From Deltaproteobacteria bacterium IMCC39524 (GTDB lineage Bacteria; Desulfobacterota; Desulfuromonadia; Desulfuromonadales; BM103): DNA of 64,000 bases. The position numbers and the translations under genes were made by a program. Of this stretch, positions 1 to 64,000 are shown piece after piece. Below the pieces are notes generated by a model that worked only from the letters and a program-made list of their open reading frames with translations, was not told the origin of the DNA and ran no database searches. The stretch covers positions 1-64,000 of the forward strand of contig JARUHJ010000007.1 of the NCBI GenBank assembly GCA_029667085.1, given 5' to 3'. The first letter of the stretch is position 1. Each line of letters opens with the position of its first letter.

Positions 1-151
1 AGCCAAACCCAATAGGCCTTTGAAATGAAGCCTCCCTACCTCGGAAGGTTATTAGCCAGAGCAAATAATTATACCCTAAAATTAGGCATGCATTTCTGAC
101 ACACAGAGAAATTCTCAGTACCCCTGACTTATGAAAAAAGCCCACGGGTTT

Positions 152-592
152 TCATGAGTCAAGGAAACAAGGTAGAGCCCTTTCCCCATCAGAGTAATAG
201 CGGACTTCAATCGTATTCCCTTCCGGGTCCCTAAAATAAATTGACGTGCCAGTCCCATGTGCTCCCCAGCGTTTGACTGGCCCTTCCTCAATAACAACGC
301 CTTGCTCATTGAGCCTTGCCTGAAGGGCTTTTGAACCAGCTTCGTCAGTCGCAAAGCAGAAGTGGTTGAGGTTGGGACGACAGACTTCCTCTGGATTGGT
401 TTTCTCCCACATTTTTTTCGGGAAAAGGTCGATGATGCTGTCGGTAGAAAGCCTTACAGAGGGAAAGGGAACCTGCCCCGCAGTAAACTCCTCCAGCCTC
501 TCGCCTGGCAATTGCAGAACTTCAGTATAAAACTTGACCATTTTATCAATGTCGACAACGTTAATGACAATATGATCGAATATGAACTCCAT
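152..592 (-). CDS. VOC (glyoxalase/bleomycin-resistance) family protein
   Basis: A 146-residue protein of the vicinal-oxygen-chelate fold. The N-terminus (FDHIVINVVDIDKMVKFY) is the typical first beta-alpha unit with an early His. The C-terminus has HGTGTSIYFRDPEGNTIEVR, the family's closing strand with the metal-binding Glu. A good ribosome site (GGAGG) lies about 7 bases before the ATG at 592. The family includes glyoxalases, dioxygenases and antibiotic-binding proteins, and the substrate cannot be told from sequence. It lies just outside the left end of the repeat-rich island and looks like a chromosomal gene. No partner gene is visible. Confidence 0.85.
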   Translation of the reverse strand: MEFIFDHIVINVVDIDKMVKFYTEVLQLPGERLEEFTAGQVPFPSVRLSTDSIIDLFPKKMWEKTNPEEVCRPNLNHFCFATDEAGSKALQARLNEQGVVIEEGPVKRWGAHGTGTSIYFRDPEGNTIEVRYYSDGERALPCFLDS

Positions 593-796
593 GCCGATTC
601 CTCCAGTGTCCGTAAAAGTTTAGAGTACGAACTCAAATAAGACATTACCGATATTCTTTAAGGGATGGTTACAGGCCAATTATACTTGGTCGTATGTTGA
701 GGTCAAAGTGGGGGGGGTACTGTAAATCCTCTCGCAACTAATTCACAGTGGCTTTTCGACAGAAATGCGGAATTATTGCTGACCCTGCATTGTAAT

Positions 797-834
797 AAAA
801 AAAGCCCCACAATCCAGGAGGGGGAGAGTGGGGC
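797..834 (-). terminator. Rho-independent terminator reading leftwards
   Basis: GCCCCAC (804-810) pairs with GTGGGGC (828-834). Read on the minus strand the hairpin is followed by seven Us (A-run 797-803). It is placed to end leftward transcripts, including that of the kinase module at 1143-2974. Confidence 0.7.
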
Positions 835-955
835 AACGGGTTTCTATGGGTTTTTAGGAGGTAAAAATGAAGAACTATGTTCTGTTGTTTGATATCTTAC
901 CTTTTTAGTCAGACATGTCAAGAGAAAAAACACCCCTTTAATTGAAGTTTATATG

Positions 956-1091
956 AGGCAGGTGCGCTACCAGGCTGCGCTATCGCTATAAGTCAATGAT
1001 AACGGTGGTTTGATGTGCTTTTGTGTTGTATAGCTCATCGTCATAGCGCACAGGTTCCCGAAGCAGAATCGTTCGTTCTGCTCACTGTGCG
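956..1091. repeat. tRNA-Pro-like hairpin repeat, copy K1
   Basis: Positions 958-982 are identical over 25 bases to 19464-19488, the 5' half of the tRNA-Pro gene. Positions 1041-1091 match 3074-3124 (copy K2) at 47 of 51 bases and contain a stretch resembling the tRNA-Pro anticodon arm (TTCCCGAAGCAG). The K core can fold with GCGCAC pairing to GTGCG at its ends and AGCAG to CTGCT inside. It lies just downstream of the kinase gene. Confidence 0.7.
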
Positions 1092-1142
1092 TCCAGGCTG
1101 CGGAACATCCCGTGTCGTTCTTGTATTTATCTCGTGGGAGTA

Positions 1143-2282
1143 CTATTCGGAAGAAAAGTCCATTGTCGTAATGATTTGACTAATTTCAGTTTTGAACATG
1201 TCTATTGTCAACGTTGGTTTGTACCCCTCTTGTCGAAGTGCAGAAGCTATGCAGATGACTAAGCTGGAATCTAAATGTTGTATACCCATATTGGGGATAT
1301 CCTTTTGTTCAGAACTCCGGCCTAATACCTTAGTGGGGTTTCCTTCTTCTCTAATTTTGTCTGGTAGCCCATTCAACATGTGAGTCAATGTAACGGCAAG
1401 GGAGTATACATCACTCTTCTCATCTGCTGGCTCATTAGCAGTTAAAGCAGGGTCTGTGTAAGGAAAGCTTACTCTCATATCGTCAGGGCCAATAATTTCT
1501 CCGAAGTATCTAGCAGTCCCGAAGTCAATTATGATGGGTTCTCCGGCATCATTGATTAAAATATTGAGCGGCTTGATGTCACAGTGAACAATCTTGTTTT
1601 TGTGTAACCCTGCTATGCCGTCACACAATTGAAGAATAATAGTAAGAGCCCGCTCAACTTCCAGTTGCCCCTCTGCTAGCAAAATGTCATGTAAGCTTCT
1701 TGAGGTGCCTAGATAATCCTGCACAATAAATGCGCCTTGTTTGTTTGATAACCAATGAACTTCATGGATCTTGATCAACCCATGCAAATTGTAGCTTTTT
1801 AGCTTTTTACATATTTCAAGTTCTCTTCTTATGAATTGATTTGCAGACTTATCTCGTACATCCAGTTTGAGTAACTTCAACACTACTTCTCTGTGAGGGG
1901 TGGCCGCTTCATCCCATGCAACATACACACTAGTTAGTCCCTCTCTGGAAAGGTTTGCTTTAATTTGAAAGCGGTCTAAATATTTAACACCGTTATTTAG
2001 GGCAGGCAGCCTTAGGTCATTTTCGTCCCCAGAAAGCTCTTCTTCCTTTTTCCCTAATTGGTAATATCTCTTTGTGTGTAAACAAGCGATCAATAGTGCG
2101 ACAAGGACGGGACAGCCATAAAGAGCTCCCCAATAAGGACCAACAATTTTTTTGAAGGTAGATCCCTCAAAATAGGTGAATATTTGAAGTATCGACCAGA
2201 GCCCTGTAACAGTAGAAAAATACGTAGCGGCCGAGACCTTGGCCATTCTGGAGATACTTTGTTTGACTAATATACTTGCCAT
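1143..2282 (-). CDS. membrane-anchored Ser/Thr protein kinase
   Basis: A 379-residue eukaryote-like kinase. Two hydrophobic segments (about residues 18-38 and 52-70) precede the kinase domain (about 100-375), so the catalytic part should be cytoplasmic and membrane-tethered. Catalytic residues are present: ATP-binding Lys136 in VVLKLL, Glu154, the HCD catalytic loop (233-235) with Lys237 and Asn240, DFG at 253-255, and the helix-F Asp291. The Arg of the usual HRD is Cys here, which suggests no activation-loop-phosphate requirement (inference). It lies 89 bases downstream of the TPR gene on the same strand, so the two probably form one unit bracketed by repeats K1 and K2. The base composition is AT-rich compared with the core genes. 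A defence or signalling role is possible but not shown. Confidence 0.85.
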   Translation of the reverse strand: MASILVKQSISRMAKVSAATYFSTVTGLWSILQIFTYFEGSTFKKIVGPYWGALYGCPVLVALLIACLHTKRYYQLGKKEEELSGDENDLRLPALNNGVKYLDRFQIKANLSREGLTSVYVAWDEAATPHREVVLKLLKLDVRDKSANQFIRRELEICKKLKSYNLHGLIKIHEVHWLSNKQGAFIVQDYLGTSRSLHDILLAEGQLEVERALTIILQLCDGIAGLHKNKIVHCDIKPLNILINDAGEPIIIDFGTARYFGEIIGPDDMRVSFPYTDPALTANEPADEKSDVYSLAVTLTHMLNGLPDKIREEGNPTKVLGRSSEQKDIPNMGIQHLDSSLVICIASALRQEGYKPTLTIDMFKTEISQIITTMDFSSE

Positions 2283-2371
2283 TTGATTGACTACTTCTGC
2301 AATTCAGGGAGTATGGTGAAGTAAGTTAATATACCTTTAGTATAAATATGCTATCAATAACAAAAGCATAT

Positions 2372-2974
2372 TTAGCCAGAGCTCCCATCTATATCGAGAT
2401 CTCCAGGGAACCAGCCATACTGGTTTTTCAGGCCATGTTTCTCTAAGCAATAGAGGGGACACTCTGAAAGAGTTCTCCCTAACAATCCATCCTCGCTATT
2501 TTCTGGTGACTCTTTGAAGATGCGGTTGATGTTGTGCTTACATTCGTTCATCTCATCTATTTGACCTGACTCTTCATAGAGTTCAATCAGTATTTTGTAA
2601 ACCTCAATGGCGTCTGCATTTTGGCAGTCTGTTTCGTACATATTTGCAATGATATGCAAATTTTCAGGGATATTTGGAATGGCCTTGTTCATCAGTATCC
2701 TTGCTCTAACTATCCCAGCGCTGTATCGGAGGTTCTCATAATCAGGGACCAAACCTGAGTAGAGATTGTAGGCCTTGTTATTTTCACCGTGGTACAAATA
2801 TATGTCGGCAAGTTTTCTCCTGATTTGAAGATGCTCCGAGCGTAAAGCGACATATTCTTCTAAGGCCTCAATCATCTTGGCGACGTTTCTCTCTTCAGAG
2901 TGCTGCTGGGCGAGAATAAGGAGTCTCTTGTGTGGATTTTCAGGAAGGATTGAAATGTAGTTAGATTGAGTCAT
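2372..2974 (-). CDS. TPR-like helical repeat protein, partner of the kinase
   Basis: About 200 residues when started at the ATG at 2974, chosen because AAGAGG lies 9 bases upstream; a longer frame begins at 3022. The middle has tetratricopeptide-like helix pairs (EEYVALRSEHLQIRRKLADIY; DAIEVYKILIELYEESG). There is no signal peptide or membrane segment. The C-terminus is Asp/Gly rich. Its position directly upstream of the membrane kinase suggests a scaffold or sensor for it. No specific family was recognised. Confidence 0.7.
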   Translation of the reverse strand: MTQSNYISILPENPHKRLLILAQQHSEERNVAKMIEALEEYVALRSEHLQIRRKLADIYLYHGENNKAYNLYSGLVPDYENLRYSAGIVRARILMNKAIPNIPENLHIIANMYETDCQNADAIEVYKILIELYEESGQIDEMNECKHNINRIFKESPENSEDGLLGRTLSECPLYCLEKHGLKNQYGWFPGDLDIDGSSG

Positions 2975-3037
2975 TTGAAAAAACCTCTTAATCCATAGAT
3001 TTTTCTCCATGCGCTGGGGCATGTTTTGAGACTAAAG

Positions 3038-3124
3038 TGCGCTACCAAGATGCGCTATATCATCAAAATATGGTCATAGCGCACCTGTTCCCGAAGCAGA
3101 AGCGTTCGCTCTGCTCACTGTGCG
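3038..3124. repeat. tRNA-Pro-like hairpin repeat, copy K2
   Basis: Second copy of the repeat at 956-1091. GTGCGCTACCA-AGATGCGCTA resembles the tRNA 5' half, and 3074-3124 matches 1041-1091 at 47 of 51 bases. Together K1 and K2 bracket the TPR-kinase pair in the same orientation. Confidence 0.65.
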
Positions 3125-3202
3125 CCAACGTACCAGAGAGGACGTCATCCAGGGGGCGTTCTTGGAGGGGTCTCTACTCAATGTGGAATTGTACTCTATT
3201 TA

Positions 3203-3619
3203 CTAAAATACCTTTGCGCTCACTTTGCAAGAGCCCTCAAACCAGCCTCCGTATGAACTTCTGTTGAGTCCTCCAGAGTTATCTATTATTGTTTCAATAG
3301 GCCTTTCTTCGCCTTCAAATAAAGCATGCATTTTAATCCTAGTGTCCTCGACTATCAACTTAAGGGCAATGTTTTTGCCCTCTTCCTGATGGATAGTTTC
3401 TTCTTCAGTATAAACCCTTCCAAAATTAGATTTCACTTTGATAACTTTGTCATCTAATTTTGTTATGGTGAAACCAAAATTTGATTTGCTTCCTGTGCCC
3501 GAGGATCTAATTGGGCTTACGAATATAGCTTCGCATGATAAATACTGCTCAGTTTCTTTAGGACCACAGCCAATCATCATCAAAGCAAGGAGTGTTACGG
3601 CAATAGTCGTTAGTTTCAT
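3203..3619 (-). CDS. predicted lipoprotein of unknown function
   Basis: 138 residues with a type II signal peptide: Lys at 3, hydrophobic TTIAVTLLALM, then MIGC with the lipidated Cys at 18. The mature part is beta-rich (FGFTITKLDDKVIKVKS) and holds two further Cys (about residues 29 and 131) that could form a disulphide. GGAGGATTCTTCA precedes the ATG at 3619. The family was not recognised. It lies between repeat K2 and a 700-base gap. Confidence 0.7.
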   Translation of the reverse strand: MKLTTIAVTLLALMMIGCGPKETEQYLSCEAIFVSPIRSSGTGSKSNFGFTITKLDDKVIKVKSNFGRVYTEEETIHQEEGKNIALKLIVEDTRIKMHALFEGEERPIETIIDNSGGLNRSSYGGWFEGSCKVSAKVF

Positions 3620-4316
3620 TGAAGAATCCTCCAGAAATTGAGCGTTAAGGTGTGATGGGGGCAGAGTTTTTGTCTTGACGCCCTAAAAAAACCGCCAGAG
3701 GTCAGCATGTAGCCGACAACAGCGGTCAGATGGTTGGTTCAATATCGTCCTGCAAGAAAGTTGATCATTCCATCCCCCATGGAAGACAACAAATAAGACA
3801 AAACTAATCTATGCCAACTAGGTTCTTAAGTAAAGTTATTCGGAAGTTTACCGAAGGCACATATCTCGAGATTTCCCCTGCAGGCGCATCCGCTCTCATC
3901 ATAACTCCTTAGAACAATAGCAACTTTTCGAAGCGCCTGCCGAATGCACGCAAACACATCCTCGCCGGCATGCACATTTACGAGCTTCTCGTCGTCTCAT
4001 AGACCTGCGCCAGACGTCTGGGATGGGTAGGGCCATGGGGCTGTCACGGTCGGGCCATAGGTGGTCGGTCAGGGGCAGAGGTGGCGAGTTGGGAGTGGCG
4101 GCCTAATGGTGAAATTTCATCAGGACAGTTTGATGGCGACGGGTCGTCAAGTGCGGCGGGTTGTCACAACAATTTTTTCATGGGATGATCTTCTGTCACT
4201 ACATCAGAAAAATTTTCAAAAAGACTCGACGCTCGACATCATTTCCGCTCACTTGCACCAATTGTTTCAACGTAGAATTGTCTGGCTGAACAAGTAAATA
4301 CGACAGGAGTCATGTC
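3620..4316. other. 700-base gap at the left of the replication module
   Basis: I see no convincing gene. 3680-3730 has a weak hairpin (ACCGC..GCGGT) next to an A-run. 3985-4160 is GC-rich and unlike the AT-rich flanks. 4220-4245 has a GACTCGACGCTCGAC stretch similar to GGCGTCGAGGCGTCGAG near 7650, the two lying on either side of the replication genes. An origin or control region is possible, but this is a guess. Confidence 0.3.
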
Positions 4317-5222
4317 ATGGCTAAACCAAAAATACCGACGATTTCCATCGAAGCAGCAGTCGCCCGAATGATCAATCTAGATTTACTCCCAGCTGATGAA
4401 ACTCCATATGATCTTTATGATTACTTAGAAATATTGTGCGACCATGCAGAAGAGAGGTACAAAAATGCTCGTGGTAAAACCTCTGAAGAACGTCTGAGGA
4501 CGTTAGAACTTCTCTGGATCGCTTGCAGAGAAAGACTCAAATTCGCTTTGTGCCTTCAGCAAGCCCTAGAACAAGCTGTTAAATTCCCCGTTCGTCATAG
4601 GATTGAGGTCGTGGCTCAAGCAGAGGGCAGGCCTCTATTGAATGTGAAAAACGTATCTAACTGGGCTAAATTATATTTTCGTACGTATATTACTGATTGG
4701 AAACCCGTTCAAACATCAGCAAGAAAAATCACAAGCTGGGAAGACTGCCAGATTAGAATAAACAAAAACTTTAAGATCTCATTGTTTAACAAGGGATATT
4801 ATCAAAAGGTTCTGTCATTCCAAGATGTCGGCCTGTGGAGAAAGAAAGATAATTCTCTAAACAAAACAGGAGAGATATTAATATGGCTGAGTCGAAAGAA
4901 GCCAACATCTGACTTCATCAGCGATAAGTCGCATGGTACTAAACACGGTGTTATCCCCAAGGACATAACCTTACTTAGAAAAGCTCTGAAAGATTTAACC
5001 GGACTGACAGATGATCCGTTCTTTCCCCTGCATGAAGAAAATAATTACATGCCACGTTTTAAAATCATCGATGACAGACGTAACGCCGCTGAACGGGCAA
5101 AGCTGATTTCTAGACATTATGAATACGATGATTCTCTAGCCCATGGCGAAGCCAAAGATTTTGATGATGAAGATGACGAGGCTGGCACACTAATAAGAAA
5201 AGCAGAAGACGATTACCGGTAA
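4317..5222 (+). CDS. hypothetical protein of mobile-element replication module
   Basis: 301 residues, with AGGAG about 9 bases before the ATG. No family was recognised. The N-terminal half is helical (about residues 10-95, with LEILCDHAEERYK and LLWIACRERLKFALCLQQALEQ), the middle has basic segments that could bind DNA, and the C-terminus is strongly acidic (DFDDEDDEAG). There is no signal peptide or membrane segment. It is transcribed towards the split ATPase gene pair starting at 5399, with a palindromic site between them. Its place suggests a replication or control protein of an integrated satellite or plasmid. Confidence 0.6.
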   Translation: MAKPKIPTISIEAAVARMINLDLLPADETPYDLYDYLEILCDHAEERYKNARGKTSEERLRTLELLWIACRERLKFALCLQQALEQAVKFPVRHRIEVVAQAEGRPLLNVKNVSNWAKLYFRTYITDWKPVQTSARKITSWEDCQIRINKNFKISLFNKGYYQKVLSFQDVGLWRKKDNSLNKTGEILIWLSRKKPTSDFISDKSHGTKHGVIPKDITLLRKALKDLTGLTDDPFFPLHEENNYMPRFKIIDDRRNAAERAKLISRHYEYDDSLAHGEAKDFDDEDDEAGTLIRKAEDDYR

Positions 5223-5298
5223 CAAAGACTTTTGAAGGTTTTTTTGTAAAAATTTTCTTAGTAATAACAGATAGCTACAAACCATCTCATCCGTATCT

Positions 5299-5323
5299 CG
5301 TTACTAGTAACGCATTACTAGTA
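5299..5323. promoter_or_regulatory. palindromic operator-like site
   Basis: CGTTACTAGTAACG (5299-5312) is a perfect 14-base palindrome. It is followed at once by a second half-copy, ATTACTAGTA (5314-5323), the whole framed by ATCTC and GAGAT. It lies about 85 bases upstream of the ATPase gene pair and may be a repressor or replication-initiator site. Confidence 0.45.
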
Positions 5324-5398
5324 GGAGATGTGGATCTGGGCATGGGGCTCTATCTGGTTTTCTCCTGACAAAAAGCTCTAGCTAATAGGAGGTAAACC

Positions 5399-5911
5399 AT
5401 GAAAGAGCTTGAACCACAAGTTGTTGAACTCCCCGGTGATGTTCTCTCGTCACCACAAGTCGTAGCCTGTAGGGACAGGCCTACAATCACACAGAAGTTC
5501 CCAGACAACCTTCCAGCTGAGTTGAACCTAGTGCTCGGACAAACGGGAAATGCCTACGCCATCATGAAGGATGCAGGCAACCCTTATGTTTTGGCTGTTG
5601 GGAGCAAGCAACTTAACAACCTCATCCGGGTCAATGCCCAACGGCACAACATTAACCTCCGACAAGCCGACATCAGGGATATCAATCATTCACTTCAAGC
5701 GCATGCTGAATCAGCTGGCATATGTCGAGAGGTTTGGTACCGAACCGCGCCCATTGAAGGCGGTATCGAGATTGACCTGGGCGACAGTAAGCACACGCAC
5801 GTCAGAATCACTGCCGGGGAAGTGGAGATCGTCAAGGAAGATTCTACAACTCTGTTCTTCCGCACGCCATCAACACTGCCAATGAGTATGCCTGCGGAGG
5901 TCAGTGAATGA
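5399..5911 (+). CDS. N-terminal half of a split phage/plasmid ATPase
   Basis: 170 residues with a strong ribosome site (AGGAGG, 6 bases before the ATG). The C-terminal part, VWYRTAPIEGGIEIDLGD followed by a FFRTPSTLPMSMP-like stretch, resembles from memory the region that directly precedes the P-loop domain in single-chain mobile-element ATP-binding proteins of about 500-600 residues. Here the chain stops at 5911 and the ATPase half begins at 5908 in another frame (ATGA overlap), so the family protein appears split into two coupled genes. A frameshift of a once single gene is the alternative. Confidence 0.6.
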   Translation: MKELEPQVVELPGDVLSSPQVVACRDRPTITQKFPDNLPAELNLVLGQTGNAYAIMKDAGNPYVLAVGSKQLNNLIRVNAQRHNINLRQADIRDINHSLQAHAESAGICREVWYRTAPIEGGIEIDLGDSKHTHVRITAGEVEIVKEDSTTLFFRTPSTLPMSMPAEVSE

Positions 5912-6915
5912 GAACACTGCGTAAGTATCTCAATATGCGCGAGGTATTGAAGATGTTGGTGGTTGCCTGGATCAGTTACACGTTGGCGCACCCGAAGATT
6001 CCATCGACTAACTATCTGATACTGCTTCTGGTCGGCGGGCAGGGGAGCGGCAAGTCGTTTCTGTGCAATCTACTTTTGAAGCTGATTGATCCGAGTAGAA
6101 CAGGTGTCCAGGTACTGCCCAAAAACGTGAAAGACCTTGCGATCTCGATGCAGAACTCGCACCTGCGATGTATCGACAATACCCGTACTGTCAGCTCAAC
6201 TATGTCTGACTATCTCTGCATGACCTCAACGGGTGGGACATTGAATACAAGGCGCCTATACACGGACGATGAGGAGCAGAGCATCAATCTGCACGGAGGG
6301 TTAGTGATCAACGGCATTGGAAATATTGTCGAGCAGCCCGACCTGCATCAACGCAGCCTGACGATAGAACTGCAGCCGATATCAGAGGTCCAGAGAAAAT
6401 CAGAGACGGAACTGCTGAGAGAGTTCGATGCCGATCTGCCGGTGATTATGCGTGAGCTTTTCGGGTTGATTGCAAACATCTTTAAATATCTACCCGAAGC
6501 GGAAGTCAGTCACCCTGAGCGGATGCTGGATTTTTGCCGGTGGCTTGCTGCGATGGAAGTGATTTCTGATGCTCCTAAAGGGGCCTACCAAATGGAGTAC
6601 AGCAACGTCATCAATCAGGGCCAGCTCGACAGTCTGCAAAGCTGCTTACTTGCCTCAGAGGTTCTTGACTTTGCGGAAACATTAAAATCTGCAGGATGGG
6701 TCGGGACTCCTGCTGAACTGCTGGAGGATCTGAACGCCACAGTTGGCCGAAACACTCAGAGGTCGAGGGAGTGGCCGCAAAATCCGATTGCATTATCGAA
6801 GCGGTTATTACCACTTCAGGCCGGACTGCTGACGCAGGGGGTCTCGGTGACATTCACACGGGGGAAACACAGGACCATAGCTATTACTGTTCTTGGAGGT
6901 AAAAATGAAGACTGA
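5908..6915 (+). CDS. P-loop ATPase half of a replication-type protein
   Basis: 335 residues. Walker A is GGQGSGKS at residues 43-50, unusually close to the N-terminus. It is followed by a DNTRTVSSTMSDYL segment and an LYTDDEEQ stretch typical of ATPases from phage satellites and integrated plasmids (recalled family resemblance, not searched). A role in element replication as helicase-like ATPase is inferred. The start overlaps the stop of the previous gene by four bases (ATGA), so translation is coupled. The C-terminus (NPIALSKRLLPLQAGLLTQGVSVTFTRG) resembles a winged-helix DNA-binding end. Confidence 0.7.
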   Translation: MRTLRKYLNMREVLKMLVVAWISYTLAHPKIPSTNYLILLLVGGQGSGKSFLCNLLLKLIDPSRTGVQVLPKNVKDLAISMQNSHLRCIDNTRTVSSTMSDYLCMTSTGGTLNTRRLYTDDEEQSINLHGGLVINGIGNIVEQPDLHQRSLTIELQPISEVQRKSETELLREFDADLPVIMRELFGLIANIFKYLPEAEVSHPERMLDFCRWLAAMEVISDAPKGAYQMEYSNVINQGQLDSLQSCLLASEVLDFAETLKSAGWVGTPAELLEDLNATVGRNTQRSREWPQNPIALSKRLLPLQAGLLTQGVSVTFTRGKHRTIAITVLGGKNED

Positions 6916-7195
6916 AATCATGATTGTTTTAGATGAAGATTACACCGTACATAAAGGTTTTTATGACCGGATAAAGCACGAAATCTTAGATGGCTTGCAT
7001 GTACTACAGCCCAACGTTGAATACACTGCGGAGAAACTTTGCGGCCCCATGCTTTGGGGTTCATTGAAGAGGGGTGAGTCGCCGCTGGCAGGTCGCTGTA
7101 TCGCGGACATGGTTCGTAAGGGTGTTTTGCCGCTACAGTTTGTTGGGTGCGAACACCTGTCCCCTAAACGTTACATACTCAATTCAATTAACTAA
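6905..7195 (+). CDS. small hypothetical protein, replication module
   Basis: About 96 residues from the ATG at 6905, chosen because GGAGG lies 6 bases upstream; the frame is open from 6893. It overlaps the end of the ATPase gene by 11 bases, which points to one operon. Alpha/beta composition, no membrane segment, two Cys. No family was recognised. The segment YTAEKLCGPMLWGSLKRGESPLAGRCIADMVRKG could be a helix-turn-helix, but this is a guess. Confidence 0.6.
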   Translation: MKTEIMIVLDEDYTVHKGFYDRIKHEILDGLHVLQPNVEYTAEKLCGPMLWGSLKRGESPLAGRCIADMVRKGVLPLQFVGCEHLSPKRYILNSIN

Positions 7196-7215
7196 TTTTT
7201 GAAAGGAAGAAACTA

Positions 7216-7584
7216 ATGCAACGACAAGAATGGCTTAACATTGATTATATTTTGGAAAGAGTGAACTGGCATTTGAGCAACCACGCGTATGAGTTGATAA
7301 AGCCGTACCGGGGCAAAGGGATTTGCTACAAAGAAGGAACGTTTTGGCTGGTTGATCTGTTCGGAGACATCATCCTTGAAGACGTTGATCTTTCCGAGTT
7401 TGGCGAAGGGTATAATCTGCTCAAGACGGCAGAGTCCCACGAATTTGAGGAGTTTATCGCCAATGTGTGCGACGGCCTGTTAATCAAGGCAGGACATGAT
7501 TTTGAGTCAAGCGACTGTGATGTCTGTGATGATCTGCGAAACTCGGCGGGTATTCGGATTGACGACATAGCTTCAGGCGACTAG
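7216..7584 (+). CDS. small acidic hypothetical protein
   Basis: 122 residues, acidic, with ribosome site GAAAGGAAG before the ATG at 7216 and 20 bases after the previous stop, so it is the last gene of the replication module operon. Contains a C-terminal SSDCDVCDDL cluster with two Cys. No family recognised. The 240 bases after it (7585-7824) are GC-rich, with short GTCGA-type repeats and no gene I can support. Confidence 0.6.
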   Translation: MQRQEWLNIDYILERVNWHLSNHAYELIKPYRGKGICYKEGTFWLVDLFGDIILEDVDLSEFGEGYNLLKTAESHEFEEFIANVCDGLLIKAGHDFESSDCDVCDDLRNSAGIRIDDIASGD

Positions 7585-7824
7585 GCCAGGACCCGACGCT
7601 TCGGCGCTGCCCCTAAAATCGTAAGTCTTTGATTTTTATGGGATGGCGTCGAGGCGTCGAGTGCGACAGGTGTTTTGAAAAGTTTTTTGTGATGTGTACC
7701 GACTCCCTTGCCCCGCATTTGTTGTGGGATTTTTTTTGGCGTTCGATCGACGCACCCGACGACTTGTCGCCCTGCCATAGTTTTCATGGGCTTACGGGCG
7801 ACAGGCCAGGGTCAGGTCGTCGAG

Positions 7825-8004
7825 TCACCCCTGCCGCCACCTGTAAACACCGTAGCCAATCCCGGCAACAGTCCCGATCACCAGAAACGGAATAGGGTAA
7901 AAATAGGATGTTGCTGCGATAGCAACGATTGAAAAAATTCGAGTATTCTTGAACATCAAACAAAGGCCTACAGCCACAGCAATAGGAACCAGTTTCTCTA
8001 TCAT
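7825..8004 (-). CDS. 59-residue two-span membrane protein
   Basis: An ORF of 59 codons from ATG 8004 to TGA 7825. It begins MIEKLVPIAVAVGLCLMF and has a second hydrophobic stretch, then ends in a basic tail (YRWRQG). AAGGAGG lies 7 bases before the ATG, and the ATG overlaps the stop of the upstream gene (ATGA, 8001-8004), so translation looks coupled. Small size and two membrane spans recall phage holin-like or toxin-like peptides, but nothing proves that. Confidence 0.6.
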   Translation of the reverse strand: MIEKLVPIAVAVGLCLMFKNTRIFSIVAIAATSYFYPIPFLVIGTVAGIGYGVYRWRQG

Positions 8005-8414
8005 TTTGAGGCCTCCTTCTTGCTTGCCTTCTTCGTAGTGGTCTTGGTGGCTTTAGTAAGTTTGTTCAGTTCTTCTATGAAGGGTTTTGTATCCTTCTTC
8101 ATGTATTGCCGCTTCTCACAGACGATCAATCCCTCTTTCTTCAGTGCCGCTCCAAGGAATCCTGTGTTGTTGATGCTCTGCCCACAGTAGACAGTCTTGA
8201 ATACACTCAAGCTGAAGGGCTCTTTTGCTTCCTGGAGACACTTGAGTATGTCGTCCAGGGGAACCCAATGGTCACAGAAATGACCGGATCCTGTGTTCTC
8301 GGTGATACGGAACATGATGGTCTTGTTGTGGTACCCGAATTCATAGGCCAGTTCAGAGCGTACCGACAGAGAAGGGCATGTGCTTTTCCTCAAGATACGT
8401 ATCTCTTCAGACAT
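8001..8414 (-). CDS. hypothetical protein with Lys/Thr-rich tail
   Basis: 137 residues from the ATG at 8414, selected because AAAGGAG sits 6 bases upstream; the open frame begins at 8444. The first 110 residues look globular with several Cys. The last 25 (KLTKATKTTTKKASKKEASK) are Lys/Thr/Ala-rich and probably disordered and nucleic-acid binding. Same strand and tight spacing with the genes at 8428-9086 suggest one operon. No family recognised. Confidence 0.55.
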   Translation of the reverse strand: MSEEIRILRKSTCPSLSVRSELAYEFGYHNKTIMFRITENTGSGHFCDHWVPLDDILKCLQEAKEPFSLSVFKTVYCGQSINNTGFLGAALKKEGLIVCEKRQYMKKDTKPFIEELNKLTKATKTTTKKASKKEASK

Positions 8415-8427
8415 AGTTTTTCTCCTT

Positions 8428-8691
8428 TCATATAAGATGCTCATATATTCGTTGTCTCAGTTCTTCAGGTAGCCATGCTTCATCGGGGATCATGAACTCG
8501 ATGGCAAATTCGTTATTTGTCAGGTACAAACAATGAAAAAGGCCGCCCTTCAGGACGACCCCTTCACATCGATTGATGATGTCCACCCATTCACCTTGTA
8601 CCTCCAATAGCTCCAATGGCCTGTCCAGGTCAGTCTCTTCAACCTTAACGATATAGCCCTCCAATCCGTTAGGTTGTTTTAGTATTTTCAT
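8428..8691 (-). CDS. small paralog family protein (PDExWL motif)
   Basis: 87 residues. Its C-terminal IPDEAWLPEELRQRI corresponds to VPDEPWLDPFLRNIL in the protein encoded at 8688-9086, so the two are divergent relatives. Its start overlaps the stop of that upstream gene (ATGA near 8688-8691), which implies translational coupling. No transmembrane segment, no recognised domain. The function is unknown; it is typical of integrated-element accessory genes. Confidence 0.55.
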   Translation of the reverse strand: MKILKQPNGLEGYIVKVEETDLDRPLELLEVQGEWVDIINRCEGVVLKGGLFHCLYLTNNEFAIEFMIPDEAWLPEELRQRIYEHLI

Positions 8692-9086
8692 AGCGTCACC
8701 TCCTTAATCTGTGACAAAGGCAATAGCGCCCCTGCTGCTTCCCTGAGAATGTTACGTAGGAATGGATCCAACCACGGCTCATCTGGAACAATCACCGCGA
8801 CAGTCCTTGAATCATCAAGCTGAAAAACCAACTCGAAAGTAACTTGAGCGCCATCAGCAAAAGCTGAGCAATATTCAAAATTTGGTAGCTCATCATCGAA
8901 TAGTCCATCGACTCCAATCTCCTTTATGTGGGTTATGTCATCACCTTCCTGCATGACGACTATCCAGCCATCTATGTCTGCTTGGTATCCTTGGCTTCCG
9001 CAGAACTGAATTCCTCGGATATACGCTAGGGTGGGTATGGTGTCTTTGTGATCCAATACGTCTTGCAATGACTTGAGCCTTTTCAT
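8688..9086 (-). CDS. small paralog family protein (PDExWL motif)
   Basis: 132 residues with AGGAGG before the ATG at 9086. The N-terminus (MKRLKSLQDVLDHKDTIP..RGIQF) is a paralog of the N-terminus of the chimeric ORF at 9364-9609 (MVRLTSIQQTLSLRGTTP..RSLQF). The C-terminus has the VPDEPWL motif shared with the next gene. It is preceded by a terminator-like hairpin in its own leader (9097-9134), an arrangement repeated in front of the paralog. The function is unknown. Confidence 0.6.
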   Translation of the reverse strand: MKRLKSLQDVLDHKDTIPTLAYIRGIQFCGSQGYQADIDGWIVVMQEGDDITHIKEIGVDGLFDDELPNFEYCSAFADGAQVTFELVFQLDDSRTVAVIVPDEPWLDPFLRNILREAAGALLPLSQIKEVTL

Positions 9087-9096
9087 GTGTCCTCCT

Positions 9097-9134
9097 GAAA
9101 AAAGAAAAGGCCTGCCCCTTGAGAGGAACAGGCC
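9097..9134 (-). terminator. leader terminator/attenuator ahead of 9086 gene
   Basis: On the minus strand GGCCTG (9134-9129) pairs with CAGGCC (9114-9109), then a U-rich run (9108-9097), then AGGAGG and the start codon at 9086. A terminator just ahead of a ribosome site looks like an attenuator or insulation against upstream transcription. Confidence 0.55.
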
Positions 9135-9173
9135 ATGTAGTGATATTATTGAAGCTATGAAGGGGTGCGCTTT

Positions 9174-9338
9174 ATGAGAATGATGCTGATACTTCTTGGG
9201 GCTTCTGCTTTTGTCTATTTCGTGACAGGGATCAAGGGCAGGTTTACGGTGAGGAAAAGGATCTACTTCGCTATGGGAACCTACGTTGTTGTGTATTTGA
9301 TAACCATGACTTTGGTCTTTCTCAGAGGGGATCTCTGA
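9174..9338 (+). CDS. 54-residue two-span membrane protein
   Basis: ATG 9174 to TGA 9338, 54 codons. Starts MRMMLILLGASAFVYFV, has a basic loop (KGRFTVRKR) and a second span (GTYVVVYLITMTLVFL). AAGGGG lies 8-9 bases upstream. It is on the opposite strand to the genes either side. A small inner-membrane protein with the loop in the cytoplasm by the positive-inside rule (inference). No family recognised. Confidence 0.5.
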   Translation: MRMMLILLGASAFVYFVTGIKGRFTVRKRIYFAMGTYVVVYLITMTLVFLRGDL

Positions 9339-9363
9339 TTACATCATTCTGCGTCTGTTTGAC

Positions 9364-9609
9364 CTAACCACCGACAGCCCTATCAATGACTCCCGCCATG
9401 TTGTCAGTGGAAGTCTGCAAACTATCATCCGCCATATGGGCATATCTCTGAGTCCTGCTGAAGTCATTGTGACTTATCTGGATGATGATGTGTTCTTGTA
9501 CTTCGGGGTTATAGCCATTATCCATGAATTGTAGTGACCGTATGATGACTACTTCGGGGGTGGTGCCCCGAAGGCTCAGGGTTTGTTGTATGGATGTGAG
9601 CCTGACCAT
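9364..9609 (-). pseudogene. chimeric ORF: paralog N-terminus fused to integrase C-terminus
   Basis: 81 residues. Residues 1-50 resemble the start of the protein at 8688-9086. From about residue 51 the sequence TQRYAHMADDSLQT..DNMAGVIDR is almost identical to the last 30 residues of the integrase at 10643-11839, including its catalytic Tyr. At DNA level 9374-9461 matches 10654-10742. The join is in frame. It is best explained by recombination that duplicated the integrase 3' end and cut a PDExWL-family gene, so it is probably a remnant, though it keeps a ribosome site and could be translated. Confidence 0.75.
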
Positions 9610-9618
9610 GTGATCCTC

Positions 9619-9659
9619 CTGAAAAAAGAAAAAGGCCCACCCCGATATGGGATGAGCCG
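9619..9659 (-). terminator. leader terminator/attenuator ahead of 9609 ORF
   Basis: Same layout as 9097-9134: on the minus strand GGCTCATCCC pairs with GGGGTGGGCC, followed by a U-rich run and CAGGAGG before the ATG at 9609. The shared leader supports paralogy of the two downstream genes. Confidence 0.55.
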
Positions 9660-9739
9660 ATTGTGAATTGCTCTGTGACTGTTATGCTTTGTCTTGGCTA
9701 GAGGAAAGGATGATCCCGTGTATGGGAAAGGGGGGAAGG

Positions 9740-10627
9740 ATGCATGATATCGTTCGCTGGTTGATAGGTGTTGAGGCTACAGCCTCCAACTTATATGCAA
9801 AAGCGGCAGTAGTTTTCCGTGAAGATGATGATTTTTCCCGGTTTTTATCAATAATGTCTGTTGAAGAAAAGGAGCACGAACAACTGCTTCAGAAAGCAAG
9901 TGCCTCCATCTCAGACATAAAAATGAAGAAGGCTAGCTTTTCCCTCGATGGAGTTTTCCGTAGGAAAATAGAGGCCCCTTTTACTCGTGCCTGGCAACTT
10001 TTGAGATCGGGTGAATTAACCAAGGAAACGATGGTGGACATACTTGCGGAGGCAGAATTTTCTGAATGGAATGAAGTCTTTCTTTACGCCATAGACACTT
10101 TGAATGCTGCGGATGTTGAATTTCAGAAGGCCGTATCAGAAGTTGACCAACATAGGATAAACATCCAGCAATACATTTCATCGCTACCTGATGGGGAAAG
10201 CCTTGTCCAAAGGGCCAAAAGAATATCCCAGCCTGACAGTAAACGTGTTTTGATAGTTGAAGACAATCACTCAGTTGCACGCATGCTTGAGGCCTTGGCT
10301 GTAGATGATGTTGAAGTGGTTATCGCCAGAAACGGGGAAGAGGGTATCTCTCGCATTCAGCAGGGACGCTTCGACTTGATTGTCTCGGACATAGAAATGC
10401 CGAAAATGAACGGTATCGAAATGTACATACAAGCTTTGGAAGTAGACCCCACTTTGTGTAGCAGGTTCATCTTCTTCACCGGCACTGACAAACAGGAGCA
10501 TTTAGATTTTGTCAGGGCCACGAATACTTTTATGTTACCAAAACCATCTCCGGTGAGAGTGATATGTGACATGATGAATGACGTTCTAGACTCAACTACA
10601 GTTCCACAGGGCTCTACTTTCCATTGA
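9740..10627 (+). CDS. ferritin-like domain fused to response-regulator receiver
   Basis: About 295 residues from the ATG at 9740, preferred because a GGGGGGAAGG run lies just upstream; the frame is open from 9668. The N-terminal half is helical with rubrerythrin/ferritin-type signatures (VEATASNLYAKAA; EEKEHEQLL) that could hold a di-iron site. The C-terminal half is a receiver domain: VLIVEDNHSV with the acidic pair, phospho-acceptor Asp in DLIVSDIEMPKMNG, Thr in FFTGT, and Lys in LPKPSP. There is no output domain. Such a fusion could couple redox or iron state to phospho-signalling (inference). It lies between the two copies of the integrase 3' end. Confidence 0.75.
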   Translation: MHDIVRWLIGVEATASNLYAKAAVVFREDDDFSRFLSIMSVEEKEHEQLLQKASASISDIKMKKASFSLDGVFRRKIEAPFTRAWQLLRSGELTKETMVDILAEAEFSEWNEVFLYAIDTLNAADVEFQKAVSEVDQHRINIQQYISSLPDGESLVQRAKRISQPDSKRVLIVEDNHSVARMLEALAVDDVEVVIARNGEEGISRIQQGRFDLIVSDIEMPKMNGIEMYIQALEVDPTLCSRFIFFTGTDKQEHLDFVRATNTFMLPKPSPVRVICDMMNDVLDSTTVPQGSTFH

Positions 10628-10642
10628 AAATAAATGTAGGGG

Positions 10643-11839
10643 TTACCCGTCCACTACCCTATCAATGACTCCCGCCATGTTGTCCGTGGCTGTCTGCAAA
10701 CTGTCATCAGCCATATGGGCATACCTCTGCGTCATCGAAACGTCACTGTGACCCAATAGCTTGCTGACATCGTAGAGACTCGCCCCTCCTTGTAAAGCCA
10801 ACGTAGCAAAGCTGTGTCTCAGGTCGTGCACTCTCAGACCGCTAATCCCGGCTGCGTCACAAGCCTTTCCGAATGGTGTCCTCAGGTCATATATGTACGG
10901 CCTCTTGGTCCCCTGTTTAGTCGGGAACAGATACTCACTTTCCTCGGTGCGTGGTGAGTTGCTTTTGTTCTTCTTTAGTTCTTTGATCACCGCTATGGCC
11001 CTGTCGTTAAGTATGATCGACCGAGACTTACCATTCTTTGTGTCAGGCAGAAACAGCCTCTTCTCATTCAGCTTCAGTTGGTCGTATCGTAATGATGTGA
11101 TCTCTCCTCTTCGTCCTCCAGTGAAAAGAAGTAGCTTGATGGCCGCTTTGGATAGTCCGTCTTCCAAGTCATCTAGAGCCTTCAAGAATCTCGGCAACTC
11201 CTCCTTGGTTAGGTAGCGTTCTCTGTGAGGCTTCTCCTTGAACCGATCCAGGCCAGTTGCGGGTGACTTTTCGAGCAGGCCCCACTTGACGGCCAGGTTG
11301 AACATCCTCTTCAGCAGGGTCGCATAGTGATTGGCCGTTGTTGATGACGTTCTTTCTTTCTGTTGTGTCAGGAACGTTGATATGTCTCTTGCCGTAATCG
11401 ATGACAACCGATACTTCCCAAAAGCGGGGATGATCTGCCCTTCAAGTTTATAGACGTCCTCTTGCCATGTCTTCTTGTGTTGCTTTGCGTGGGGAATGTA
11501 GAAGTCTGCAACGAAAACTGAAAAGGTGAGATCGTTGGTCTTTTGGGAACGTTCATCACTGGGATCAATCTGTCTGGACAATAGGGACTTGTGCTCGCTT
11601 ACCCTCTGACGTGCATCCTGGATGGTGACGTGAGGGAACTCCCCTATGGTCAGGCATTTCTTCCGGCCCATATAGCGGTATCTATGTTGGAAGAACTTGC
11701 GTCCTCCCTTACTGACCCTCAACTTCAAACCAATACATTCTGCATCCGAGTATTCGGCTTCACGGCTTTTGCTGTCGGGATCGTGTGGTGAAATTGCTTC
11801 GATGGCTCTCTTGGTGAACGGAAATCGTTTACTGGACAT
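10643..11839 (-). CDS. int: tyrosine recombinase, P4-type integrase
   Basis: 398 residues from the ATG at 11839 (AAAGGAGG 8 bases upstream; longer frame to 11872). The N-terminus has the DUF4102 arm-binding domain (KLRVSKGGRKFF..RYRYMGRKK..LTIGEFPHVTIQDAR). Next comes a SAM-like core-binding domain, then the catalytic domain with Arg in TGGRRGEITSLRY, HDLRHSF, His in LLGHSDVSM and nucleophile Tyr in TQRYAHM. All catalytic residues are present, so it is probably active. Members commonly integrate in tRNA genes; the nearest is tRNA-Pro at 19419-19495. Its 3' end is duplicated at 9374-9461. Confidence 0.95.
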   Translation of the reverse strand: MSSKRFPFTKRAIEAISPHDPDSKSREAEYSDAECIGLKLRVSKGGRKFFQHRYRYMGRKKCLTIGEFPHVTIQDARQRVSEHKSLLSRQIDPSDERSQKTNDLTFSVFVADFYIPHAKQHKKTWQEDVYKLEGQIIPAFGKYRLSSITARDISTFLTQQKERTSSTTANHYATLLKRMFNLAVKWGLLEKSPATGLDRFKEKPHRERYLTKEELPRFLKALDDLEDGLSKAAIKLLLFTGGRRGEITSLRYDQLKLNEKRLFLPDTKNGKSRSIILNDRAIAVIKELKKNKSNSPRTEESEYLFPTKQGTKRPYIYDLRTPFGKACDAAGISGLRVHDLRHSFATLALQGGASLYDVSKLLGHSDVSMTQRYAHMADDSLQTATDNMAGVIDRVVDG

Positions 11840-11958
11840 AGTGGTCCTCCTTTGATTGAATTTTTGGTGCACAGATTAGGGTATTCTTTGCGTTGCTGAC
11901 GGGGGTGCTCTGTTTTGCTGGGATTCTGAAAAGCTGGTTAGCGAGTCCGGTCCTATTC

Positions 11959-12042
11959 CGGTCCTGAGATGAAAATTTGGGGGGTGGGGAGGGGAGTCAG
12001 AATTGTGGAAATGAAAAAGCCCCAACCGGGGATGGCTGGGGC
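11959..12042. repeat. 85-bp repeat with terminator, copy T1
   Basis: Matches 15583-15667 (T2) with few differences. It ends in a hairpin AGCCCC..GGGGC that on the minus strand is followed by UUUUUC, and so can terminate the methylase/DGQHR operon ending at 12071. Upstream, 11943-11960 has GTCCGGTCCTATTCCGG, related in inverted form to the ends of repeats R1 and R3. Confidence 0.75.
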
Positions 12043-12070
12043 GTGAGTTTGAGTCCCTAATTAAATAGGT

Positions 12071-13243
12071 TTAGTTCTTTTTGTCCATGGGTTGGTTGAT
12101 TTTTGTTTGCTCCGTTAATGTTTTGAATAATAGACTTTCACCGCTACTTCCCGGTGCAAAATTTTCAACATTAAAGTCTGCATCTTTAATCGTTATATCA
12201 TCAAGAACAGTTTTAAAGTCCTCTGTTGTAGGCACTTTCCCCGGGTTGAATTTGTTGTTATACAGAAATAAAAGATAGCGCATTAAAGCTCGATACCCAT
12301 TTGTCTTGTTGAGCATTACACCCTTATCTCTTGATGCCCATGCTGTTGACCATTTTCCTTTGACAGCTGAAAAGTAGTTCCAAACAATATCTGTGATTTC
12401 AAAGTCTTTCTCATCAACAAACATGTGTTGAAATGGATGTCTACTTAATAGCTTTGGGTCAATCTTGCTTGGTTTTTTCTTGCGCAGATAACGATCTCGG
12501 TCTTTCATCGGATCAGCCGAAATCATTTTAAGTAGAGGTTGGATAAATGTTGCTTGAGTTAATGTTTCTTCAGAGCGCCCAGGGGTTGCAACCCCAAGGC
12601 GCTTTATCATTTTATAAAATGGGCTATCAGGGTCTCTATCAAGGGTTACTGTAATAATGTGACAAGTTTTCTGCGGGCTTCTTGATTTCGTCAAATCATA
12701 TAAATCATAAGCTAAGCTTTTGTTTACTTTTGTTTGGGCTAGGTTGACAGTTGAGAAAATGTTCCCCTGGTCTGCAATATCTATGTCTACAAAAATGCTA
12801 ACGTTGACTTCAAAGGTTTCTTTAACACCTTTAAGACCGGCTAAACGATGTTGCCCATCAAGTACTCGGGCAATTCTTTTATATATGACATTATCTTCTT
12901 CGTCGATGTCGTCAACGTCGTCAACGTAATTTTTGATCGTCATTACGCTAGTATCTTCGTTTAACTCGATGCATCTGTTTGGAATAGCAATGATTATTCC
13001 GGTAGGGAAGCAAGCATCTAAGGTCCCAACATAGTTTGTTATTTCTTTGACACGGTTTTTATTTAATGGCCTTTGAATGCCGAGGTATCGTTCAACATCA
13101 CGTTCTTCCATTAATACACGCCGCACATCAAAATCAGTTATGTCTACAAGTTGTTGAGCCGGTATAGAGGCTATGTAAAAATCACCAATGGGTTGAGATA
13201 CTTTTAGATAATTGACGTCAAAGCTCCTCGTCTTTTCTTCCAT
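12071..13243 (-). CDS. DGQHR-domain protein (DndB/DpdB-like)
   Basis: 390 residues. The DGQHRLAGL motif at residues 129-137 defines the DGQHR domain family, which includes DndB of DNA phosphorothioation and related proteins of DNA-modification loci. The N-terminal part, with VERYLGIQRPLNKNRVKEI, also fits the ParB-like fold of that family. An acidic linker (108-117) is encoded by short DNA tandem repeats. It is the last gene of a three-gene operon, and its ATG shares a base with the upstream stop (TAATG at 13241-13245). With a Dam-type methylase two genes upstream, a role in DNA modification or host defence is inferred. Confidence 0.85.
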   Translation of the reverse strand: MEEKTRSFDVNYLKVSQPIGDFYIASIPAQQLVDITDFDVRRVLMEERDVERYLGIQRPLNKNRVKEITNYVGTLDACFPTGIIIAIPNRCIELNEDTSVMTIKNYVDDVDDIDEEDNVIYKRIARVLDGQHRLAGLKGVKETFEVNVSIFVDIDIADQGNIFSTVNLAQTKVNKSLAYDLYDLTKSRSPQKTCHIITVTLDRDPDSPFYKMIKRLGVATPGRSEETLTQATFIQPLLKMISADPMKDRDRYLRKKKPSKIDPKLLSRHPFQHMFVDEKDFEITDIVWNYFSAVKGKWSTAWASRDKGVMLNKTNGYRALMRYLLFLYNNKFNPGKVPTTEDFKTVLDDITIKDADFNVENFAPGSSGESLLFKTLTEQTKINQPMDKKN

Positions 13244-13863
13244 TATTGCCCCCTATGTGTCTTGTAGCTTCGTTGATAGGATTTTTGTTCAGTCCTCTGT
13301 TCTCTTGAGGGGTCCAACAGGATCCTGTCATGTTCATACGCCATAGCTGGGAACAAAATTAATAAGGATGCAGAATAGAAGCATAAGGTAACAATTAAGA
13401 ATGAAGGCTCTGCAGAGTAATGGTTTTCGCGTGAGGCAAAGAATAAATCTGCAGCAATAAAATTTATCAAGACAGCAAAGATAATTTGTGGGCGGACCCA
13501 AGGGAAAGGTTCTCTTTTTTGAATGAAGGATTTAAAAGCAAGATATAAGGTTGGACCAAGAAGTGCCGCCGAATACATGAGTAATTCGGCATTTGAAATT
13601 GCATCAATGATGGCACTCCAATAAATCTCAAGGAAATTAATTTCTGCCGGACGGTTTTTCTCCGGTAAGTCGAGCAATTTATAGTACTTGTTTGAAGCGA
13701 CCCTCAAGCCACTAAACCAGATAGGGAGTGTTGAAAAAATTAGTGTGAGGACCATTTCAATGGTAGCTTCTTTTTGTGCTTTAAAGCTTGTTTTGGTCAG
13801 GTTCCCTATAATTGGGACCCTGCTAAAACACCATAGAAAAATTTTCTTTATCCCTAAAAGCAA
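13243..13863 (-). CDS. membrane protein of methylase-DGQHR operon
   Basis: 206 residues with about four membrane-spanning stretches (around residues 35-53, 90-112, 127-142 and 150-170) and a basic C-terminal tail (HDRILLDPSREQR..). No domain recognised. It lies 16 bases after the methylase gene and overlaps the DGQHR gene, so the three are almost certainly co-expressed. A membrane protein beside DNA-modification and sensing genes recalls effector components in defence systems, but no toxin signature is visible. Confidence 0.7.
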   Translation of the reverse strand: MLLGIKKIFLWCFSRVPIIGNLTKTSFKAQKEATIEMVLTLIFSTLPIWFSGLRVASNKYYKLLDLPEKNRPAEINFLEIYWSAIIDAISNAELLMYSAALLGPTLYLAFKSFIQKREPFPWVRPQIIFAVLINFIAADLFFASRENHYSAEPSFLIVTLCFYSASLLILFPAMAYEHDRILLDPSREQRTEQKSYQRSYKTHRGQ

Positions 13864-13879
13864 TGTTTTATCCCCCTAG

Positions 13880-14704
13880 CTAACTGGTAATTAATAATTC
13901 TTGTACTGCGCCCCGATATTCTTTCTTTCCAGAAAGGACACTGGCCCTAGAAATATCCTGTAGATTGAAGTGTCTACTATATAATTCTCTTACCGAGCCG
14001 TGGTTTGCGTTAGTTAGTATTATCTTTGCTCCCCTGTTTTTGGCTTTCAGCGTGGCGTCTCTCAATCTAATCTGGTCTTTCCAACTAAAAATGTGTTCAT
14101 TATATTTTAAAAAGCCGTTGTTGTTGTGGTTTGCCGTGTATGGTGGATCAATAAAAACTAAGTCTCCTTCTACTGTGCTGTCGATCACTTTTTCAAAGTC
14201 ACCATCTTCTAATTGTGCTCCATGAAGTAAATTTGCTATTTCTGCAAAGTTGTCAGTATCTAATAAAACTTTGTCCTTAGTCCCTTTCGGAACATTGAAA
14301 TCGCCTTTTAAATTCACCCTATAAAGTCCATTCCAGCAAGTCCTATTTAAATAAATAAATTGTGCAGCTTTTGAAAATTGGTTCCTGCACTTTTTTGCTC
14401 TCATCTCATAATAATATTCTTTAGAGTGCTTTTTACTGTGTGCGTTTAAAAGGTAAAGGACTCTGCTATGGTCGTTTTTAATGGCTCTATACACATCTAT
14501 AAGAGCTTTGTTTTTGTCATTAAGTATCGATGTAGTGGGATTTACATGAAAAAAAACAGCACCACTCCCTAGGAATGGCTCAACATATCTATTAAACCCA
14601 GTATCGAGAAGGTCATCACGAAGTTTCACAAGCCATCTTTTGCCTCCTGCCCACTTAAGGAAAGGTGCTATTTTACCGTTTTGGGTAGTCATGTTTGATT
14701 TCAT
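13880..14704 (-). CDS. D12-class (Dam-type) DNA adenine N6-methyltransferase
   Basis: 274 residues. Motif X/I: FLKWAGGKRWLV (15-26) and PFLGSGAVFF (43-52). Catalytic motif IV: DPPY (186-189). These are the hallmarks of the Dam/D12 class that methylates adenine N6, usually in GATC or related sites; the target here is unknown. No nuclease gene lies next to it, so it is not an ordinary restriction pair. First gene of the operon, started at 14704 (a second Met follows at 14692). The AT-rich coding sequence points to acquisition by transfer. Confidence 0.93.
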   Translation of the reverse strand: MKSNMTTQNGKIAPFLKWAGGKRWLVKLRDDLLDTGFNRYVEPFLGSGAVFFHVNPTTSILNDKNKALIDVYRAIKNDHSRVLYLLNAHSKKHSKEYYYEMRAKKCRNQFSKAAQFIYLNRTCWNGLYRVNLKGDFNVPKGTKDKVLLDTDNFAEIANLLHGAQLEDGDFEKVIDSTVEGDLVFIDPPYTANHNNNGFLKYNEHIFSWKDQIRLRDATLKAKNRGAKIILTNANHGSVRELYSRHFNLQDISRASVLSGKKEYRGAVQELLITS

Positions 14705-14813
14705 GTTTATTGAGTTACCAGTGTATATAACGTGATTGACTGCAACAGTAGGCGATCTTAGTATGTTCAGTAGGTTATATCATTTACGTGATTTCCCTGT
14801 TAGCAAAAAAAAA

Positions 14814-14911
14814 GCCCCAAAGTAGCCCCGGAGAAGAAACCCCGCCCCGGATCACCAAAGAGATCACTCCTTGAACACTCAAATTGTCTCTTTGGAGATT
14901 GATTCGAACCG
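14814..14911. repeat. 95-bp island repeat, copy R1
   Basis: Same orientation as R2 (15492-15587) and R3 (19261-19357). Shared blocks are AGCCCCGGA, AAACCCCGCCCCGGA, GAACACTCAAATTGTC and ATTCG. In R1, CCAAAGAGA pairs with TCTCTTTGG around the conserved block. It ends GATTCGAACCGG, resembling a tRNA T-arm. It lies upstream of the methylase operon, between that operon and the divergent gene at 14979. Confidence 0.8.
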
Positions 14912-14978
14912 GAATAGGGCCAGGGCTCCAAAGCTGCTATAGTAAGTATGACAAATATTAAAACATAGACGGTTTTTT

Positions 14979-15449
14979 ATGACTCCAAAGGAACAAAAAG
15001 GGAAACAGAAAAGCTCGCCCTGGCAAAAATTACCTGAAACGACTAGAAAGCGGTTGATCTGGTGGATATGGCTGACAATATGGCTTGTTTTGTTAGCAGG
15101 GCTCTACGATAGATATTTCTATCAATGGGTTGTTATCTTGTCGGCATTTCACTCTTTGTTTTTTCTGTGGCTCTTTAGTTTTCAATTCAAACCACTTCCT
15201 GTTCAAGTTCGACTGGCCTATTTCATCTGGGTTTTTGTAGGAACGTATATCCCTGGCTTCCTTTTTCTGATGTACATCACTACCGTCGGCTTGGCTGCAA
15301 ACCTCTTCTTGAATTATTGCCCTTTGGCTAGATTGTTGCTTTTGTTGCCCTGGAATCGTTCTGAATCTTTATCGATCGGTTTTCTTAAAGAAGTTTTTTT
15401 CAGCCCCCCGACTGCAGGCAGGTTTGTTCCTCGAAAGCGTGACCATTGA
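14979..15449 (+). CDS. small multi-span membrane protein
   Basis: 156 residues. A basic cytoplasmic start (KEQKGKQKSSPWQK..TRKR) leads into hydrophobic segments at about 26-43, 49-66, 77-95 and 95-125, and a basic end. No domain recognised. It sits alone on the plus strand between repeats R1 and R2, so it could be a single-gene cassette. The ribosome site is weak; the ATG at 14979 is the first in frame after a promoter-like AT-rich stretch. Confidence 0.6.
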   Translation: MTPKEQKGKQKSSPWQKLPETTRKRLIWWIWLTIWLVLLAGLYDRYFYQWVVILSAFHSLFFLWLFSFQFKPLPVQVRLAYFIWVFVGTYIPGFLFLMYITTVGLAANLFLNYCPLARLLLLLPWNRSESLSIGFLKEVFFSPPTAGRFVPRKRDH

Positions 15450-15491
15450 GTATTTAGTCCCCGCCCCAGACTTCCCACTCGCCCCGGATCT

Positions 15492-15587
15492 GCCCCAGAA
15501 TAGCCCCGGAGACAAAACCCCGCCCCGGAACACACAAACGCTACGTTCCTGAACACTCAAATTGTCAGTTAGAGATGTAATTCGGCC
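15492..15587. repeat. 95-bp island repeat, copy R2
   Basis: Closest to R3. GCCCCAGA, AGCCCCGGA, ACCCCGCCCCGGA, CTGAACACTCAAATTGTC and AGATGTAATTCGG are conserved. It runs directly into repeat T2. It fills part of the 309-base gap 15450-15758. Confidence 0.8.
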
Positions 15588-15667
15588 CTGAGATGAAAGT
15601 TTTGGGGGATGGGGAGGGGAGGCCGAGTGGTGGAAATGAAAAAGCCCCAACCGGGAATGGCTGGGGC
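15583..15667. repeat. 85-bp repeat with terminator, copy T2
   Basis: Copy of 11959-12042. The hairpin AGCCCC..GGGGCT with a U-run on the minus strand serves as terminator for the gene ending at 15759. No gene lies between it and 15759. Confidence 0.75.
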
Positions 15668-15758
15668 TAGTGTCCTTATGCAGGGTCTCTTGTTGGAGGC
15701 CAACCCCGCTGGATGACGCTCACGTGTGATGTCTTTGGGTCGCTCAAAAGTTTAGACT

Positions 15759-16133
15759 CTACCCTGTATATAGATTTGGCTGACATGTCTCTTGGTCATT
15801 GTTGAAGTGGTTTTGTTCTGTTAAGTGCCTTTGGTCGCGCTTGAAGCTTGGCATAAACAAGGAGACAAGGAAATGAGACAGAAGGACAGCACTGGTTAAA
15901 GCATAGATATATCTAGGTAGAAAACCATCAGTATACATTCCAAAAATCAACATGAAGCCAAATAGAAAAAATCCTGTTGCTGCAGGCAAATAGAACCTTA
16001 GCTTTTTCTTTTTGATTGTGGGTTCTTCTCCGAAATGACAAGTTTTACCACATTCCCAGCAAAGCCTAGCTCCATACACGAAACTTACAAACCCGGTAAC
16101 AAATGATATTACGCCTATCCAAATTTCAATCAT
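15759..16133 (-). CDS. small three-span membrane protein
   Basis: 124 residues. Hydrophobic segments at about 2-22, 48-66 and 73-94. A CWECGKTCHFGEE segment with three Cys and one His follows the first span and could bind a metal or form a zinc-knuckle-like loop. The C-terminus is hydrophilic. No family recognised. It is AT-rich, like the rest of the island, and is followed by terminator repeat T2. Confidence 0.6.
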   Translation of the reverse strand: MIEIWIGVISFVTGFVSFVYGARLCWECGKTCHFGEEPTIKKKKLRFYLPAATGFFLFGFMLIFGMYTDGFLPRYIYALTSAVLLSHFLVSLFMPSFKRDQRHLTEQNHFNNDQETCQPNLYTG

Positions 16134-16401
16134 GCCGCTCTCCGTATATTATTTGAAAATATGGATACATTAATACCGCTTTTGAGTAAAGAATTTTAAT
16201 GTTTGCGGGGCGTTTAAGTCCTGTTTGTTGAGATGGAATGGTCTGGATTCAATGGTCCTTTTTTGCGTGGGTTTTTGTCGTACAGTTTAAGAAATCCTTT
16301 GGGTCGTTAGTTGAATGATTGTTTTTTCTCTGGGATGTTAACAAGTCAGTTTAGGCTGTCTTGCCCATGGGAGAACATTAGGGTGGGAGTAGTTGCGCTA
16401 T

Positions 16402-16803
16402 TTAGAGGAGCTTAGAAACAGTTTTTGCAGTCTCTTCTGTAATCCTACGGCAATTGTTTCGGTGCTCTTTACTTTTCCATTTGAGCCCACGTGAGAGGGC
16501 GACACAGCATGTTGCCCCTTGGTCTTTTCTAAAATGATCAATTAACTCTCCAGATTTGTTGCCTTTGCCGTTTAGGCCCAAAGCCATCAGTCCCCCGGTG
16601 ATTGCTCCACATAGACACTTCCTGTCACTAATCCCACCACCAAAAGCTTTCGCCATTTTCATGATGTCCTTGTCGGTTCTGCCTGTCGTGGCTTGAAGTA
16701 CGGCTTGTGTGCAGTTCAGCCCTTTTGCAAACAGCTTTCCAGCTTTTTGGCCTGGACAAATAGGGCTCATCTCGGGTCTTTTGCTAAGAATTTTGAAAAT
16801 CAT
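16402..16803 (-). CDS. C_GCAxxG_C_C family redox protein
   Basis: 133 residues with the Cys pattern of the C_GCAxxG_C_C family: GLNCTQAVLQ, then AFGGGISDRKCLCGAITGGLMALGL, then TCCVALSRGL and a last NNC. The family is thought to bind a metal or FeS centre and is common in anaerobes. The true start may be the Met at residue 12 rather than 16803; neither has a strong ribosome site. It lies downstream of the membrane redox genes 16907-19021, with which such proteins are often found. Confidence 0.8.
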   Translation of the reverse strand: MIFKILSKRPEMSPICPGQKAGKLFAKGLNCTQAVLQATTGRTDKDIMKMAKAFGGGISDRKCLCGAITGGLMALGLNGKGNKSGELIDHFRKDQGATCCVALSRGLKWKSKEHRNNCRRITEETAKTVSKLL

Positions 16804-16906
16804 AACAGTTCCGTGTTGGCTGAGAATGGAAATTTCCAGGCAAGCTCATAGAAAAGCCCCAACATGGTTCGTCTGGGCGAACATTAACAGTATTGTTTGA
16901 GAAATG

Positions 16907-17719
16907 TTACAGATGGTTTCGAATAAGTTCGTAAGTGGCAAAAGGATCTATCCCAGCAAGATTCGCAACTTCCTTGATGCTCATGGTCTCTTTCGCCGAG
17001 ATCCCGTTGTCAGCAAGGATGGAGAGAACAGACTTTATGCTGACAGAGTATTCTTGGCATAGATCAATTAGTGGTCGCATCCCTAGGCCTGCAGGAGGCT
17101 GTTTGGGAAATGTTTTAATGCGCTCATGAAGTGGTGAAATTGCCAAGTAGATGTCGTTTGGTGAGACATAGTTCAAGCTTGCTATTTCTTTGAGTGTCTG
17201 GCCGCTGTTTTCAAATGAGATGCCAGAATTGTTCAATCGCTCTATGCTTTGAAAAAGGTCCAGTTCCATTTTGTTGGAAAACGTTTGAAAAGAAGATAGT
17301 TCTGCATGACCATAGGGCGGTTCACCATAGAATGCGTTAGCTTTGGAACTGATATCTTCACCCCATTGGAGGATAGAAGAAAATGGTGGGATCCCATAGA
17401 GCGTACCAGCTGAGAATGCCAGAGTAAGGAACAGGGCGACATTGAATTCTTTTGTGAAGAGCCTGAACTCCTTTGCCTTGTTTTTCATGTATGTTGCTAT
17501 GGCTTTCCAGTTGTAATAGGTGTGAGCCAAAATGGTAGCAAAAAACAGAAATCCAAGATTGATGTGCAAATCACCCCATTGTGTTTTGGTGAGCCCCCAC
17601 AGGTGGTAGTCTGCCCAATAGGCAACCCTGCCAGCAGGGATGATGTAGAGAATTATGCTTGTGAGCATCAAGAGGATGAAACTCAGCAATGCTGTCAGTG
17701 AAATAGTTTTACGAATCAT
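16907..17719 (-). CDS. DUF4405-type cytochrome-b-like membrane protein
   Basis: 270 residues from ATG 17719, which overlaps the stop of the ferredoxin-type gene (TAATG), so that start is preferred over 17743. Spans at about 8-28, 43-66 and 92-112; His residues in ADYHLWG, DLHINLG and LAHTYYNW fit a b-haem-binding DUF4405 domain. The C-terminal 130 residues are soluble and carry repeated short modules (LKEIASLNYVSPNDI; IKEVANLAGIDPFATYELI) that look like small helical repeats. Probably the membrane anchor of an electron-transfer unit with the 4Fe-4S protein upstream. Confidence 0.75.
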   Translation of the reverse strand: MIRKTISLTALLSFILLMLTSIILYIIPAGRVAYWADYHLWGLTKTQWGDLHINLGFLFFATILAHTYYNWKAIATYMKNKAKEFRLFTKEFNVALFLTLAFSAGTLYGIPPFSSILQWGEDISSKANAFYGEPPYGHAELSSFQTFSNKMELDLFQSIERLNNSGISFENSGQTLKEIASLNYVSPNDIYLAISPLHERIKTFPKQPPAGLGMRPLIDLCQEYSVSIKSVLSILADNGISAKETMSIKEVANLAGIDPFATYELIRNHL

Positions 17720-18408
17720 TATGCAGCCTCTTTGATTGGCCAACTCAAGACACTATTGTGAGGACATGAGTTGATACATTCAGAGCATTTGATGCAATCT
17801 TTTTCCTCGGATTTTCCTATGTGGCGGTAACGAGCAACCTCTAGTTTCATTGGGCAGCTCTTTTCACAGAGGCCACACGCTTTACAAGTTGATGAAACCT
17901 GCAAAGGATATTTGCCTTTCCCTGCCGTGCTTGCAAGTGTCCCTACAGGGCAAATTGAACACCAGCTTCTTGCACTGTATCTGGCCCCTAGGCCAATAGC
18001 AGCAATTGTTGTCACTACACACATTTGCCAAAAGACAATTCCCCAGTGATCAAAGCTTGTAGGATTTTGAAAGAGGCGAAAAACCATAAAGCCCATTAAT
18101 GCCGATAGTATTGTCCAGCGAAACATTCCACTTTTGAGGACACGAGGAAATTTTCTGTCCCCTGCGACAAATGAGAACCAAGAATCAAGAAAGCTACCTC
18201 TAGGGCATGCATTGCCACATACCCATCTGCCTTTCATGAACCCACCAATTATTCCAGCTGTCATTACTGCGGGGACCACAAATCCCAAAAGAGGATATCT
18301 CCACCCTAGGGCAATTACGGCAACCATGATCAAGCCAAGTAGCCACTTATAATTTGAATTTCTACTAACTTTTGTACTCAGTGTTTGTGTTGTCGCGTGT
18401 GTGTACAT
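17719..18408 (-). CDS. 4Fe-4S NapH-like membrane ferredoxin
   Basis: 229 residues. Membrane spans at about 24-60, 92-108 and 122-140. A CGNACPRGSFLDSW motif and a CSICPVGT motif lie at the membrane face, then two 4Fe-4S sites: CKACGLCEKSCPM and CIKCSECINSCP. This is the NapH/quinol-oxidising ferredoxin layout, feeding electrons across the membrane. Second gene of the rhodanese-ferredoxin-DUF4405 series; its stop overlaps the next start by one base. Confidence 0.85.
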   Translation of the reverse strand: MYTHATTQTLSTKVSRNSNYKWLLGLIMVAVIALGWRYPLLGFVVPAVMTAGIIGGFMKGRWVCGNACPRGSFLDSWFSFVAGDRKFPRVLKSGMFRWTILSALMGFMVFRLFQNPTSFDHWGIVFWQMCVVTTIAAIGLGARYSARSWCSICPVGTLASTAGKGKYPLQVSSTCKACGLCEKSCPMKLEVARYRHIGKSEEKDCIKCSECINSCPHNSVLSWPIKEAA

Positions 18409-18427
18409 TTGAGCCTTTTCTTGTTGA

Positions 18428-19021
18428 TTATTTATAAGAAGTTAAATACATCTTCTCTTTGTTTAGTTTGTAGCTCCACGGTAAGCCGGCATTTTTCCAT
18501 CCATTTTTGAGCCGCCAATTCTTTTTGTCACCTTCCTTGACAGTCCCCCCCTCAAAGCCATCAGTAACAACGTAAACATTTGTATACCCTTTTCCCTCAA
18601 GGCGTTTTGTGGCAGGTGCGCCTCGAGTTCCGCCAGATCTGCACATAATGACCACGGGTACATTTTTATTGAGTCTTCTTGCCTCTAAAGCCGCTTCAAT
18701 ATCTTTCTCAAAATTTAGGTTCTCTACCATTTGAAAAACAGGCTTCTTGGTGTTCCATTCTGTTCTGTCTGCAAACTTAAAAGGAATATTTATGTCTACG
18801 ACGTCAGTAAAGCCTGTGAACATTATTTCGATTGGATCGCGCACATCAACAAATAACATTTGCTTCCCGAGACGCTGTTTCATCTCGTAAGTTTCCTCAG
18901 AAGTTAGATAAAGTCCCCAAGGTGTCTGCTTGTTTGGATCCGTTGGGGCGTTAGCAGAATGCGCAGCGCCAACAAAAGAGTAGACGCACAAAACCATCAT
19001 CAATGCTAAGTTTACTTTCAT
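18428..19021 (-). CDS. exported rhodanese-like protein
   Basis: 197 residues with a signal peptide (LALMMVLCVYSFVGAAHSA) and a single rhodanese domain. The active-site loop is MCRSGGTRG with Cys127, a persulphide-carrying Cys in this family. DVRDPIE near residue 60 is the usual upstream motif. GGGAG precedes the ATG at 19021. First gene of the redox set, so sulphur-relay or sulphide-linked periplasmic chemistry with the membrane ferredoxin is inferred. Confidence 0.85.
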   Translation of the reverse strand: MKVNLALMMVLCVYSFVGAAHSANAPTDPNKQTPWGLYLTSEETYEMKQRLGKQMLFVDVRDPIEIMFTGFTDVVDINIPFKFADRTEWNTKKPVFQMVENLNFEKDIEAALEARRLNKNVPVVIMCRSGGTRGAPATKRLEGKGYTNVYVVTDGFEGGTVKEGDKKNWRLKNGWKNAGLPWSYKLNKEKMYLTSYK

Positions 19022-19260
19022 ACAATTACTCCCTCGCCTTTACAAAATTGTTTGTCAAAAAAACACCTGCTGCTAATTAGGAAAAGGGTGCGGTCGCAGA
19101 GTGAAGAATTACGTTCTTGTGCTTATATATAACTTAACTAAAACAAGGCTCAGGAACGTATCATTGCAATATGCGGATGTCAATATGTGTTAGGCGTTTT
19201 TTCTAGATTAATTCTCTGGGGAAATATGTTTTCCCCAAAATGACGCTCCGTACCCGATCC

Positions 19261-19357
19261 GCCCCAGAGGAGCCCCGGATTAGAAACCCCGCCCCGGAGC
19301 ATGCAAACACTCACTCCCTGAACGCTCAAATTGTCATCTACAGATGTGATTCGGACC
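19261..19357. repeat. 95-bp island repeat, copy R3
   Basis: Third copy, nearest to the tRNA. Followed by CGGACCGGACATGGACCGG (19352-19370), an inverted relative of 11943-11960. With the terminator next to it, R3 fills most of the gap 19022-19418; the remainder (19022-19260) shows only a promoter-like AT-rich region for the rhodanese gene. Confidence 0.8.
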
Positions 19358-19376
19358 GGACATGGACCGGAGAACA

Positions 19377-19408
19377 AAAAGAAAGAGCGACCCCGGGGAG
19401 GTCGCTCC
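19377..19408 (-). terminator. terminator of tRNA-Pro
   Basis: On the minus strand GAGCGACC pairs with GGTCGCTC, followed by UUUCUUUUUG. It lies 10 bases past the tRNA 3' end. Confidence 0.85.
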
Positions 19409-19418
19409 TTGTAAATAC

Positions 19419-19495
19419 TGGTCGGGATGACAAGATTTGAACTTGCGACCCCCTGCTCCCGAAGCAGGTGCGCTACCAGGCTGCGCTACATCCCG
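19419..19495 (-). tRNA. tRNA-Pro(CGG)
   Basis: 77 bases with encoded CCA. The acceptor stem starts CGGGATG and closes CATCCCG, followed by A and CCA. The D-arm has AGCCTGGTAGCGC, the anticodon loop is TTCGGGA with anticodon CGG (reads CCG), and the T-arm has AAGTTCAAATC. The gene is complete. The island lies on its 3' side, the usual side for integration of P4-type elements. Confidence 0.95.
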
Positions 19496-19616
19496 TTTCA
19501 GCTCTAAGTTATGCAGCGGATTTTTATCATATAAACGGATTGATTGGCAAGCCTTTTGGCGTAGCTGAGAGAGAACAACCTCAGGCTGAATACGTTGAGG
19601 AATTGCCTTGATTAAA

Positions 19617-19660
19617 GACTCACGACACTTTCACCTTGCGGCGGGGTGTCGTGTTCTTTA
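19617..19660 (-). terminator. hairpin downstream of small lipoprotein gene
   Basis: CACGACAC (about 19621-19628) pairs with GTGTCGTG (about 19646-19653), with T/A-rich flanks on both sides. It can end transcripts from the right (small lipoprotein) and perhaps from the left. Confidence 0.5.
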
Positions 19661-19693
19661 TTCCTCAAATGGTGTAAGCGTTTGTTCGTTAAA

Positions 19694-19843
19694 TTAGCTG
19701 CCGGTATCAGCAGCATCCACGGAGAAATCTTGGCCGCAGGCTGGGCACTTGACCTTGACCTCATCGCCGCCATCCATCGATGCGCATGCTGACAGTGACG
19801 CGACAATAAAGATGGTCGACAGTAGAAGTAAAAGTTTTTTCAT
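19694..19843 (-). CDS. 49-residue zinc-ribbon lipoprotein
   Basis: ATG 19843 to TAA 19694. Signal MKKLLLLLSTIFIVAS, lipobox LSAC (Cys20), then a mature part of 30 residues with a CPACGQ half zinc ribbon. AAGGAAA lies upstream of the ATG. The CPxCG motif alone has one Cys pair, so metal binding would need a dimer or partner. Function unknown. Confidence 0.75.
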   Translation of the reverse strand: MKKLLLLLSTIFIVASLSACASMDGGDEVKVKCPACGQDFSVDAADTGS

Positions 19844-20049
19844 ATCATGTTTCCTTAAAAGATTTAGTAATGCTTAATAGTAAAGCTATCACTAGATAAT
19901 TAAACGTCAAGTTCTCTATTTAAATTAGATGTTTACAGCAAATAAATGCGCCGATCATTCTGCTGAGCAAGGGCTTTGAGTCTTCAATTAAAGCATTTGT
20001 TTGCGCTCTTTTTCTTGTTTTGAACGATCGAGCTTGATATTGCTGAAGC

Positions 20050-20460
20050 ATGAAACTTTTAATGCTCTACACAGATCGGTTTGCGTACACTCCTGCGGTT
20101 AAGACGCTCGATGACGAACCGGATTGCCATGAGCCGGGCGAAATCAAGGCGGCGGTGGTCGGTTTGATTCACGCAGAAGCCTTTGATGAAGAGAATGCTG
20201 CGGGGGTGGAAAAGAAGCTGGTGAAGAATCTCAAGTGGGGGGCGCGTAAGAACAAGACACAACGTATTGTTATCCACACTTTTTCACATCTGGCAGAAAC
20301 AAAAGCCTCGGCAAAATTCACCAAGGCTTTGCTGGGTCGCGCTGTGGAGCGTCTTCGCGGTTCAGGGTACGATGTCTGGCAGACACCTTTTGGTTACTTC
20401 CTTGATCTTGACCTGCAGGCCCCAGGCCGATCAACGGCACGCATCTTCGCTTCTTTCTGA
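20050..20460 (+). CDS. stand-alone threonyl-tRNA synthetase editing-like domain
   Basis: 136 residues. The start MKLLMLYTDRFAYTP and the later VIHTFSHLAETKASAKFTKALL resemble the archaeal ThrRS N-terminal editing domain (a D-aminoacyl-tRNA deacylase-like fold) in free-standing form. Its likely job is hydrolysis of mischarged tRNA. There is no synthetase domain attached. Single gene followed by a REP-like inverted repeat. The assignment is by recalled motif pattern only. Confidence 0.65.
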   Translation: MKLLMLYTDRFAYTPAVKTLDDEPDCHEPGEIKAAVVGLIHAEAFDEENAAGVEKKLVKNLKWGARKNKTQRIVIHTFSHLAETKASAKFTKALLGRAVERLRGSGYDVWQTPFGYFLDLDLQAPGRSTARIFASF

Positions 20461-20480
20461 GGGCATCCAAAAAACGAATC

Positions 20481-20596
20481 AACACGGAGACGCTGAGGCG
20501 CTGAAAAAACAGGGTGCCGTTGTTTGGCGGTCTTTAAAGATGTTAAAACCTTAAGCTGATTGTTTGTCTCCCTCTGTGTCTCCGCGTCTCCGCGTT
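20481..20596. repeat. inverted repeat (AACACGGAGACGC type)
   Basis: AACACGGAGACGC (20481-20493) faces GCGTCTCCGCGTT (20584-20596), 12 of 13 pairs, with a 90-base spacer. It lies between convergent genes and resembles scattered intergenic elements of the same style at 46463-46569. Confidence 0.7.
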
Positions 20597-20612
20597 GAAT
20601 ACTCTTGAACTT

Positions 20613-21329
20613 TTATTCCTTCAACTTCACCCGCAAATGACCATCACTGACTTCCATTTCTTCTACACCGTCGGAAAAGGCTGCCCAGAAGCCTTTCTGA
20701 TCACCGAACTCCTGGACCAGGTCGACGTTCTTTATGTTGCCGAGCCAGGCGTTGGGGATCGGTACGCCCCAGAGGCTAATGCCCCGTAAGGCGACGACCG
20801 GTTTTGCGTTCTTGTAGGACAGCTCCAACCCGGCGGTGACTTTGAGTGTTTTGCCACCGAGTAGCGGGAACTCCTCATCAAGAGGGATCAGCAGTTTGGC
20901 GCTGGCCAGATCTTGAGAGAGGTCGATGGCGAGTTTGCTGGCCAGGTCGGTATTCTTTGCCAGCAGGGCGTTCAGTTCACGTTCCGTGAGTATGATTTCT
21001 CGGTTGGCGTTGGTTTCGTCGTAACGCTCAGGTTGCAGATCTTTCTTGTCTCCTGGTTGTTTCCTGTCTTGATGCAAAACTCGAGATCGATGCATGCTAC
21101 CCAACTGATCAAGTTTACTCTCTAATGCCTGCTCCTCGCTAACGCTTAAGGTGACCGGTTTGAAGTCGCCAGGGAAGAGGTAGAGGTACACCGCTCCGAT
21201 TGCCACGAGGGTGGAGATGACGCTGGCAACGACAACAATACCAAGGATCTTCAACCAGCTGTGCGGAGTTTTTTTCTCTTGGCTGGAAGGCAGGTGTTGC
21301 CTGATTGCGTCTGGGAGTTGATCGGTCAT
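20613..21329 (-). CDS. membrane-anchored hypothetical protein
   Basis: 238 residues from ATG 21329 (AGGAC 8 bases upstream; the frame is open to 21503). A cytoplasmic N-terminus of about 25 residues, one membrane span (ILGIVVVASVISTLVAIGAVYLYLF), then a large periplasmic part containing LTERELNALLAKNTDLASKLAIDLSQ and a beta-rich end. The layout resembles a family of inner-membrane proteins with a lipid-binding-like periplasmic domain, but no function is assigned. It follows the DsbA-like gene by 50 bases and is probably co-transcribed. Confidence 0.65.
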   Translation of the reverse strand: MTDQLPDAIRQHLPSSQEKKTPHSWLKILGIVVVASVISTLVAIGAVYLYLFPGDFKPVTLSVSEEQALESKLDQLGSMHRSRVLHQDRKQPGDKKDLQPERYDETNANREIILTERELNALLAKNTDLASKLAIDLSQDLASAKLLIPLDEEFPLLGGKTLKVTAGLELSYKNAKPVVALRGISLWGVPIPNAWLGNIKNVDLVQEFGDQKGFWAAFSDGVEEMEVSDGHLRVKLKE

Positions 21330-21379
21330 TGGCTTGTCCTGAAGGAATATGAAGAAGGCATGGCTGCCAGCAGTCGATA

Positions 21380-21976
21380 CTATGAATTTGTTGAATCGAT
21401 CAATCGACGGTAGTGAGCGTAGGGTTGAAAGCCGACCAGCGCGTGTTGCTGATAGACGATTGTAGGGATCGATGAGATGCCGAATTCTTTCGCTCGCTTC
21501 CAATCTTCATCAACATGTGCAGCATAGCGTCTCTTGTCAAGGGTCAACAGGGCGACGTCGGGATCAAGGCCGACAGATTCAGCGATTTCGGCAAGTTTGT
21601 CTGGCAACGCGATGTTGCAGCCATCAACGTAATAGGCATGATAAACGGCCGTGTGGAAGGCTTCGCCTGGCCCCTGCTCCTCTGCCCATTTCCCCAGCTC
21701 TTGGGCGCGGCGACTATTGTAAGTGTGGGTGCGCTCGCCAAAGGGCAGGTCAAGCTCTGCGGCGACCTGCTTGCAGCGCTGCATCATGGCCTCGATGTCA
21801 TAACTCCCGGCGAATAGATCTTCCAGGGACTGACCTTCCTCGGGAGTCTCCGGATGGAGCGGGAACACGCTCAATCGAATGTCGAGATCAAACTCCTTGC
21901 GCAGTTTATCGGTACGCACGGTACCGAAGTAGCACCAGGGTCAGATGTAGTCGAAAAAGATTTCCAAAGTCTTCAT
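21380..21976 (-). CDS. FrnE/DsbA-family oxidoreductase with UGA-encoded selenocysteine
   Basis: 198 residues if the in-frame TGA at 21943-21941 is read as selenocysteine (residue 12). Upstream of it the frame reads MKTLEIFFDYI, and downstream PWCYFGTVRTDKL. FrnE-type proteins have DxxCPWCYxG here, so UGA replaces the first catalytic Cys and gives a U-P-W-C redox motif. A perfect 7-bp hairpin follows within the SECIS window. The rest is a DsbA insertion-type thioredoxin fold ending with SSIPTIVYQQHALVGFQP, the cis-Pro motif. Without read-through, only a fragment lacking the active site from GTG 21919 would remain. The ribosome site before ATG 21976 is weak. Confidence 0.85.
21909..21927 (-). 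promoter_or_regulatory. SECIS-like hairpin
   Basis: On the minus strand TCGGTAC (21927-21921), loop CGTGC, GTACCGA (21915-21909): seven perfect pairs. The loop begins 20 bases after the UGA and has G at its second position, matching the published bacterial SECIS rules (apical loop 16-37 bases downstream, G in the first two loop bases). Confidence 0.7.
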
Positions 21977-22095
21977 GTTATTAAGGTTAGCAGACGGCAT
22001 TGAAAGGGCAATCTCCGGAATGTGGTGAACCTATACTCAGTTGCGATGCTTGACAGTAAATGAGTATACTGTCACCGAATTAAAGGGAGGCAGAT

Positions 22096-22641
22096 GTGAC
22101 TGTTGTCTGGTTGTTTGTTGTTGTCATAATCGTTTGGGTGATCGTGGTCTACAATCGTCTGGTGCGAGATCGTCAGCGGGTTCTGACAGCCTGGAGTGAT
22201 ATTGATGTGCAGCTCAAGCGGCGCTATGACCTGATCCCGAAGCTGGTGGCGGCGGTTGAGCAGTATGCGAGCTATGAGCGCTCGACGTTAGAGACCTTGA
22301 TCGAGCTGCGCAGCCGGACGGGGCAGATGAGCGATGTTGGAGAGAGGGGTGCTGTTGAGTCACAGATCGGTGGTGGCCTGCGCAGCCTGATAGCTCTTGC
22401 GGAAGCCTACCCGGAGCTCAAGGCTGACCAGAGTTTTTTGCAGCTGCAGAGCGAATTAACCGAAATTGAGAACCACATCCAATATGCCCGCCGTTTCTAT
22501 AACGGATCTGTACGCAACCTGAATACCCGGATCGATTCCTTCCCTGATCTTCTCCTTGCCCGCGTCTTCAAATTTATCCCGAAACCATTCTTTGAGCTCG
22601 AAGATGCCGCAGAAAAGAACTCTCCGGAGATTTTGTCATGA
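22096..22641 (+). CDS. lemA: LemA family protein
   Basis: 181 residues, GTG start with GGGAGG 7 bases upstream. One N-terminal membrane span ([17 protein letters not shown]), then the LemA core: [32 protein letters not shown], and [21 protein letters not shown] near the C-terminus. A helical-bundle protein facing the outside. The next gene (DUF2207) overlaps by four bases; LemA and DUF2207 proteins are often paired. Function not settled. Confidence 0.93.
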
Positions 22642-24551
22642 TCTACCGTGTTTTGTTCTGGCTGACGTTGTTTGTGCCTCTTGCTTGCTCCGCATTGGCG
22701 GACGAGCGCATCCTCGATTATCAAAGTGATATCGAAGTCTTTGTCGACGGCTCGATGCAGGTCACTGAAACGATTCGTGTGCGCGCTGAGCAGCAAGAGA
22801 TCAAGCGTGGCATCTATCGTGATTTCCCTACCGATTACAAGGATCGTTTCGGCAATCGTTACCGGGTTGGTTTCGAGGTTTTGGAAGCGAAACGCGATGG
22901 CCACCAGGAAAGCTGGCACAGCAAGGCCCAGGGCAATGGGGTGCGGGTCTACCTGGGCGACAAGAATATTTACCTGGATAAGGGTGATTATACTTACGCG
23001 ATCACCTATCGAACCAACCGGCAGCTTGGTTTTTTTGATGATCACGACGAGCTTTACTGGAATGTGACCGGAAACCACTGGAGCTTCCCGATCGAAGCGG
23101 TCAGCGCCCGCGTGACTCTACCCGAAGGGCTTCGCGCGGAGCAGCTTGAGGCGGAGGCCTACACCGGCCCGCTTGGAGCGAAGGGCCAGGATTACAGCAC
23201 TTCTGTTGATTATGATGCCAGCGTGCGTTTTAAGACGACACGAGCTTTCTCTCAGGGAGAAGGGCTGACGATTGTGGTTTCCTGGCCTAAAGGTTATGTC
23301 CATAAGCCGACCCGTCGCGAGGAAATCAACTTCCTGCTGCGAGACAACCAGAGCTGGGTGATCTTGCTGATTGGCCTTTCTGCGCTGGTGGCCTACTACC
23401 TGTTGGCCTGGGTCATGGTTGGTCGTGATCCTCAATCCGGCGTGGTGATCACCCGTTACGAGCCCCCGGTCGGTTTGTCGCCCGGTTCGTCGCGGTACGT
23501 CGACCGCATGGGCTATGATCACAAGACCTTCGCTGCGGCCCTGGTCAACCTCGCGGTCAAAGGCTTGATCGAGATTAAGGAGGAGGGCCGGGAGTACACC
23601 CTGACTCGTACCAGCAATCCGCCAGATAACTTGGCGGCCGGTGAAAAGGCGATCCTGAAACACCTGTTTCGCAACCTCAAGGGGACTTCGATCACCTTGA
23701 AGCAAAGCAAGCATGCCACGATACGCAAGGCGCTCAAGTCGCATGAAGCGGCCCTGAGCAGGAATAGTGAAAAGGTTTATTTTGTACGCAACCGTGGCTG
23801 GCTGATCCCGGGAATTCTCGTCTCTGTATTGGTTTATGGCGGAGTGATTTACGGGCTGCCAAATACGGAGCTGAAAATGACAGGGCTGTTCCTTTCGGTC
23901 TGGCTGACCTTCTGGACGCTCGGTGTCTTCTCTCTAGGCAAGAAGGTCTGGCATGCCTGGCGCACCCTGAAATCTCCCCTGGATACGATCGGTGCCGTTT
24001 TTATCACCGGTTTCTCCCTGCCATTCTTTGCCGCAGAAGTTGTCGTGATCGGGATCCTCGGTAGCCAGGTGTCGGTGACGCTCCCAGTGATGCTCATCTC
24101 TGCCATAGTCATTAACCTGCTTTTCCATTACCTGCTCAAGGCGCCAACCCGGGCCGGTCGTCGCTTGCTCGACGAGATGGAAGGCTTTCGCCAGTTCCTC
24201 GAAGTTGCCGAGCGCGAAGAGATGAACTTTCGCAACCCTCCGGAGAAGACGCCGGAGCTCTTTGAACGTTTTCTTCCCTACGCGCTCGCTCTCGGTGTCG
24301 AGCAGCACTGGATGGAACGTTTCGCAGGCCTCTTTGTGCGACTGGAAGAGCGTGGCGAACACTACCGCCCGGTCTGGTATCATGGCAACAACTGGCAGGT
24401 GCAAAACCTTGGTCATTTCAGTACCTCTCTTGGCAGTTCGCTTGGTTCTGCCTTGTCGTCTTCGTCGGCTGCTCCTGGCTCTTCCTCCGGTTCCGGTGGC
24501 GGCGGTTCCTCAGGTGGGGGCGGTGGGGGCGGCGGTGGGGGCGGCTGGTAA
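22638..24551 (+). CDS. DUF2207 membrane protein with Gly-rich tail
   Basis: 637 residues. Signal peptide ([17 protein letters not shown]), then the DUF2207 extracellular beta domain ([28 protein letters not shown].. to about 220), a membrane span near 238-258, a cytoplasmic region, further spans around 385-440 and 450-490, then a soluble stretch and a Ser/Gly-rich tail ending in a run of Gly and Trp. This is the usual layout for DUF2207. Start overlaps lemA (ATGA), so they are coupled. The tail is encoded by low-complexity GGC/GGT repeats prone to length change. Confidence 0.9.
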
Positions 24552-24602
24552 ATGTCCGTCGCCTGGGGCTGCCTCCTATTGTTTTCTCTCCATCTTTGTG
24601 TC

Positions 24603-24633
24603 AAAGAAAAAGCTCTGAACAATTGTTCAGAGC
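24603..24633 (-). terminator. terminator of hsp20
   Basis: A 22-base perfect palindrome (24612-24633, GCTCTGAACAA/TTGTTCAGAGC) followed on the minus strand by UUUUUCUUUG. It lies 30 bases after the hsp20 stop. Confidence 0.85.
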
Positions 24634-24663
24634 CGGGAACGGGCGGTTTGCCAGCTGTTGTAA

Positions 24664-25143
24664 TCAGTGAATTTCTTTACTCTTCTTGCCGCTTTTGACG
24701 CCCTCAATAGGGATCTTGCGGCCCGTCAATTTTGCTTCGTTAATCGGTACTGTTACTTCGAGCATGCCGTTATTGTAAGTGGCGTGGGCCTTCTCGATAT
24801 CGGCTCCTGTGGGAAGTGACATGCGCCGCTCGAAGGTGCTTAAGCTTGACTCTTTGAGCAGGTAATTTACGTCTTCGGTCTTGTGCGTGCTGCGACGTTC
24901 GCCATGAATCACCAGGTTGCCATCATCCATCCTGACATCCAGTTTGTCCGTGTCGACTCCCGGCAGTTCCGCCTCAAGGTGAAACACGCCGTTCTTTATG
25001 AAGCTGTTGACGGCAGGTGACGTCGTCAACATACTGCTTTCACCGATTTCCCGGTTTGAACCAAACATCCTCTTGAACAGATCATCCATTTCGCGTTGCA
25101 GGGTACTGAGCTCCCGCATCGGATCAAAACGTATCGGTAACAT
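24664..25143 (-). CDS. hsp20: Hsp20/alpha-crystallin small heat-shock protein
   Basis: 159 residues. N-terminus MLPIRFDPMRELSTLQREMDDLFKRMFG is typical of bacterial class A Hsp20. The alpha-crystallin domain spans about 45-140 with GVFHLEAELPGVDTDKLDVRMDDGNLVIHGERR, a FERRMSLP stretch, and the ATYNNGMLEVTVPI motif. A holdase chaperone forming oligomers. GGGG/AAGGGGTG precedes the ATG. Ends in a strong terminator. Confidence 0.95.
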   Translation of the reverse strand: MLPIRFDPMRELSTLQREMDDLFKRMFGSNREIGESSMLTTSPAVNSFIKNGVFHLEAELPGVDTDKLDVRMDDGNLVIHGERRSTHKTEDVNYLLKESSLSTFERRMSLPTGADIEKAHATYNNGMLEVTVPINEAKLTGRKIPIEGVKSGKKSKEIH

Positions 25144-25657
25144 AGTCGATCACCCCTTTCTTCTAGGTGCCCGTTCCCGAAAAAGGCAGGGTTGTTTTAG
25201 CTGTTCTCCCCGCAAATAAATTTTATCTCTTCTGTGCTGTTTAGCAAGTCCTTTGTTTGTTGTTTTTGTCCTGTAAGTATTTAATCTATAAAGAAAATTT
25301 ATGGGATCTGGTTTGTGCCTGCCACCCAAGTTTAAGGTGCTCTGCAAGCGGCTGGAATGCTTGTCTTTTTCGAGGCTCGGCTGGGATTCTTTTCGATTTC
25401 CATGGACGGCAAGCTGACCTTCTCTTTGAGGCCCATCTTCAGTCTTCGGCTTTTCGGATGACCAGTTTTTGTAAATGTCTTGTAAAACCGCATGAAATGG
25501 CCATTGTGTGGCTATAATTTCTTGTGGCCCGGACAAAAAAAAACTATACTCATCAGTTCTGCTTAAATGAAAAATTTGTGTTTAAAAATTCTGCAGGATT
25601 GAGCCTTGTTTCACAGAGGTTTAGAAATGCTCGAATAGTCGCTTCAGGGAGTGTCAT
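25144..25657. other. 514-base divergent gap before the Pfa locus
   Basis: It separates hsp20 (leftward) from the Pfa/Ole locus (rightward), so it must hold both promoters. A TATAAT (25513-25518) preceded by TGG could be an extended -10 box for the Pfa side, with no good -35. No gene or repeat is supported. No sigma-54 site was seen. Confidence 0.35.
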
Positions 25658-27289
25658 TTGCAAAAGTCGCATTACAAACCATCAGAGCCCTTAGGGGTTT
25701 TTGACCCCGTTGAACAGGTTGCTGCAGGGCCGGCTTTGACCGCAGCTTTGCGTCATATCCAGCAACCGCTTTACCTGCAGGCACAGGGTTGTGACACTCA
25801 GGTCATGACTGGCACAGTTGGGCCACTTCATGCGCTTGCCGAGGGACAGGTCTTTAACGGTATGGCCCTGGCTTGTCCGATAGAAAAACTTGGCGATGTC
25901 AGTTTCTGTCGTGACTACGCTATTCGCTATCCATACGTTGGTGGTTCCATGGCCAAAGGCATCAGCTCTGTGGCTATGGTCGAGGCTTTGGCCCATGCTG
26001 GTATGCTTGGTTTCTTTGGTGCTGCGGGACTGTTGATCGAAGAGGTCGAGGCGGCCATTGATCAGCTGGAAAGCTCTTCTGCCGGGCTCACTTACGGCTT
26101 TAACCTGATTCATAGCCCCAACGAGCCGGAGCTGGAAAATGCCCTGGTCGACCTTTACCTGCGTCGTGGCATTAACCTGGTGGAAGCCTCGGCTTTTCTC
26201 GCGCTGACGCCTGCTCTTGTGCGCTATCGAACCCACGGCATCTCTCGTGATGCCCAGGGGCGTGTCATTGCTCCGAACCGCATCATCGCCAAAATTTCCC
26301 GAGAAGAAGTCGCCGCACGTTTTTTTGCTCCACCGCCGGAGCGTTTCTTGCAAAAACTTGTTGCTGCGGGAGACTTGACCGCTGAGCAGGCTGAGATGGC
26401 TGCCGAGATTCCTATGGCTCAGGATGTGACCGTCGAGTCCGATTCAGGTGGACATACTGACAACCGTCCTGCCATGGCGCTCTTCCCGACCATCAAGGCG
26501 CAGAAAAATACCTTGCAGAAAGAGTATAATTACAACCAGCCCCTGCGCGTTGGCCTTGGCGGCGGCATTGCCACGCCAGCCTCTGCGGCTGCGGCCTTTG
26601 CTCTGGGCGTCGATTACCTTGTGACCGGTACGATTAACCAGGCCTGTGTTGAGTCCGGAACCTGTGATGAAGTACGCAAGATGCTCGCCGAGACCCGGCA
26701 GGCTGATGTCACCATGGCGCCGTCCGGCGATATGTTTGAGATGGGTGTCAAGGTTCAGGTGATCAAACGAGGCACCATGTTCTCCATGCGTGCGGCCAAG
26801 CTCTATGAGCTCTACCGCGCTCACAGCAGTATTGAAGATCTGCCTGTCGAAGAGCGCCAGAAGCTCGAAAAGACGGTGTTTCGCAAGAATCTCGATCAGG
26901 TCTGGGAAGAGACGTGCAGCTTTTTCACCCAGCGAGACCCGCGCCAGTTGGCCAAGGCTGAGGCTGACCCGAAGTACAAGATGGCCTTGGTGTTCCGCTG
27001 GTATCTCGGCCAGTCGCCGGTCTGGGCCAATCGCGGTGTCGCCGACCGCAAGCTCGATTATCAGATCTGGTGCGGGCCGGCGATGGGCGCTTTTAACGAA
27101 TGGGTAAAGGGCTCTGTGCTGGATGCGGCCGAACAACGAAAAGTTGCCACAGTGGCTATGAATATTCTCTTTGGTGCGGCCGTGTTGATAAGGGCCAACC
27201 AACTTAAACTTCAAGGGGTTTGTCTCGATGATGAGGCAGAGCTTTCGGCACCCCTGGAAATCGCTCAGATTAAGGAGTTTCTCAGTTGA
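25658..27289 (+). CDS. pfaD: PfaD-type enoyl reductase (nitronate monooxygenase-like)
   Basis: 543 residues, TTG start with CAGGGAG 6 bases upstream. An FMN-binding TIM barrel of the 2-nitropropane dioxygenase superfamily, with the PfaD hallmarks YVGGSMAKGISSVAMVEALAHAGMLGFFGAAG and, near 300-320, GLGGGIATPASAAAAFALGVDYLVTGTINQ. In PUFA synthases this acts in trans to reduce chosen enoyl intermediates on the ACPs, and so fixes where double bonds stay. It stands first in the operon, as in terrestrial myxobacterial pfa1, and its stop overlaps the next start by one TTGA tetranucleotide. Confidence 0.93.
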   Translation: MQKSHYKPSEPLGVFDPVEQVAAGPALTAALRHIQQPLYLQAQGCDTQVMTGTVGPLHALAEGQVFNGMALACPIEKLGDVSFCRDYAIRYPYVGGSMAKGISSVAMVEALAHAGMLGFFGAAGLLIEEVEAAIDQLESSSAGLTYGFNLIHSPNEPELENALVDLYLRRGINLVEASAFLALTPALVRYRTHGISRDAQGRVIAPNRIIAKISREEVAARFFAPPPERFLQKLVAAGDLTAEQAEMAAEIPMAQDVTVESDSGGHTDNRPAMALFPTIKAQKNTLQKEYNYNQPLRVGLGGGIATPASAAAAFALGVDYLVTGTINQACVESGTCDEVRKMLAETRQADVTMAPSGDMFEMGVKVQVIKRGTMFSMRAAKLYELYRAHSSIEDLPVEERQKLEKTVFRKNLDQVWEETCSFFTQRDPRQLAKAEADPKYKMALVFRWYLGQSPVWANRGVADRKLDYQIWCGPAMGAFNEWVKGSVLDAAEQRKVATVAMNILFGAAVLIRANQLKLQGVCLDDEAELSAPLEIAQIKEFLS

Positions 27290-30200
27290 AGAAAAACAGC
27301 GGAGAACAGAATCAGAAGACAGCGGCAACGACGCCGTTGGCAATCGTCGGTATCGGCTGCCTTTTTCCCCAGGCAGAAGATAAGGGAACCTTCTGGACCA
27401 ATATCAAGAATGGTACGGACTCGATCATCGAGGTTCCCGAAACCCATTGGCGTTCAGACGATTATTTCGACGCCGATCCCAAGACGGCTGACAAGGTTTA
27501 CGCTAAGTACGGCGGCTTCCTCTCCCCGGTTGATTTCAACCCGATGGAGTACGGCGTTCTGCCCAATGCGCTTGAGGCGATTGATACGTCGCAATTGCTC
27601 GGGCTGGTTGCCGTAGATCAGGCGTTGCAGGATGCCGGCTATACGACTGAGAAGGAATTCGATCGTGATCGCGTCAGCGTCATCATCGGCGTGACCGGAA
27701 CTCTGGAGCTGGTTGTGCCCCTCGGTGCCCGCCTCGGTCATCCGCGCTGGCGCGAAGCGCTGAAAGACGCCGGCATCGCCGATGCGATCGCCGAAGACGT
27801 TATGCAGCGCATCAGTGATTCATACGTCCCCTGGCAGGAAAACTCCTTCCCCGGCCTGCTCGGCAACGTGGTTGCCGGACGGATCAGCAAACATTTTGAT
27901 TTCGGTGGCACCAACTGCGTGGTCGACGCCGCGTGCGGCAGCTCCTTAAGTGCCCTCAACCTGGCGGCGATGGAACTGGCCGCAGGCAAATCGGACATGG
28001 TGGTCACCGGCGGCATCGATACTTTTAACGACATCTTCATGTACACCTGCTTCAGCAAGACTCCGGCCCTGTCTCCTTCCGGCCATGCCAAACCTTTTGC
28101 CGATAATGCTGACGGCACGACTCTGGGCGAAGGCCTGGGAATTGTCGTCATCAAGCGTCTGGCTGATGCCGAGCGTGATGGGGACAAAATCTACGCTGTC
28201 ATCAAGGGTATTGGTGCGTCAAGTGATGGTCGCGGTGCGGCGATTTACGAGCCGAGCGCTGCCGGGCAGCAGAAAGCTTTGCGCCGGGCCTACGAGCAGG
28301 GTGGCGTTGATCCGCAAACAATCGAACTGATCGAAGCACATGGCACCGGTACCAAGGTTGGTGATGCTGTCGAAGTTACTGCGCTGAAGGAAGTTTTCGG
28401 CGAAGCGGAGTCGCCCTGGTGCGCGATCGGATCGATCAAGTCCCAGATCGGTCATACCAAGGCAGCTGCAGGCTCTGCCGGTCTGATTAAAGCCGCCATG
28501 GCGCTCTACAACAAGACCTTGCCGCCGACCATTAAAGTCGAGAAGCCACAGGAAGCAATGACCGCGGCAACCTCTCCATTCTATGTCAACACCGAAACCC
28601 GCCCCTGGATCCCGCGCGGCGATCATCCCCGCCGGGCCGGTATCAGCGCGCTCGGTTTTGGTGGCAGCAACTTCCACTGTCTGCTTGAGGAATACCAGCC
28701 GCTCAAAGTGGCTGCCGACTGGCAGGGTGATGTGCAGATCGCTGCCTTTAGTGCCGCAGATGAAAGCGGACTGGCCTCCGCTTTGCAGAACTTCCCGGCC
28801 GATGCGGCCTGGAACACTCTGCGTCTGGCTGCTGATGAGAGCCGTAACAATTTTGCTGCACAGCAAGCCTGTCGTTTGCTGATGGTTTTTGAGAAAGACA
28901 AATCCAAGCCTGCCGCTCAGGTGAAAAGCGCTTTGGCTATGCTCAAGAGCAGCGATCAAGATTCCTGGAGCACTCCCGACGGCAGCTTTTTTGCCAAGGG
29001 TGAGCTTGATGGCACATTGGCGATGCTGTTCCCCGGTCAGGGCGCCCAGTACCCGGGCATGCTCAAGGACCTGGCGACCCAGTTCCCGCAATTCCTCGAC
29101 TCCTTCACGACTGCCGATCGAGCTTTTTTGTCTAACACAAACGGCAAGGAAGGTCGTCTGGTTGAACTTGTTTATCCTCGCCCCGGTTTCGACCAGGCCA
29201 GCAGAGATCAGAATGTTGCAAATCTGCAGGCAACTGAAGTTGCCCAGCCTGCACTCGGTGCTGTCAGCCTCGGAGCCCGCGACGTACTGGACACCTTCGG
29301 CGTTACTGCCGAAGCTTATGCCGGTCACAGCTACGGAGAGCTGACCGCCCTCTGCTCCGGCGGCTATTTCGATATTGATGCGTTCCATTCGCTGTCACGC
29401 CTGCGTGGCGAATTGATGGCCGCCGGTGACGGCGACCGTGGTTCGATGCTGGCGGTATCCGCACCTCTCGATCAGGTCGAAACCTTTCTCAAGAATTCCG
29501 GGCTGCAACTCGTTCTGGCCAATCGCAATACTCCCGAACAGGGCGTCCTCTCCGGAGCGACGGCTGAAATAGAAAAAGCCGTCAAGCTCCTCGATGAGCA
29601 AGGCCTGCGTTATAAGCAACTTTCTGTTGCAGCGGCCTTCCACAGTGAGCTGGTCGCTGATGCCAGCGGCCCCTTTGGCGAACGTCTGCAGGAGATCAAG
29701 TTTGGTAAACCGACGGCCAGTGTCTTTGCCAACACCACCGGAAGTGTTTACCCGGAAGAGGCTAAGAAAACTCGCGATATCCTCGCTGCTCAATTGGCCT
29801 GCCCAGTCGACTTTGTCGCAGAAATTGAAGCCATGTACGCAGCCGGCATGCGCACCTTCCTCGAGGTTGGCCCTGGTGCGCGTTTGACCGGTATGGTCAA
29901 AGCGATCCTTGGTGAACGAGCCTGCCAGGCGATTGCCGTCGACGCCTCCAATGGCAAGCGTTCGGGCATCAACGACCTGGCCCGGGCCCTGGCTCAGCTG
30001 AGCGCGCTGGGTTACCCGGTTGTACTGTCGAACTGGGATGAAGGCTACGCTGCAAGCATCAAGTCAAAGCAGGGCAAAAAGCCCGGCATGACGATTCCTT
30101 TGACCGGCGCTAACTATTTCAAACGCCCCGCAAAGCGTCCGCCGGTCGCGCAACAAGCCGCACCCGTTGCAACTCCTGCGGCAGCGCCTGTCGCTCATGC

Positions 30201-33200
30201 TGTTCCGCAAGCGGTGTCGACGCCGAGTTCGACGGCACCTGTCACCGATGCCGGTTCCCTGCAGGAAGCCTTGCAGATGACCCGTCAGAGCATGCAGGCT
30301 TTGCAGAATCTGCAGGAGCAGACGTCGCGCCTGCATCAACAGTTCCTTGCCGGTCAGGAAGCCGCGACCCACTCTTTCCTTAACCTGGTTGATCAGCAAA
30401 ACCGTCTGATACAGGGCCAGCCGTTGAAGCCTGCTGTTGCCCCCGTTGCTCAGGCCCCTGTTGCTGCCGTTGCTCCGGTTCAGCCGATGGCCGCTCCAGT
30501 TGCACCGGTTCCGACAGCTGTGACTGCCGCGCCAGCGCCGATTTTTGCCCCTGCCTTTGACAGCAATAAGGTCTCCTCGATTCTGCTCGCGGTCATCGCT
30601 GAAAAAACCGGTTATCCGGAAGAGATGCTGGAACTGGAGATGACCCTCGATGCCGACCTGGGTATCGATTCGATCAAGCGTGTGGAGATCCTTTCCGCGC
30701 TGCAGGAGCAGTTGCCCGAAGCCCCTGCGGTCAAGCCGGAGGATCTGGGCACTCTACAGACTCTCGGCCAGATCATTGAGCACTTAAGTGCCGGCATGGC
30801 GGCGTCACCCACGGCTGCCGCTGCCGCATTGCCAGCAGTTGACAGCAATGTCGTTTCAGCCACCTTGCTTGCCGTGATCGCCGAGAAGACCGGTTACCCG
30901 GAAGAGATGCTGGAACTGGAGATGACCCTCGATACCGACCTCGGTATTGATTCGATCAAGCGTGTAGAGATCCTCTCCGCATTACAGGAAAAGTTGCCGG
31001 AGGCTCCTGCCGTCAAGCCGGAAGACCTTGGCACTCTGCAGACTCTTGGCCAGATCATCGCTCATTTGAGTGCCGGTATGTCACCGGCATCGGCCGCTCA
31101 AGGTGCTGTGCCGGTTGCGGCCCCTGAGGTTGATGGTCGCCGTATCTCAAGCGTGTTGCTCGAAGTGATCGCCGAGAAGACCGGCTATCCGATCGAGATG
31201 CTTGAGATGGAGATGGCTCTCGATACTGATCTGGGTATTGATTCGATCAAACGCGTCGAAATCCTCTCTGCGCTCCAGGAAAAGTTGCCGGAAGCTCCGG
31301 CCGTCAAGCCTGAAGATCTGGGTGTGTTGCAGACGCTTGGCCAGATTGTCGATCATTTGAGCGCAGGCATGGTCATTGACGCGCCAGTAGCACAGGCCGC
31401 TGCAGCGCCAGCTCTTGATAGCGGTCGCGTTGCAAGCGTGCTGCTCGAAGTGATCGCCGAGAAGACCGGCTATCCGATTGAGATGCTTGAGATGGAGATG
31501 GCCCTCGACACCGATCTTGGTATCGATTCGATCAAGCGTGTTGAAATTCTTTCCTCATTGCAGGAGAAGCTCCCCGAGGCACCGGCGGTTAAACCGGAAG
31601 ATCTTGGCGTGCTGCAAACCCTCGGTCAGATCGTAGAACATCTCGCAGTGGCTGGCAACAAGAGCGCCGCACCGGTAACACCCGTTGCAACGAGCAGTCC
31701 ACTGGATCGTGATGCCGTGGCGGCAACCTTGCTGGACGTGATTGCCGGCAAAACCGGTTACCCGGTCGAGATGCTTGAACTTGAGATGGCGCTTGATACG
31801 GATCTCGGCATCGATTCGATCAAACGCGTCGAGATTCTCTCCGCTCTGCAGGACAAACTACCGGGAGCACCGGCGATCAAACCGGAACACCTAGGCACTT
31901 TACAGACTGTTGGTCATATTGTGGATTTTCTCGCCAGTGTGTCCGGCGTCTCTGAACCAGAGGCGAAGGTTGAAGCGCCTCTTGAGTTGCCGTCTGTAGG
32001 CAGCGGTGTGGAACGCAAGGTCCTCAAGGCGATTCCGTTGCCGTCCTCCGGGAATCGGGAGTCACTAAATCTGGCAAAAGGGTCTCTGGTTTGGGTCAGT
32101 GATGATGGTTCGGAGCTGACCAATGCGCTTTGCCAGCAGCTGGAAGCCCAAGGGCTGAAGGCTGAGAAAACCAGTCTCGCTCAACTTGATGGCCTTGTCC
32201 CGAATGACAACCTGGCTGGGCTGGTCCTGGTTGCTCCACACTCCGGTAGTGATGATCTTTTCCTGCAGAGCGCTTTCCGCCTGATGCAATTGGCGGAGCC
32301 AGCGCTTAAAGCTGCTGCTGATAAGTCTGGAGCGGTCATGGCTACGGTGTCGCGACTGAACGGTTGTTTCGGTCTGGCTGACGGTGGTGCAGTGACCGAT
32401 GCCCTTTCAGGAGGCTTGGCCGGTCTGGCCAAAACGGCCGGGCACGAGTGGCCTGAAGTCGCCTGCAAAGCCTTCGACCTGTCGGCAGACCTGACTGATG
32501 TGAATAAAAGCGCAGAAATGCTGGTTGGCGAACTTCTGGTTGACGGTGTCCAGGAAGTCGGTTTCTCGACTCAAGGTTTGCAAACGCTCAGCTTGGTCGA
32601 AGAAGCTATCTCTGGTGAAAAGCTTGATTCGCCGGTCGATTATGGTGATGTGGTCGTGGTTAGCGGCGGCGCACGCGGTGTGACTGCGGAGGTTGCGATT
32701 GCTCTTGCCGCATCGAGTCGCGCGACACTGTTGCTGCTCGGTCGCAGTGCAGCACCACAATCGGAACCGGTCTGGCTGGAGGGGTTGCAGGGTGAAGCAG
32801 TGATCAAAAAAGCGGTGGTTGCTAATGCCGACAGCCCCCTTAAGCCGAAAGATGTGGGTCGCAAGTGCCAGGAGATTCTTGGCAATCGTGAAATCCGCCA
32901 GAGCTTGCGGCGCATTAAGGAGGCCGGAGGACAGGCCATCTATCGCTCCGTCGACCTGCGTGACGGGGGTGCTGTTGCAGCTGTCATCAAGGACGTTCGT
33001 GAAGAGTACGGTCCGGTCAAGGGTCTGATTCATGGCGCTGGAGTGCTGGCCGATCGCCTGATCAAGGACAAGACCGCAGAGCAGTTTGAGCTAGTCTACA
33101 GCACCAAGATCGCGGGCCTGCGCAATCTGCTGACTGCCGTTGCCGATGATGCGTTGAAATTCATGGTGATGTTCTCGTCATCAACCGGGCGTTTCGGCCG

Positions 33201-34374
33201 CACCGGTCAGGTTGATTATGCCGTGGCCAACGAGATCCTCAATAAGATAGCCCAAGAGGAGGCGGCACAACGTTCTGACTGTCGCGTCCTCTCCCTGAAC
33301 TGGGGGCCTTGGGATGGAGGCATGGTGACCCCGGCGCTGAAGAAAGTTTTCGCTGAAGAAGGGGTGGCTGTCATCGACCTCAAGGCGGGTGCCGATTACC
33401 TGGTCGAGGAAATTGCAACGCCACCGGGTGGGCCGGTCGAGCTGGTGATCCTCGGTGGGCGTGAAGAAGCGGCGAGCGAAGTTTCATCTCAGTCTCATGA
33501 TAATATCTATGTTTCCAAGGCCTTCGACCTGGAGGTCTCGATTGAACAGTACCCCTTCCTCAAGTCCCACGTCATAGATGGCAAGGCGGTTCTGCCAATG
33601 GCGGTGATGATTGAGTGGATGGCGCATGGTGCGATTCATAACAATCCGGGCTTACGTTTCCATGGTTTCAACGATCTGCGGGTGTTGAAAGGTGTCACCC
33701 TGGAGCAGGGGCAAAGCCATACCTTGCAGGTGATGACCGGCAAGTCCTTCAAGAGCGGTGGTGTGCATGTCGTGCCCGTGGAGCTCTCAGGTGTTGCGGC
33801 GAACGGCAAGCAGTTCGTTCACTGCCGCGCCAGAATCGTTCTGGCTGCCAAGCTGCCTGAAGGCAAGGTGGCTATGGAGCGTGTTGAACTCCAGGCTTAC
33901 AGTCGGCCGATCGAAGAAGTCTACCAACCTGACCGGCTCTTCCACGGACCAGACTTCCACGGTATCCGTGAGGTAATTGGCTGCTCTGCTGACGGCATCG
34001 CTTCGATGGTCCGTCCGGCGCCACTGCCGACCGACTGGATCAAGCAGCCGTTGCGAAATTCATGGCTCTCTGATCCTCTAGCCCTCGACAGCAGCTTCCA
34101 GTTGATGATCCTCTGGAGCTTCGAGCGCTACAAGTCTGCATCCCTGCCGGTCTTCGCTGGACGTTATCGTCAGTACCTGGAGCGCTTCCCTGAAAGCGGT
34201 GCCGAGATCCGTATCCGCGTGACCAACCAAAATGCCAGCAAGGCCGCTGCGGAAATCGATTTTGTCGACCCGGGCAGCGGCGCACTGATCGCCCGTATCG
34301 AGGATTACCAGTGCGTGATTGATACGTCGCTGAATGCGAGCTTCCAGCGCAACAAACTGCAGGGAGTTGCCTGA
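27286..34374 (+). CDS. pfaA: PfaA-type PUFA synthase: KS-AT-5xACP-KR-DH
   Basis: 2362 residues, TTG start (AAGGAG upstream), overlapping pfaD. KS (about 15-470) has catalytic Cys217 (DAACGSS), His352 (EAHGTGT) and His390. AT (about 580-900) has Ser682 in GHSYGE and His786. Five ACPs carry the pantetheine Ser at 1129, 1223, 1320, 1415 and 1511 in GIDSIK, spaced 94-97 residues with Ala/Pro/Val linkers. KR (about 1785-2060) has GGARG and Tyr1978. A polyketide-type DH at the end has His2095 and Asp2268. All catalytic residues are present. The AT loads malonyl units and the KS extends them on the ACPs. Confidence 0.95.
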   Translation: MKKNSGEQNQKTAATTPLAIVGIGCLFPQAEDKGTFWTNIKNGTDSIIEVPETHWRSDDYFDADPKTADKVYAKYGGFLSPVDFNPMEYGVLPNALEAIDTSQLLGLVAVDQALQDAGYTTEKEFDRDRVSVIIGVTGTLELVVPLGARLGHPRWREALKDAGIADAIAEDVMQRISDSYVPWQENSFPGLLGNVVAGRISKHFDFGGTNCVVDAACGSSLSALNLAAMELAAGKSDMVVTGGIDTFNDIFMYTCFSKTPALSPSGHAKPFADNADGTTLGEGLGIVVIKRLADAERDGDKIYAVIKGIGASSDGRGAAIYEPSAAGQQKALRRAYEQGGVDPQTIELIEAHGTGTKVGDAVEVTALKEVFGEAESPWCAIGSIKSQIGHTKAAAGSAGLIKAAMALYNKTLPPTIKVEKPQEAMTAATSPFYVNTETRPWIPRGDHPRRAGISALGFGGSNFHCLLEEYQPLKVAADWQGDVQIAAFSAADESGLASALQNFPADAAWNTLRLAADESRNNFAAQQACRLLMVFEKDKSKPAAQVKSALAMLKSSDQDSWSTPDGSFFAKGELDGTLAMLFPGQGAQYPGMLKDLATQFPQFLDSFTTADRAFLSNTNGKEGRLVELVYPRPGFDQASRDQNVANLQATEVAQPALGAVSLGARDVLDTFGVTAEAYAGHSYGELTALCSGGYFDIDAFHSLSRLRGELMAAGDGDRGSMLAVSAPLDQVETFLKNSGLQLVLANRNTPEQGVLSGATAEIEKAVKLLDEQGLRYKQLSVAAAFHSELVADASGPFGERLQEIKFGKPTASVFANTTGSVYPEEAKKTRDILAAQLACPVDFVAEIEAMYAAGMRTFLEVGPGARLTGMVKAILGERACQAIAVDASNGKRSGINDLARALAQLSALGYPVVLSNWDEGYAASIKSKQGKKPGMTIPLTGANYFKRPAKRPPVAQQAAPVATPAAAPVAHAVPQAVSTPSSTAPVTDAGSLQEALQMTRQSMQALQNLQEQTSRLHQQFLAGQEAATHSFLNLVDQQNRLIQGQPLKPAVAPVAQAPVAAVAPVQPMAAPVAPVPTAVTAAPAPIFAPAFDSNKVSSILLAVIAEKTGYPEEMLELEMTLDADLGIDSIKRVEILSALQEQLPEAPAVKPEDLGTLQTLGQIIEHLSAGMAASPTAAAAALPAVDSNVVSATLLAVIAEKTGYPEEMLELEMTLDTDLGIDSIKRVEILSALQEKLPEAPAVKPEDLGTLQTLGQIIAHLSAGMSPASAAQGAVPVAAPEVDGRRISSVLLEVIAEKTGYPIEMLEMEMALDTDLGIDSIKRVEILSALQEKLPEAPAVKPEDLGVLQTLGQIVDHLSAGMVIDAPVAQAAAAPALDSGRVASVLLEVIAEKTGYPIEMLEMEMALDTDLGIDSIKRVEILSSLQEKLPEAPAVKPEDLGVLQTLGQIVEHLAVAGNKSAAPVTPVATSSPLDRDAVAATLLDVIAGKTGYPVEMLELEMALDTDLGIDSIKRVEILSALQDKLPGAPAIKPEHLGTLQTVGHIVDFLASVSGVSEPEAKVEAPLELPSVGSGVERKVLKAIPLPSSGNRESLNLAKGSLVWVSDDGSELTNALCQQLEAQGLKAEKTSLAQLDGLVPNDNLAGLVLVAPHSGSDDLFLQSAFRLMQLAEPALKAAADKSGAVMATVSRLNGCFGLADGGAVTDALSGGLAGLAKTAGHEWPEVACKAFDLSADLTDVNKSAEMLVGELLVDGVQEVGFSTQGLQTLSLVEEAISGEKLDSPVDYGDVVVVSGGARGVTAEVAIALAASSRATLLLLGRSAAPQSEPVWLEGLQGEAVIKKAVVANADSPLKPKDVGRKCQEILGNREIRQSLRRIKEAGGQAIYRSVDLRDGGAVAAVIKDVREEYGPVKGLIHGAGVLADRLIKDKTAEQFELVYSTKIAGLRNLLTAVADDALKFMVMFSSSTGRFGRTGQVDYAVANEILNKIAQEEAAQRSDCRVLSLNWGPWDGGMVTPALKKVFAEEGVAVIDLKAGADYLVEEIATPPGGPVELVILGGREEAASEVSSQSHDNIYVSKAFDLEVSIEQYPFLKSHVIDGKAVLPMAVMIEWMAHGAIHNNPGLRFHGFNDLRVLKGVTLEQGQSHTLQVMTGKSFKSGGVHVVPVELSGVAANGKQFVHCRARIVLAAKLPEGKVAMERVELQAYSRPIEEVYQPDRLFHGPDFHGIREVIGCSADGIASMVRPAPLPTDWIKQPLRNSWLSDPLALDSSFQLMILWSFERYKSASLPVFAGRYRQYLERFPESGAEIRIRVTNQNASKAAAEIDFVDPGSGALIARIEDYQCVIDTSLNASFQRNKLQGVA
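30559..31940 (+). repeat. five tandem ACP-coding repeats in pfaA
   Basis: Five units of about 285 bases. ACP1 and ACP2 share EMLELEMTLD, ACP3 and ACP4 share EMLEMEMALD, and ACP5 has EMLELEMALD; the pairs are also closest at DNA level, which suggests recent duplication in pairs or local gene conversion. Confidence 0.85.
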
Positions 34375-34376
34375 GG

Positions 34377-37300
34377 ATGAAGCACGGTAAATCTGTAGCA
34401 ATCGTCGGGGTCGGCGGCATTTTTCCAATGTCACCGACCCTGGACCGTTTCTGGGAAACGATTACCGGCAATGTCGACACGTCTCGGCAGCCACCGCAAG
34501 GGCGCTGGCTGCTCGAACCCGATGAAGCCTTTGATCCCGCAATCGGTGCTCCCGACAAAATCTATTCGAAGAAAGCCTGCTTCATTGATGACGAGATCGA
34601 TACGTCATCCGTTGCCGGCCTCGAGATCGATGCCGATTTCTTAAACGGTCTCGACCCGATGTATCGCCTGCTGTTGCGTACCGGCCACCAAGCGTTTAGT
34701 GATGGCCGCATCGACCAGGTTGATCGGCAGAAGGTCGGCGTCATCATCGGCAACCTGGCTCTCCCCAGTGAACACTCCTCGACCATGGCCAGGGATTATC
34801 TCGGCCGCACTTTCGCCGAAAAAGTCCTCGGTACAGAAGCGCAAGCGGAGCTGCCGAGTGTCGACCCTCTGAATCGCTACGTCGCCGGTCTTCCTGCCGG
34901 TCTCCTCGCCAAAGCTCTCGGCCTCGGTGGCACCTGTTATACCCTTGATGCGGCTTGTGCCTCATCACTCTATGCCATCAAGCTGGCTGTCGATGAACTG
35001 CTGGCCGGACGTGCCGATGCCATGCTGACCGGTGGACTGGCGCGGCCTGATTCTCTCTACACCCAGATGGGCTTCTCCCAACTGCATGCTTTATCTCCTT
35101 CCGGTACCTGTTCCCCTTTCGACGCCAATGGCGATGGTCTGGTGGTCGGCGAGGGCAGTGGTATGTTCCTGCTCAAACGCACCGAAGATGCCGTGCGTGC
35201 CGGCGATCATATCTATGCCGTGATTCGCGGCATCGGCCTGTCCAACGATATCGGCGGCAGCTTGCTGGCTCCTGCCTCAGAAGGGCAGCTGCGTGCGATG
35301 CGTTCTGCCTACCAGCAAGCCGGTTGGTCTCCTTCCGATGTTGATATGATCGAGTGCCACGCCACTGGTACCCCGGTTGGAGACGTGGTCGAGTTCTCCA
35401 GCCTGAAAAGTCTCTGGGGTAAAGAAGGTTGGCAGTCGGGCCAGTGTGTGATCGGGTCGGTGAAATCGAATATCGGGCATCTGTTGACAGCTGCCGGTTC
35501 CGCCGCTTTGATGAAAACCCTGTTGGCGATGAAAGAACGCACTCTGCCGCCGACCGCTAACTTTGCGCAGCCGGCCAAGGGTGTTGACCTTGAGAAAAGT
35601 CCGTTCCGGGTTCTGCGCCAATCAAAGCCCTGGAAGCAGCGCAAGCAAGGCCAGCCGCGCCGGGCTGCCGTAAGTGCTTTCGGTTTTGGCGGAATCAACG
35701 CTCACCTGCTGGTTGAGGAATGGATTCCAAAACAACCGGCAAAAAGTTCTGTGACCTATCCACCGTCATTCAAGAAGAAGAACCCACCGATCGCGATTGT
35801 CGGCATGGGTGCACATCTTGGCCCCTGGGATTCTCTTGACTCTCTGCGCAGCCGCTTCCTGGGTGATGAAACAGTCAAGCCAGAGCTCCCCTCACGCTGG
35901 TGGGGGGCGGAAGAGAGCCGTTGGTTTAAAAACAAAGGCTTCAAAAAATCCGATTTCAAAGGCTTTTACGTTTCTGATGCGCACGCCTCTCCCGGAGTCT
36001 TTCGCATTCCGCCGAAAGAGGTTGAGGAGATGCTGCCCCGCCAACTCCTGATGCTCAAGGTGGCCGACGAGGCCTTGAAGGACGCCGGCATCAAGAAAGA
36101 GGACCTGCTCTTTACCGGGGTCTTTATCGGAACGGGGCTGGATCTTAACGCGACCAACTTCAGCTTTCGCTGGGGTCTTGAAAAACTGGCTCGCCGGTGG
36201 GCGCAACAGCTTGGCCGCGACCTCTCCGAAGCGGAGCTTAATGATTGGATTGCCGCTCTGCGCGAATCGGCCGGTCCGGCCTTAAGTGCCAACCGGGTAA
36301 TGGGGGCGCTCGGCAGCATCGTTGCCAGCCGGGTGGCCAAGGAGTTCAAGGTCGGTGGCCCCAGCTTCACCCTGTCGAGCGAGGAGAACTCCGGTCTAAG
36401 AGCCCTCGAAGTGGGTGTGCGCGCTTTGCAGGAAGGCTCTATCAACCGGGCGATTGTAGGCGCTGCGGACATGGCCGGCGATCTGCGTGCGGTTCTTGGT
36501 CGCCATGAAAAGCAGCCTTATTCAAAGAGTGGCGTTGCTCGCCCCTTTGATAAAAATGCAGACGGTTCACTGGTCGGTGAGGGCGCTGCTGCTGTTATTC
36601 TGAAACGACTTGATGACGCCAAGCAGGATGGTGATCATATCTATGCTGTTATAAAGGGTGTTGGTACGGCAACCGGCGGCCGGATTGAGGATGAAACCGC
36701 GAACAGTGATGCCTATTCTCTCTCTGTTGAGCGGGCGCTCTTCGAAGCCGGGGCGACTCCGGAATCAGTCAGTTACCTGGAAACCCATGGCAGCGGCCTG
36801 GCGTCGGAGGATCTCCTTGAGGCGAAAGCCCTTGGCGCTATTTTCGGTGCCAAACAGACGCAAAAGCCCTGCTATATAGGCAGTGTCAAGGCTGAAGTCG
36901 GGCATACGGGTTCGGTGGCCGGTCTGGCTTCCCTGATCAAGGCCTCTCTCTGTCTGGAAACGCAACTTTTACCGCCACTGCGCAACCTGCAGTCGCTCCG
37001 CTATGACTGGGTCCGCGGCAAGCGCAATTTCATCGCTGCCGAAGCAGCACAATTCTGGTTGCGCAACCGGGTCGAAGGGCCGCGAAGAGCGCTGGTCAGC
37101 GGTCTTGGCAATGATGGCACCTGCTCCCATGTTGTCCTGGAAGGTTTTGAAAATAAAGCAGGGTGCGCTCAGCCCACGACATTTGAACGGCCATTGGGTG
37201 CCCTCGACGAAGGCCTGTTCGTTCTTGAAGCGGATCATGTTGAAGGGTTGCTGAAAAAGATTACTCAACTTCAGGACTATGTCGCCATGGCCCCTGATGG

Positions 37301-40300
37301 CGGAATCGAAGCCTTGGCGTTTCAGTGGTATCGCGAGACGGGTCTCAACCAGAACAAGCAACGTTGTCTGGCCATGGTTGCGTCGAATCGTGCGGAACTG
37401 CTTGACCTGCTTGAGCATGCGTTGCTTTCCCTGTGTGATAATCCGGAAAAGATGCTGGGTGGCAATGGCATGAATGGAACTGTGCTCTCCACGAGCCTTC
37501 GCGATCGACTTTTCTATGCTCCGTCACCGCTTGCAGAGCAAGGTAAAGTTGCCTTTATCTTCCCCGGCTCCGGCAATCATTTTGCGGCTATGGGGCGTGA
37601 TCTCTCAGCTCGTTGGCCCGCTATCTACAGCCATCAGGATGGCCTGAGCAAGTTTTTGGCCCGGCAGTTTTTACCCGAAAATTTCTGGAAATCTGAACTG
37701 TCCGAGACGCTGCATGACGACCATAATGCCCTGGTTATCGCCCAGGTTGCCCTGGGCACTGCAGTTAGCGACCTGGTGCGCAGCTTTGGTATTGAGCCCA
37801 GCGCTGTGAGCGGTTACAGCCTTGGCGAATCGGCCGGCCTTTTCTCCTTTGGTGCCTGGCAGGACCGCGACGGCATGTCGCAAAGGCTTAACGAATCGAC
37901 CCTCTTTACAGAACAGCTTGCCGGTGAGTGCAAGGCCGCTCGCAAGGTCTGGAACTTGCCAAAGAACGAACAGGTCGACTGGGTCTTAGGTCTTGTTGAT
38001 GCTCCTGCAGAGAAAGTAAAAGAGGCTCTTGTCGGCAAAGACAAGGCCTACCTGTTGATCATCAATACGCACAAGGAGTGCGTTGTTGGTGGTGATCGTA
38101 ACCAGGTCGAAGCCCTGGCTCGCGAAGTCAATGGTCACTTCTTCCCCCTGCGTGGCGTAACCACAGTGCATTGCGAGGTTGCCGAGCCGGTGGCGAAGCC
38201 TTACCGGGAGCTGCACCTTTTCCCTGTGACTGCACCCAAAGACATTACTTTCTACAGCTGCAACCTGGGTCAGAGCTATCAGGTCACCACAGACAGCGCT
38301 GCCGATGTGATCCTCGGCCAGGCACTGGAGACGGTTGACTACACCAGGGTCATCGAGCAGGCCTACGCTGACGGCGTACGCATTTTCCTCGAGATGGGAC
38401 CGGGCAATTCCTGCAGTCGGATGATCGGCAACATCCTCGAAGGCAAACCGCATATGACCCGGGCGGTCTGCTACCCCGGACAGAAGGCGACTTCTTTGCT
38501 CCTGCGCCTGCTCTCCAATTGTCTGGCGGAGCGGGTGCCGGTCAATCTTGATGTCCTCTACCCGACGAGTATGATGGTTGGCGAAAAAGAATCCGGTCCA
38601 TGGATTGAAACGGTTATCGGTGGACGTGCTTTTGAACCACCTAAACCTCCGGAGAAACTTGAAGAATCTTCGGGGAGCGGAACGCGGAACGCGGAACGAG
38701 AAGGTCAACAGCATGTGGACGGTCCCTTTCAGGAGACATTTTTCGTCCAACCCCCAGACCCCAGTCCCCAGACCCCGGATCTCGCCAGAGATCCCCTGGT
38801 GGCGCAGATGGCTGAGACGGCTGCTTTGAATGCCAAGACCCATGAAGCCTACCTGACGTTTGCCAGCACCATGGAGAAGACGCTGACCGAAAATATCAAC
38901 CTGCAAATGTCTTTGCTGCAGAAGATGGCTGCCAATGGTGAGCCTGTTCCGAGGCTTGAACCTGTGGTTCAAGCGGGACTCGAAATGTGGGACGCGGGAC
39001 GTGAAAGCTATCCACCTGTCCAGCCCCCAGCCCCCAACCCCCAGCCCCCGCTTTACACCCGCGAAATGTGCATGGAGTTTGCCATCGGTTCGATCGCCAA
39101 GATGCTCGGGCCGGAGTTTGCCGAAGTCGACACTTATCCGACCCGCGTCCGGTTGCCTGATGAGCCGCTGATGCTTGTGGACCGCATCATGACGGTTGAG
39201 GGCGAGCCGCTTTCCATGACCAGTGGCCGGGTGGTGACAGAACATGATGTCACCGCAGATCGCTGGTATCTTGATGGTGGCCGCATTCCCACCTGCGTGG
39301 CTGTTGAAGCGGGCCAGGCCGACCTCTTTCTCTCCGGTTACCTGGGGATCGACTTCCTCAGCAAGGGTAAGGCCGTCTATCGCCTGCTCGATGCCGTGGT
39401 GACTTTCCATCGTGGTCTGCCAGTTGTTGGTGATGTGATCCGTTACGATATCAAGATCGACCATTTCTTCCGCCAGGACCAGACCTACCTCTTCAGATTC
39501 AACTTCGAGGGCACTGTCAACGGCGAGCCTCTACTGTCCATGCAGAACGGTTGCGCAGGCTTCTTTAGCGAACAGGAGCTGGCTGCGGGCAAAGGTATTG
39601 TCCACACCAAACTCGACTTGCTGCCGCAACCCGGTATCAAACCTGAGGACTGGCGTGATTTGGCACCCTTGACCGTTGAGTCTTACGATGAAGCCCAGGT
39701 CGATGCCATCTACGCCGGCGATCTGGCGACGGCCTTCGGTGAGCTCTTTGCTGATCTGAAACTGACAAAACCCTACACCTTGCCCGGTGGTTACTTAAAG
39801 CTGGTCGATCGGGTCATCGAACTCAACCCGCTGGGTGGTCGCTATGGTCTCGGTCAGATTCGCGCCGAGATGGACATCAGCCCGGACGACTGGTTTTTAA
39901 CCTGCCACTTCTGCGACGATAACGTTATGCCCGGTACCCTGATGTACGAGTGCTGCATGCACACCCTGCGTATCTACCTGCTGCGTATGGGTTGGATCGG
40001 TGAAGAGGGCAGCACCTGGTGCGAACCGATCCCAGGTGTGGATAGCGGCTTGAAGTGTCGCGGCCAGGTTATCGAGACGACCAAAACCGTCACCTACCAG
40101 GTCAGCATCAAGGAACTCGGCTATGGGCCCGAGCCGTTTGCGATTGTTGATGCGCTGATGTTTGCCGACGGCAAACCGATCGTCGAGATCCCGAACATGT
40201 CGATTCGCCTGGCCGGCCTGACACGCGACAAGGTTGAAGGCTTGTGGTCAAAGGCTGTCACGGAACGAGGCCCGTCTCCTTCCAGCCCCCAGCCCCCAAC

Positions 40301-41402
40301 CCCCAGCCCCCGTGTCCTGTATGATTACGACAAAATCCTAGCCTTCTCGGACGGCAACCCATCCGAAGCGTTCGGTGCCCCTTACAAGGTCTTCGACAGC
40401 GAGCGCAAGATTGCCCGCCTGCCGCGGCCACCGTTCCAGTTCCTCGATCGCATCGTCGATGTTTCCGGCGAGCCGTTCAAGCTGCTTGAAGGCGCAACCT
40501 GTGAAGCCGAGTATGATGTGCCGTCCGATGCCTGGTACTTCAAGGCGGGACGACAGCCGGAGATGCCGTTCAGTGTTTTGCTTGAAGCCGGCCTGCAGCC
40601 ATGCGGTTGGCTGGCCGCCTATCTTGGCTCAGCTTTGACCAGTGCAACCGATCTCAAGTTCCGCAACCTCGACGGCAATGCCATACAGCACCGTCCGGTG
40701 ACACCCGAATCGGGAACTTTGACCACCAGGGTCACGATTACCCGTATCGCCAGCAGTGGCGGTATGATCATCCAGAATTACGATTTTGAAATCAGCGATC
40801 ATCTCGGTCCGGTCTATACCGGCGACACGGTCTTTGGCTTCTTCTCGACAGAATCTCTCGCTCAACAGGTCGGGGTGCGTGAAGCCCAACCTTATCAGCC
40901 GAGTGCCGGGGAAATCGCCCGCGGTGGGCAGTTTGACTACCCGACAGAAGCACCTTTCCCCGCAACCAGGATGCGTATGATCGATCACATTGAGTTGTTT
41001 GTTGCTGATGGTGGTCCGCAAAGCCTTGGCTTTATTCGCGGCAGTAAGCTTGTCGATCCAGATGAGTGGTTCTTTAAAGCCCACTTCTACCAGGATCCGG
41101 TTTGGCCCGGCTCTCTCGGCCTCGAGTCCTTTTTGCAACTGCTTAAAATCGCTGCCGTCAAACGTTGGGGGGGCGCTGCCAACACCGTCCTGGAAACTAT
41201 CGCGCAGGGCGAGCCGCATCGCTGGAACTATCGCGGTCAGATTATTCCGAGCAATGATAAGGTCCTGGTCGAGGCTGTCGTCACTTCGGTTGATGATGAA
41301 CAACGTCTTTTGAAAGCTGACGGTTACCTTTCGGTGGATGGCAAGGTCATCTACCAGATGAAAGACTTTTCCATCCGGTTGTGGCCGGATGGAAAGCTTT
41401 AA
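34377..41402 (+). CDS. pfaC: PfaC-type PUFA synthase: KS-CLF-AT-DH-DH
   Basis: 2341 residues, 2 bases after pfaA. KS (about 5-455) has active Cys194 (DAACASS) and HATGT. The second KS (about 470-900) has Glu670 in place of the Cys, so it is a chain-length factor. An AT follows (about 1050-1380; Ser1148 in GYSLGES, His1265). Two FabA-like double hot-dog dehydratases come last (about 1560-1960 with His1844 in CHFCDDNVMPG; about 1980-2330 with His2236 in HFYQDPVWPG). The AT within this chain replaces a separate PfaB. No AGPAT or thioesterase domain follows the last DH, unlike the related myxobacterial Pfa3. Linkers contain Pro-rich stretches coded by DNA repeats. Confidence 0.95.
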   Translation: MKHGKSVAIVGVGGIFPMSPTLDRFWETITGNVDTSRQPPQGRWLLEPDEAFDPAIGAPDKIYSKKACFIDDEIDTSSVAGLEIDADFLNGLDPMYRLLLRTGHQAFSDGRIDQVDRQKVGVIIGNLALPSEHSSTMARDYLGRTFAEKVLGTEAQAELPSVDPLNRYVAGLPAGLLAKALGLGGTCYTLDAACASSLYAIKLAVDELLAGRADAMLTGGLARPDSLYTQMGFSQLHALSPSGTCSPFDANGDGLVVGEGSGMFLLKRTEDAVRAGDHIYAVIRGIGLSNDIGGSLLAPASEGQLRAMRSAYQQAGWSPSDVDMIECHATGTPVGDVVEFSSLKSLWGKEGWQSGQCVIGSVKSNIGHLLTAAGSAALMKTLLAMKERTLPPTANFAQPAKGVDLEKSPFRVLRQSKPWKQRKQGQPRRAAVSAFGFGGINAHLLVEEWIPKQPAKSSVTYPPSFKKKNPPIAIVGMGAHLGPWDSLDSLRSRFLGDETVKPELPSRWWGAEESRWFKNKGFKKSDFKGFYVSDAHASPGVFRIPPKEVEEMLPRQLLMLKVADEALKDAGIKKEDLLFTGVFIGTGLDLNATNFSFRWGLEKLARRWAQQLGRDLSEAELNDWIAALRESAGPALSANRVMGALGSIVASRVAKEFKVGGPSFTLSSEENSGLRALEVGVRALQEGSINRAIVGAADMAGDLRAVLGRHEKQPYSKSGVARPFDKNADGSLVGEGAAAVILKRLDDAKQDGDHIYAVIKGVGTATGGRIEDETANSDAYSLSVERALFEAGATPESVSYLETHGSGLASEDLLEAKALGAIFGAKQTQKPCYIGSVKAEVGHTGSVAGLASLIKASLCLETQLLPPLRNLQSLRYDWVRGKRNFIAAEAAQFWLRNRVEGPRRALVSGLGNDGTCSHVVLEGFENKAGCAQPTTFERPLGALDEGLFVLEADHVEGLLKKITQLQDYVAMAPDGGIEALAFQWYRETGLNQNKQRCLAMVASNRAELLDLLEHALLSLCDNPEKMLGGNGMNGTVLSTSLRDRLFYAPSPLAEQGKVAFIFPGSGNHFAAMGRDLSARWPAIYSHQDGLSKFLARQFLPENFWKSELSETLHDDHNALVIAQVALGTAVSDLVRSFGIEPSAVSGYSLGESAGLFSFGAWQDRDGMSQRLNESTLFTEQLAGECKAARKVWNLPKNEQVDWVLGLVDAPAEKVKEALVGKDKAYLLIINTHKECVVGGDRNQVEALAREVNGHFFPLRGVTTVHCEVAEPVAKPYRELHLFPVTAPKDITFYSCNLGQSYQVTTDSAADVILGQALETVDYTRVIEQAYADGVRIFLEMGPGNSCSRMIGNILEGKPHMTRAVCYPGQKATSLLLRLLSNCLAERVPVNLDVLYPTSMMVGEKESGPWIETVIGGRAFEPPKPPEKLEESSGSGTRNAEREGQQHVDGPFQETFFVQPPDPSPQTPDLARDPLVAQMAETAALNAKTHEAYLTFASTMEKTLTENINLQMSLLQKMAANGEPVPRLEPVVQAGLEMWDAGRESYPPVQPPAPNPQPPLYTREMCMEFAIGSIAKMLGPEFAEVDTYPTRVRLPDEPLMLVDRIMTVEGEPLSMTSGRVVTEHDVTADRWYLDGGRIPTCVAVEAGQADLFLSGYLGIDFLSKGKAVYRLLDAVVTFHRGLPVVGDVIRYDIKIDHFFRQDQTYLFRFNFEGTVNGEPLLSMQNGCAGFFSEQELAAGKGIVHTKLDLLPQPGIKPEDWRDLAPLTVESYDEAQVDAIYAGDLATAFGELFADLKLTKPYTLPGGYLKLVDRVIELNPLGGRYGLGQIRAEMDISPDDWFLTCHFCDDNVMPGTLMYECCMHTLRIYLLRMGWIGEEGSTWCEPIPGVDSGLKCRGQVIETTKTVTYQVSIKELGYGPEPFAIVDALMFADGKPIVEIPNMSIRLAGLTRDKVEGLWSKAVTERGPSPSSPQPPTPSPRVLYDYDKILAFSDGNPSEAFGAPYKVFDSERKIARLPRPPFQFLDRIVDVSGEPFKLLEGATCEAEYDVPSDAWYFKAGRQPEMPFSVLLEAGLQPCGWLAAYLGSALTSATDLKFRNLDGNAIQHRPVTPESGTLTTRVTITRIASSGGMIIQNYDFEISDHLGPVYTGDTVFGFFSTESLAQQVGVREAQPYQPSAGEIARGGQFDYPTEAPFPATRMRMIDHIELFVADGGPQSLGFIRGSKLVDPDEWFFKAHFYQDPVWPGSLGLESFLQLLKIAAVKRWGGAANTVLETIAQGEPHRWNYRGQIIPSNDKVLVEAVVTSVDDEQRLLKADGYLSVDGKVIYQMKDFSIRLWPDGKL
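39021..39050 (+). repeat. 30-bp C-rich repeat in pfaC linker, copy 1
   Basis: Identical over 30 bases to 40283-40312 (CAGCCCCCAG-type units). Here read as QPPAPNPQPP in the AT-DH linker. A GGGACGCGGGACG purine arm lies just upstream (38989). Confidence 0.9.
40283..40312 (+). repeat. 30-bp C-rich repeat in pfaC linker, copy 2
   Basis: The same 30 bases as 39021-39050 but read in another frame, giving SPQPPTPSPR between DH1 and DH2. A third, related block (CCCCAGACCCCAGTCCCC-like) lies at 38752-38780, with GGAACGCGGAACG at 38678-38700. Confidence 0.9.
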
Positions 41403-41520
41403 GCTCTAGAGTTTTGAAGCTGTAAAGTGGGAATTCTTTAAAGCCCTAGAGTCCTGAAACCTTACAGTCTTATAGCTTTACAGCCTTATAGCGAGCTTGT
41501 AGTATGTGGCGAGCTTGGCA
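41403..41520. repeat. word-like repeats between pfaC and oleA
   Basis: Imperfect copies of CTCTAGAGTTTTGAAGC / CCCTAGAGTCCTGAAAC and CTTACAGTCTTATAG / CTTTACAGCCTTATAG. Occupies most of the pfaC-oleA gap; no terminator is obvious. Confidence 0.6.
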
Positions 41521-41544
41521 TTAATTAAGATAATGGTGGTGTGA

Positions 41545-42588
41545 ATGAAGTACTCACGAGTATACGTGGAATCGGTCGGCTATGAGTTGGCGCCGATCGT
41601 GGTGACATCGACGGAGTTGGAAAGCCGGCTGAAGCCGATGTACGAGGCCCTGCATATTCCCATGGGCCAACTGGAAGCATTGACCGGCATCAGGGAACGC
41701 CGCTGGTGGAAACCGAACACGCGCATTTCGGAAGGGGCGATCGCGGCTGCAAAAAAGGCCCTGCGCGAGCGCAAGATTTCGCCGTCTGATATCGGCGCCG
41801 TCGTCTACGCCGGTGTCTGTCGTGAGCACTACGAACCGGCAACGGCCTGTCAGGTTGCTTCAGCCCTTGGCATCCAGGGGGATGTTGCGATTTACGATAC
41901 CTCCAACGCCTGTCTCGGAGTCCTCAACGGTGTCCTTGATATTGCCAATCGCATTGAGTTGGGCCAGATCCGTGCCGGTCTCGTGGTTGCCTGTGAAAGC
42001 TCTCGAGAAATCAACGAGATCATGATTCAGCAGATGCTGGATAACCCGACCATGGAGAATTTCACCAAGTCTCTGGCCACTTTAACCGGCGGTTCGGGTG
42101 CTGCTGCTGTTCTCCTCACCGATGGTTCCTTTACACCGGCACGACGGCCGCGTCTGCTTGGCGGTGTTAACCTGGCCGAGCCTCAGCATCACACCCTCTG
42201 TCGTTGGGGGATCAAGTCCGACGACCCTGAAAACCATGTCCCTTACATGCAGACTGATGCCGTCGCCGTTATGAAGTACGGTGTGGAATTGGGGAAAAGG
42301 ACCTGGGATGCCTTTGCCAGGGAACTGGATCTGACCACCGATCGCATCGACAAGGTTATCTGTCACCAGGTGGGCGAGGCTCATCAGAAATTGATCCTGC
42401 AGACGATCGGTCTCTCTGCCGACAAGGATTTTTCCTCGTACGAATTTCTCGGCAATATGGGCACCGTTTCTCTGCCGGTAACCGCTGCAATTGCCAAGGA
42501 ACGAGACTTCCTTCTGCCCGGCGACACCGTTGGTTTTCTCGGTATCGGCAGTGGCTTGAACTGCCTGATGCTGGCCATCCAGTGGTGA
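41545..42588 (+). CDS. oleA: OleA: head-to-head acyl condensing thiolase-fold enzyme
   Basis: 347 residues of the KAS III/OleA group. Catalytic Cys123 (TSNACLGVLNG), His274 (ICHQVGEAHQK) and Asn304 (LGNMGTVSLP) are present. The HYEPATACQVASALG stretch after two Glu (94 and 97) fits OleA, where a Glu from the second monomer helps the non-decarboxylative Claisen condensation of two acyl-CoAs to a 2-alkyl-3-ketoacid. First of a complete oleABCD series, following the PUFA synthase on the same strand. In other bacteria OleA can use both saturated and polyunsaturated chains. Confidence 0.93.
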   Translation: MKYSRVYVESVGYELAPIVVTSTELESRLKPMYEALHIPMGQLEALTGIRERRWWKPNTRISEGAIAAAKKALRERKISPSDIGAVVYAGVCREHYEPATACQVASALGIQGDVAIYDTSNACLGVLNGVLDIANRIELGQIRAGLVVACESSREINEIMIQQMLDNPTMENFTKSLATLTGGSGAAAVLLTDGSFTPARRPRLLGGVNLAEPQHHTLCRWGIKSDDPENHVPYMQTDAVAVMKYGVELGKRTWDAFARELDLTTDRIDKVICHQVGEAHQKLILQTIGLSADKDFSSYEFLGNMGTVSLPVTAAIAKERDFLLPGDTVGFLGIGSGLNCLMLAIQW

Positions 42589-42670
42589 TTGTAAAGAGTT
42601 TATGCCAAACGAGAACCAATACTTTTAAATGTAATGCAAAGAGAGCTCTATGAGCGTCAGCTTTTGCTTT

Positions 42671-42756
42671 TATCCTGTTCATCCTGCATATCCCTGTAAA
42701 TCGTCTTTGATTCCAAGGGCTAAAATCTAACAGGGATATACAGGATATGCAGGATG
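42671..42756. repeat. inverted repeat in oleA-oleB gap
   Basis: TATCCTG..ATCCTGCATATCCCTGT (42671-42697) faces ACAGGGATATACAGGATATGCAGGAT (42730-42755). Both arms contain partial tandem words (ATCCTG, ACAGGATAT). The rest of the gap 42589-42798 is empty. Confidence 0.75.
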
Positions 42757-42798
42757 GTTAAACCTAAACACAACAAAGTCTTTCAATGAGTACATTAA

Positions 42799-43713
42799 AT
42801 GAGCGATCTCTACCCCTTTGAAAATAATTTCCTGGAATTAAACCAGCTGAGATATCACTACCTTGACGAAGGTCAGGGTGACCCCGTGGTCATGGTTCAT
42901 GGTAACCCGAGCTGGTCTTTCTACTATCGCAACCTGGCAAAGACGCTGCGCGATCGTTATCGTGTTATCGTCCCTGATCATATCGGTTGCGGTCTCTCAG
43001 ACAAGCCCGGTGACGAGGATTACTCCTATACCCTCAAGCAGCGGGTCGATGATCTCGAGGCTTTGCTTGAGCACCTCGAGGTGCGCGAGCGCATCACCCT
43101 GGTCGTGCATGACTGGGGGGGCATGATCGGCATGGCTTACGCCTCCCGGCACCCGGAGCGGATCGCGCGTCTGGTGATTCTCAATACGGGAGCCTTCCAC
43201 CTTCCTGAAGGCAAGACGTTTCCGCTGGCTCTGAAGATCTGTCGTGATACGGCGATCGGTGCCTTTCTGGTGCAAAAGCTGAACATGTTTGCACTGATGG
43301 CGGCCCGGGTTGGCTGCAAGCGCAACCCGATGTCGCAGGCCTTGCGCGGAGCTTATTGTGCTCCCTACGACACGGTTGCCGATCGCATAGCTACCTTGCG
43401 CTTCGTCCAGGATATCCCGTTGAACCCGGAAGACCCAGGTTATGACCTGGTTACCGAGGTCGAAGAGGGCCTGGATCGCTTTGCTGGTCTGCCGATGACA
43501 ATCTGTTGGGGCATGAAGGATTTTGTGTTCGACAAGCATTTCCTCAAGGAGTGGCAGCGTCGCTTTCCCAATGCGGAAGTCCACGCTTTCGATGACTGCG
43601 GTCATTACATCCTTGAAGATGCCAGCGATGAGGTGATCCCGATTATCGAACAATTCCTGGCGGCCAACCCCCTCGACCCGCCGGCCACGGCAGCTCCTGA
43701 CGAGAGAGCGTAA
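42799..43713 (+). CDS. oleB: OleB: beta-lactone decarboxylase
   Basis: 304 residues, alpha/beta-hydrolase of the haloalkane-dehalogenase subfamily. HGNPSWSF (oxyanion region, about 34-41), nucleophile Asp105 in VHDWGG, and the closing His in DDCGHYILED. OleB proteins convert the beta-lactone made by OleC to a cis-olefin and CO2. It overlaps oleC by one base (TAATG). Its position between oleA and oleC supports the name over a simple dehalogenase. Confidence 0.93.
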   Translation: MSDLYPFENNFLELNQLRYHYLDEGQGDPVVMVHGNPSWSFYYRNLAKTLRDRYRVIVPDHIGCGLSDKPGDEDYSYTLKQRVDDLEALLEHLEVRERITLVVHDWGGMIGMAYASRHPERIARLVILNTGAFHLPEGKTFPLALKICRDTAIGAFLVQKLNMFALMAARVGCKRNPMSQALRGAYCAPYDTVADRIATLRFVQDIPLNPEDPGYDLVTEVEEGLDRFAGLPMTICWGMKDFVFDKHFLKEWQRRFPNAEVHAFDDCGHYILEDASDEVIPIIEQFLAANPLDPPATAAPDERA

Positions 43714-45377
43714 TGAGCCAGACGGCCTCCGCCAATGTTGCCGCGCATCTCCCCGAGATCGCGCGGTTGCAGCCGGAAACTCCGGCTATCTTTATCCCAC
43801 AGGGCCGTGACGCCCGGCAGCAGACCCTCTACGCAAAATACACCTTTGCCGAACTTGATCAGGAAAGCGATCGCATGGCAGCGGCCCTGGAAGCGACCGG
43901 GGTCAAGCGTGGTGTCCGCACCGTCCTCATGGTTCCCCCCGGGTTCGAATTCTTTGCCCTGACCTTCGCACTCTTTAAAATCGGCGCAGTACCGGTGCTG
44001 GTCGATCCCGGCATGGGTGTTAAAAACCTCAAAACCTGTCTCGCTGAAGCCCAACCTGAAGTCTTTATTGGTATTCCAAAGGCACATCTGGCCCGCCTTC
44101 TCCTTGGCTTGGGCAGGCCGACTGTTAAGACACTCCTGACCGTCGGCAAAAGGTTCTGGGGTGGTTCGACCCTCGACAAAATCCTGAGCAGAATTCCTAA
44201 AGACCAGCAATACCAGACAGCGCAGACCTCTGACGAAGAAACTGCGGCGATTCTTTTTACCAGCGGCAGCACCGGCGTACCGAAGGGAGCTGTCTACAGC
44301 CACGGTAACTTCTCAGCGCAAGTGGAGATGCTGCGCCAGGTCTACGATATTCGTCCCGGTGAAATTGACCTGCCGACTTTTCCGCTCTTTGCTCTCTTCG
44401 CACCGGCCTTGGGAATGACCTCCGTAGTCCCTGAAATGGACTTCACCCGCCCGGCTGATGTCGATCCGGTCAAGATTATTGCTGCCATCGAAAAATTTCA
44501 GATCACCACCATGTTCGGTTCGCCGGCCCTGATCAATAAGGTCGGTCGTTACGGGGAAGAAAACAATATTCAGCTGACGAGCCTGAAGCGGGCGATCTCC
44601 GCCGGGGCGCCGGTGCCCGCTGGAGTCCTGGAACGTTTCACCACTATGCTCTCTGACGGAGCCCAGGTGTTTACCCCCTATGGGGCCACCGAGGCCTTGC
44701 CCGTGTGTTCGATCGGCAGCGCTGAAATCTTGAGCGAGACCCGTCACGCCACGGATCAGGGCAAAGGTGTCTGTGTCGGCAAGCCGGTGCCGAATATCCA
44801 ACTTGAAATCATCGCTATCTCCGACGCGCCGATCGGTGCCTGGGACGATAAACTGAAGCTTGGCATTGGCGAGATCGGTGAAATTGTGGTGAAGGGCCCG
44901 CAGGTCACCCAAAGCTATTTCAACCGCGAGGAGTCCACCGCGCTCGGCAAGATTTCTGACCAGGAAAACCCGGGTTTTTACCATCGCATGGGTGATCTAG
45001 GTTATCGTGATGACCAGGGCCGCGTCTGGTTCTGTGGACGTAAGGCGCACAGGGTTGTGACCACTGAAAAGACCTACTTCACGATCCCCTGCGAGGCAAT
45101 CTTCAATACCCATCCAAACGTGTTTCGGACAGCCCTGGTTGGTGTCGGTGAATGGGGGAATCAGAGGCCGGTTCTCTGCATCGAATTGGAAAAGGGGACT
45201 GACACCTCAAGACTTGAAAAGATCCACAAGGAATTAATTGCTATAGGCGCCGGGCATGAGGTAACCAGTCAGATAAAGACCTTCCTCTTCCATCCCGAAT
45301 TCCCTGTCGATATTCGTCACAATGCCAAGATTTTCCGTGAGAAGCTGGCTGTCTGGGCCGAGGAGAAGCTGTCATGA
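43713..45377 (+). CDS. oleC: OleC: beta-lactone synthetase
   Basis: 554 residues of the AMP-dependent synthetase superfamily. The ATP/AMP motif is LFTSGSTGVPKGAVYSHGN (about 180-198); an adenylate-binding YGATEALP lies near 325, and a YRDDQGRVWFCGRKAHRV hinge near 430. OleC adenylates the 2-alkyl-3-hydroxyacid and closes a beta-lactone. It has overlaps on both sides (1 base with oleB, 4 with oleD). Confidence 0.93.
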   Translation: MSQTASANVAAHLPEIARLQPETPAIFIPQGRDARQQTLYAKYTFAELDQESDRMAAALEATGVKRGVRTVLMVPPGFEFFALTFALFKIGAVPVLVDPGMGVKNLKTCLAEAQPEVFIGIPKAHLARLLLGLGRPTVKTLLTVGKRFWGGSTLDKILSRIPKDQQYQTAQTSDEETAAILFTSGSTGVPKGAVYSHGNFSAQVEMLRQVYDIRPGEIDLPTFPLFALFAPALGMTSVVPEMDFTRPADVDPVKIIAAIEKFQITTMFGSPALINKVGRYGEENNIQLTSLKRAISAGAPVPAGVLERFTTMLSDGAQVFTPYGATEALPVCSIGSAEILSETRHATDQGKGVCVGKPVPNIQLEIIAISDAPIGAWDDKLKLGIGEIGEIVVKGPQVTQSYFNREESTALGKISDQENPGFYHRMGDLGYRDDQGRVWFCGRKAHRVVTTEKTYFTIPCEAIFNTHPNVFRTALVGVGEWGNQRPVLCIELEKGTDTSRLEKIHKELIAIGAGHEVTSQIKTFLFHPEFPVDIRHNAKIFREKLAVWAEEKLS

Positions 45378-46363
45378 AAGCTTTAGTGACTGGTGGCGGA
45401 GGCTTCCTCGGCAAAGCAATCGTCAAGCTGCTACGAGAGCGTGGTGACGAGGTCCGCTCTTTCTCGCGAAATCCACACCCGGCTCTGATCGAGATGGGTG
45501 TTGAACATTGCCGGGGAGAATTGGCTGATGCCGGAGCGGTCAAGCGGGCTGTCGAGGGTTGCGACATTATTTTCCACGTTGCCGCCAAGGCGGGTGTCTG
45601 GGGCCCATACGAGGAGTTCTACAGGGCAAACGTCCTGGGGACGAAACATGTGATCGAGGCCTGTCGTCTGCATGGCATCAAACGCCTGGTCCATACCAGC
45701 TCGCCGAGCGTGGTCTTTGATGGCTCCGACATGGAGGGTGTTGACGAGTCGGTCCCTTACCCGGAACATTTCGAAGCCTTTTATCCTCAGACCAAAGCCG
45801 AAGCGGAACAGTTGGTCTTGCAGGCCAATGATCAAACGCTTGCCACTGTTGCTTTGCGGCCGCACCTGATCTGGGGTCCGGAAGATAATCACCTGGTCCC
45901 TCGTATTCTTGAGCGTGGCGCCAAGGGGGCCCTGCGTAAGCTTGGAAACCGTGAATGCCTGGTTGATACCGTCTATATTGATAATGCCGCTCTCGCTCAC
46001 CTGCAGGCTGCCGACCACCTTGACGTCGGTTCCGTCGTCGCCGGTAAAGCTTATTTCCTCTCTCAAGGAGAACCTTTGCCGATCTGGGATGTGGTCAACC
46101 GGATCCTCGATGCAGGTGGCTTGCCACCGGTGACCCGTACCCTCTCTCCTGCCCTGGCTTACACAATCGGCGCGATCCTTGAGAAGGTCTATGGGCTAAT
46201 TAAACTCAAAGGCGAACCGAGGATGACGCGCTTTGTTGCCAAGGAATTATCCACCTCACACTGGTTTGATCTCAGCGCGGCAAGAAATGACTTTGGCTAT
46301 CAGCCTGAAGTCACTTTTGACGAGGGGATAGAGCGATTGCGCGAATGGTTAACGTCTCGATGA
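45374..46363 (+). CDS. oleD: OleD: NAD(P)H-dependent ketoacid reductase
   Basis: 329 residues, extended short-chain dehydrogenase. GGGGFLG (7-13) binds the cofactor; Tyr136 and Lys140 in FYPQTK form the YxxxK motif; the Ser is in HTSSPSVVF. OleD reduces the 2-alkyl-3-ketoacid from OleA to the 3-hydroxyacid used by OleC. Last of the tightly packed oleBCD set. Confidence 0.93.
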   Translation: MKALVTGGGGFLGKAIVKLLRERGDEVRSFSRNPHPALIEMGVEHCRGELADAGAVKRAVEGCDIIFHVAAKAGVWGPYEEFYRANVLGTKHVIEACRLHGIKRLVHTSSPSVVFDGSDMEGVDESVPYPEHFEAFYPQTKAEAEQLVLQANDQTLATVALRPHLIWGPEDNHLVPRILERGAKGALRKLGNRECLVDTVYIDNAALAHLQAADHLDVGSVVAGKAYFLSQGEPLPIWDVVNRILDAGGLPPVTRTLSPALAYTIGAILEKVYGLIKLKGEPRMTRFVAKELSTSHWFDLSAARNDFGYQPEVTFDEGIERLREWLTSR

Positions 46364-46696
46364 GCTGAATTTCTCAAGGGGCCATGGCTTTTTTCTGGAC
46401 GATAGCCGGAACAAAGGGCATACGTCATTACGCAAAACAGTAGGACCTGAAATAAAGAGACCAACGCAAAGACGCTAAGCAAGGCCAGGAAAGACGCAAA
46501 GGCTGACTCTCCTCTTTTTTGAAGTGGTTTTCTTTACGATCATTCTTTACCTTTTCGCGCCTTTGCGTTAAATTTTTGCAACCGTTTTTTTTGGTTATAA
46601 GTGCTTAGTTTTTCTACCCAGCAAGTTGTCTAAGACGAATGACTATTGACTAATGACTATTGGCTAATGACTGATGAAATTAAAAGGGCACTGCTG
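46364..46696. repeat. repeat-filled gap after oleD
   Basis: AACGCAAAG (46463-46471) faces CTTTGCGTT (46561-46569), with a further AGACGCAAAGGC word at 46491. A direct repeat of ATGACTATTG(A/G)CTA occupies 46637-46668. No gene is supported here. A terminator after oleD is not evident, so the next genes may or may not be in the same transcript. Confidence 0.65.
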
Positions 46697-47182
46697 ATGT
46701 CAGAAGAAACTAAAAATGCTAGTGGTAAAAGTCTCCTGGAGCGGGTTATCTTTGAGGCTAAAATCAAATATAAATCCTTGCCTGAAATAAACCTTTCAGG
46801 TCTCAGTAGTAATTTAAGCGTAGGTGGACTTTACCTTAGAACCAAATTACCCTTGGACGTTGATGACACCTTGTCCCTCTCCTTTTCTCTCCCCGGCCGG
46901 GAGGGGGAGCTGCCCCTCTCATGTGATGCCCGGGTCGCATGGACAAATTGTGATCATAATCGGCGAAAGCCTGATTACGCCACAGGGGTCGGTTTGCAGT
47001 TTTTAAACCTTTCTGACGAAGACGTTTCAACACTGGAAAAGTTTATAGATCGCTATGAGGAAGAAAAAAGGATGAATGTGGTTTGCGCCTGGTGTGGCCG
47101 CTCTCTTGGCCATCGTAAGGGCCCCTTTGGTAAAACAAGCCATGGTGTTTGCGAGCAATGCCATAAAAGCCTGGCCGTATAA
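46697..47182 (+). CDS. PilZ-like domain protein with C-terminal zinc ribbon
   Basis: About 161 residues from ATG 46697, selected for AAAAGGG 8 bases upstream (the frame is open to 46646). The PilZ beta-barrel core has NLSVGGLYLRT, matching the N/DxSxxG half of the cyclic-di-GMP site, but a clear RxxxR half is missing, so ligand binding is doubtful. The C-terminal 35 residues have CAWCG and CEQC, a four-Cys zinc ribbon. Lies between the ole genes and the PPTase gene, which raises the idea of signal-controlled lipid output (inference). Confidence 0.8.
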   Translation: MSEETKNASGKSLLERVIFEAKIKYKSLPEINLSGLSSNLSVGGLYLRTKLPLDVDDTLSLSFSLPGREGELPLSCDARVAWTNCDHNRRKPDYATGVGLQFLNLSDEDVSTLEKFIDRYEEEKRMNVVCAWCGRSLGHRKGPFGKTSHGVCEQCHKSLAV

Positions 47183-47216
47183 CTGTCCCTGGTAGCTTTT
47201 GCATTGAGTATTCATT

Positions 47217-47927
47217 ATGCCGCTTACTTTGACGCCATGGCATGACCCACCGTCCCTTCCTGACTTGAAATCAGAAGAGGTCCACCTCTGGCGTTTTCCG
47301 CTTGTCTGTTCAGATCCCCTCGAACCTCTCCTCGATGAACAAGAGTTACAGCGTGTCAAACGTCTGCGCAACCCAGATAAAGCCCGCGCTTTTGTCGTCG
47401 CCCGTGCTCGCTTGCGTCAGATCCTCTCCGGCTACCTGGATATGGAGCCCCAATCTCTTCGCTTTTCTTATGGTCGCGCAGGCAAGCCTGCACTCGTCGG
47501 CCTTGCAGGCTCGCCCGCGTTCAATCTGGCTCACTCGGGCAACTGGGCTGTGTGTGCCGTCGTTAGCCGAGGTGAGGTGGGTGTTGATGTTGAGACAATT
47601 AACCCCGACCTGGATTATGCCCCTCTTGCCCGACGGTTCTTCTCCGAAACCGAGAACCAGTGGCTGCGTGCCTGCCCCGAACCGCGCAGGCTCAGGCGCT
47701 TTTATCGCATCTGGACGCGCAAGGAAGCCTGGCTGAAAGGTAAGGGTGATGGCTTCTCGGACCCTGACCAGGATATCGGGCCTGCACATCTTGCCGGGTC
47801 CTGCACCTGTGATGGAAGCTGGTGGCTGAGAAGCTTTCCCCTTGCCCGACATGCTCTTGCCTCTCTCGCTGTGTCGCAGAAGTTCTCTCTTGTGCAGCGC
47901 TGGAATGCTTTGCCTCTCTCTGGCTAA
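47217..47927 (+). CDS. pfaE: Sfp-type 4'-phosphopantetheinyl transferase
   Basis: 236 residues. Motifs: FNLAHSGNWAVCAV (P2-like), GVDVE (metal-binding, about 122-126), FFSETE and WTRKEAWLKGKGDG. These define the Sfp/PcpS group that moves phosphopantetheine from CoA to carrier-protein Ser. In this setting it most likely arms the five ACPs of PfaA, the role given to PfaE in PUFA clusters. The pfaE symbol is by analogy. No strong ribosome site before ATG 47217. Confidence 0.9.
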   Translation: MPLTLTPWHDPPSLPDLKSEEVHLWRFPLVCSDPLEPLLDEQELQRVKRLRNPDKARAFVVARARLRQILSGYLDMEPQSLRFSYGRAGKPALVGLAGSPAFNLAHSGNWAVCAVVSRGEVGVDVETINPDLDYAPLARRFFSETENQWLRACPEPRRLRRFYRIWTRKEAWLKGKGDGFSDPDQDIGPAHLAGSCTCDGSWWLRSFPLARHALASLAVSQKFSLVQRWNALPLSG

Positions 47928-48076
47928 TCGACGAATAGTTTGTCATTTCAGTACTTTTGCGGTGTTCCCTCCTTGCTCGTCTCCTTCCTGTTGATATACT
48001 TAATAGCAGTCACCATATACCCCTGACGTTGTGACGTAGCCTTTATACTGTTGCCATCCCCGGGAGCCTTCCTCAC

Positions 48077-49930
48077 ATGTATGAATTGCCGCACCAGTCG
48101 ATCCCGGAAATGCTCAGAACCAATGCACAGCAGTATGCCGACCGGATTGCCATCAGCTATAAGAAAGAGGGGCGCTTTCGATCGTTAAGCTACAGCGATT
48201 TCTACGAAAGAGTGCTTATGGCTGCGCGTGGATTGCTTAAGGCCGGTGTCGCTCCGGGCGATAAGGTGGCGATCTTTTCCGAAAACCGTGCAGGCTGGGC
48301 GATTGCTGATTTTGCAATTCAGTGTGTGCAGGGCATTACCGTTCCGATCTATGCGACCAATACTGCTGCGCAGGCTGCCTATGTCATCAATCACTGCGAA
48401 GCAAAAATTGTTTTTGTTTCGAACCGGATCCAGTACGAAAAGCTGCTTGGCGTCTGCGACCAAACTCCGGAACTTGAGCAAGTCGTCTCCTTTGATCGCT
48501 TTCTCGGCAGTCACGAGCTTCCCGTTTATAGCCTCTACCAATTATCGGAAGACTCTTATCCGCTCTCCGATAAGGAGCGCAGCAAGATCGAAAGCTGTAT
48601 CGATGCCATCCAGTCTACAGACCTGATCACAATCATCTACACGTCCGGAACCACGGGTGTTCCTAAAGGGGTTATGCTCTCCCAGGGCAACATTCTCTAT
48701 GATGCACATTATGGCCTGGAAAAGCTGGAAGCCTTTGGTAAGAACGAGACGTTCCTCAGCTTCTTACCTTTGAGTCATGTCCTTGAACGCACGGCAGGCT
48801 ACTACGCACCCTTGATGACGGGTTGTCATGTGGCTTTCTGCGAAAGTATCGACAAGGTCGTTGAAAATATGCAGGAAGCCAGTCCGACCGTCATGGTGAG
48901 CGTGCCGCGGCTCTTCGAAAAAATTTACGCGCGAATTTACGAGGATGTTCACAAGATGTCTTCAATCCGCAGTAGCCTTTTTCACCTTGCGATCAAGGTT
49001 GGCCGTGAGTTTATTTCACGTCGTTACATAGACCCGAAGCCGCTAGGGTTGCTCGGCCTTAAGTACCGCTTCTTCGATTGGCTGGTCTTTCAGAAGATCC
49101 GCAAGCGTTTTGGTGGTCGGCTGAAATATTTTATTTCTGGCGGGGCTCCCCTCGACAAGCTCATCAACGAATTTATGTGGGTCATCGGCATTCCGACTTT
49201 TGAGGGCTATGGACTTACGGAAACAAGCCCCGCTGTTACCCTGAACAGCCCCTGGAAAATTCGCTTCGGGTCGGTGGGCACCCCGTTGCCCGGGACGGAG
49301 GTCAAGCTTGCCGACGACAATGAGCTCCTGGTTCGTGGCCCTCTGTTGATGCAGGGTTATTTCAAGGCCCCCGAAGAGACTGAGCGGGTTATGCAGGACG
49401 GCTGGCTGAAAACTGGTGATATTGCCAGGATCGACGAGGATGGTTACGTGTATATCGTCGACAGGAAAAAAGAGATCATCATCACCGCCGGTGGCAAGAA
49501 CATTGCGCCGCAACCTCTGGAGAATGTTCTCAGAATGGACAAGTACATCTCACAGGCTTTTGTCTATGGTGATCGCAAACCTTATCTCGTCGCAATCCTG
49601 ACGCCGAATCTGGAACGCTTGATCCAGATGGCGCAGCAAGAAGGTCTTGATTACCTGGACATGGAAGACCTGGTCACGAACCAGCAGGTGCAAAGACGTT
49701 ATGCTCACCGTCTGCAACGCATCAACGAGAAGCTGCCCACCTATCAAACGATAAAAAAATTCATTCTCCTGCCGCGTGACTTTTCTGTGGATGGAGGAGA
49801 ACTGACACCAACCCTCAAACTCAAGCGCAAGGTGATTGCTGCCAAGTACCAGGACGGTATCGAACGGCTTTACCTGCGCAATGGCAACGGTTCTGATGAT
49901 CAACCGCAGGATAATGGAGGACTCACATGA
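48077..49930 (+). CDS. fadD: long-chain acyl-CoA synthetase
   Basis: 617 residues. ATP motif IIYTSGTTGVPKGVMLSQGN, then GYGLTETSP and WLKTGDIARIDEDGYVYIVDRKKEIIITAGGKNIAPQ. This is the FAA1/FadD-type long-chain fatty acid:CoA ligase. Start chosen at ATG 48077 after GGGAG. The next gene overlaps by four bases, which ties it to the beta-oxidation genes. It could also activate fatty acids for OleA (inference). Membrane-associated. Confidence 0.93.
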   Translation: MYELPHQSIPEMLRTNAQQYADRIAISYKKEGRFRSLSYSDFYERVLMAARGLLKAGVAPGDKVAIFSENRAGWAIADFAIQCVQGITVPIYATNTAAQAAYVINHCEAKIVFVSNRIQYEKLLGVCDQTPELEQVVSFDRFLGSHELPVYSLYQLSEDSYPLSDKERSKIESCIDAIQSTDLITIIYTSGTTGVPKGVMLSQGNILYDAHYGLEKLEAFGKNETFLSFLPLSHVLERTAGYYAPLMTGCHVAFCESIDKVVENMQEASPTVMVSVPRLFEKIYARIYEDVHKMSSIRSSLFHLAIKVGREFISRRYIDPKPLGLLGLKYRFFDWLVFQKIRKRFGGRLKYFISGGAPLDKLINEFMWVIGIPTFEGYGLTETSPAVTLNSPWKIRFGSVGTPLPGTEVKLADDNELLVRGPLLMQGYFKAPEETERVMQDGWLKTGDIARIDEDGYVYIVDRKKEIIITAGGKNIAPQPLENVLRMDKYISQAFVYGDRKPYLVAILTPNLERLIQMAQQEGLDYLDMEDLVTNQQVQRRYAHRLQRINEKLPTYQTIKKFILLPRDFSVDGGELTPTLKLKRKVIAAKYQDGIERLYLRNGNGSDDQPQDNGGLT

Positions 49931-52314
49931 GGCAAATCAACCGTGTGGCCGTATTGGGCGCCGGAGTTATGGGCGCCACGATTGCCGCTCACCTGGCCAA
50001 CGCAGGTCTTGATGTTCTGCTGCTCGACATGGTTCCGAAGGAATTGAGTGATGAGGAAGAAGCCTGGGGTCTGAGCCTGGATACGCCCCAGGTGCGTAAC
50101 CGCATTGCTGCAACGGGTCTTGCGGGTTTGTTGAAAATGAAACCGGCGCCACTCTATTTGCAAGAGTATGCCAGCCAGATTGAGGTCGGCAATTTCGATG
50201 ATGACCTGATAAGGCTTAAGGATTGTGACTGGGTTATCGAGGTGGTCATCGAGCATTTGCCGATCAAGCAGAGCCTGTTCGAGAAAGTGGTGCCGCACCT
50301 GACGCCGGGGACGATCCTGTCGACCAACACCAGCGGCCTGTCCGTTAACGCCATGGCTGAAGGCTTGCCGGCCGATGTGCGTAAGAATTTTTTGGTCACC
50401 CACTTCTTCAACCCGCCGCGTTACATGCGCCTGTTGGAGATTGTTCCCTGTCGCGAGACGGATCCGGCCGTAGTGGACGCTCTCGCTGCTTTTATCAGTT
50501 TTCGGCTCGGCAAAGGCATTGTGCACGCCAAGGATACGGCCAACTTTATCGCCAACCGGATCGGTGTTTATGCCATCTACAAGGGCATTGAGCACATGGT
50601 CGCTATGGGCATGACCGTGGAAGAGGTCGACGCTATCGCAGGTCCGGCGACAGGTCGGCCGAAGTCGGCAGCCTTTCGTACCGCCGACCTGGTTGGTATC
50701 GACACCCTGATCCATGTCGGTAACAATTCTTATCAGCTGTTGCCAGACGATGAGGAGCGAGAGGTTTTCAAAGTTCCGACGTTCATGGCAGAGATGGTCG
50801 ATAAGGGGCTGCTCGGTAACAAGAGCAAGGCTGGCTTCTATCGTAAGGAACAGGTCGACGGTCAGCGTAAAATCTTTTATTACGACTACACCAGTGGAGA
50901 ATTCAAGCCTGTCGTAAAACCGAAATTCGCCTCCATCGCAGCGGTCAAGATGGTTGATGATCCGGCGCAGAAAATCAGGATGGTTGCAGAAGGGCAGGAC
51001 AAGGCGGCCGAATACGCCTGGAAGACCTTGCGCGACACTCTGGTCTATACCTTTAACCGCATCCCGGAAATCGCTGACGACGTGGTCAACATTGATAATG
51101 CAATGAAGTGGGGTTTTAATTGGGAGCTCGGGCCTTTCGAAATGCTCGATGCCTTTGGTGTCGAAAACTTCGTCAAGCGCGCAGAAAGCGATGGTGTCAT
51201 CGTTCCTGAAGCATTGAAAAAGATCAAAAGCTTTTATCGTTTCAACGCGTCCGGTCAAAAAGAATTTTTCGATCTGGAATCTAACCAATACCGGCCTTAC
51301 CCACTCAAGCCGGGGCAGATCAATCTACAGATTCTCAAGAAGAGCCAGGGCGTGGTTGAGAAGAGTTCCGGCAGCTCAGTCCTTGATCTTGGTGACGGTG
51401 TTTTCTGTCTGGAGTTTCATTCAAAAATGAACGCAGTCACGGGCGATATCCTGGCCATGACCCATAAGGCGATCAAGCGGGCAGAGACAGAAGGCGTCGG
51501 CCTGGTTATTGGTAACCAGGGTGCCAACTTTTCTGTTGGCGCCAACCTGATGCTGCTGGCGGTGGCCATGGCGGAAGGGGCCTATGAAGATATCAACATG
51601 ATGGTGCGCGTTTTCCAGAAAGCGACCATGGCGGTCAAGCTTGCCAAGGTGCCGGTGGTGGCCGCGCCCTTCAATATGACCCTTGGCGGGGCTTCTGAAT
51701 ATTGCCTTCATGCTGCCGCAATCAACGCTTATGCGGAAACCTACATGGGTATGGTCGAGGTCGGTGTCGGTTTACTGCCGGCCGGTGGCGGAACCAAGGA
51801 GATGTGCCTGCGCGCGTCAGAATTGGCAACTCGCCACGACACCGATGTGACTCCGTTTATCTTCAAATATTTTAAACAGATTGGTATGGCGAAGTTCTCC
51901 ATGGGAGCGGCTGAACTGTTCGACATGGGTTACATGCGCACGGTAGATAGCGTCAGTATGGATATAGACCGTCTGCTCTCTGATGCCAAACAGAAGGTGC
52001 TGGCCCTGTCGGTCAACTTCCGGCCGAAGCGGCCCATGGAGAATGTTCCGGCACCTGGACGCAGCGTAGCAGCCAGTATCAAGAGCCAACTCTGGAATCT
52101 GCAGATGGGCGGTTTTGCTTCTGAGTATGATGCGGAAATCGGCAGTATTATTGCCTCGATTATCTGTGGTGGTGACGTGCCCGCCGGTATGCCGATTTCA
52201 GAGGAGTATCTGCTGCAACTGGAACGCGAAGGTTTCCTCAAATTGTGCGGCAACAAAAAGACCGCCCAGCGCATCCAACATATGTTGAAGACCGGCAAGC
52301 CGCTACGTAACTGA
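49927..52314 (+). CDS. fadN: 3-hydroxyacyl-CoA dehydrogenase / enoyl-CoA hydratase fusion
   Basis: 795 residues, with the dehydrogenase first (Rossmann VAVLGAGVMGATIAAHLANAGLDV at 7-30; catalytic His in LVTHFFNPPRYM) and the hydratase at the C-terminus (about 480-700; GVGLVIGNQGANFSVGANLMLL). This order is that of FadN/FadJ-like rather than FadB. Carries out two steps of beta-oxidation. Start overlaps the ligase gene (ATGA), and the thiolase follows at 20 bases. Confidence 0.92.
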   Translation: MRQINRVAVLGAGVMGATIAAHLANAGLDVLLLDMVPKELSDEEEAWGLSLDTPQVRNRIAATGLAGLLKMKPAPLYLQEYASQIEVGNFDDDLIRLKDCDWVIEVVIEHLPIKQSLFEKVVPHLTPGTILSTNTSGLSVNAMAEGLPADVRKNFLVTHFFNPPRYMRLLEIVPCRETDPAVVDALAAFISFRLGKGIVHAKDTANFIANRIGVYAIYKGIEHMVAMGMTVEEVDAIAGPATGRPKSAAFRTADLVGIDTLIHVGNNSYQLLPDDEEREVFKVPTFMAEMVDKGLLGNKSKAGFYRKEQVDGQRKIFYYDYTSGEFKPVVKPKFASIAAVKMVDDPAQKIRMVAEGQDKAAEYAWKTLRDTLVYTFNRIPEIADDVVNIDNAMKWGFNWELGPFEMLDAFGVENFVKRAESDGVIVPEALKKIKSFYRFNASGQKEFFDLESNQYRPYPLKPGQINLQILKKSQGVVEKSSGSSVLDLGDGVFCLEFHSKMNAVTGDILAMTHKAIKRAETEGVGLVIGNQGANFSVGANLMLLAVAMAEGAYEDINMMVRVFQKATMAVKLAKVPVVAAPFNMTLGGASEYCLHAAAINAYAETYMGMVEVGVGLLPAGGGTKEMCLRASELATRHDTDVTPFIFKYFKQIGMAKFSMGAAELFDMGYMRTVDSVSMDIDRLLSDAKQKVLALSVNFRPKRPMENVPAPGRSVAASIKSQLWNLQMGGFASEYDAEIGSIIASIICGGDVPAGMPISEEYLLQLEREGFLKLCGNKKTAQRIQHMLKTGKPLRN

Positions 52315-52335
52315 TTTCGTTAAGGGAGAATAGCA

Positions 52336-53508
52336 ATGAAAACAGCCTATATTCTGGCGTCCTACCGAACGGCTGGCTGCCGGGCAAACAAAGGCAAATT
52401 CAAGGACATGCGCCCCGATGATTTGGCGGCAGCTGCCCTCTCCGGGTTAGTGGAACGCACAGGTATCGACGCACTGGAGATCGACGACATTCTGCTCGGC
52501 TGTGCCTTCCCCGAAGGTGAGCAGGGAATGAACGTCGCCAGGATTGCCGCCTTGAGAGCAGGTATCCCCTACCAGGTGCCGGCCCAGACCATTAATCGAT
52601 TTTGCTCTTCGGGACTGCAGTCGATCGCCCTGGCGGCCGAAAGGATCATGGCCGGGTTCGCCGATTGCGTTGTTGCCGGCGGTGTCGAGTCGATGACCAC
52701 TGTGCCTATGGGGGGCAATAAGTTCAGCGCCAACCCGGCCTTGGTCGCAGATTGGCCGGAAACTTTTGCTGCCATGGGCATCACGGCAGAGCTGGTTGCC
52801 GATCAATACGGAATTGACCGTAAGTCTCAGGATCTGTTCGCGACCGGAAGTCACGCCAAGGCGGCCGCGGCCATCGATGCCGGTCGATTTGCAGAAGAAA
52901 TCATTCCCGTGCAGGTTGAGGAGACGGCGATCGTTAAGGGTAAGGTTGAGAAGACCCAGGTTATTGTCAGTGCTGATGATGGCGTCCGCGCCGATACCAC
53001 GGTTGAAGGGCTGGCCCGGCTCAAGCCGGCTTTCAAAGTCAACGGTTCGGTGACAGCAGGCAACACCTCACAGATGACCGATGGTGCAGCGGCAACTCTG
53101 GTCGTCTCCGAAACGTTTCTCAAGCGGATGGGGAGAGACCCTCTGGCCCGCTTTGTTAGTTTTGCGGTCAGGGGGGTGCCACCCGAGGTTATGGGCATTG
53201 GCCCGGTCGAAGCGATTCCTCTGGCACTCAAGATGGCCGGTCTGCAGCAAAAAGACCTTGATTTGATTGAACTCAATGAAGCTTTTGCCGCTCAGTCACT
53301 TGCGGTCATCAAGACCTTGGCTCTGGATCCTGAGATTATCAACGTCAACGGTGGCGCAATTGCTCTCGGCCATCCCCTGGGTTGCACCGGCGCCAAACTG
53401 ACAGCGACCCTGATGCACGAGATGAAGCGGCGGCAATCCCGTTATGGCATGGTCTCCATGTGTATCGGTGGCGGGATGGGCGCGGCCGGGATTTTTGAGC
53501 GTATGTGA
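52336..53508 (+). CDS. fadA: acetyl-CoA acyltransferase (thiolase)
   Basis: 390 residues. Nucleophile Cys in NRFCSSGLQSIA (about 91-102), His in GGAIALGHPLGCTGA and the second Cys in MCIGGGMGAAG. This is the classical degradative thiolase I layout. GGGAG lies 9 bases before the ATG. Third gene of the beta-oxidation operon. Confidence 0.95.
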   Translation: MKTAYILASYRTAGCRANKGKFKDMRPDDLAAAALSGLVERTGIDALEIDDILLGCAFPEGEQGMNVARIAALRAGIPYQVPAQTINRFCSSGLQSIALAAERIMAGFADCVVAGGVESMTTVPMGGNKFSANPALVADWPETFAAMGITAELVADQYGIDRKSQDLFATGSHAKAAAAIDAGRFAEEIIPVQVEETAIVKGKVEKTQVIVSADDGVRADTTVEGLARLKPAFKVNGSVTAGNTSQMTDGAAATLVVSETFLKRMGRDPLARFVSFAVRGVPPEVMGIGPVEAIPLALKMAGLQQKDLDLIELNEAFAAQSLAVIKTLALDPEIINVNGGAIALGHPLGCTGAKLTATLMHEMKRRQSRYGMVSMCIGGGMGAAGIFERM

Positions 53509-53618
53509 TGGGCTGATATAACGATCAAATCATCTCAGTTATAAACAAGGCTCTGTTTAAGATGTTGTCTTGTTCGCAGGTGAATTTTTTAATCGATGAA
53601 TTTCAAGAGAGGTGAACT

Positions 53619-55397
53619 ATGGCGGAAAGAATCTTTAAAGGTGGTGAATTCCTGGTTACGGAAGTGACTTGTGACGAGATCTTTACGCCAGAGGAGTTTA
53701 CTGACGAGCAGAAACAGATTGCTGAGACCACCGAGCAGTTTGTCGAAAATGAAATTGTGCCGCACATCGATGAGATTGAAGACCAGAATTTTGATCTGGT
53801 GATTGAAGCTTTCAAGAAATGCGGGGATCTTGGTCTGTTGATGATGGATACTCCGGAAGCGTATGGAGGCATGGAGCTGGACAAGGTGACCAGTATGCTG
53901 GTTGCCGAAAAGATAGCGCCTGCCGGAGGTTTTTCTGTCGCTTATGCGGCACACACCGGGATCGGTACTTTGCCGTTGGTTTATTATGGCACCGAGGCAC
54001 AGAAGGAGCAGTACCTGCCGAAACTGGTCAGCGGCGAATGGCCTGCTGCCTACTGTTTGACCGAGCCGGGTTCTGGTAGCGATGCCCTCGGCGCGCGAGC
54101 GACCGCGATTTTAAGCGAGGATGGGACACATTATATCCTCAACGGCACCAAGCAGTTCATCACTAATGGCAGTTTTGCCAAACTTTTCATTGTGTTTGCC
54201 AAGATTGACAAGGAACTCTTTACGGCCTTTCTGGTCGAAAAGGATTTTGAAGGCCTGGTTATTGGTCCCGAAGAGAAAAAAATGGGCATCAAGGGGTCTT
54301 CGACGACTCAAGTGATTCTCGATAACTGCAGGGTCCCGGTTGGAAATTTGCTGGGCGAGGCGGGCAAAGGTCATAAGATCGCTTTCAATGTCCTCAATGT
54401 CGGTCGCTTCAAGCTTGGCGCATGTGTGACCGGAGCTGCCAAGCAGGCGACTCTTGTCGGCGTCAGGTATGCTAATGAGCGTAAACAGTTTAATCAGCCG
54501 ATCAGTAGTTTTGGGGCCATTCAGGAAAAAATCGCTGATTTGACAGCGGAGACCTTCGCCGCTGAATCACTCGTCTACCGTTTGGCCGGTTTGCTTGATA
54601 CCAAGCTGGCAACCATCGATAGAGAGATCGACAACTACTATATTGAGTACCAGAAGGGAATCGAGGAGTACGCCACGGAATGCGCGATTTCCAAGGTTTA
54701 CTGTAGCGAGGTGCTGGCCCGGGTTGTCGATGAGGTGGTACAGATTCACGGTGGTTACGGTTTCGTCAGTGAATACCCGGCGGAACGTTTCTATCGTGAC
54801 GAACGAATTAACCGGATTTACGAGGGGACGAATGAAATCAATCGCTTATTGATTCCCGGTATGATCCTTAAGAAGTCGTTGAAGGGCGAACTGCCGTTGC
54901 AAGCCGAGGCCATGAAGGCTTTTGAGGCGCTGATGACGCCAAGCTTTGAGGAACTGGATGACTCGATTCCTTTCGCCGCCGAGAAAGCATTGCTGAAAAA
55001 TCTCAAGACGTTGTTTTTGATTCTCGCCGGTACGGCTGTACAGAAGTATATGACAAAGCTGGCTGATGAGCAGGAAATCCTCATGGCCGCGGCTGACATC
55101 GCAATTCAAATCTTTGCCATTGAAAGTGCTGTCTTGCGCGCCGAGAAGGCTTGTCGTTCAGCGAATGAAAAGAAAAAAGCTTTACTTGAGGCGGTTGTAA
55201 AAGTGTTTGCCTTCAGCGCCACGGAAATCGCCGGCAGTGCTGCCAAGAAGGGGGCTTTTTATGTTGAGGAAGGCGATCAGCTGTTGATGGTCTTGTCAGG
55301 AGTGCGGCGCTTTGCCAAGTATGATGCGACAGGGCTTCTGCAGGCCAAGCGGCTGTTGGCTGCGACCGTTTGTGAAGAGGAGAAATACCTGTTCTGA
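53619..55397 (+). CDS. fadE: acyl-CoA dehydrogenase
   Basis: 592 residues, longer than the usual 380 because of a C-terminal extension (about 400-592) found in VLCAD-like and FadE-like proteins. FAD-binding and substrate motifs: YCLTEPGSGSDA, FITNG, KMGIKGSSTTQVI. The catalytic base Glu is in YEGTNEINRL. First step of beta-oxidation. A 110-base gap precedes it, so a second promoter is possible. AGAGG precedes the ATG. Confidence 0.94.
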   Translation: MAERIFKGGEFLVTEVTCDEIFTPEEFTDEQKQIAETTEQFVENEIVPHIDEIEDQNFDLVIEAFKKCGDLGLLMMDTPEAYGGMELDKVTSMLVAEKIAPAGGFSVAYAAHTGIGTLPLVYYGTEAQKEQYLPKLVSGEWPAAYCLTEPGSGSDALGARATAILSEDGTHYILNGTKQFITNGSFAKLFIVFAKIDKELFTAFLVEKDFEGLVIGPEEKKMGIKGSSTTQVILDNCRVPVGNLLGEAGKGHKIAFNVLNVGRFKLGACVTGAAKQATLVGVRYANERKQFNQPISSFGAIQEKIADLTAETFAAESLVYRLAGLLDTKLATIDREIDNYYIEYQKGIEEYATECAISKVYCSEVLARVVDEVVQIHGGYGFVSEYPAERFYRDERINRIYEGTNEINRLLIPGMILKKSLKGELPLQAEAMKAFEALMTPSFEELDDSIPFAAEKALLKNLKTLFLILAGTAVQKYMTKLADEQEILMAAADIAIQIFAIESAVLRAEKACRSANEKKKALLEAVVKVFAFSATEIAGSAAKKGAFYVEEGDQLLMVLSGVRRFAKYDATGLLQAKRLLAATVCEEEKYLF

Positions 55398-55441
55398 TAA
55401 GGGCTCCTGGCCGGCCGTTCTTTGCTTTCAGTTTGCCCTGA

Positions 55442-56611
55442 TCAGAGCCAGGCCCGTTGCCGGAAAAAATCAGCGAGCCGATCGACGGCTGTGTTGAGAT
55501 TTTCCATTGAGTTGGCGTAAGAGAAACGCAGGAAGCCTTCGGCACCTTCCCCAAAATCAATGCCGGGGGTGAGAGCCACGCCGGTGGCTTCGAGGATCTC
55601 TTTGGCCAGGGCGAGCGAATCGTTGGAAATGTGGCGAGCATCGGCGAGCACGTAGAAGGCGCCAACCGGGTGCGTGTGGACTTTCAGGCCGATCTCCTCC
55701 AGGCGTGGAATCAGTTGGCGTCGCCGTCGATCATACTCCCTGCGCATCTCTTCGACATAAGAGTCACATTCCTTTAGAGCTGCAACTCCGGCCAACTGGA
55801 CGAAACTGTTGGCGCTGATCACGACATTCTGATGCAGGGTCTGCAGAGTTCTGACCGCATGCTCCGGGGCGATCAGGTAGCCGAGCCGCCAACCGGTCAT
55901 GGCGTAAGCCTTTGAAAAACCGCCGAGGACATAAGCTTTATCCGTGAATTCGAGAAGGCTGTGTTCTTCCCCTTCGTAAGTCAGACCGTGATAGATTTCA
56001 TCCGAGACTAGCGGGATCGGCAGTTCGGCAAGTGTTGCAAGTTCTGCTCGAGAGAGGATTGACCCGGCCGGATTGGCCGGTGAGTTGATCAGCAAAGCCC
56101 TGGTTCTGTCGTAAATCAGGGGGACTACGTCTTCTGGTTGTGGCTGGAATCCCTGCTCCGGGTGGGTTCGTAAAAAACGCGGCTTTGCACCGACAAAGCG
56201 GATGAAGTTGGGATAGCAGGCATAGCATGGGTCGGTGAGGATGACTTCGTCATCCGGGTTGCAGAGTGCGGCAAAGAGCAACAACATAAGCGGGCTGGTG
56301 CCGGAGGAGACGATGACCTGCTCCGGGTCAACGGTCACTTTGTAGCGTTTTTGGTAATGTTCTGCGATCGCTTCCCGTAGCTCGATGCGGCCGAGAGAGT
56401 GTGTGTAGCGCGTCTCTCCTGCCAGCATCGCTTTCTGGGCTGCCTTAACGATCGGCTCGGGGGTCGGGAAATCGGGCTCTCCAAGACAGAGGTAGATGAT
56501 TTCACGGCCCTCCAGCTCAAGGGTTTTGGCTCTCTCCATGATCTCCATGGCGAGAAACGGCGTGATTTCGGCGGCGCGCCGGGCGATATGTCCTTTGACG
56601 GGTGTCTGCAA
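55442..56611 (-). CDS. class I/II PLP-dependent aminotransferase
   Basis: 389 residues, fold type I. PLP Lys in GGFSKAYAMTGWRLGYL (about 233-249), pocket motifs SSGTSPLMLLL, NSPANPAGS and SDEIYHGLTYEGEE, and C-terminal Arg in FLRFSYANS. Close in pattern to aspartate/alanine-type aminotransferases; the amino donor cannot be told. Convergent with fadE (44-base gap). It is followed on the upstream side by a tiny lipoprotein gene. Confidence 0.9.
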   Translation of the reverse strand: MQTPVKGHIARRAAEITPFLAMEIMERAKTLELEGREIIYLCLGEPDFPTPEPIVKAAQKAMLAGETRYTHSLGRIELREAIAEHYQKRYKVTVDPEQVIVSSGTSPLMLLLFAALCNPDDEVILTDPCYACYPNFIRFVGAKPRFLRTHPEQGFQPQPEDVVPLIYDRTRALLINSPANPAGSILSRAELATLAELPIPLVSDEIYHGLTYEGEEHSLLEFTDKAYVLGGFSKAYAMTGWRLGYLIAPEHAVRTLQTLHQNVVISANSFVQLAGVAALKECDSYVEEMRREYDRRRRQLIPRLEEIGLKVHTHPVGAFYVLADARHISNDSLALAKEILEATGVALTPGIDFGEGAEGFLRFSYANSMENLNTAVDRLADFFRQRAWL

Positions 56612-56669
56612 GAGCGTTGACTCCAGATCGGGTGAAGAAGGCTTTGTTGTCAGGCTTCAAGGTTGTGCT

Positions 56670-56774
56670 TTAAATCCCAGGGATTCCGATGGGGCCCGGA
56701 AGGTCCGGGATGCACCCTGTTGTCACGAGCAGACAGACCATTAGGAGCAGGGCGAGCAAAAAAAGTTTTTTCAT
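56670..56774 (-). CDS. 34-residue lipoprotein
   Basis: ATG 56774 to TAA 56670. MKKLFLLALLLMVCLLV, lipobox TTGC (Cys21), then IPDLPGPIGIPGI. AAGGAAC precedes the ATG. Too short for a domain; the mature peptide has 14 residues rich in Pro and Gly. Similar in style to the entericidin-like gene at 59612-59740 but not homologous. Confidence 0.6.
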   Translation of the reverse strand: MKKLFLLALLLMVCLLVTTGCIPDLPGPIGIPGI

Positions 56775-56888
56775 CTTTGTTCCTTATGTGAAGAAGGCTG
56801 TTTCTGTTGTGGAATAAGAGCTTGTGATGCAAACGCACTTTAGCAATTCTTCCGATAGTTGCAACAAAAAGTTGTCAGTACAGTTTCT

Positions 56889-57992
56889 CTATAACATGCC
56901 GGTGAACAGGTTGTCGTAGCGTGTTATCTGCTTTTGCCAGCCGTAACGGGCAACGTGGGAGCGCAAGAGACCCTTTTGTTGAACAGGTTTTTTTAAAATG
57001 TTCCGTAAACGTTGCAGCAGGTTTTCAAAGTCATCATAGAGAAAATCGTCTTGCAGTGCCGGGGGAATATGCTCCGGGTAAGCCAGGCGACGCGGCAGGA
57101 GTGGTGTGCAGTTACAGTAGATGGCCTGAATGACGCTGGCTCCAAAAAAGTCATGATTGGAGTTGACGGGCAGGATGTCAGCCCGCCAGAGCCAATGGGC
57201 ATAATCGGCAAAATTTTCGGCATAGCCAAAATGGATAATCCGCTCGCCGAGACGTTGCTGTGCCTCGGTAAAGACAGGCGGGCAGTTGCGGTAGGACTCA
57301 CCCAGTACAGACACTTCGAAAGCGAATTCTTCCTCTTGCAGGCGGTAGAGAGCCGTGAAGAATTCTTCCGGGTTCTTGTCATATTCCCAGCGGTGGTTCC
57401 AGAGGATCAGTGGTGGTTTGCTGGCCTCGTCGATTGTTTCTTGCCGGTGTTCGTCAAAGCGCTGCAGGTCGAGACCCAGGTGGAGGACTTCACTCTTGGC
57501 TTTGATCAGATCAACACTCTCCAGCTCATTCTGGTCGGGAAAGCTTTTCAAAAACTCAGTCAGTTGACCGGTGAAAGCTTCAAGGTGGTATTGTGAGTTG
57601 AAGAGGACCTTGTCAGCAGCGAGAGCGCTGGTGTAATTGATGAATGCATAGTGGGCGCGTTGCTGCGCCGGGTTGGCTCCGTTGGGAGACCAGGGGTAGG
57701 ACAATTGATTCTCGTGAAAATAGAGTGCGGTCGGCAACCCGGCCGTTTTCGCCCGGGTCAGGGCAAGAAAGGTTGTCAGATCGAGCATGTCGCTGGCAAG
57801 CAGAAGATCGGGTAGAGCATCGCTCTCCATAAAGTGGCGGGCCAGGGTCACCGCTCCACCGTGCATGCGCCATTTCCAACGTCGCCCGCTCAGTGTCATC
57901 AGTTTTACGTCATGCTGGCTGTAGCGGGCAAACTCTTCCGCCCAGACGGCATGGGAGCCGGTATGGAAAGGCTCAAGTAGACATATTTTCAT
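56889..57992 (-). CDS. GTDC1/DUF3524-type glycosyltransferase
   Basis: 367 residues. The start MKICLLEPFHTGSHAVWAEEFARYSQHDVKLMTLSGRRWKWRMHGGA matches DUF3524, which in animal GTDC1 (QTMAN) is the N-terminus of the enzyme that mannosylates queuosine in tRNA-Asp. A GT-B fold follows, with ILWNHRWEYDKNPEEFF (about 205-221) and HDFFGASVIQAIYCNCTPLLP. Whether the bacterial protein also modifies tRNA is unproven. Single gene. Confidence 0.85.
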   Translation of the reverse strand: MKICLLEPFHTGSHAVWAEEFARYSQHDVKLMTLSGRRWKWRMHGGAVTLARHFMESDALPDLLLASDMLDLTTFLALTRAKTAGLPTALYFHENQLSYPWSPNGANPAQQRAHYAFINYTSALAADKVLFNSQYHLEAFTGQLTEFLKSFPDQNELESVDLIKAKSEVLHLGLDLQRFDEHRQETIDEASKPPLILWNHRWEYDKNPEEFFTALYRLQEEEFAFEVSVLGESYRNCPPVFTEAQQRLGERIIHFGYAENFADYAHWLWRADILPVNSNHDFFGASVIQAIYCNCTPLLPRRLAYPEHIPPALQDDFLYDDFENLLQRLRNILKKPVQQKGLLRSHVARYGWQKQITRYDNLFTGML

Positions 57993-58211
57993 TTTTCCGG
58001 CTCCATGGTGGTGATGATTCTAGTCGCTGGCAGGGGGTTTGACAAGGCTTGAGTTTGCCCCTGGGTGAACAAAAGCAGCGAGACAAGATGGGGCCGATGG
58101 TCCAGAACAAGACCCGGATGTTTCTGGTCTGTTCAACAGAGATTTCCAGGGTTATTTTTTTAGGTGCTTTACATTTTTTCCATTTTTGTGAAAAGAGGAG
58201 ATAGTGATCCC

Positions 58212-58436
58212 GTGAGTGAACAGCAAATCAACAACCCTCTGCATGGTGTAACTTTGGAGCAGGTCGTAGAGAGACTGGTTGAATTTTATGGTTGGAATGA
58301 ACTGGGGCAACGCATCGATATTAACTGTTTCCGGAATGATCCTTCCGTGAAGTCCAGTCTCAAGTTTCTACGCAAGACGCCCTGGGCAAGGAAGAAGGTT
58401 GAAGAGCTGTTCCTTGCTACAAAACAGGGCGCTTAG
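58212..58436 (+). CDS. VF530/DUF2132 family protein
   Basis: About 74 residues from GTG 58212, the point from which it aligns with the family ([45 protein letters not shown]). The frame is open from 58164, and GAGGAG lies 13 bases upstream, a bit far. This highly conserved small protein has a fold suggested to bind DNA, with no settled function. Stands alone. Confidence 0.85.
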
Positions 58437-58719
58437 GGTGGTATGACTGTACAGGTCAAGGAAATAGGGTTACCTATGTCTATAGCTCATACCTGACCTT
58501 TTTTCTTCCGCTATTTTTTGCACAAATGCAAAGAAAAATATATCCAGGTTTGCAAATCTGCAAGCCGTTCAAGTACAAACCGATATTTTTTGGTTTATTT
58601 TATTCTCTAAATATATGTAATTGTTGACTAAAAAAAGACTCTGGTTTTTTAGAACAATGGTATGAACCTTGCCTTAAGAGATGTGCGTTATTGCAACCCA
58701 TACTCCCTGGAGGTCTCTT

Positions 58720-59541
58720 ATGAAGGCATGTATCAATGGCAATTGGTTGGCTTATGATGATGTCGGCTGCGGTCCAGCCGTGATCCTGATCCACAGTTTT
58801 CCACTCTGTCGGCAAATGTGGCAAGCGCAGATCGAAGCTCTCTCGGGGCAGGGCATGCGTGTTGTCGCTCCTGATTTAAGGGGCTTTGGTGAAAGTGTTT
58901 GTGTCGAAGAAAGCTTTAGTCTCGCCGCATTGTCCGACGACATCAATGCGCTGATGAGTTATCTCGGTATTGGCCGTGCGGTTATGGTTGGTTTCTCCAT
59001 GGCCGGTGGGCTTTTATTGGATATGCTTGAGCGCTATCCTCACCGGGTTGCCGCAACCTGCTTCTTGTCGCCAGCGATGCAGCCGGGAGATGCTGCCGAA
59101 GAGGTCCGTCGTTTTGATTTGGCAGAACTGGTTCGAGAAGGACATCGCCCGACAGCAATTGATAACCTTTGTGAACACCTTCTCTCAGGGCAGCCTTCAG
59201 AGGCTAAGCGGAACATGAAAAGCCAGCTGCGTGACTGGATGGGAAAGCCTTCTGATACGATGCTGGCGGGAGCTTTGGCTTCGCGGCCGAGTCGGCTCAG
59301 ATACCGTGATGAAGGTCAGCTCTATCCTGTCCCGACCCTGGTCATGACCGGCGCCCGAGACAAGGTCATGACGGCACTCAAGCAGCCTGGTCCGGAAAAT
59401 TGTGTCCGTCAGCTCATCAATGACGCCGGTCACCTGATTAACTTGGAGGCTCCTGATGAAGTCAACCAGAGTCTGATCGGTTTTCTGCAGAGCCTGAGTA
59501 ATGTCAAACTGCATCATCCCCGTTTACAGAGGGTGGCATAG
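58720..59541 (+). CDS. alpha/beta hydrolase
   Basis: 273 residues from ATG 58720 (GGAGG 6 bases upstream; frame open from 58681). Oxyanion region LIHSFPLCRQMW, nucleophile elbow VGFSMAGG with Ser near 99, acid in TGARDKV and catalytic His in DAGHLINLEAPDE. Resembles 3-oxoadipate enol-lactonase or esterase-type hydrolases. Not similar enough to OleB to suggest a link with the ole genes. Substrate unknown. Confidence 0.88.
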   Translation: MKACINGNWLAYDDVGCGPAVILIHSFPLCRQMWQAQIEALSGQGMRVVAPDLRGFGESVCVEESFSLAALSDDINALMSYLGIGRAVMVGFSMAGGLLLDMLERYPHRVAATCFLSPAMQPGDAAEEVRRFDLAELVREGHRPTAIDNLCEHLLSGQPSEAKRNMKSQLRDWMGKPSDTMLAGALASRPSRLRYRDEGQLYPVPTLVMTGARDKVMTALKQPGPENCVRQLINDAGHLINLEAPDEVNQSLIGFLQSLSNVKLHHPRLQRVA

Positions 59542-59581
59542 TAAGAATCACTATCAGTGGCTTGATTGCTTCTAGATAAAG

Positions 59582-59610
59582 GAAAAGGCTGCCTTGAGGG
59601 GCAGCCTTTT
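59582..59610 (-). terminator. terminator after the ileS-lspA-lipoprotein unit
   Basis: AAAGGCTGCC pairs with GGCAGCCTTT around CCTCAA; U-rich on the minus strand side. It serves also the hydrolase from the left. Confidence 0.85.
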
Positions 59611-59611
59611 G

Positions 59612-59740
59612 TTAGTTTGCTTTTTCCTGAACCCATTCGCCGGCGTCTTCCACGTCTTTGCCGAGGCCTTTCATGGTTTCACAGGCAGACAGGGTGAATA
59701 CCATAAAGCCCAGCGCCAGAAGCAGACAGATTTTTTTCAT
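59612..59740 (-). CDS. entericidin-like small lipoprotein
   Basis: 42 residues: MKKICLLLALGFMVFT, lipobox LSAC (Cys20), mature ETMKGLGKDVEDAGEWVQEKAN. The TxKGxGxDVxxAG pattern is that of entericidin A/B family peptides. GGAGGAG precedes the ATG, which overlaps the lspA stop by four bases (ATGA). A lipoprotein coupled to the lipoprotein signal peptidase gene fits well functionally. Confidence 0.85.
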   Translation of the reverse strand: MKKICLLLALGFMVFTLSACETMKGLGKDVEDAGEWVQEKAN

Positions 59741-60240
59741 AACGTACTCTCCTCCTTTTCAGATTTAGATTTGTTCCTGTCTTCACGCCACATCTCGATA
59801 AACAGAAGTGTGACGCCTATAGTGATTGCTGAATCGGCGACGTTGAAGGCCGGCCAGTGGTAGCGTTGCCAAAAGACGTCAAGGAAGTCAATGACTTCGC
59901 CGAGTCGGATACGGTCGATCAGGTTGCCGAAAGCTCCGGAAAAAACCAGAGACAAGGCAAAAAAGGCCAGCTTTTGGTCTTCTCTGAGTCGCTTGATATA
60001 CCAGAGGATGCCGAGCATGGCGATGATCGATACGGTGATGAAGAAGGGGATGCGGATAGCGCTGTCGGAGAGGATGCCGAAGGCCGCCCCCTTGTTGCGG
60101 ACATAGGTCAGGTGGAAAAACCCACGGATTACCGGCACCGTTTCGTGGAGGCGGAAGTTGGCGTCCACGTACAGTTTGCTTGCCTGGTCAAGAATCAAAA
60201 GAACCAGGCTGATGGCCGATAATGTGTAATACCTTTTCAT
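59737..60240 (-). CDS. lspA: lipoprotein signal peptidase
   Basis: 167 residues, four membrane spans. Catalytic Asp pair in GNLIDRIRLG and AFNVADSAI, with the NKGAAFG motif at about 53-59. Cleaves signal peptides ahead of the lipidated Cys. It lies 148 bases downstream of ileS, the classic ileS-lspA order. Confidence 0.97.
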   Translation of the reverse strand: MKRYYTLSAISLVLLILDQASKLYVDANFRLHETVPVIRGFFHLTYVRNKGAAFGILSDSAIRIPFFITVSIIAMLGILWYIKRLREDQKLAFFALSLVFSGAFGNLIDRIRLGEVIDFLDVFWQRYHWPAFNVADSAITIGVTLLFIEMWREDRNKSKSEKEESTL

Positions 60241-60388
60241 AGGTTCTCGGTACGCGCGGCGAGTAACGTGGGATGCAAAAAAAACTTAACAACAAACGCT
60301 TACTGTTGCGCTGTCAGATTGTCGAGGGCTTGCGGGTGGGTCGTGCCTGTTCTCGTCACTCATTCCGCGTGCCGCGTTTCGTTTGTCT

Positions 60389-63163
60389 TCAGGCAAGAGC
60401 TTGAAGACAGCGGTGGCAGATCTCGGGGTGATCATCATGGTCACCAACTGTTGTGGCGTAGTTCCAGCAGCGCGAGCATTTTTCGCCATCGGCCTTGCTG
60501 ACGCGGATCTTCAACCCAGGCAAGTTCTCCCCCGTAGTAGCGTTTTCCAGACTATCTGTCACTTCAACCTGAGAGACAATCAACAGGCAGGCCAGCTGTG
60601 CCGACTCTTGTTTAAGCAAATCGGCCAAGGCGCCATCGGCAGCGAGTTCTACGCGCGCGTCAAGAGAATGACCGATGATCTTCTCTGCACGGGCCAATTC
60701 GAGAACTTTGGCAACGTCACTGCGAACAGCCAGGATACGTTCGTACTTTTCCTCCAAGGCATTATCGATAAGACTATCCTCAAAGCTTGGGAACTCTGCC
60801 AAGTGGACACTCTCTTCACGCTCTCCAGGTATAAACTCCCAAATCTCTTCAGCGGTGAAGGAGAGGACCGGAGCCATCATGCGGGTCAGTGCATCCAGGA
60901 TGCGATACATAGAGGTCTGGGCGCTGCGGCGCTCCAGGCTCTCGGTCGGCGAGGTGTAGAGCCGGTCCTTGAGGACGTCGAGGTAAAAAGCGCTCATATC
61001 GACAGAACAGAAGTTGTGTACAGCGTGATAGAGCACGTGGAAATCGTAAGATTCGTAGGATTTCAGAACGCGATTAACCAGTTCTTCCAGGCGGGAGAGA
61101 GCCCAGCGATCGATCTCGAGCAGATCCTTGTCGGCAACCGTGTCGGTGGCCGGATCGAAATCATGGATGTTGCCCAGGATGTAGCGGGCCGTGTTGCGGA
61201 TGCGTCGATAAGCTTCTGAGACCTGCTTGAGGATCGCATCGCCGACGCGGGTGTCGTTGCGGTAATCCTGGGTGGCCACCCAGAGACGCAGGATCTCGGC
61301 GCCATATTGTTTGATGACTTTTTCTGGAGCGACGACATTGCCGACCGACTTGGACATCGGGCGACCTTTCTCGTCGAGCACGAAGCCATGAGTCAGAACC
61401 GCTTTGTATGGCGCCGCATCACGGGTGCCGACCGAGGCGAGCAGGCTGGAATGGAACCAGCCGCGATGCTGGTCACTGCCTTCGAGGTAGAGATCGGCTG
61501 GTGTCTTGAGCTGTTCTTTCTTCTCCACGACCGCGGCATGCGAAACGCCGGAGTCGAACCAGACGTCAAGGATGTCCATCTCTTTGCGGAAATCATCATG
61601 GCCGCAACTTGGGCAGACAGTGCCCTCAGGCAAGAGCTCTTTGGCTTCTTTTTCGTACCAGATATCGCTGCCCGTCTCTTCGAAAAGATCGGCGACATGG
61701 TGCATGATCTTGCCATCGGCCAAAGCTTCATCGCATTTGCCGCAATAGAAGACCGTGATCGGTACACCCCAGCTGCGCTGGCGGCTGATACACCAGTCGG
61801 GACGGTTTTCGATCATGTTGTAGATGCGGTCGCGTCCCCAGTGTGGAATCCACTGTACATCGTTTATGTGCTCGAGTGCTTTCTGGCGGAGTTGATTGGC
61901 TTCCATGGAGATGAACCACTGTTCGGTGGCCCGGAAGATGATCGGTTTCTTGCAGCGCCAGCAGTGGGGGTAGCTGTGAGAAAGCTTGTCTTCGCCGAGC
62001 AGCGCGCCAACTTCTGCCAACTTGGCGCTGACCTGAGGGTTGACGGCTGGAACTTTCTCCTTGCCAAAGAACTCAAGGTCCTCACGGTAACGACCGTAGT
62101 CGTCAACCGGGTTGTAGATTTCGAGTCCGTAACGCAGGCCGGTCAGGTAGTCATCATGACCATGCCCGGGCGCGGTGTGTACGCATCCGGTCCCAGCTTC
62201 AAGGGTGACGTAATCGCCGAGGACCAGAAGTGAAGCGCGGTCGTAAAGCGGGTGGCGGCACTCTTTCTTTTCGAAGACGTCAGCCTGAAAGGTTTTGGCG
62301 ATTTTGAATTCAGTGATGTTGAGTTCGGCCAGGACCTGGGCGTGCAGGCCTTCTGCCATGACCAACAGCTCGGCGCCGGTGTCGATGGCGACGTAAGGCA
62401 GCTCAGGGTGCAAGCAGACGGCCAGGTTGGCTGGAATCGTCCAGGGGGTCGTCGTCCAGATAACAAACGACAAGGGTTTTTCGGCGAGCGCGTCAAAGCC
62501 TGCAGGTAACTCGTCCAGGTAGGGGAACTTGACGAAGATCGATGGCGAGGTGTGGTCTTCATACTCGACTTCGGCCTCAGCCAGCGCTGTTACGCAGGAA
62601 GAACACCAGTGGATTGGTTTGCGTCCCTTGTAGAGACCATCTCGTTCGGCAAAGCGCGCAAGCTCACGAGCGGTTGCTGCTTCGTAATCGGTGGTCATGG
62701 TCAGGTAGGGATGTTTCCAGTCACCGAAAATGCCGAGACGGCGGAATTCATCACTCTGGATGTCGACCCATTCTTTGGCGTAGGTGCGGCACTCTTTGCG
62801 AACCTCGGCCTTGGTCATCTCCCGCTTCTTCTTGCCCAGCTTCTGATCGACTTTCAGCTCGATCGGCAGGCCATGGCAATCCCAGCCGGGGACGTAAGGC
62901 GCATAATAGCCCTGCATCCGCTTGCTTTTGATGACGATGTCTTTGAGGATTTTGTTCAGCGCATGGCCAATGTGAATGTTGCCATTGGCATAGGGAGGGC
63001 CGTCGTGCAGAGTGAAGTTGGGCTTCTCCTGGTTCGGCTCGCTAAGTTTGCGGTCGAGATCCAGTTCGGTCCAGCGGAGCATGATTTCCGGCTCGCGTTG
63101 TGGCAGGTTGCCGCGCATCGGGAAATCGGTTGCCGGAAGATTTAGCGTCTCTTTGTAGTCCAT
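60389..63163 (-). CDS. ileS: isoleucyl-tRNA synthetase
   Basis: 924 residues from ATG 63163 (GAGG 6 bases upstream; frame open to 63205). HIGH motif as GNIHIGHALNK, KMSKS as GRPMSKSVGN, editing domain in between (TTPWTIPANLAV and GTGCVHTAPGHGHDDY), and a C-terminal zinc site (CSRCWNY..CHRC). Standard bacterial type I IleRS. Confidence 0.97.
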   Translation of the reverse strand: MDYKETLNLPATDFPMRGNLPQREPEIMLRWTELDLDRKLSEPNQEKPNFTLHDGPPYANGNIHIGHALNKILKDIVIKSKRMQGYYAPYVPGWDCHGLPIELKVDQKLGKKKREMTKAEVRKECRTYAKEWVDIQSDEFRRLGIFGDWKHPYLTMTTDYEAATARELARFAERDGLYKGRKPIHWCSSCVTALAEAEVEYEDHTSPSIFVKFPYLDELPAGFDALAEKPLSFVIWTTTPWTIPANLAVCLHPELPYVAIDTGAELLVMAEGLHAQVLAELNITEFKIAKTFQADVFEKKECRHPLYDRASLLVLGDYVTLEAGTGCVHTAPGHGHDDYLTGLRYGLEIYNPVDDYGRYREDLEFFGKEKVPAVNPQVSAKLAEVGALLGEDKLSHSYPHCWRCKKPIIFRATEQWFISMEANQLRQKALEHINDVQWIPHWGRDRIYNMIENRPDWCISRQRSWGVPITVFYCGKCDEALADGKIMHHVADLFEETGSDIWYEKEAKELLPEGTVCPSCGHDDFRKEMDILDVWFDSGVSHAAVVEKKEQLKTPADLYLEGSDQHRGWFHSSLLASVGTRDAAPYKAVLTHGFVLDEKGRPMSKSVGNVVAPEKVIKQYGAEILRLWVATQDYRNDTRVGDAILKQVSEAYRRIRNTARYILGNIHDFDPATDTVADKDLLEIDRWALSRLEELVNRVLKSYESYDFHVLYHAVHNFCSVDMSAFYLDVLKDRLYTSPTESLERRSAQTSMYRILDALTRMMAPVLSFTAEEIWEFIPGEREESVHLAEFPSFEDSLIDNALEEKYERILAVRSDVAKVLELARAEKIIGHSLDARVELAADGALADLLKQESAQLACLLIVSQVEVTDSLENATTGENLPGLKIRVSKADGEKCSRCWNYATTVGDHDDHPEICHRCLQALA

Positions 63164-63307
63164 ATTCAGCCTCGCAGGCCCCCTTTTCGGTGCAGATTTG
63201 AACACCGCAACTTATCAAAATGGCTGAATAAGTCAAGGTAAATCAGGGGATTGAGCTGAGGTAGAACCTCTGAATAAGGGCTTTTGCTAATCGGGCCTGT
63301 CTCTTGT

Positions 63308-63487
63308 TCAGGCGGCTTGCTGGCTGCCCTGGTGAGGCTGGTCGCAAAGTTGTAAGAGACTTTGTCGCAAGAGTTCCGAGATGCTGATGCCGGACTCTTC
63401 GGTCAGATGTTGAAGGGTTTCCATTTCACCTTCGTTGACGCGGCAAGAAACGATGTGCTTTTTAGGGTTTTTGACAGATTTTCCCAC
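63308..63487 (-). CDS. small ribbon-helix-helix-like protein
   Basis: 59 residues, GTG start at 63487 with GGAGG 9 bases upstream. KHIVSCRVNEGEMETLQHLTEESGISISELLRQSL is a typical RHH strand-helix-helix (CopG/Arc type). Probably a DNA-binding regulator. No toxin gene adjoins it. Lies upstream of ileS on the same strand, 144 bases away. Confidence 0.75.
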   Translation of the reverse strand: MGKSVKNPKKHIVSCRVNEGEMETLQHLTEESGISISELLRQSLLQLCDQPHQGSQQAA

Positions 63488-63652
63488 GGTTTAATACCTC
63501 CGGATGTTAACGCTTGATTTTCTTGGGGGCTGATATTTGCAGGAGGAGTGCCAGTATGATGTATGGGGATTAAAAAATTTATAACGGCCATAAATTGAGT
63601 CTTCACGGCTTTTTGCCGCGTCGAATTTACAAATGAGGGTGGCTGTGCTTGG

Positions 63653-63692
63653 CCATAAAGATACAATTCCAGACAATATTGTATCTTTATGG
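63653..63692. terminator. 15-bp perfect inverted repeat at gene end
   Basis: CCATAAAGATACAAT (63653-63667) and ATTGTATCTTTATGG (63678-63692), loop of 10. The stop codon of the endonuclease gene (63687-63689) lies in the right arm. AT-rich with no U-run, so terminator or other structural role is uncertain. Confidence 0.5.
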
Positions 63693-64000
63693 GGCTTTGG
63701 GCGGGCATGGTCCGTTTGTCTCGCCAAGCGTTGTCTGGGTTGCGAAACGGCAGTCTCTGCAGATCGGGCATCCGTTGCAAAGGGGCTTTCTCTTTTTGCA
63801 GAAGGTCTTGGCCAGTTGCACGATCAGTGCGTGGTATTGGTTGTAGAGGGTAACGTCTTCGGGGAGTGCCTGGGTAAAGATCTCTCTAACCTCAGCATAA
63901 GTCTCGTCGCCATGCAAAACTCCGACGCGCTCGAAAATGCGTCTGGTGTAGGCATCAACGACAAATGAAGGCCGATATACGGCGTAAAGGAGAATAGAAT
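63687..64000 (-). CDS. endonuclease III-type DNA glycosylase, partial
   Basis: C-terminal part, about 104 residues, cut by the right edge of the window. RPSFVVDAYTRRIFERVG carries the catalytic Asp of the HhH-GPD superfamily (VDAYTRR), and CKKRKPLCNGCPICRDC has the C-x6-C-x2-C-x5-C 4Fe-4S loop. It belongs to a base-excision repair family. The true start lies beyond 64000. Confidence 0.85.
   Translation of the reverse strand, partial: SILLYAVYRPSFVVDAYTRRIFERVGVLHGDETYAEVREIFTQALPEDVTLYNQYHALIVQLAKTFCKKRKPLCNGCPICRDCRFATQTTLGETNGPCPPKAP

Follow-up and report, generated by a model that had tools for sequence, protein, structure and literature searches.

The selenoproteins closest to the gene described here have been published as 'DsbA-like' proteins of COG2761, which we take to be the FrnE group. 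They were recorded with a UXXC motif and nine sequences in the Sargasso Sea survey of 2005 (PMC1088965), with four members in 2006, when Anaeromyxobacter, Desulfovibrio desulfuricans and Desulfotomaculum were among the rows listed and the Geobacter and Desulfuromonas entries among those rows had no DsbA-like protein (PMC1794560), as a two-member cluster in 2007 (PMC1914089), as 45 genes from 41 organisms in 2016 (PMC5029168) and as two Asgard sequences in 2024 (PMC11227280). The family is also included in reviews of 2022 (PMC9312934) and 2026, and in the tables of the latter 'DsbA-like protein form 1' is given as PF01323 with UxxC (PMC13188914). A hairpin with a small loop and an apical G just past the UGA is a described feature of the bacterial SECIS element (PMC1088965). 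Among the literature matches listed, none described a bacterial FrnE selenoprotein by that name. Here we analyse a gene of Deltaproteobacteria bacterium IMCC39524, located in a stretch of 64,000 nucleotides (the window), which, judged by comparison of sequences, very probably encodes a selenoprotein (21976-21380, minus strand).

The UGA codon and its reading frame

The coding sequence extends on the minus strand from ATG 21976 to a TAG stop codon (21382-21380) and encodes 198 residues of a FrnE-type protein with a DSBA-like thioredoxin domain, an assignment drawn from the frame, the PF01323 match, the homologs that keep the TGA and a structural model. A single in-frame TGA (21943-21941) interrupts this otherwise open frame at codon 12, and with this codon read as selenocysteine (Sec, U) the N-terminal translation is M-KTLEIFFDYI-U-PWC-YFGTVRTDKL, in which the Sec of the UPWC motif aligns with the first motif Cys of the Cys-containing homologs.

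A homolog (E <= 1e-10) was found in 34 of the 136 genomes of the order, with a TGA within the match in all 34 cases; 33 of these were fetched (all except the match in G052), and all had U at the motif. In the phylum sample, 86 of 395 genomes gave a match, 69 with the TGA and 17 without it, and the 16 of these 17 that were fetched all had C at the site (in this sample G271 was not fetched, and the match in G483 was C-terminal only and did not cover the active site). The order set, the phylum sample and a set of 26 loci, after exclusion of identical domains and of matches short of the N-terminal region, comprised 133 distinct homologs, 111 with U (95 UPWC, 14 UPFC and 2 UPYC) and 22 with C. The [U/C]xxC dyad was present in every one of them, and none had been discarded for a missing dyad. 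The possibility that the TGA is a sequencing or assembly error for TGC or TGT is vanishingly small, given that the TGA stands at the same codon in 111 distinct homologs, including L018, L019 and L022 from the same genus.

The other reading in which no Sec is inserted holds that the UGA is a true stop codon and the gene a decayed or miscalled remnant, translated from GTG 21919 or not at all. The standard-code ORF in the ORF listing does start at GTG 21919 and excludes the active site, but the TGA is found at the same codon throughout the phylum, the frame beyond it is intact and the codons preceding it are under strong purifying selection, with a pN/pS of 0.11 over 10 codons (six family sequences) and of 0.16 over 8 codons (86 rows). 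The segment upstream of the UGA is thus coding, since its pN/pS is 0.11, and we consider a true stop codon very improbable. With a standard-code ORF that starts past the active site, and with the protein below the cut-off of every NCBIfam model, the gene is readily overlooked and counts of the family come out too low.

An alternative start codon at ATG 22000 was rejected for three reasons: some relatives, L018 and L019 among them, lack it; 7 of 28 relatives have a TAA or TAG in frame at most 8 codons upstream of the later ATG; and in the model of the longer reading, residues 1-7 lack structure (pLDDT <50). A second Sec residue, considered for three homologs with two TGAs (L027, L030 and L039), was likewise dismissed, the second TGA being the terminal stop at the protein end (residue 204-205). 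At L035, a second, incomplete copy covering roughly the final 50 residues lies downstream of the Sec gene (G071:C86:807-956).

The SECIS-like hairpin and the selenocysteine machinery

Just past the UGA lies an apical SECIS-like hairpin (21927-21909, minus strand; UCGGUAC-CGUGC-GUACCGA) with a 7-bp stem and a 5-nt loop, CGUGC (21920-21916), that has G at its second position. The stem spans +14 to +32 after the UGA, the first loop base being at +21. A 67-nt fold had an energy z of -2.79, and only 1 of 200 dinucleotide shuffles folded as well. Among 200 synonymous shuffles that preserve the protein, an equally good hairpin by a simple stem score was obtained in 0.5%, and a fold energy as low within +1 to +45 in 4.5%.

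Both sides of the stem change together across species, the inner six pairs being CGGUAC/GUACCG, CAGUAC/GUAUUG, CUGUAC/GUAUAG, CGGUGC/GCACCG and CGAUAC/GUAUCG. Standard pairs occupied 89.0% of the cells in eight column pairs (+13/+33 to +20/+26) across 110 distinct Sec sequences. In 500 codon-permutation trials the mean was 81.3% and no trial exceeded 83.0%; codons were swapped there only between sequences sharing an amino acid at a given position, so that the protein is kept and the relatedness of the sequences is not. The covariation score was 0.463 against a permutation maximum of 0.338, and pairing reached at most 51.1% when the 3' side was slid by 1-3 columns. In contrast, the 22 Cys homologs showed 46.0% pairing at the same columns, which is inside their own permutation range. 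G was found at loop position 2 in 107 of the 110 Sec sequences. The mean fold z relative to synonymous shuffles was -1.02 for the 111 U homologs and -0.13 for the 22 C homologs, with -0.15 and -0.42 for two later stretches of the U genes that served as controls. Taken singly, 56% of the 111 Sec homologs had a hairpin at p <= 0.05, compared with none of the 22 Cys homologs; under the simple model, 8 of the 111 TGA homologs had no hairpin. The picture is that of a SECIS-like hairpin with an apical G that is under selection, as expected of a selenoprotein gene. At the gathering threshold, Rfam reported one tRNA and nothing else in the whole window. A 7-bp hairpin with the loop CGTGA was also drawn at the SECIS place of a Cys-form homolog from a Geobacteraceae MAG (L067:3062-3080); although it might be a remnant, its p of 0.15 is not significant and it was rejected as such.

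The genome of IMCC39524 (3.78 Mb, 19 contigs, 99.99% complete) contains selA, selB, selC and selD, the machinery expected with a bacterial selenoprotein. The tRNA-Sec (selC, UCA anticodon) scored 75.3 bits and was called tRNA-SeC(tca) by ARAGORN, while a second tRNA-Sec-like match above the cut-off was discarded as a tRNA-Trp. SelB scored 405.5 bits, SelA 620.6 bits and SelD 361.8 bits, and the three genes adjoin on contig C2. The selD gene has its own in-frame TGA in TSGUAAK, which we take to be the usual Sec site of SelD. SelB bound to the hairpin would bring Sec-tRNA to the UGA, a step that the comparison of homologs supports.

SelB was searched for in 63 of the 69 phylum genomes with the TGA (G451, G486, G329, G188 and G271 were left out and the genome of IMCC39524 was assessed separately) and scored above the cut-off in 59 of them, compared with 14 of the 17 genomes without the TGA, including G516 and G171. 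The presence of the machinery was therefore rejected as a discriminator between the U and C forms; SelB was also found in the genomes of the Cys homologs L067 and L069. Three of the four TGA genomes without SelB reach 76-85% completeness, and in these a tRNA-Sec scored above the cut-off. In G331, which has the TGA form and is scored as 100% complete, neither SelB (E <= 1e-60) nor tRNA-Sec (E <= 1e-8, 150 of 473 tRNA candidates scored) was found; a missing contig, a foreign contig or decay are the options for its homolog L122 (G331:C37:26061-26624).

The original prediction, made from this DNA alone, had proposed a selenoprotein gene in which a TGA replaces the first Cys codon of a CPWC motif with conserved sequence on both sides, together with a hairpin with a 7-bp stem and a 5-base loop that begins within the SECIS window. 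Both elements were recovered at the positions given above, the TGA aligned with the first motif Cys when Cys homologs were added, and the hairpin covaried in the Sec homologs only. The prediction had named a lack of Sec machinery as the observation that would speak against it, and selA, selB and selC were all present, together with selD. A leaderless mRNA was no part of the prediction.

Protein fold, proposed function and Sec/Cys history

The protein matches PF01323 (DSBA) with an E-value of 6.1e-31 and 108.1 bits (gathering cut-off 25.6), and an AlphaFold2 model from a 20-sequence alignment (pLDDT 89.3, pTM 0.85) had FrnE structures as its top PDB fold matches (TMq 0.87-0.89), placing the protein among the DSBA/FrnE proteins. 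FrnE of Deinococcus radiodurans (PDB 5cnw, 5co3, 5coh, 5xwh and 5cp1) and SCO1869 of S. coelicolor (3gl5) ranked first both in sequence (E 1.3e-15 and 3.1e-10) and in fold; their active-site dyad lies in the same place, with Cys at the position of the Sec. At 260 residues, the D. radiodurans chain is longer, and it carries an additional C-terminal redox cysteine pair (C239 is named in a PDB title), whereas the protein described here ends soon after the core fold and, in an alignment of 20 rows (the window and 19 of the 26 loci), the two columns of the active site were the only invariant Sec/Cys columns. It hence does not belong to the D. radiodurans FrnE subgroup defined by that pair. DsbM of Pseudomonas aeruginosa (5hfi and 5hfg, with 'cytosolic disulfide reductase' in the titles) is a Cys enzyme that shares the DsbA-like fold and the cytosolic location and was a weaker fold match (TMq 0.65-0.66). 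No signal-peptide-like start was present in the protein sequence, and the protein should act in the cytosol.

A FrnE-like oxidoreductase role is probable. The alternative of a glutathione-dependent isomerase or transferase of the HCCA-isomerase/GST-kappa branch draws on structures of this kind that follow FrnE in the fold matches (3fz5, 2imd and 3rpp), two of which, 2imd and 3fz5, are also weak sequence matches. However, FrnE structures came first both by sequence and by fold, the dyad is kept in the whole homolog set and, to our knowledge, neither the isomerases nor the kappa enzymes belong to the CxxC enzymes, so that we regard this alternative as unlikely. In thioredoxin-fold enzymes with UxxC, the first residue attacks and the second, a Cys, resolves the intermediate. 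For a FrnE-like oxidoreductase, the fold and the motif suggest that the selenolate of U-P-W-C would attack a substrate disulfide or another oxidised target to form a mixed bond, that the Cys three residues past the Sec would resolve it and that glutathione or thioredoxin would reset the enzyme. With Sec in this motif, the enzyme would be expected to work faster, or to withstand oxidation better, than with Cys, and our best guess for its general role is disulfide or peroxide repair.

In a quick tree of 132 of the 133 homologs (fragment L127 omitted, no bootstrap, several long branches), the gene fell into a clade of 95 rows, 91 with Sec and 4 with Cys, with an SH-aLRT of 100. The four Cys rows form two nested pairs on long stems, and SelB is encoded in all four genomes. 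Because these pairs stand at separate places, Sec was most simply ancestral in the clade and changed twice to Cys, the tree alone being silent on gain versus loss. The whole tree requires at least 10 Sec/Cys changes, 7 of them forced by starred branches. A clade in which Sec is usual and Cys exceptional lends itself to the question of what advantage Sec gives to a cytosolic disulfide enzyme.

The neighbouring genes were rejected as a guide to function, since frames shared in the flanks never extended over groups of more than 10 loci, some of them being spurious antisense frames; in the flanks compared, no neighbour gene was common beyond close relatives. The downstream gene (20613-21326, minus strand), kept beside the selenoprotein gene in five family loci (L017, L018, L020, L021 and L022), has a 237-residue product that includes a stretch resembling a membrane helix and matches no Pfam family. 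Elsewhere in the window, 20050-20460 (plus strand) encodes, in a bacterium, an 'archaea-specific' editing domain of threonyl-tRNA synthetase that is freestanding (PF08915, E 7.1e-31); this domain matched (E <= 1e-10) in 21 of the 136 order genomes and, among 14 control genomes, only in three archaea. The gene at 27286-34374 (plus strand), whose translation contains repeated carrier-like segments, encodes a very long synthase of the polyketide type that presumably resembles the polyunsaturated fatty acid synthases.

A conserved, predicted promoter at the start codon and comparison with known systems

In leaderless mRNAs of other bacteria, the -10 element lies a few nucleotides before the start codon. 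A comparable pattern was first spotted by eye in the alignment and tested afterwards: upstream of the selenoprotein gene, an extended -10 element, TGC-TAACCT (21992-21984, minus strand), ends 7 nt before the ATG, and a -35-like TTGCCC (22011-22006, minus strand) lies 16 nt from the -10 hexamer. With a tested range of 4-9 nt, TGnTAnnnT was present in 28 of the 111 Sec homologs, its end always 6-8 nt upstream of the start, and in 0 of 21 Cys homologs, compared with 0.4% of shuffled upstream sequences. The distance to the ATG was 6 nt in 19 cases, 7 nt in 8 and 8 nt in 1. These 28 are 28 of the 33 Sec homologs read from the order, the gene described here counted, and come from 8 families, each from its own species; the order homologs without the element are L025, L027, L029, L030 and L161. 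A Shine-Dalgarno sequence, by the rule used, was present in none of the 28, compared with 71 of the 83 other Sec homologs and 19 of the 21 Cys homologs (start codons were chosen by rule and are doubtful for L076, L087 and L093). A TTG at a -35 spacer of 15-19 was found in 25 of the 28, the chance being 0.087 per sequence. In a survey of 335 ORFs elsewhere in the genome (400 kb and the window, by a simple ORF rule and with the start of the selenoprotein gene excluded), an element at 5-8 nt from a possible start was found in only 3, and these distances showed no peak.

Transcription by RNA polymerase initiates about 6-8 nt past a -10 element, which would put the RNA 5' end at the AUG (21976-21974, minus strand) or right beside it and make the UGA codon 12. 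With an extended -10 element a few nucleotides before the start and no Shine-Dalgarno sequence by the rule used, this is probably a leaderless mRNA made from a sigma-70-type promoter, its 5' end being at the AUG or within a nucleotide or two of it. Because a generic promoter scan did not list the -10/-35 site, which has 7 of 12 consensus bases, this reading is founded on conservation. The same omission, the modest consensus score and a 5' end that is predicted would suit an mRNA with real Sec decoding but a normal 5' leader, made from a promoter farther upstream while the -10-like element is weak or unused. We consider such a leader rather unlikely in view of the spacing kept in 28 homologs from 8 families, the rarity of the element by chance, the absence of Shine-Dalgarno sequences in just these homologs and the TTG at a fitting distance in nearly all of them.

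It is fairly likely that a leaderless mRNA serves for this selenoprotein across the order (28 genomes, 8 families), with Sec inserted by a ribosome that has started without Shine-Dalgarno contact. As the arrangement is kept here and rare elsewhere in the sampled genome, the mode of starting may be linked with Sec decoding or its regulation. A leaderless mRNA would also provide a simple natural test of SelB-dependent recoding on ribosomes started without a leader. Among the literature matches listed from the one collection searched, there was no report of a leaderless selenoprotein mRNA.

Compared with the leaderless mRNAs of other bacteria, the gene likewise has an extended -10 element close to the ATG and no Shine-Dalgarno sequence, and differs in that a UGA at codon 12 needs recoding too and in that the arrangement is rare in the sampled genome. 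The FrnE/DsbA-like UxxC assignment of the original prediction agrees with the PF01323 match, the FrnE structures ranking first and the UPWC read, while its description of the selenoprotein as new does not stand, COG2761 selenoproteins with UXXC being on record since 2005 (PMC1088965). As far as the published tables allow comparison, the 'DsbA-like' family has the same Pfam domain, UxxC with Sec first, a SECIS-like stem-loop past the UGA and deltaproteobacterial members, and the protein falls within it by PF01323 and a UxxC with Sec first; the accessible parts of these reports mention neither a Sec-dominated clade nor a leaderless mRNA. The selenoprotein is thus a further member of the known DsbA-like family, to which the Sec-dominated clade and the predicted leaderless arrangement are additions.
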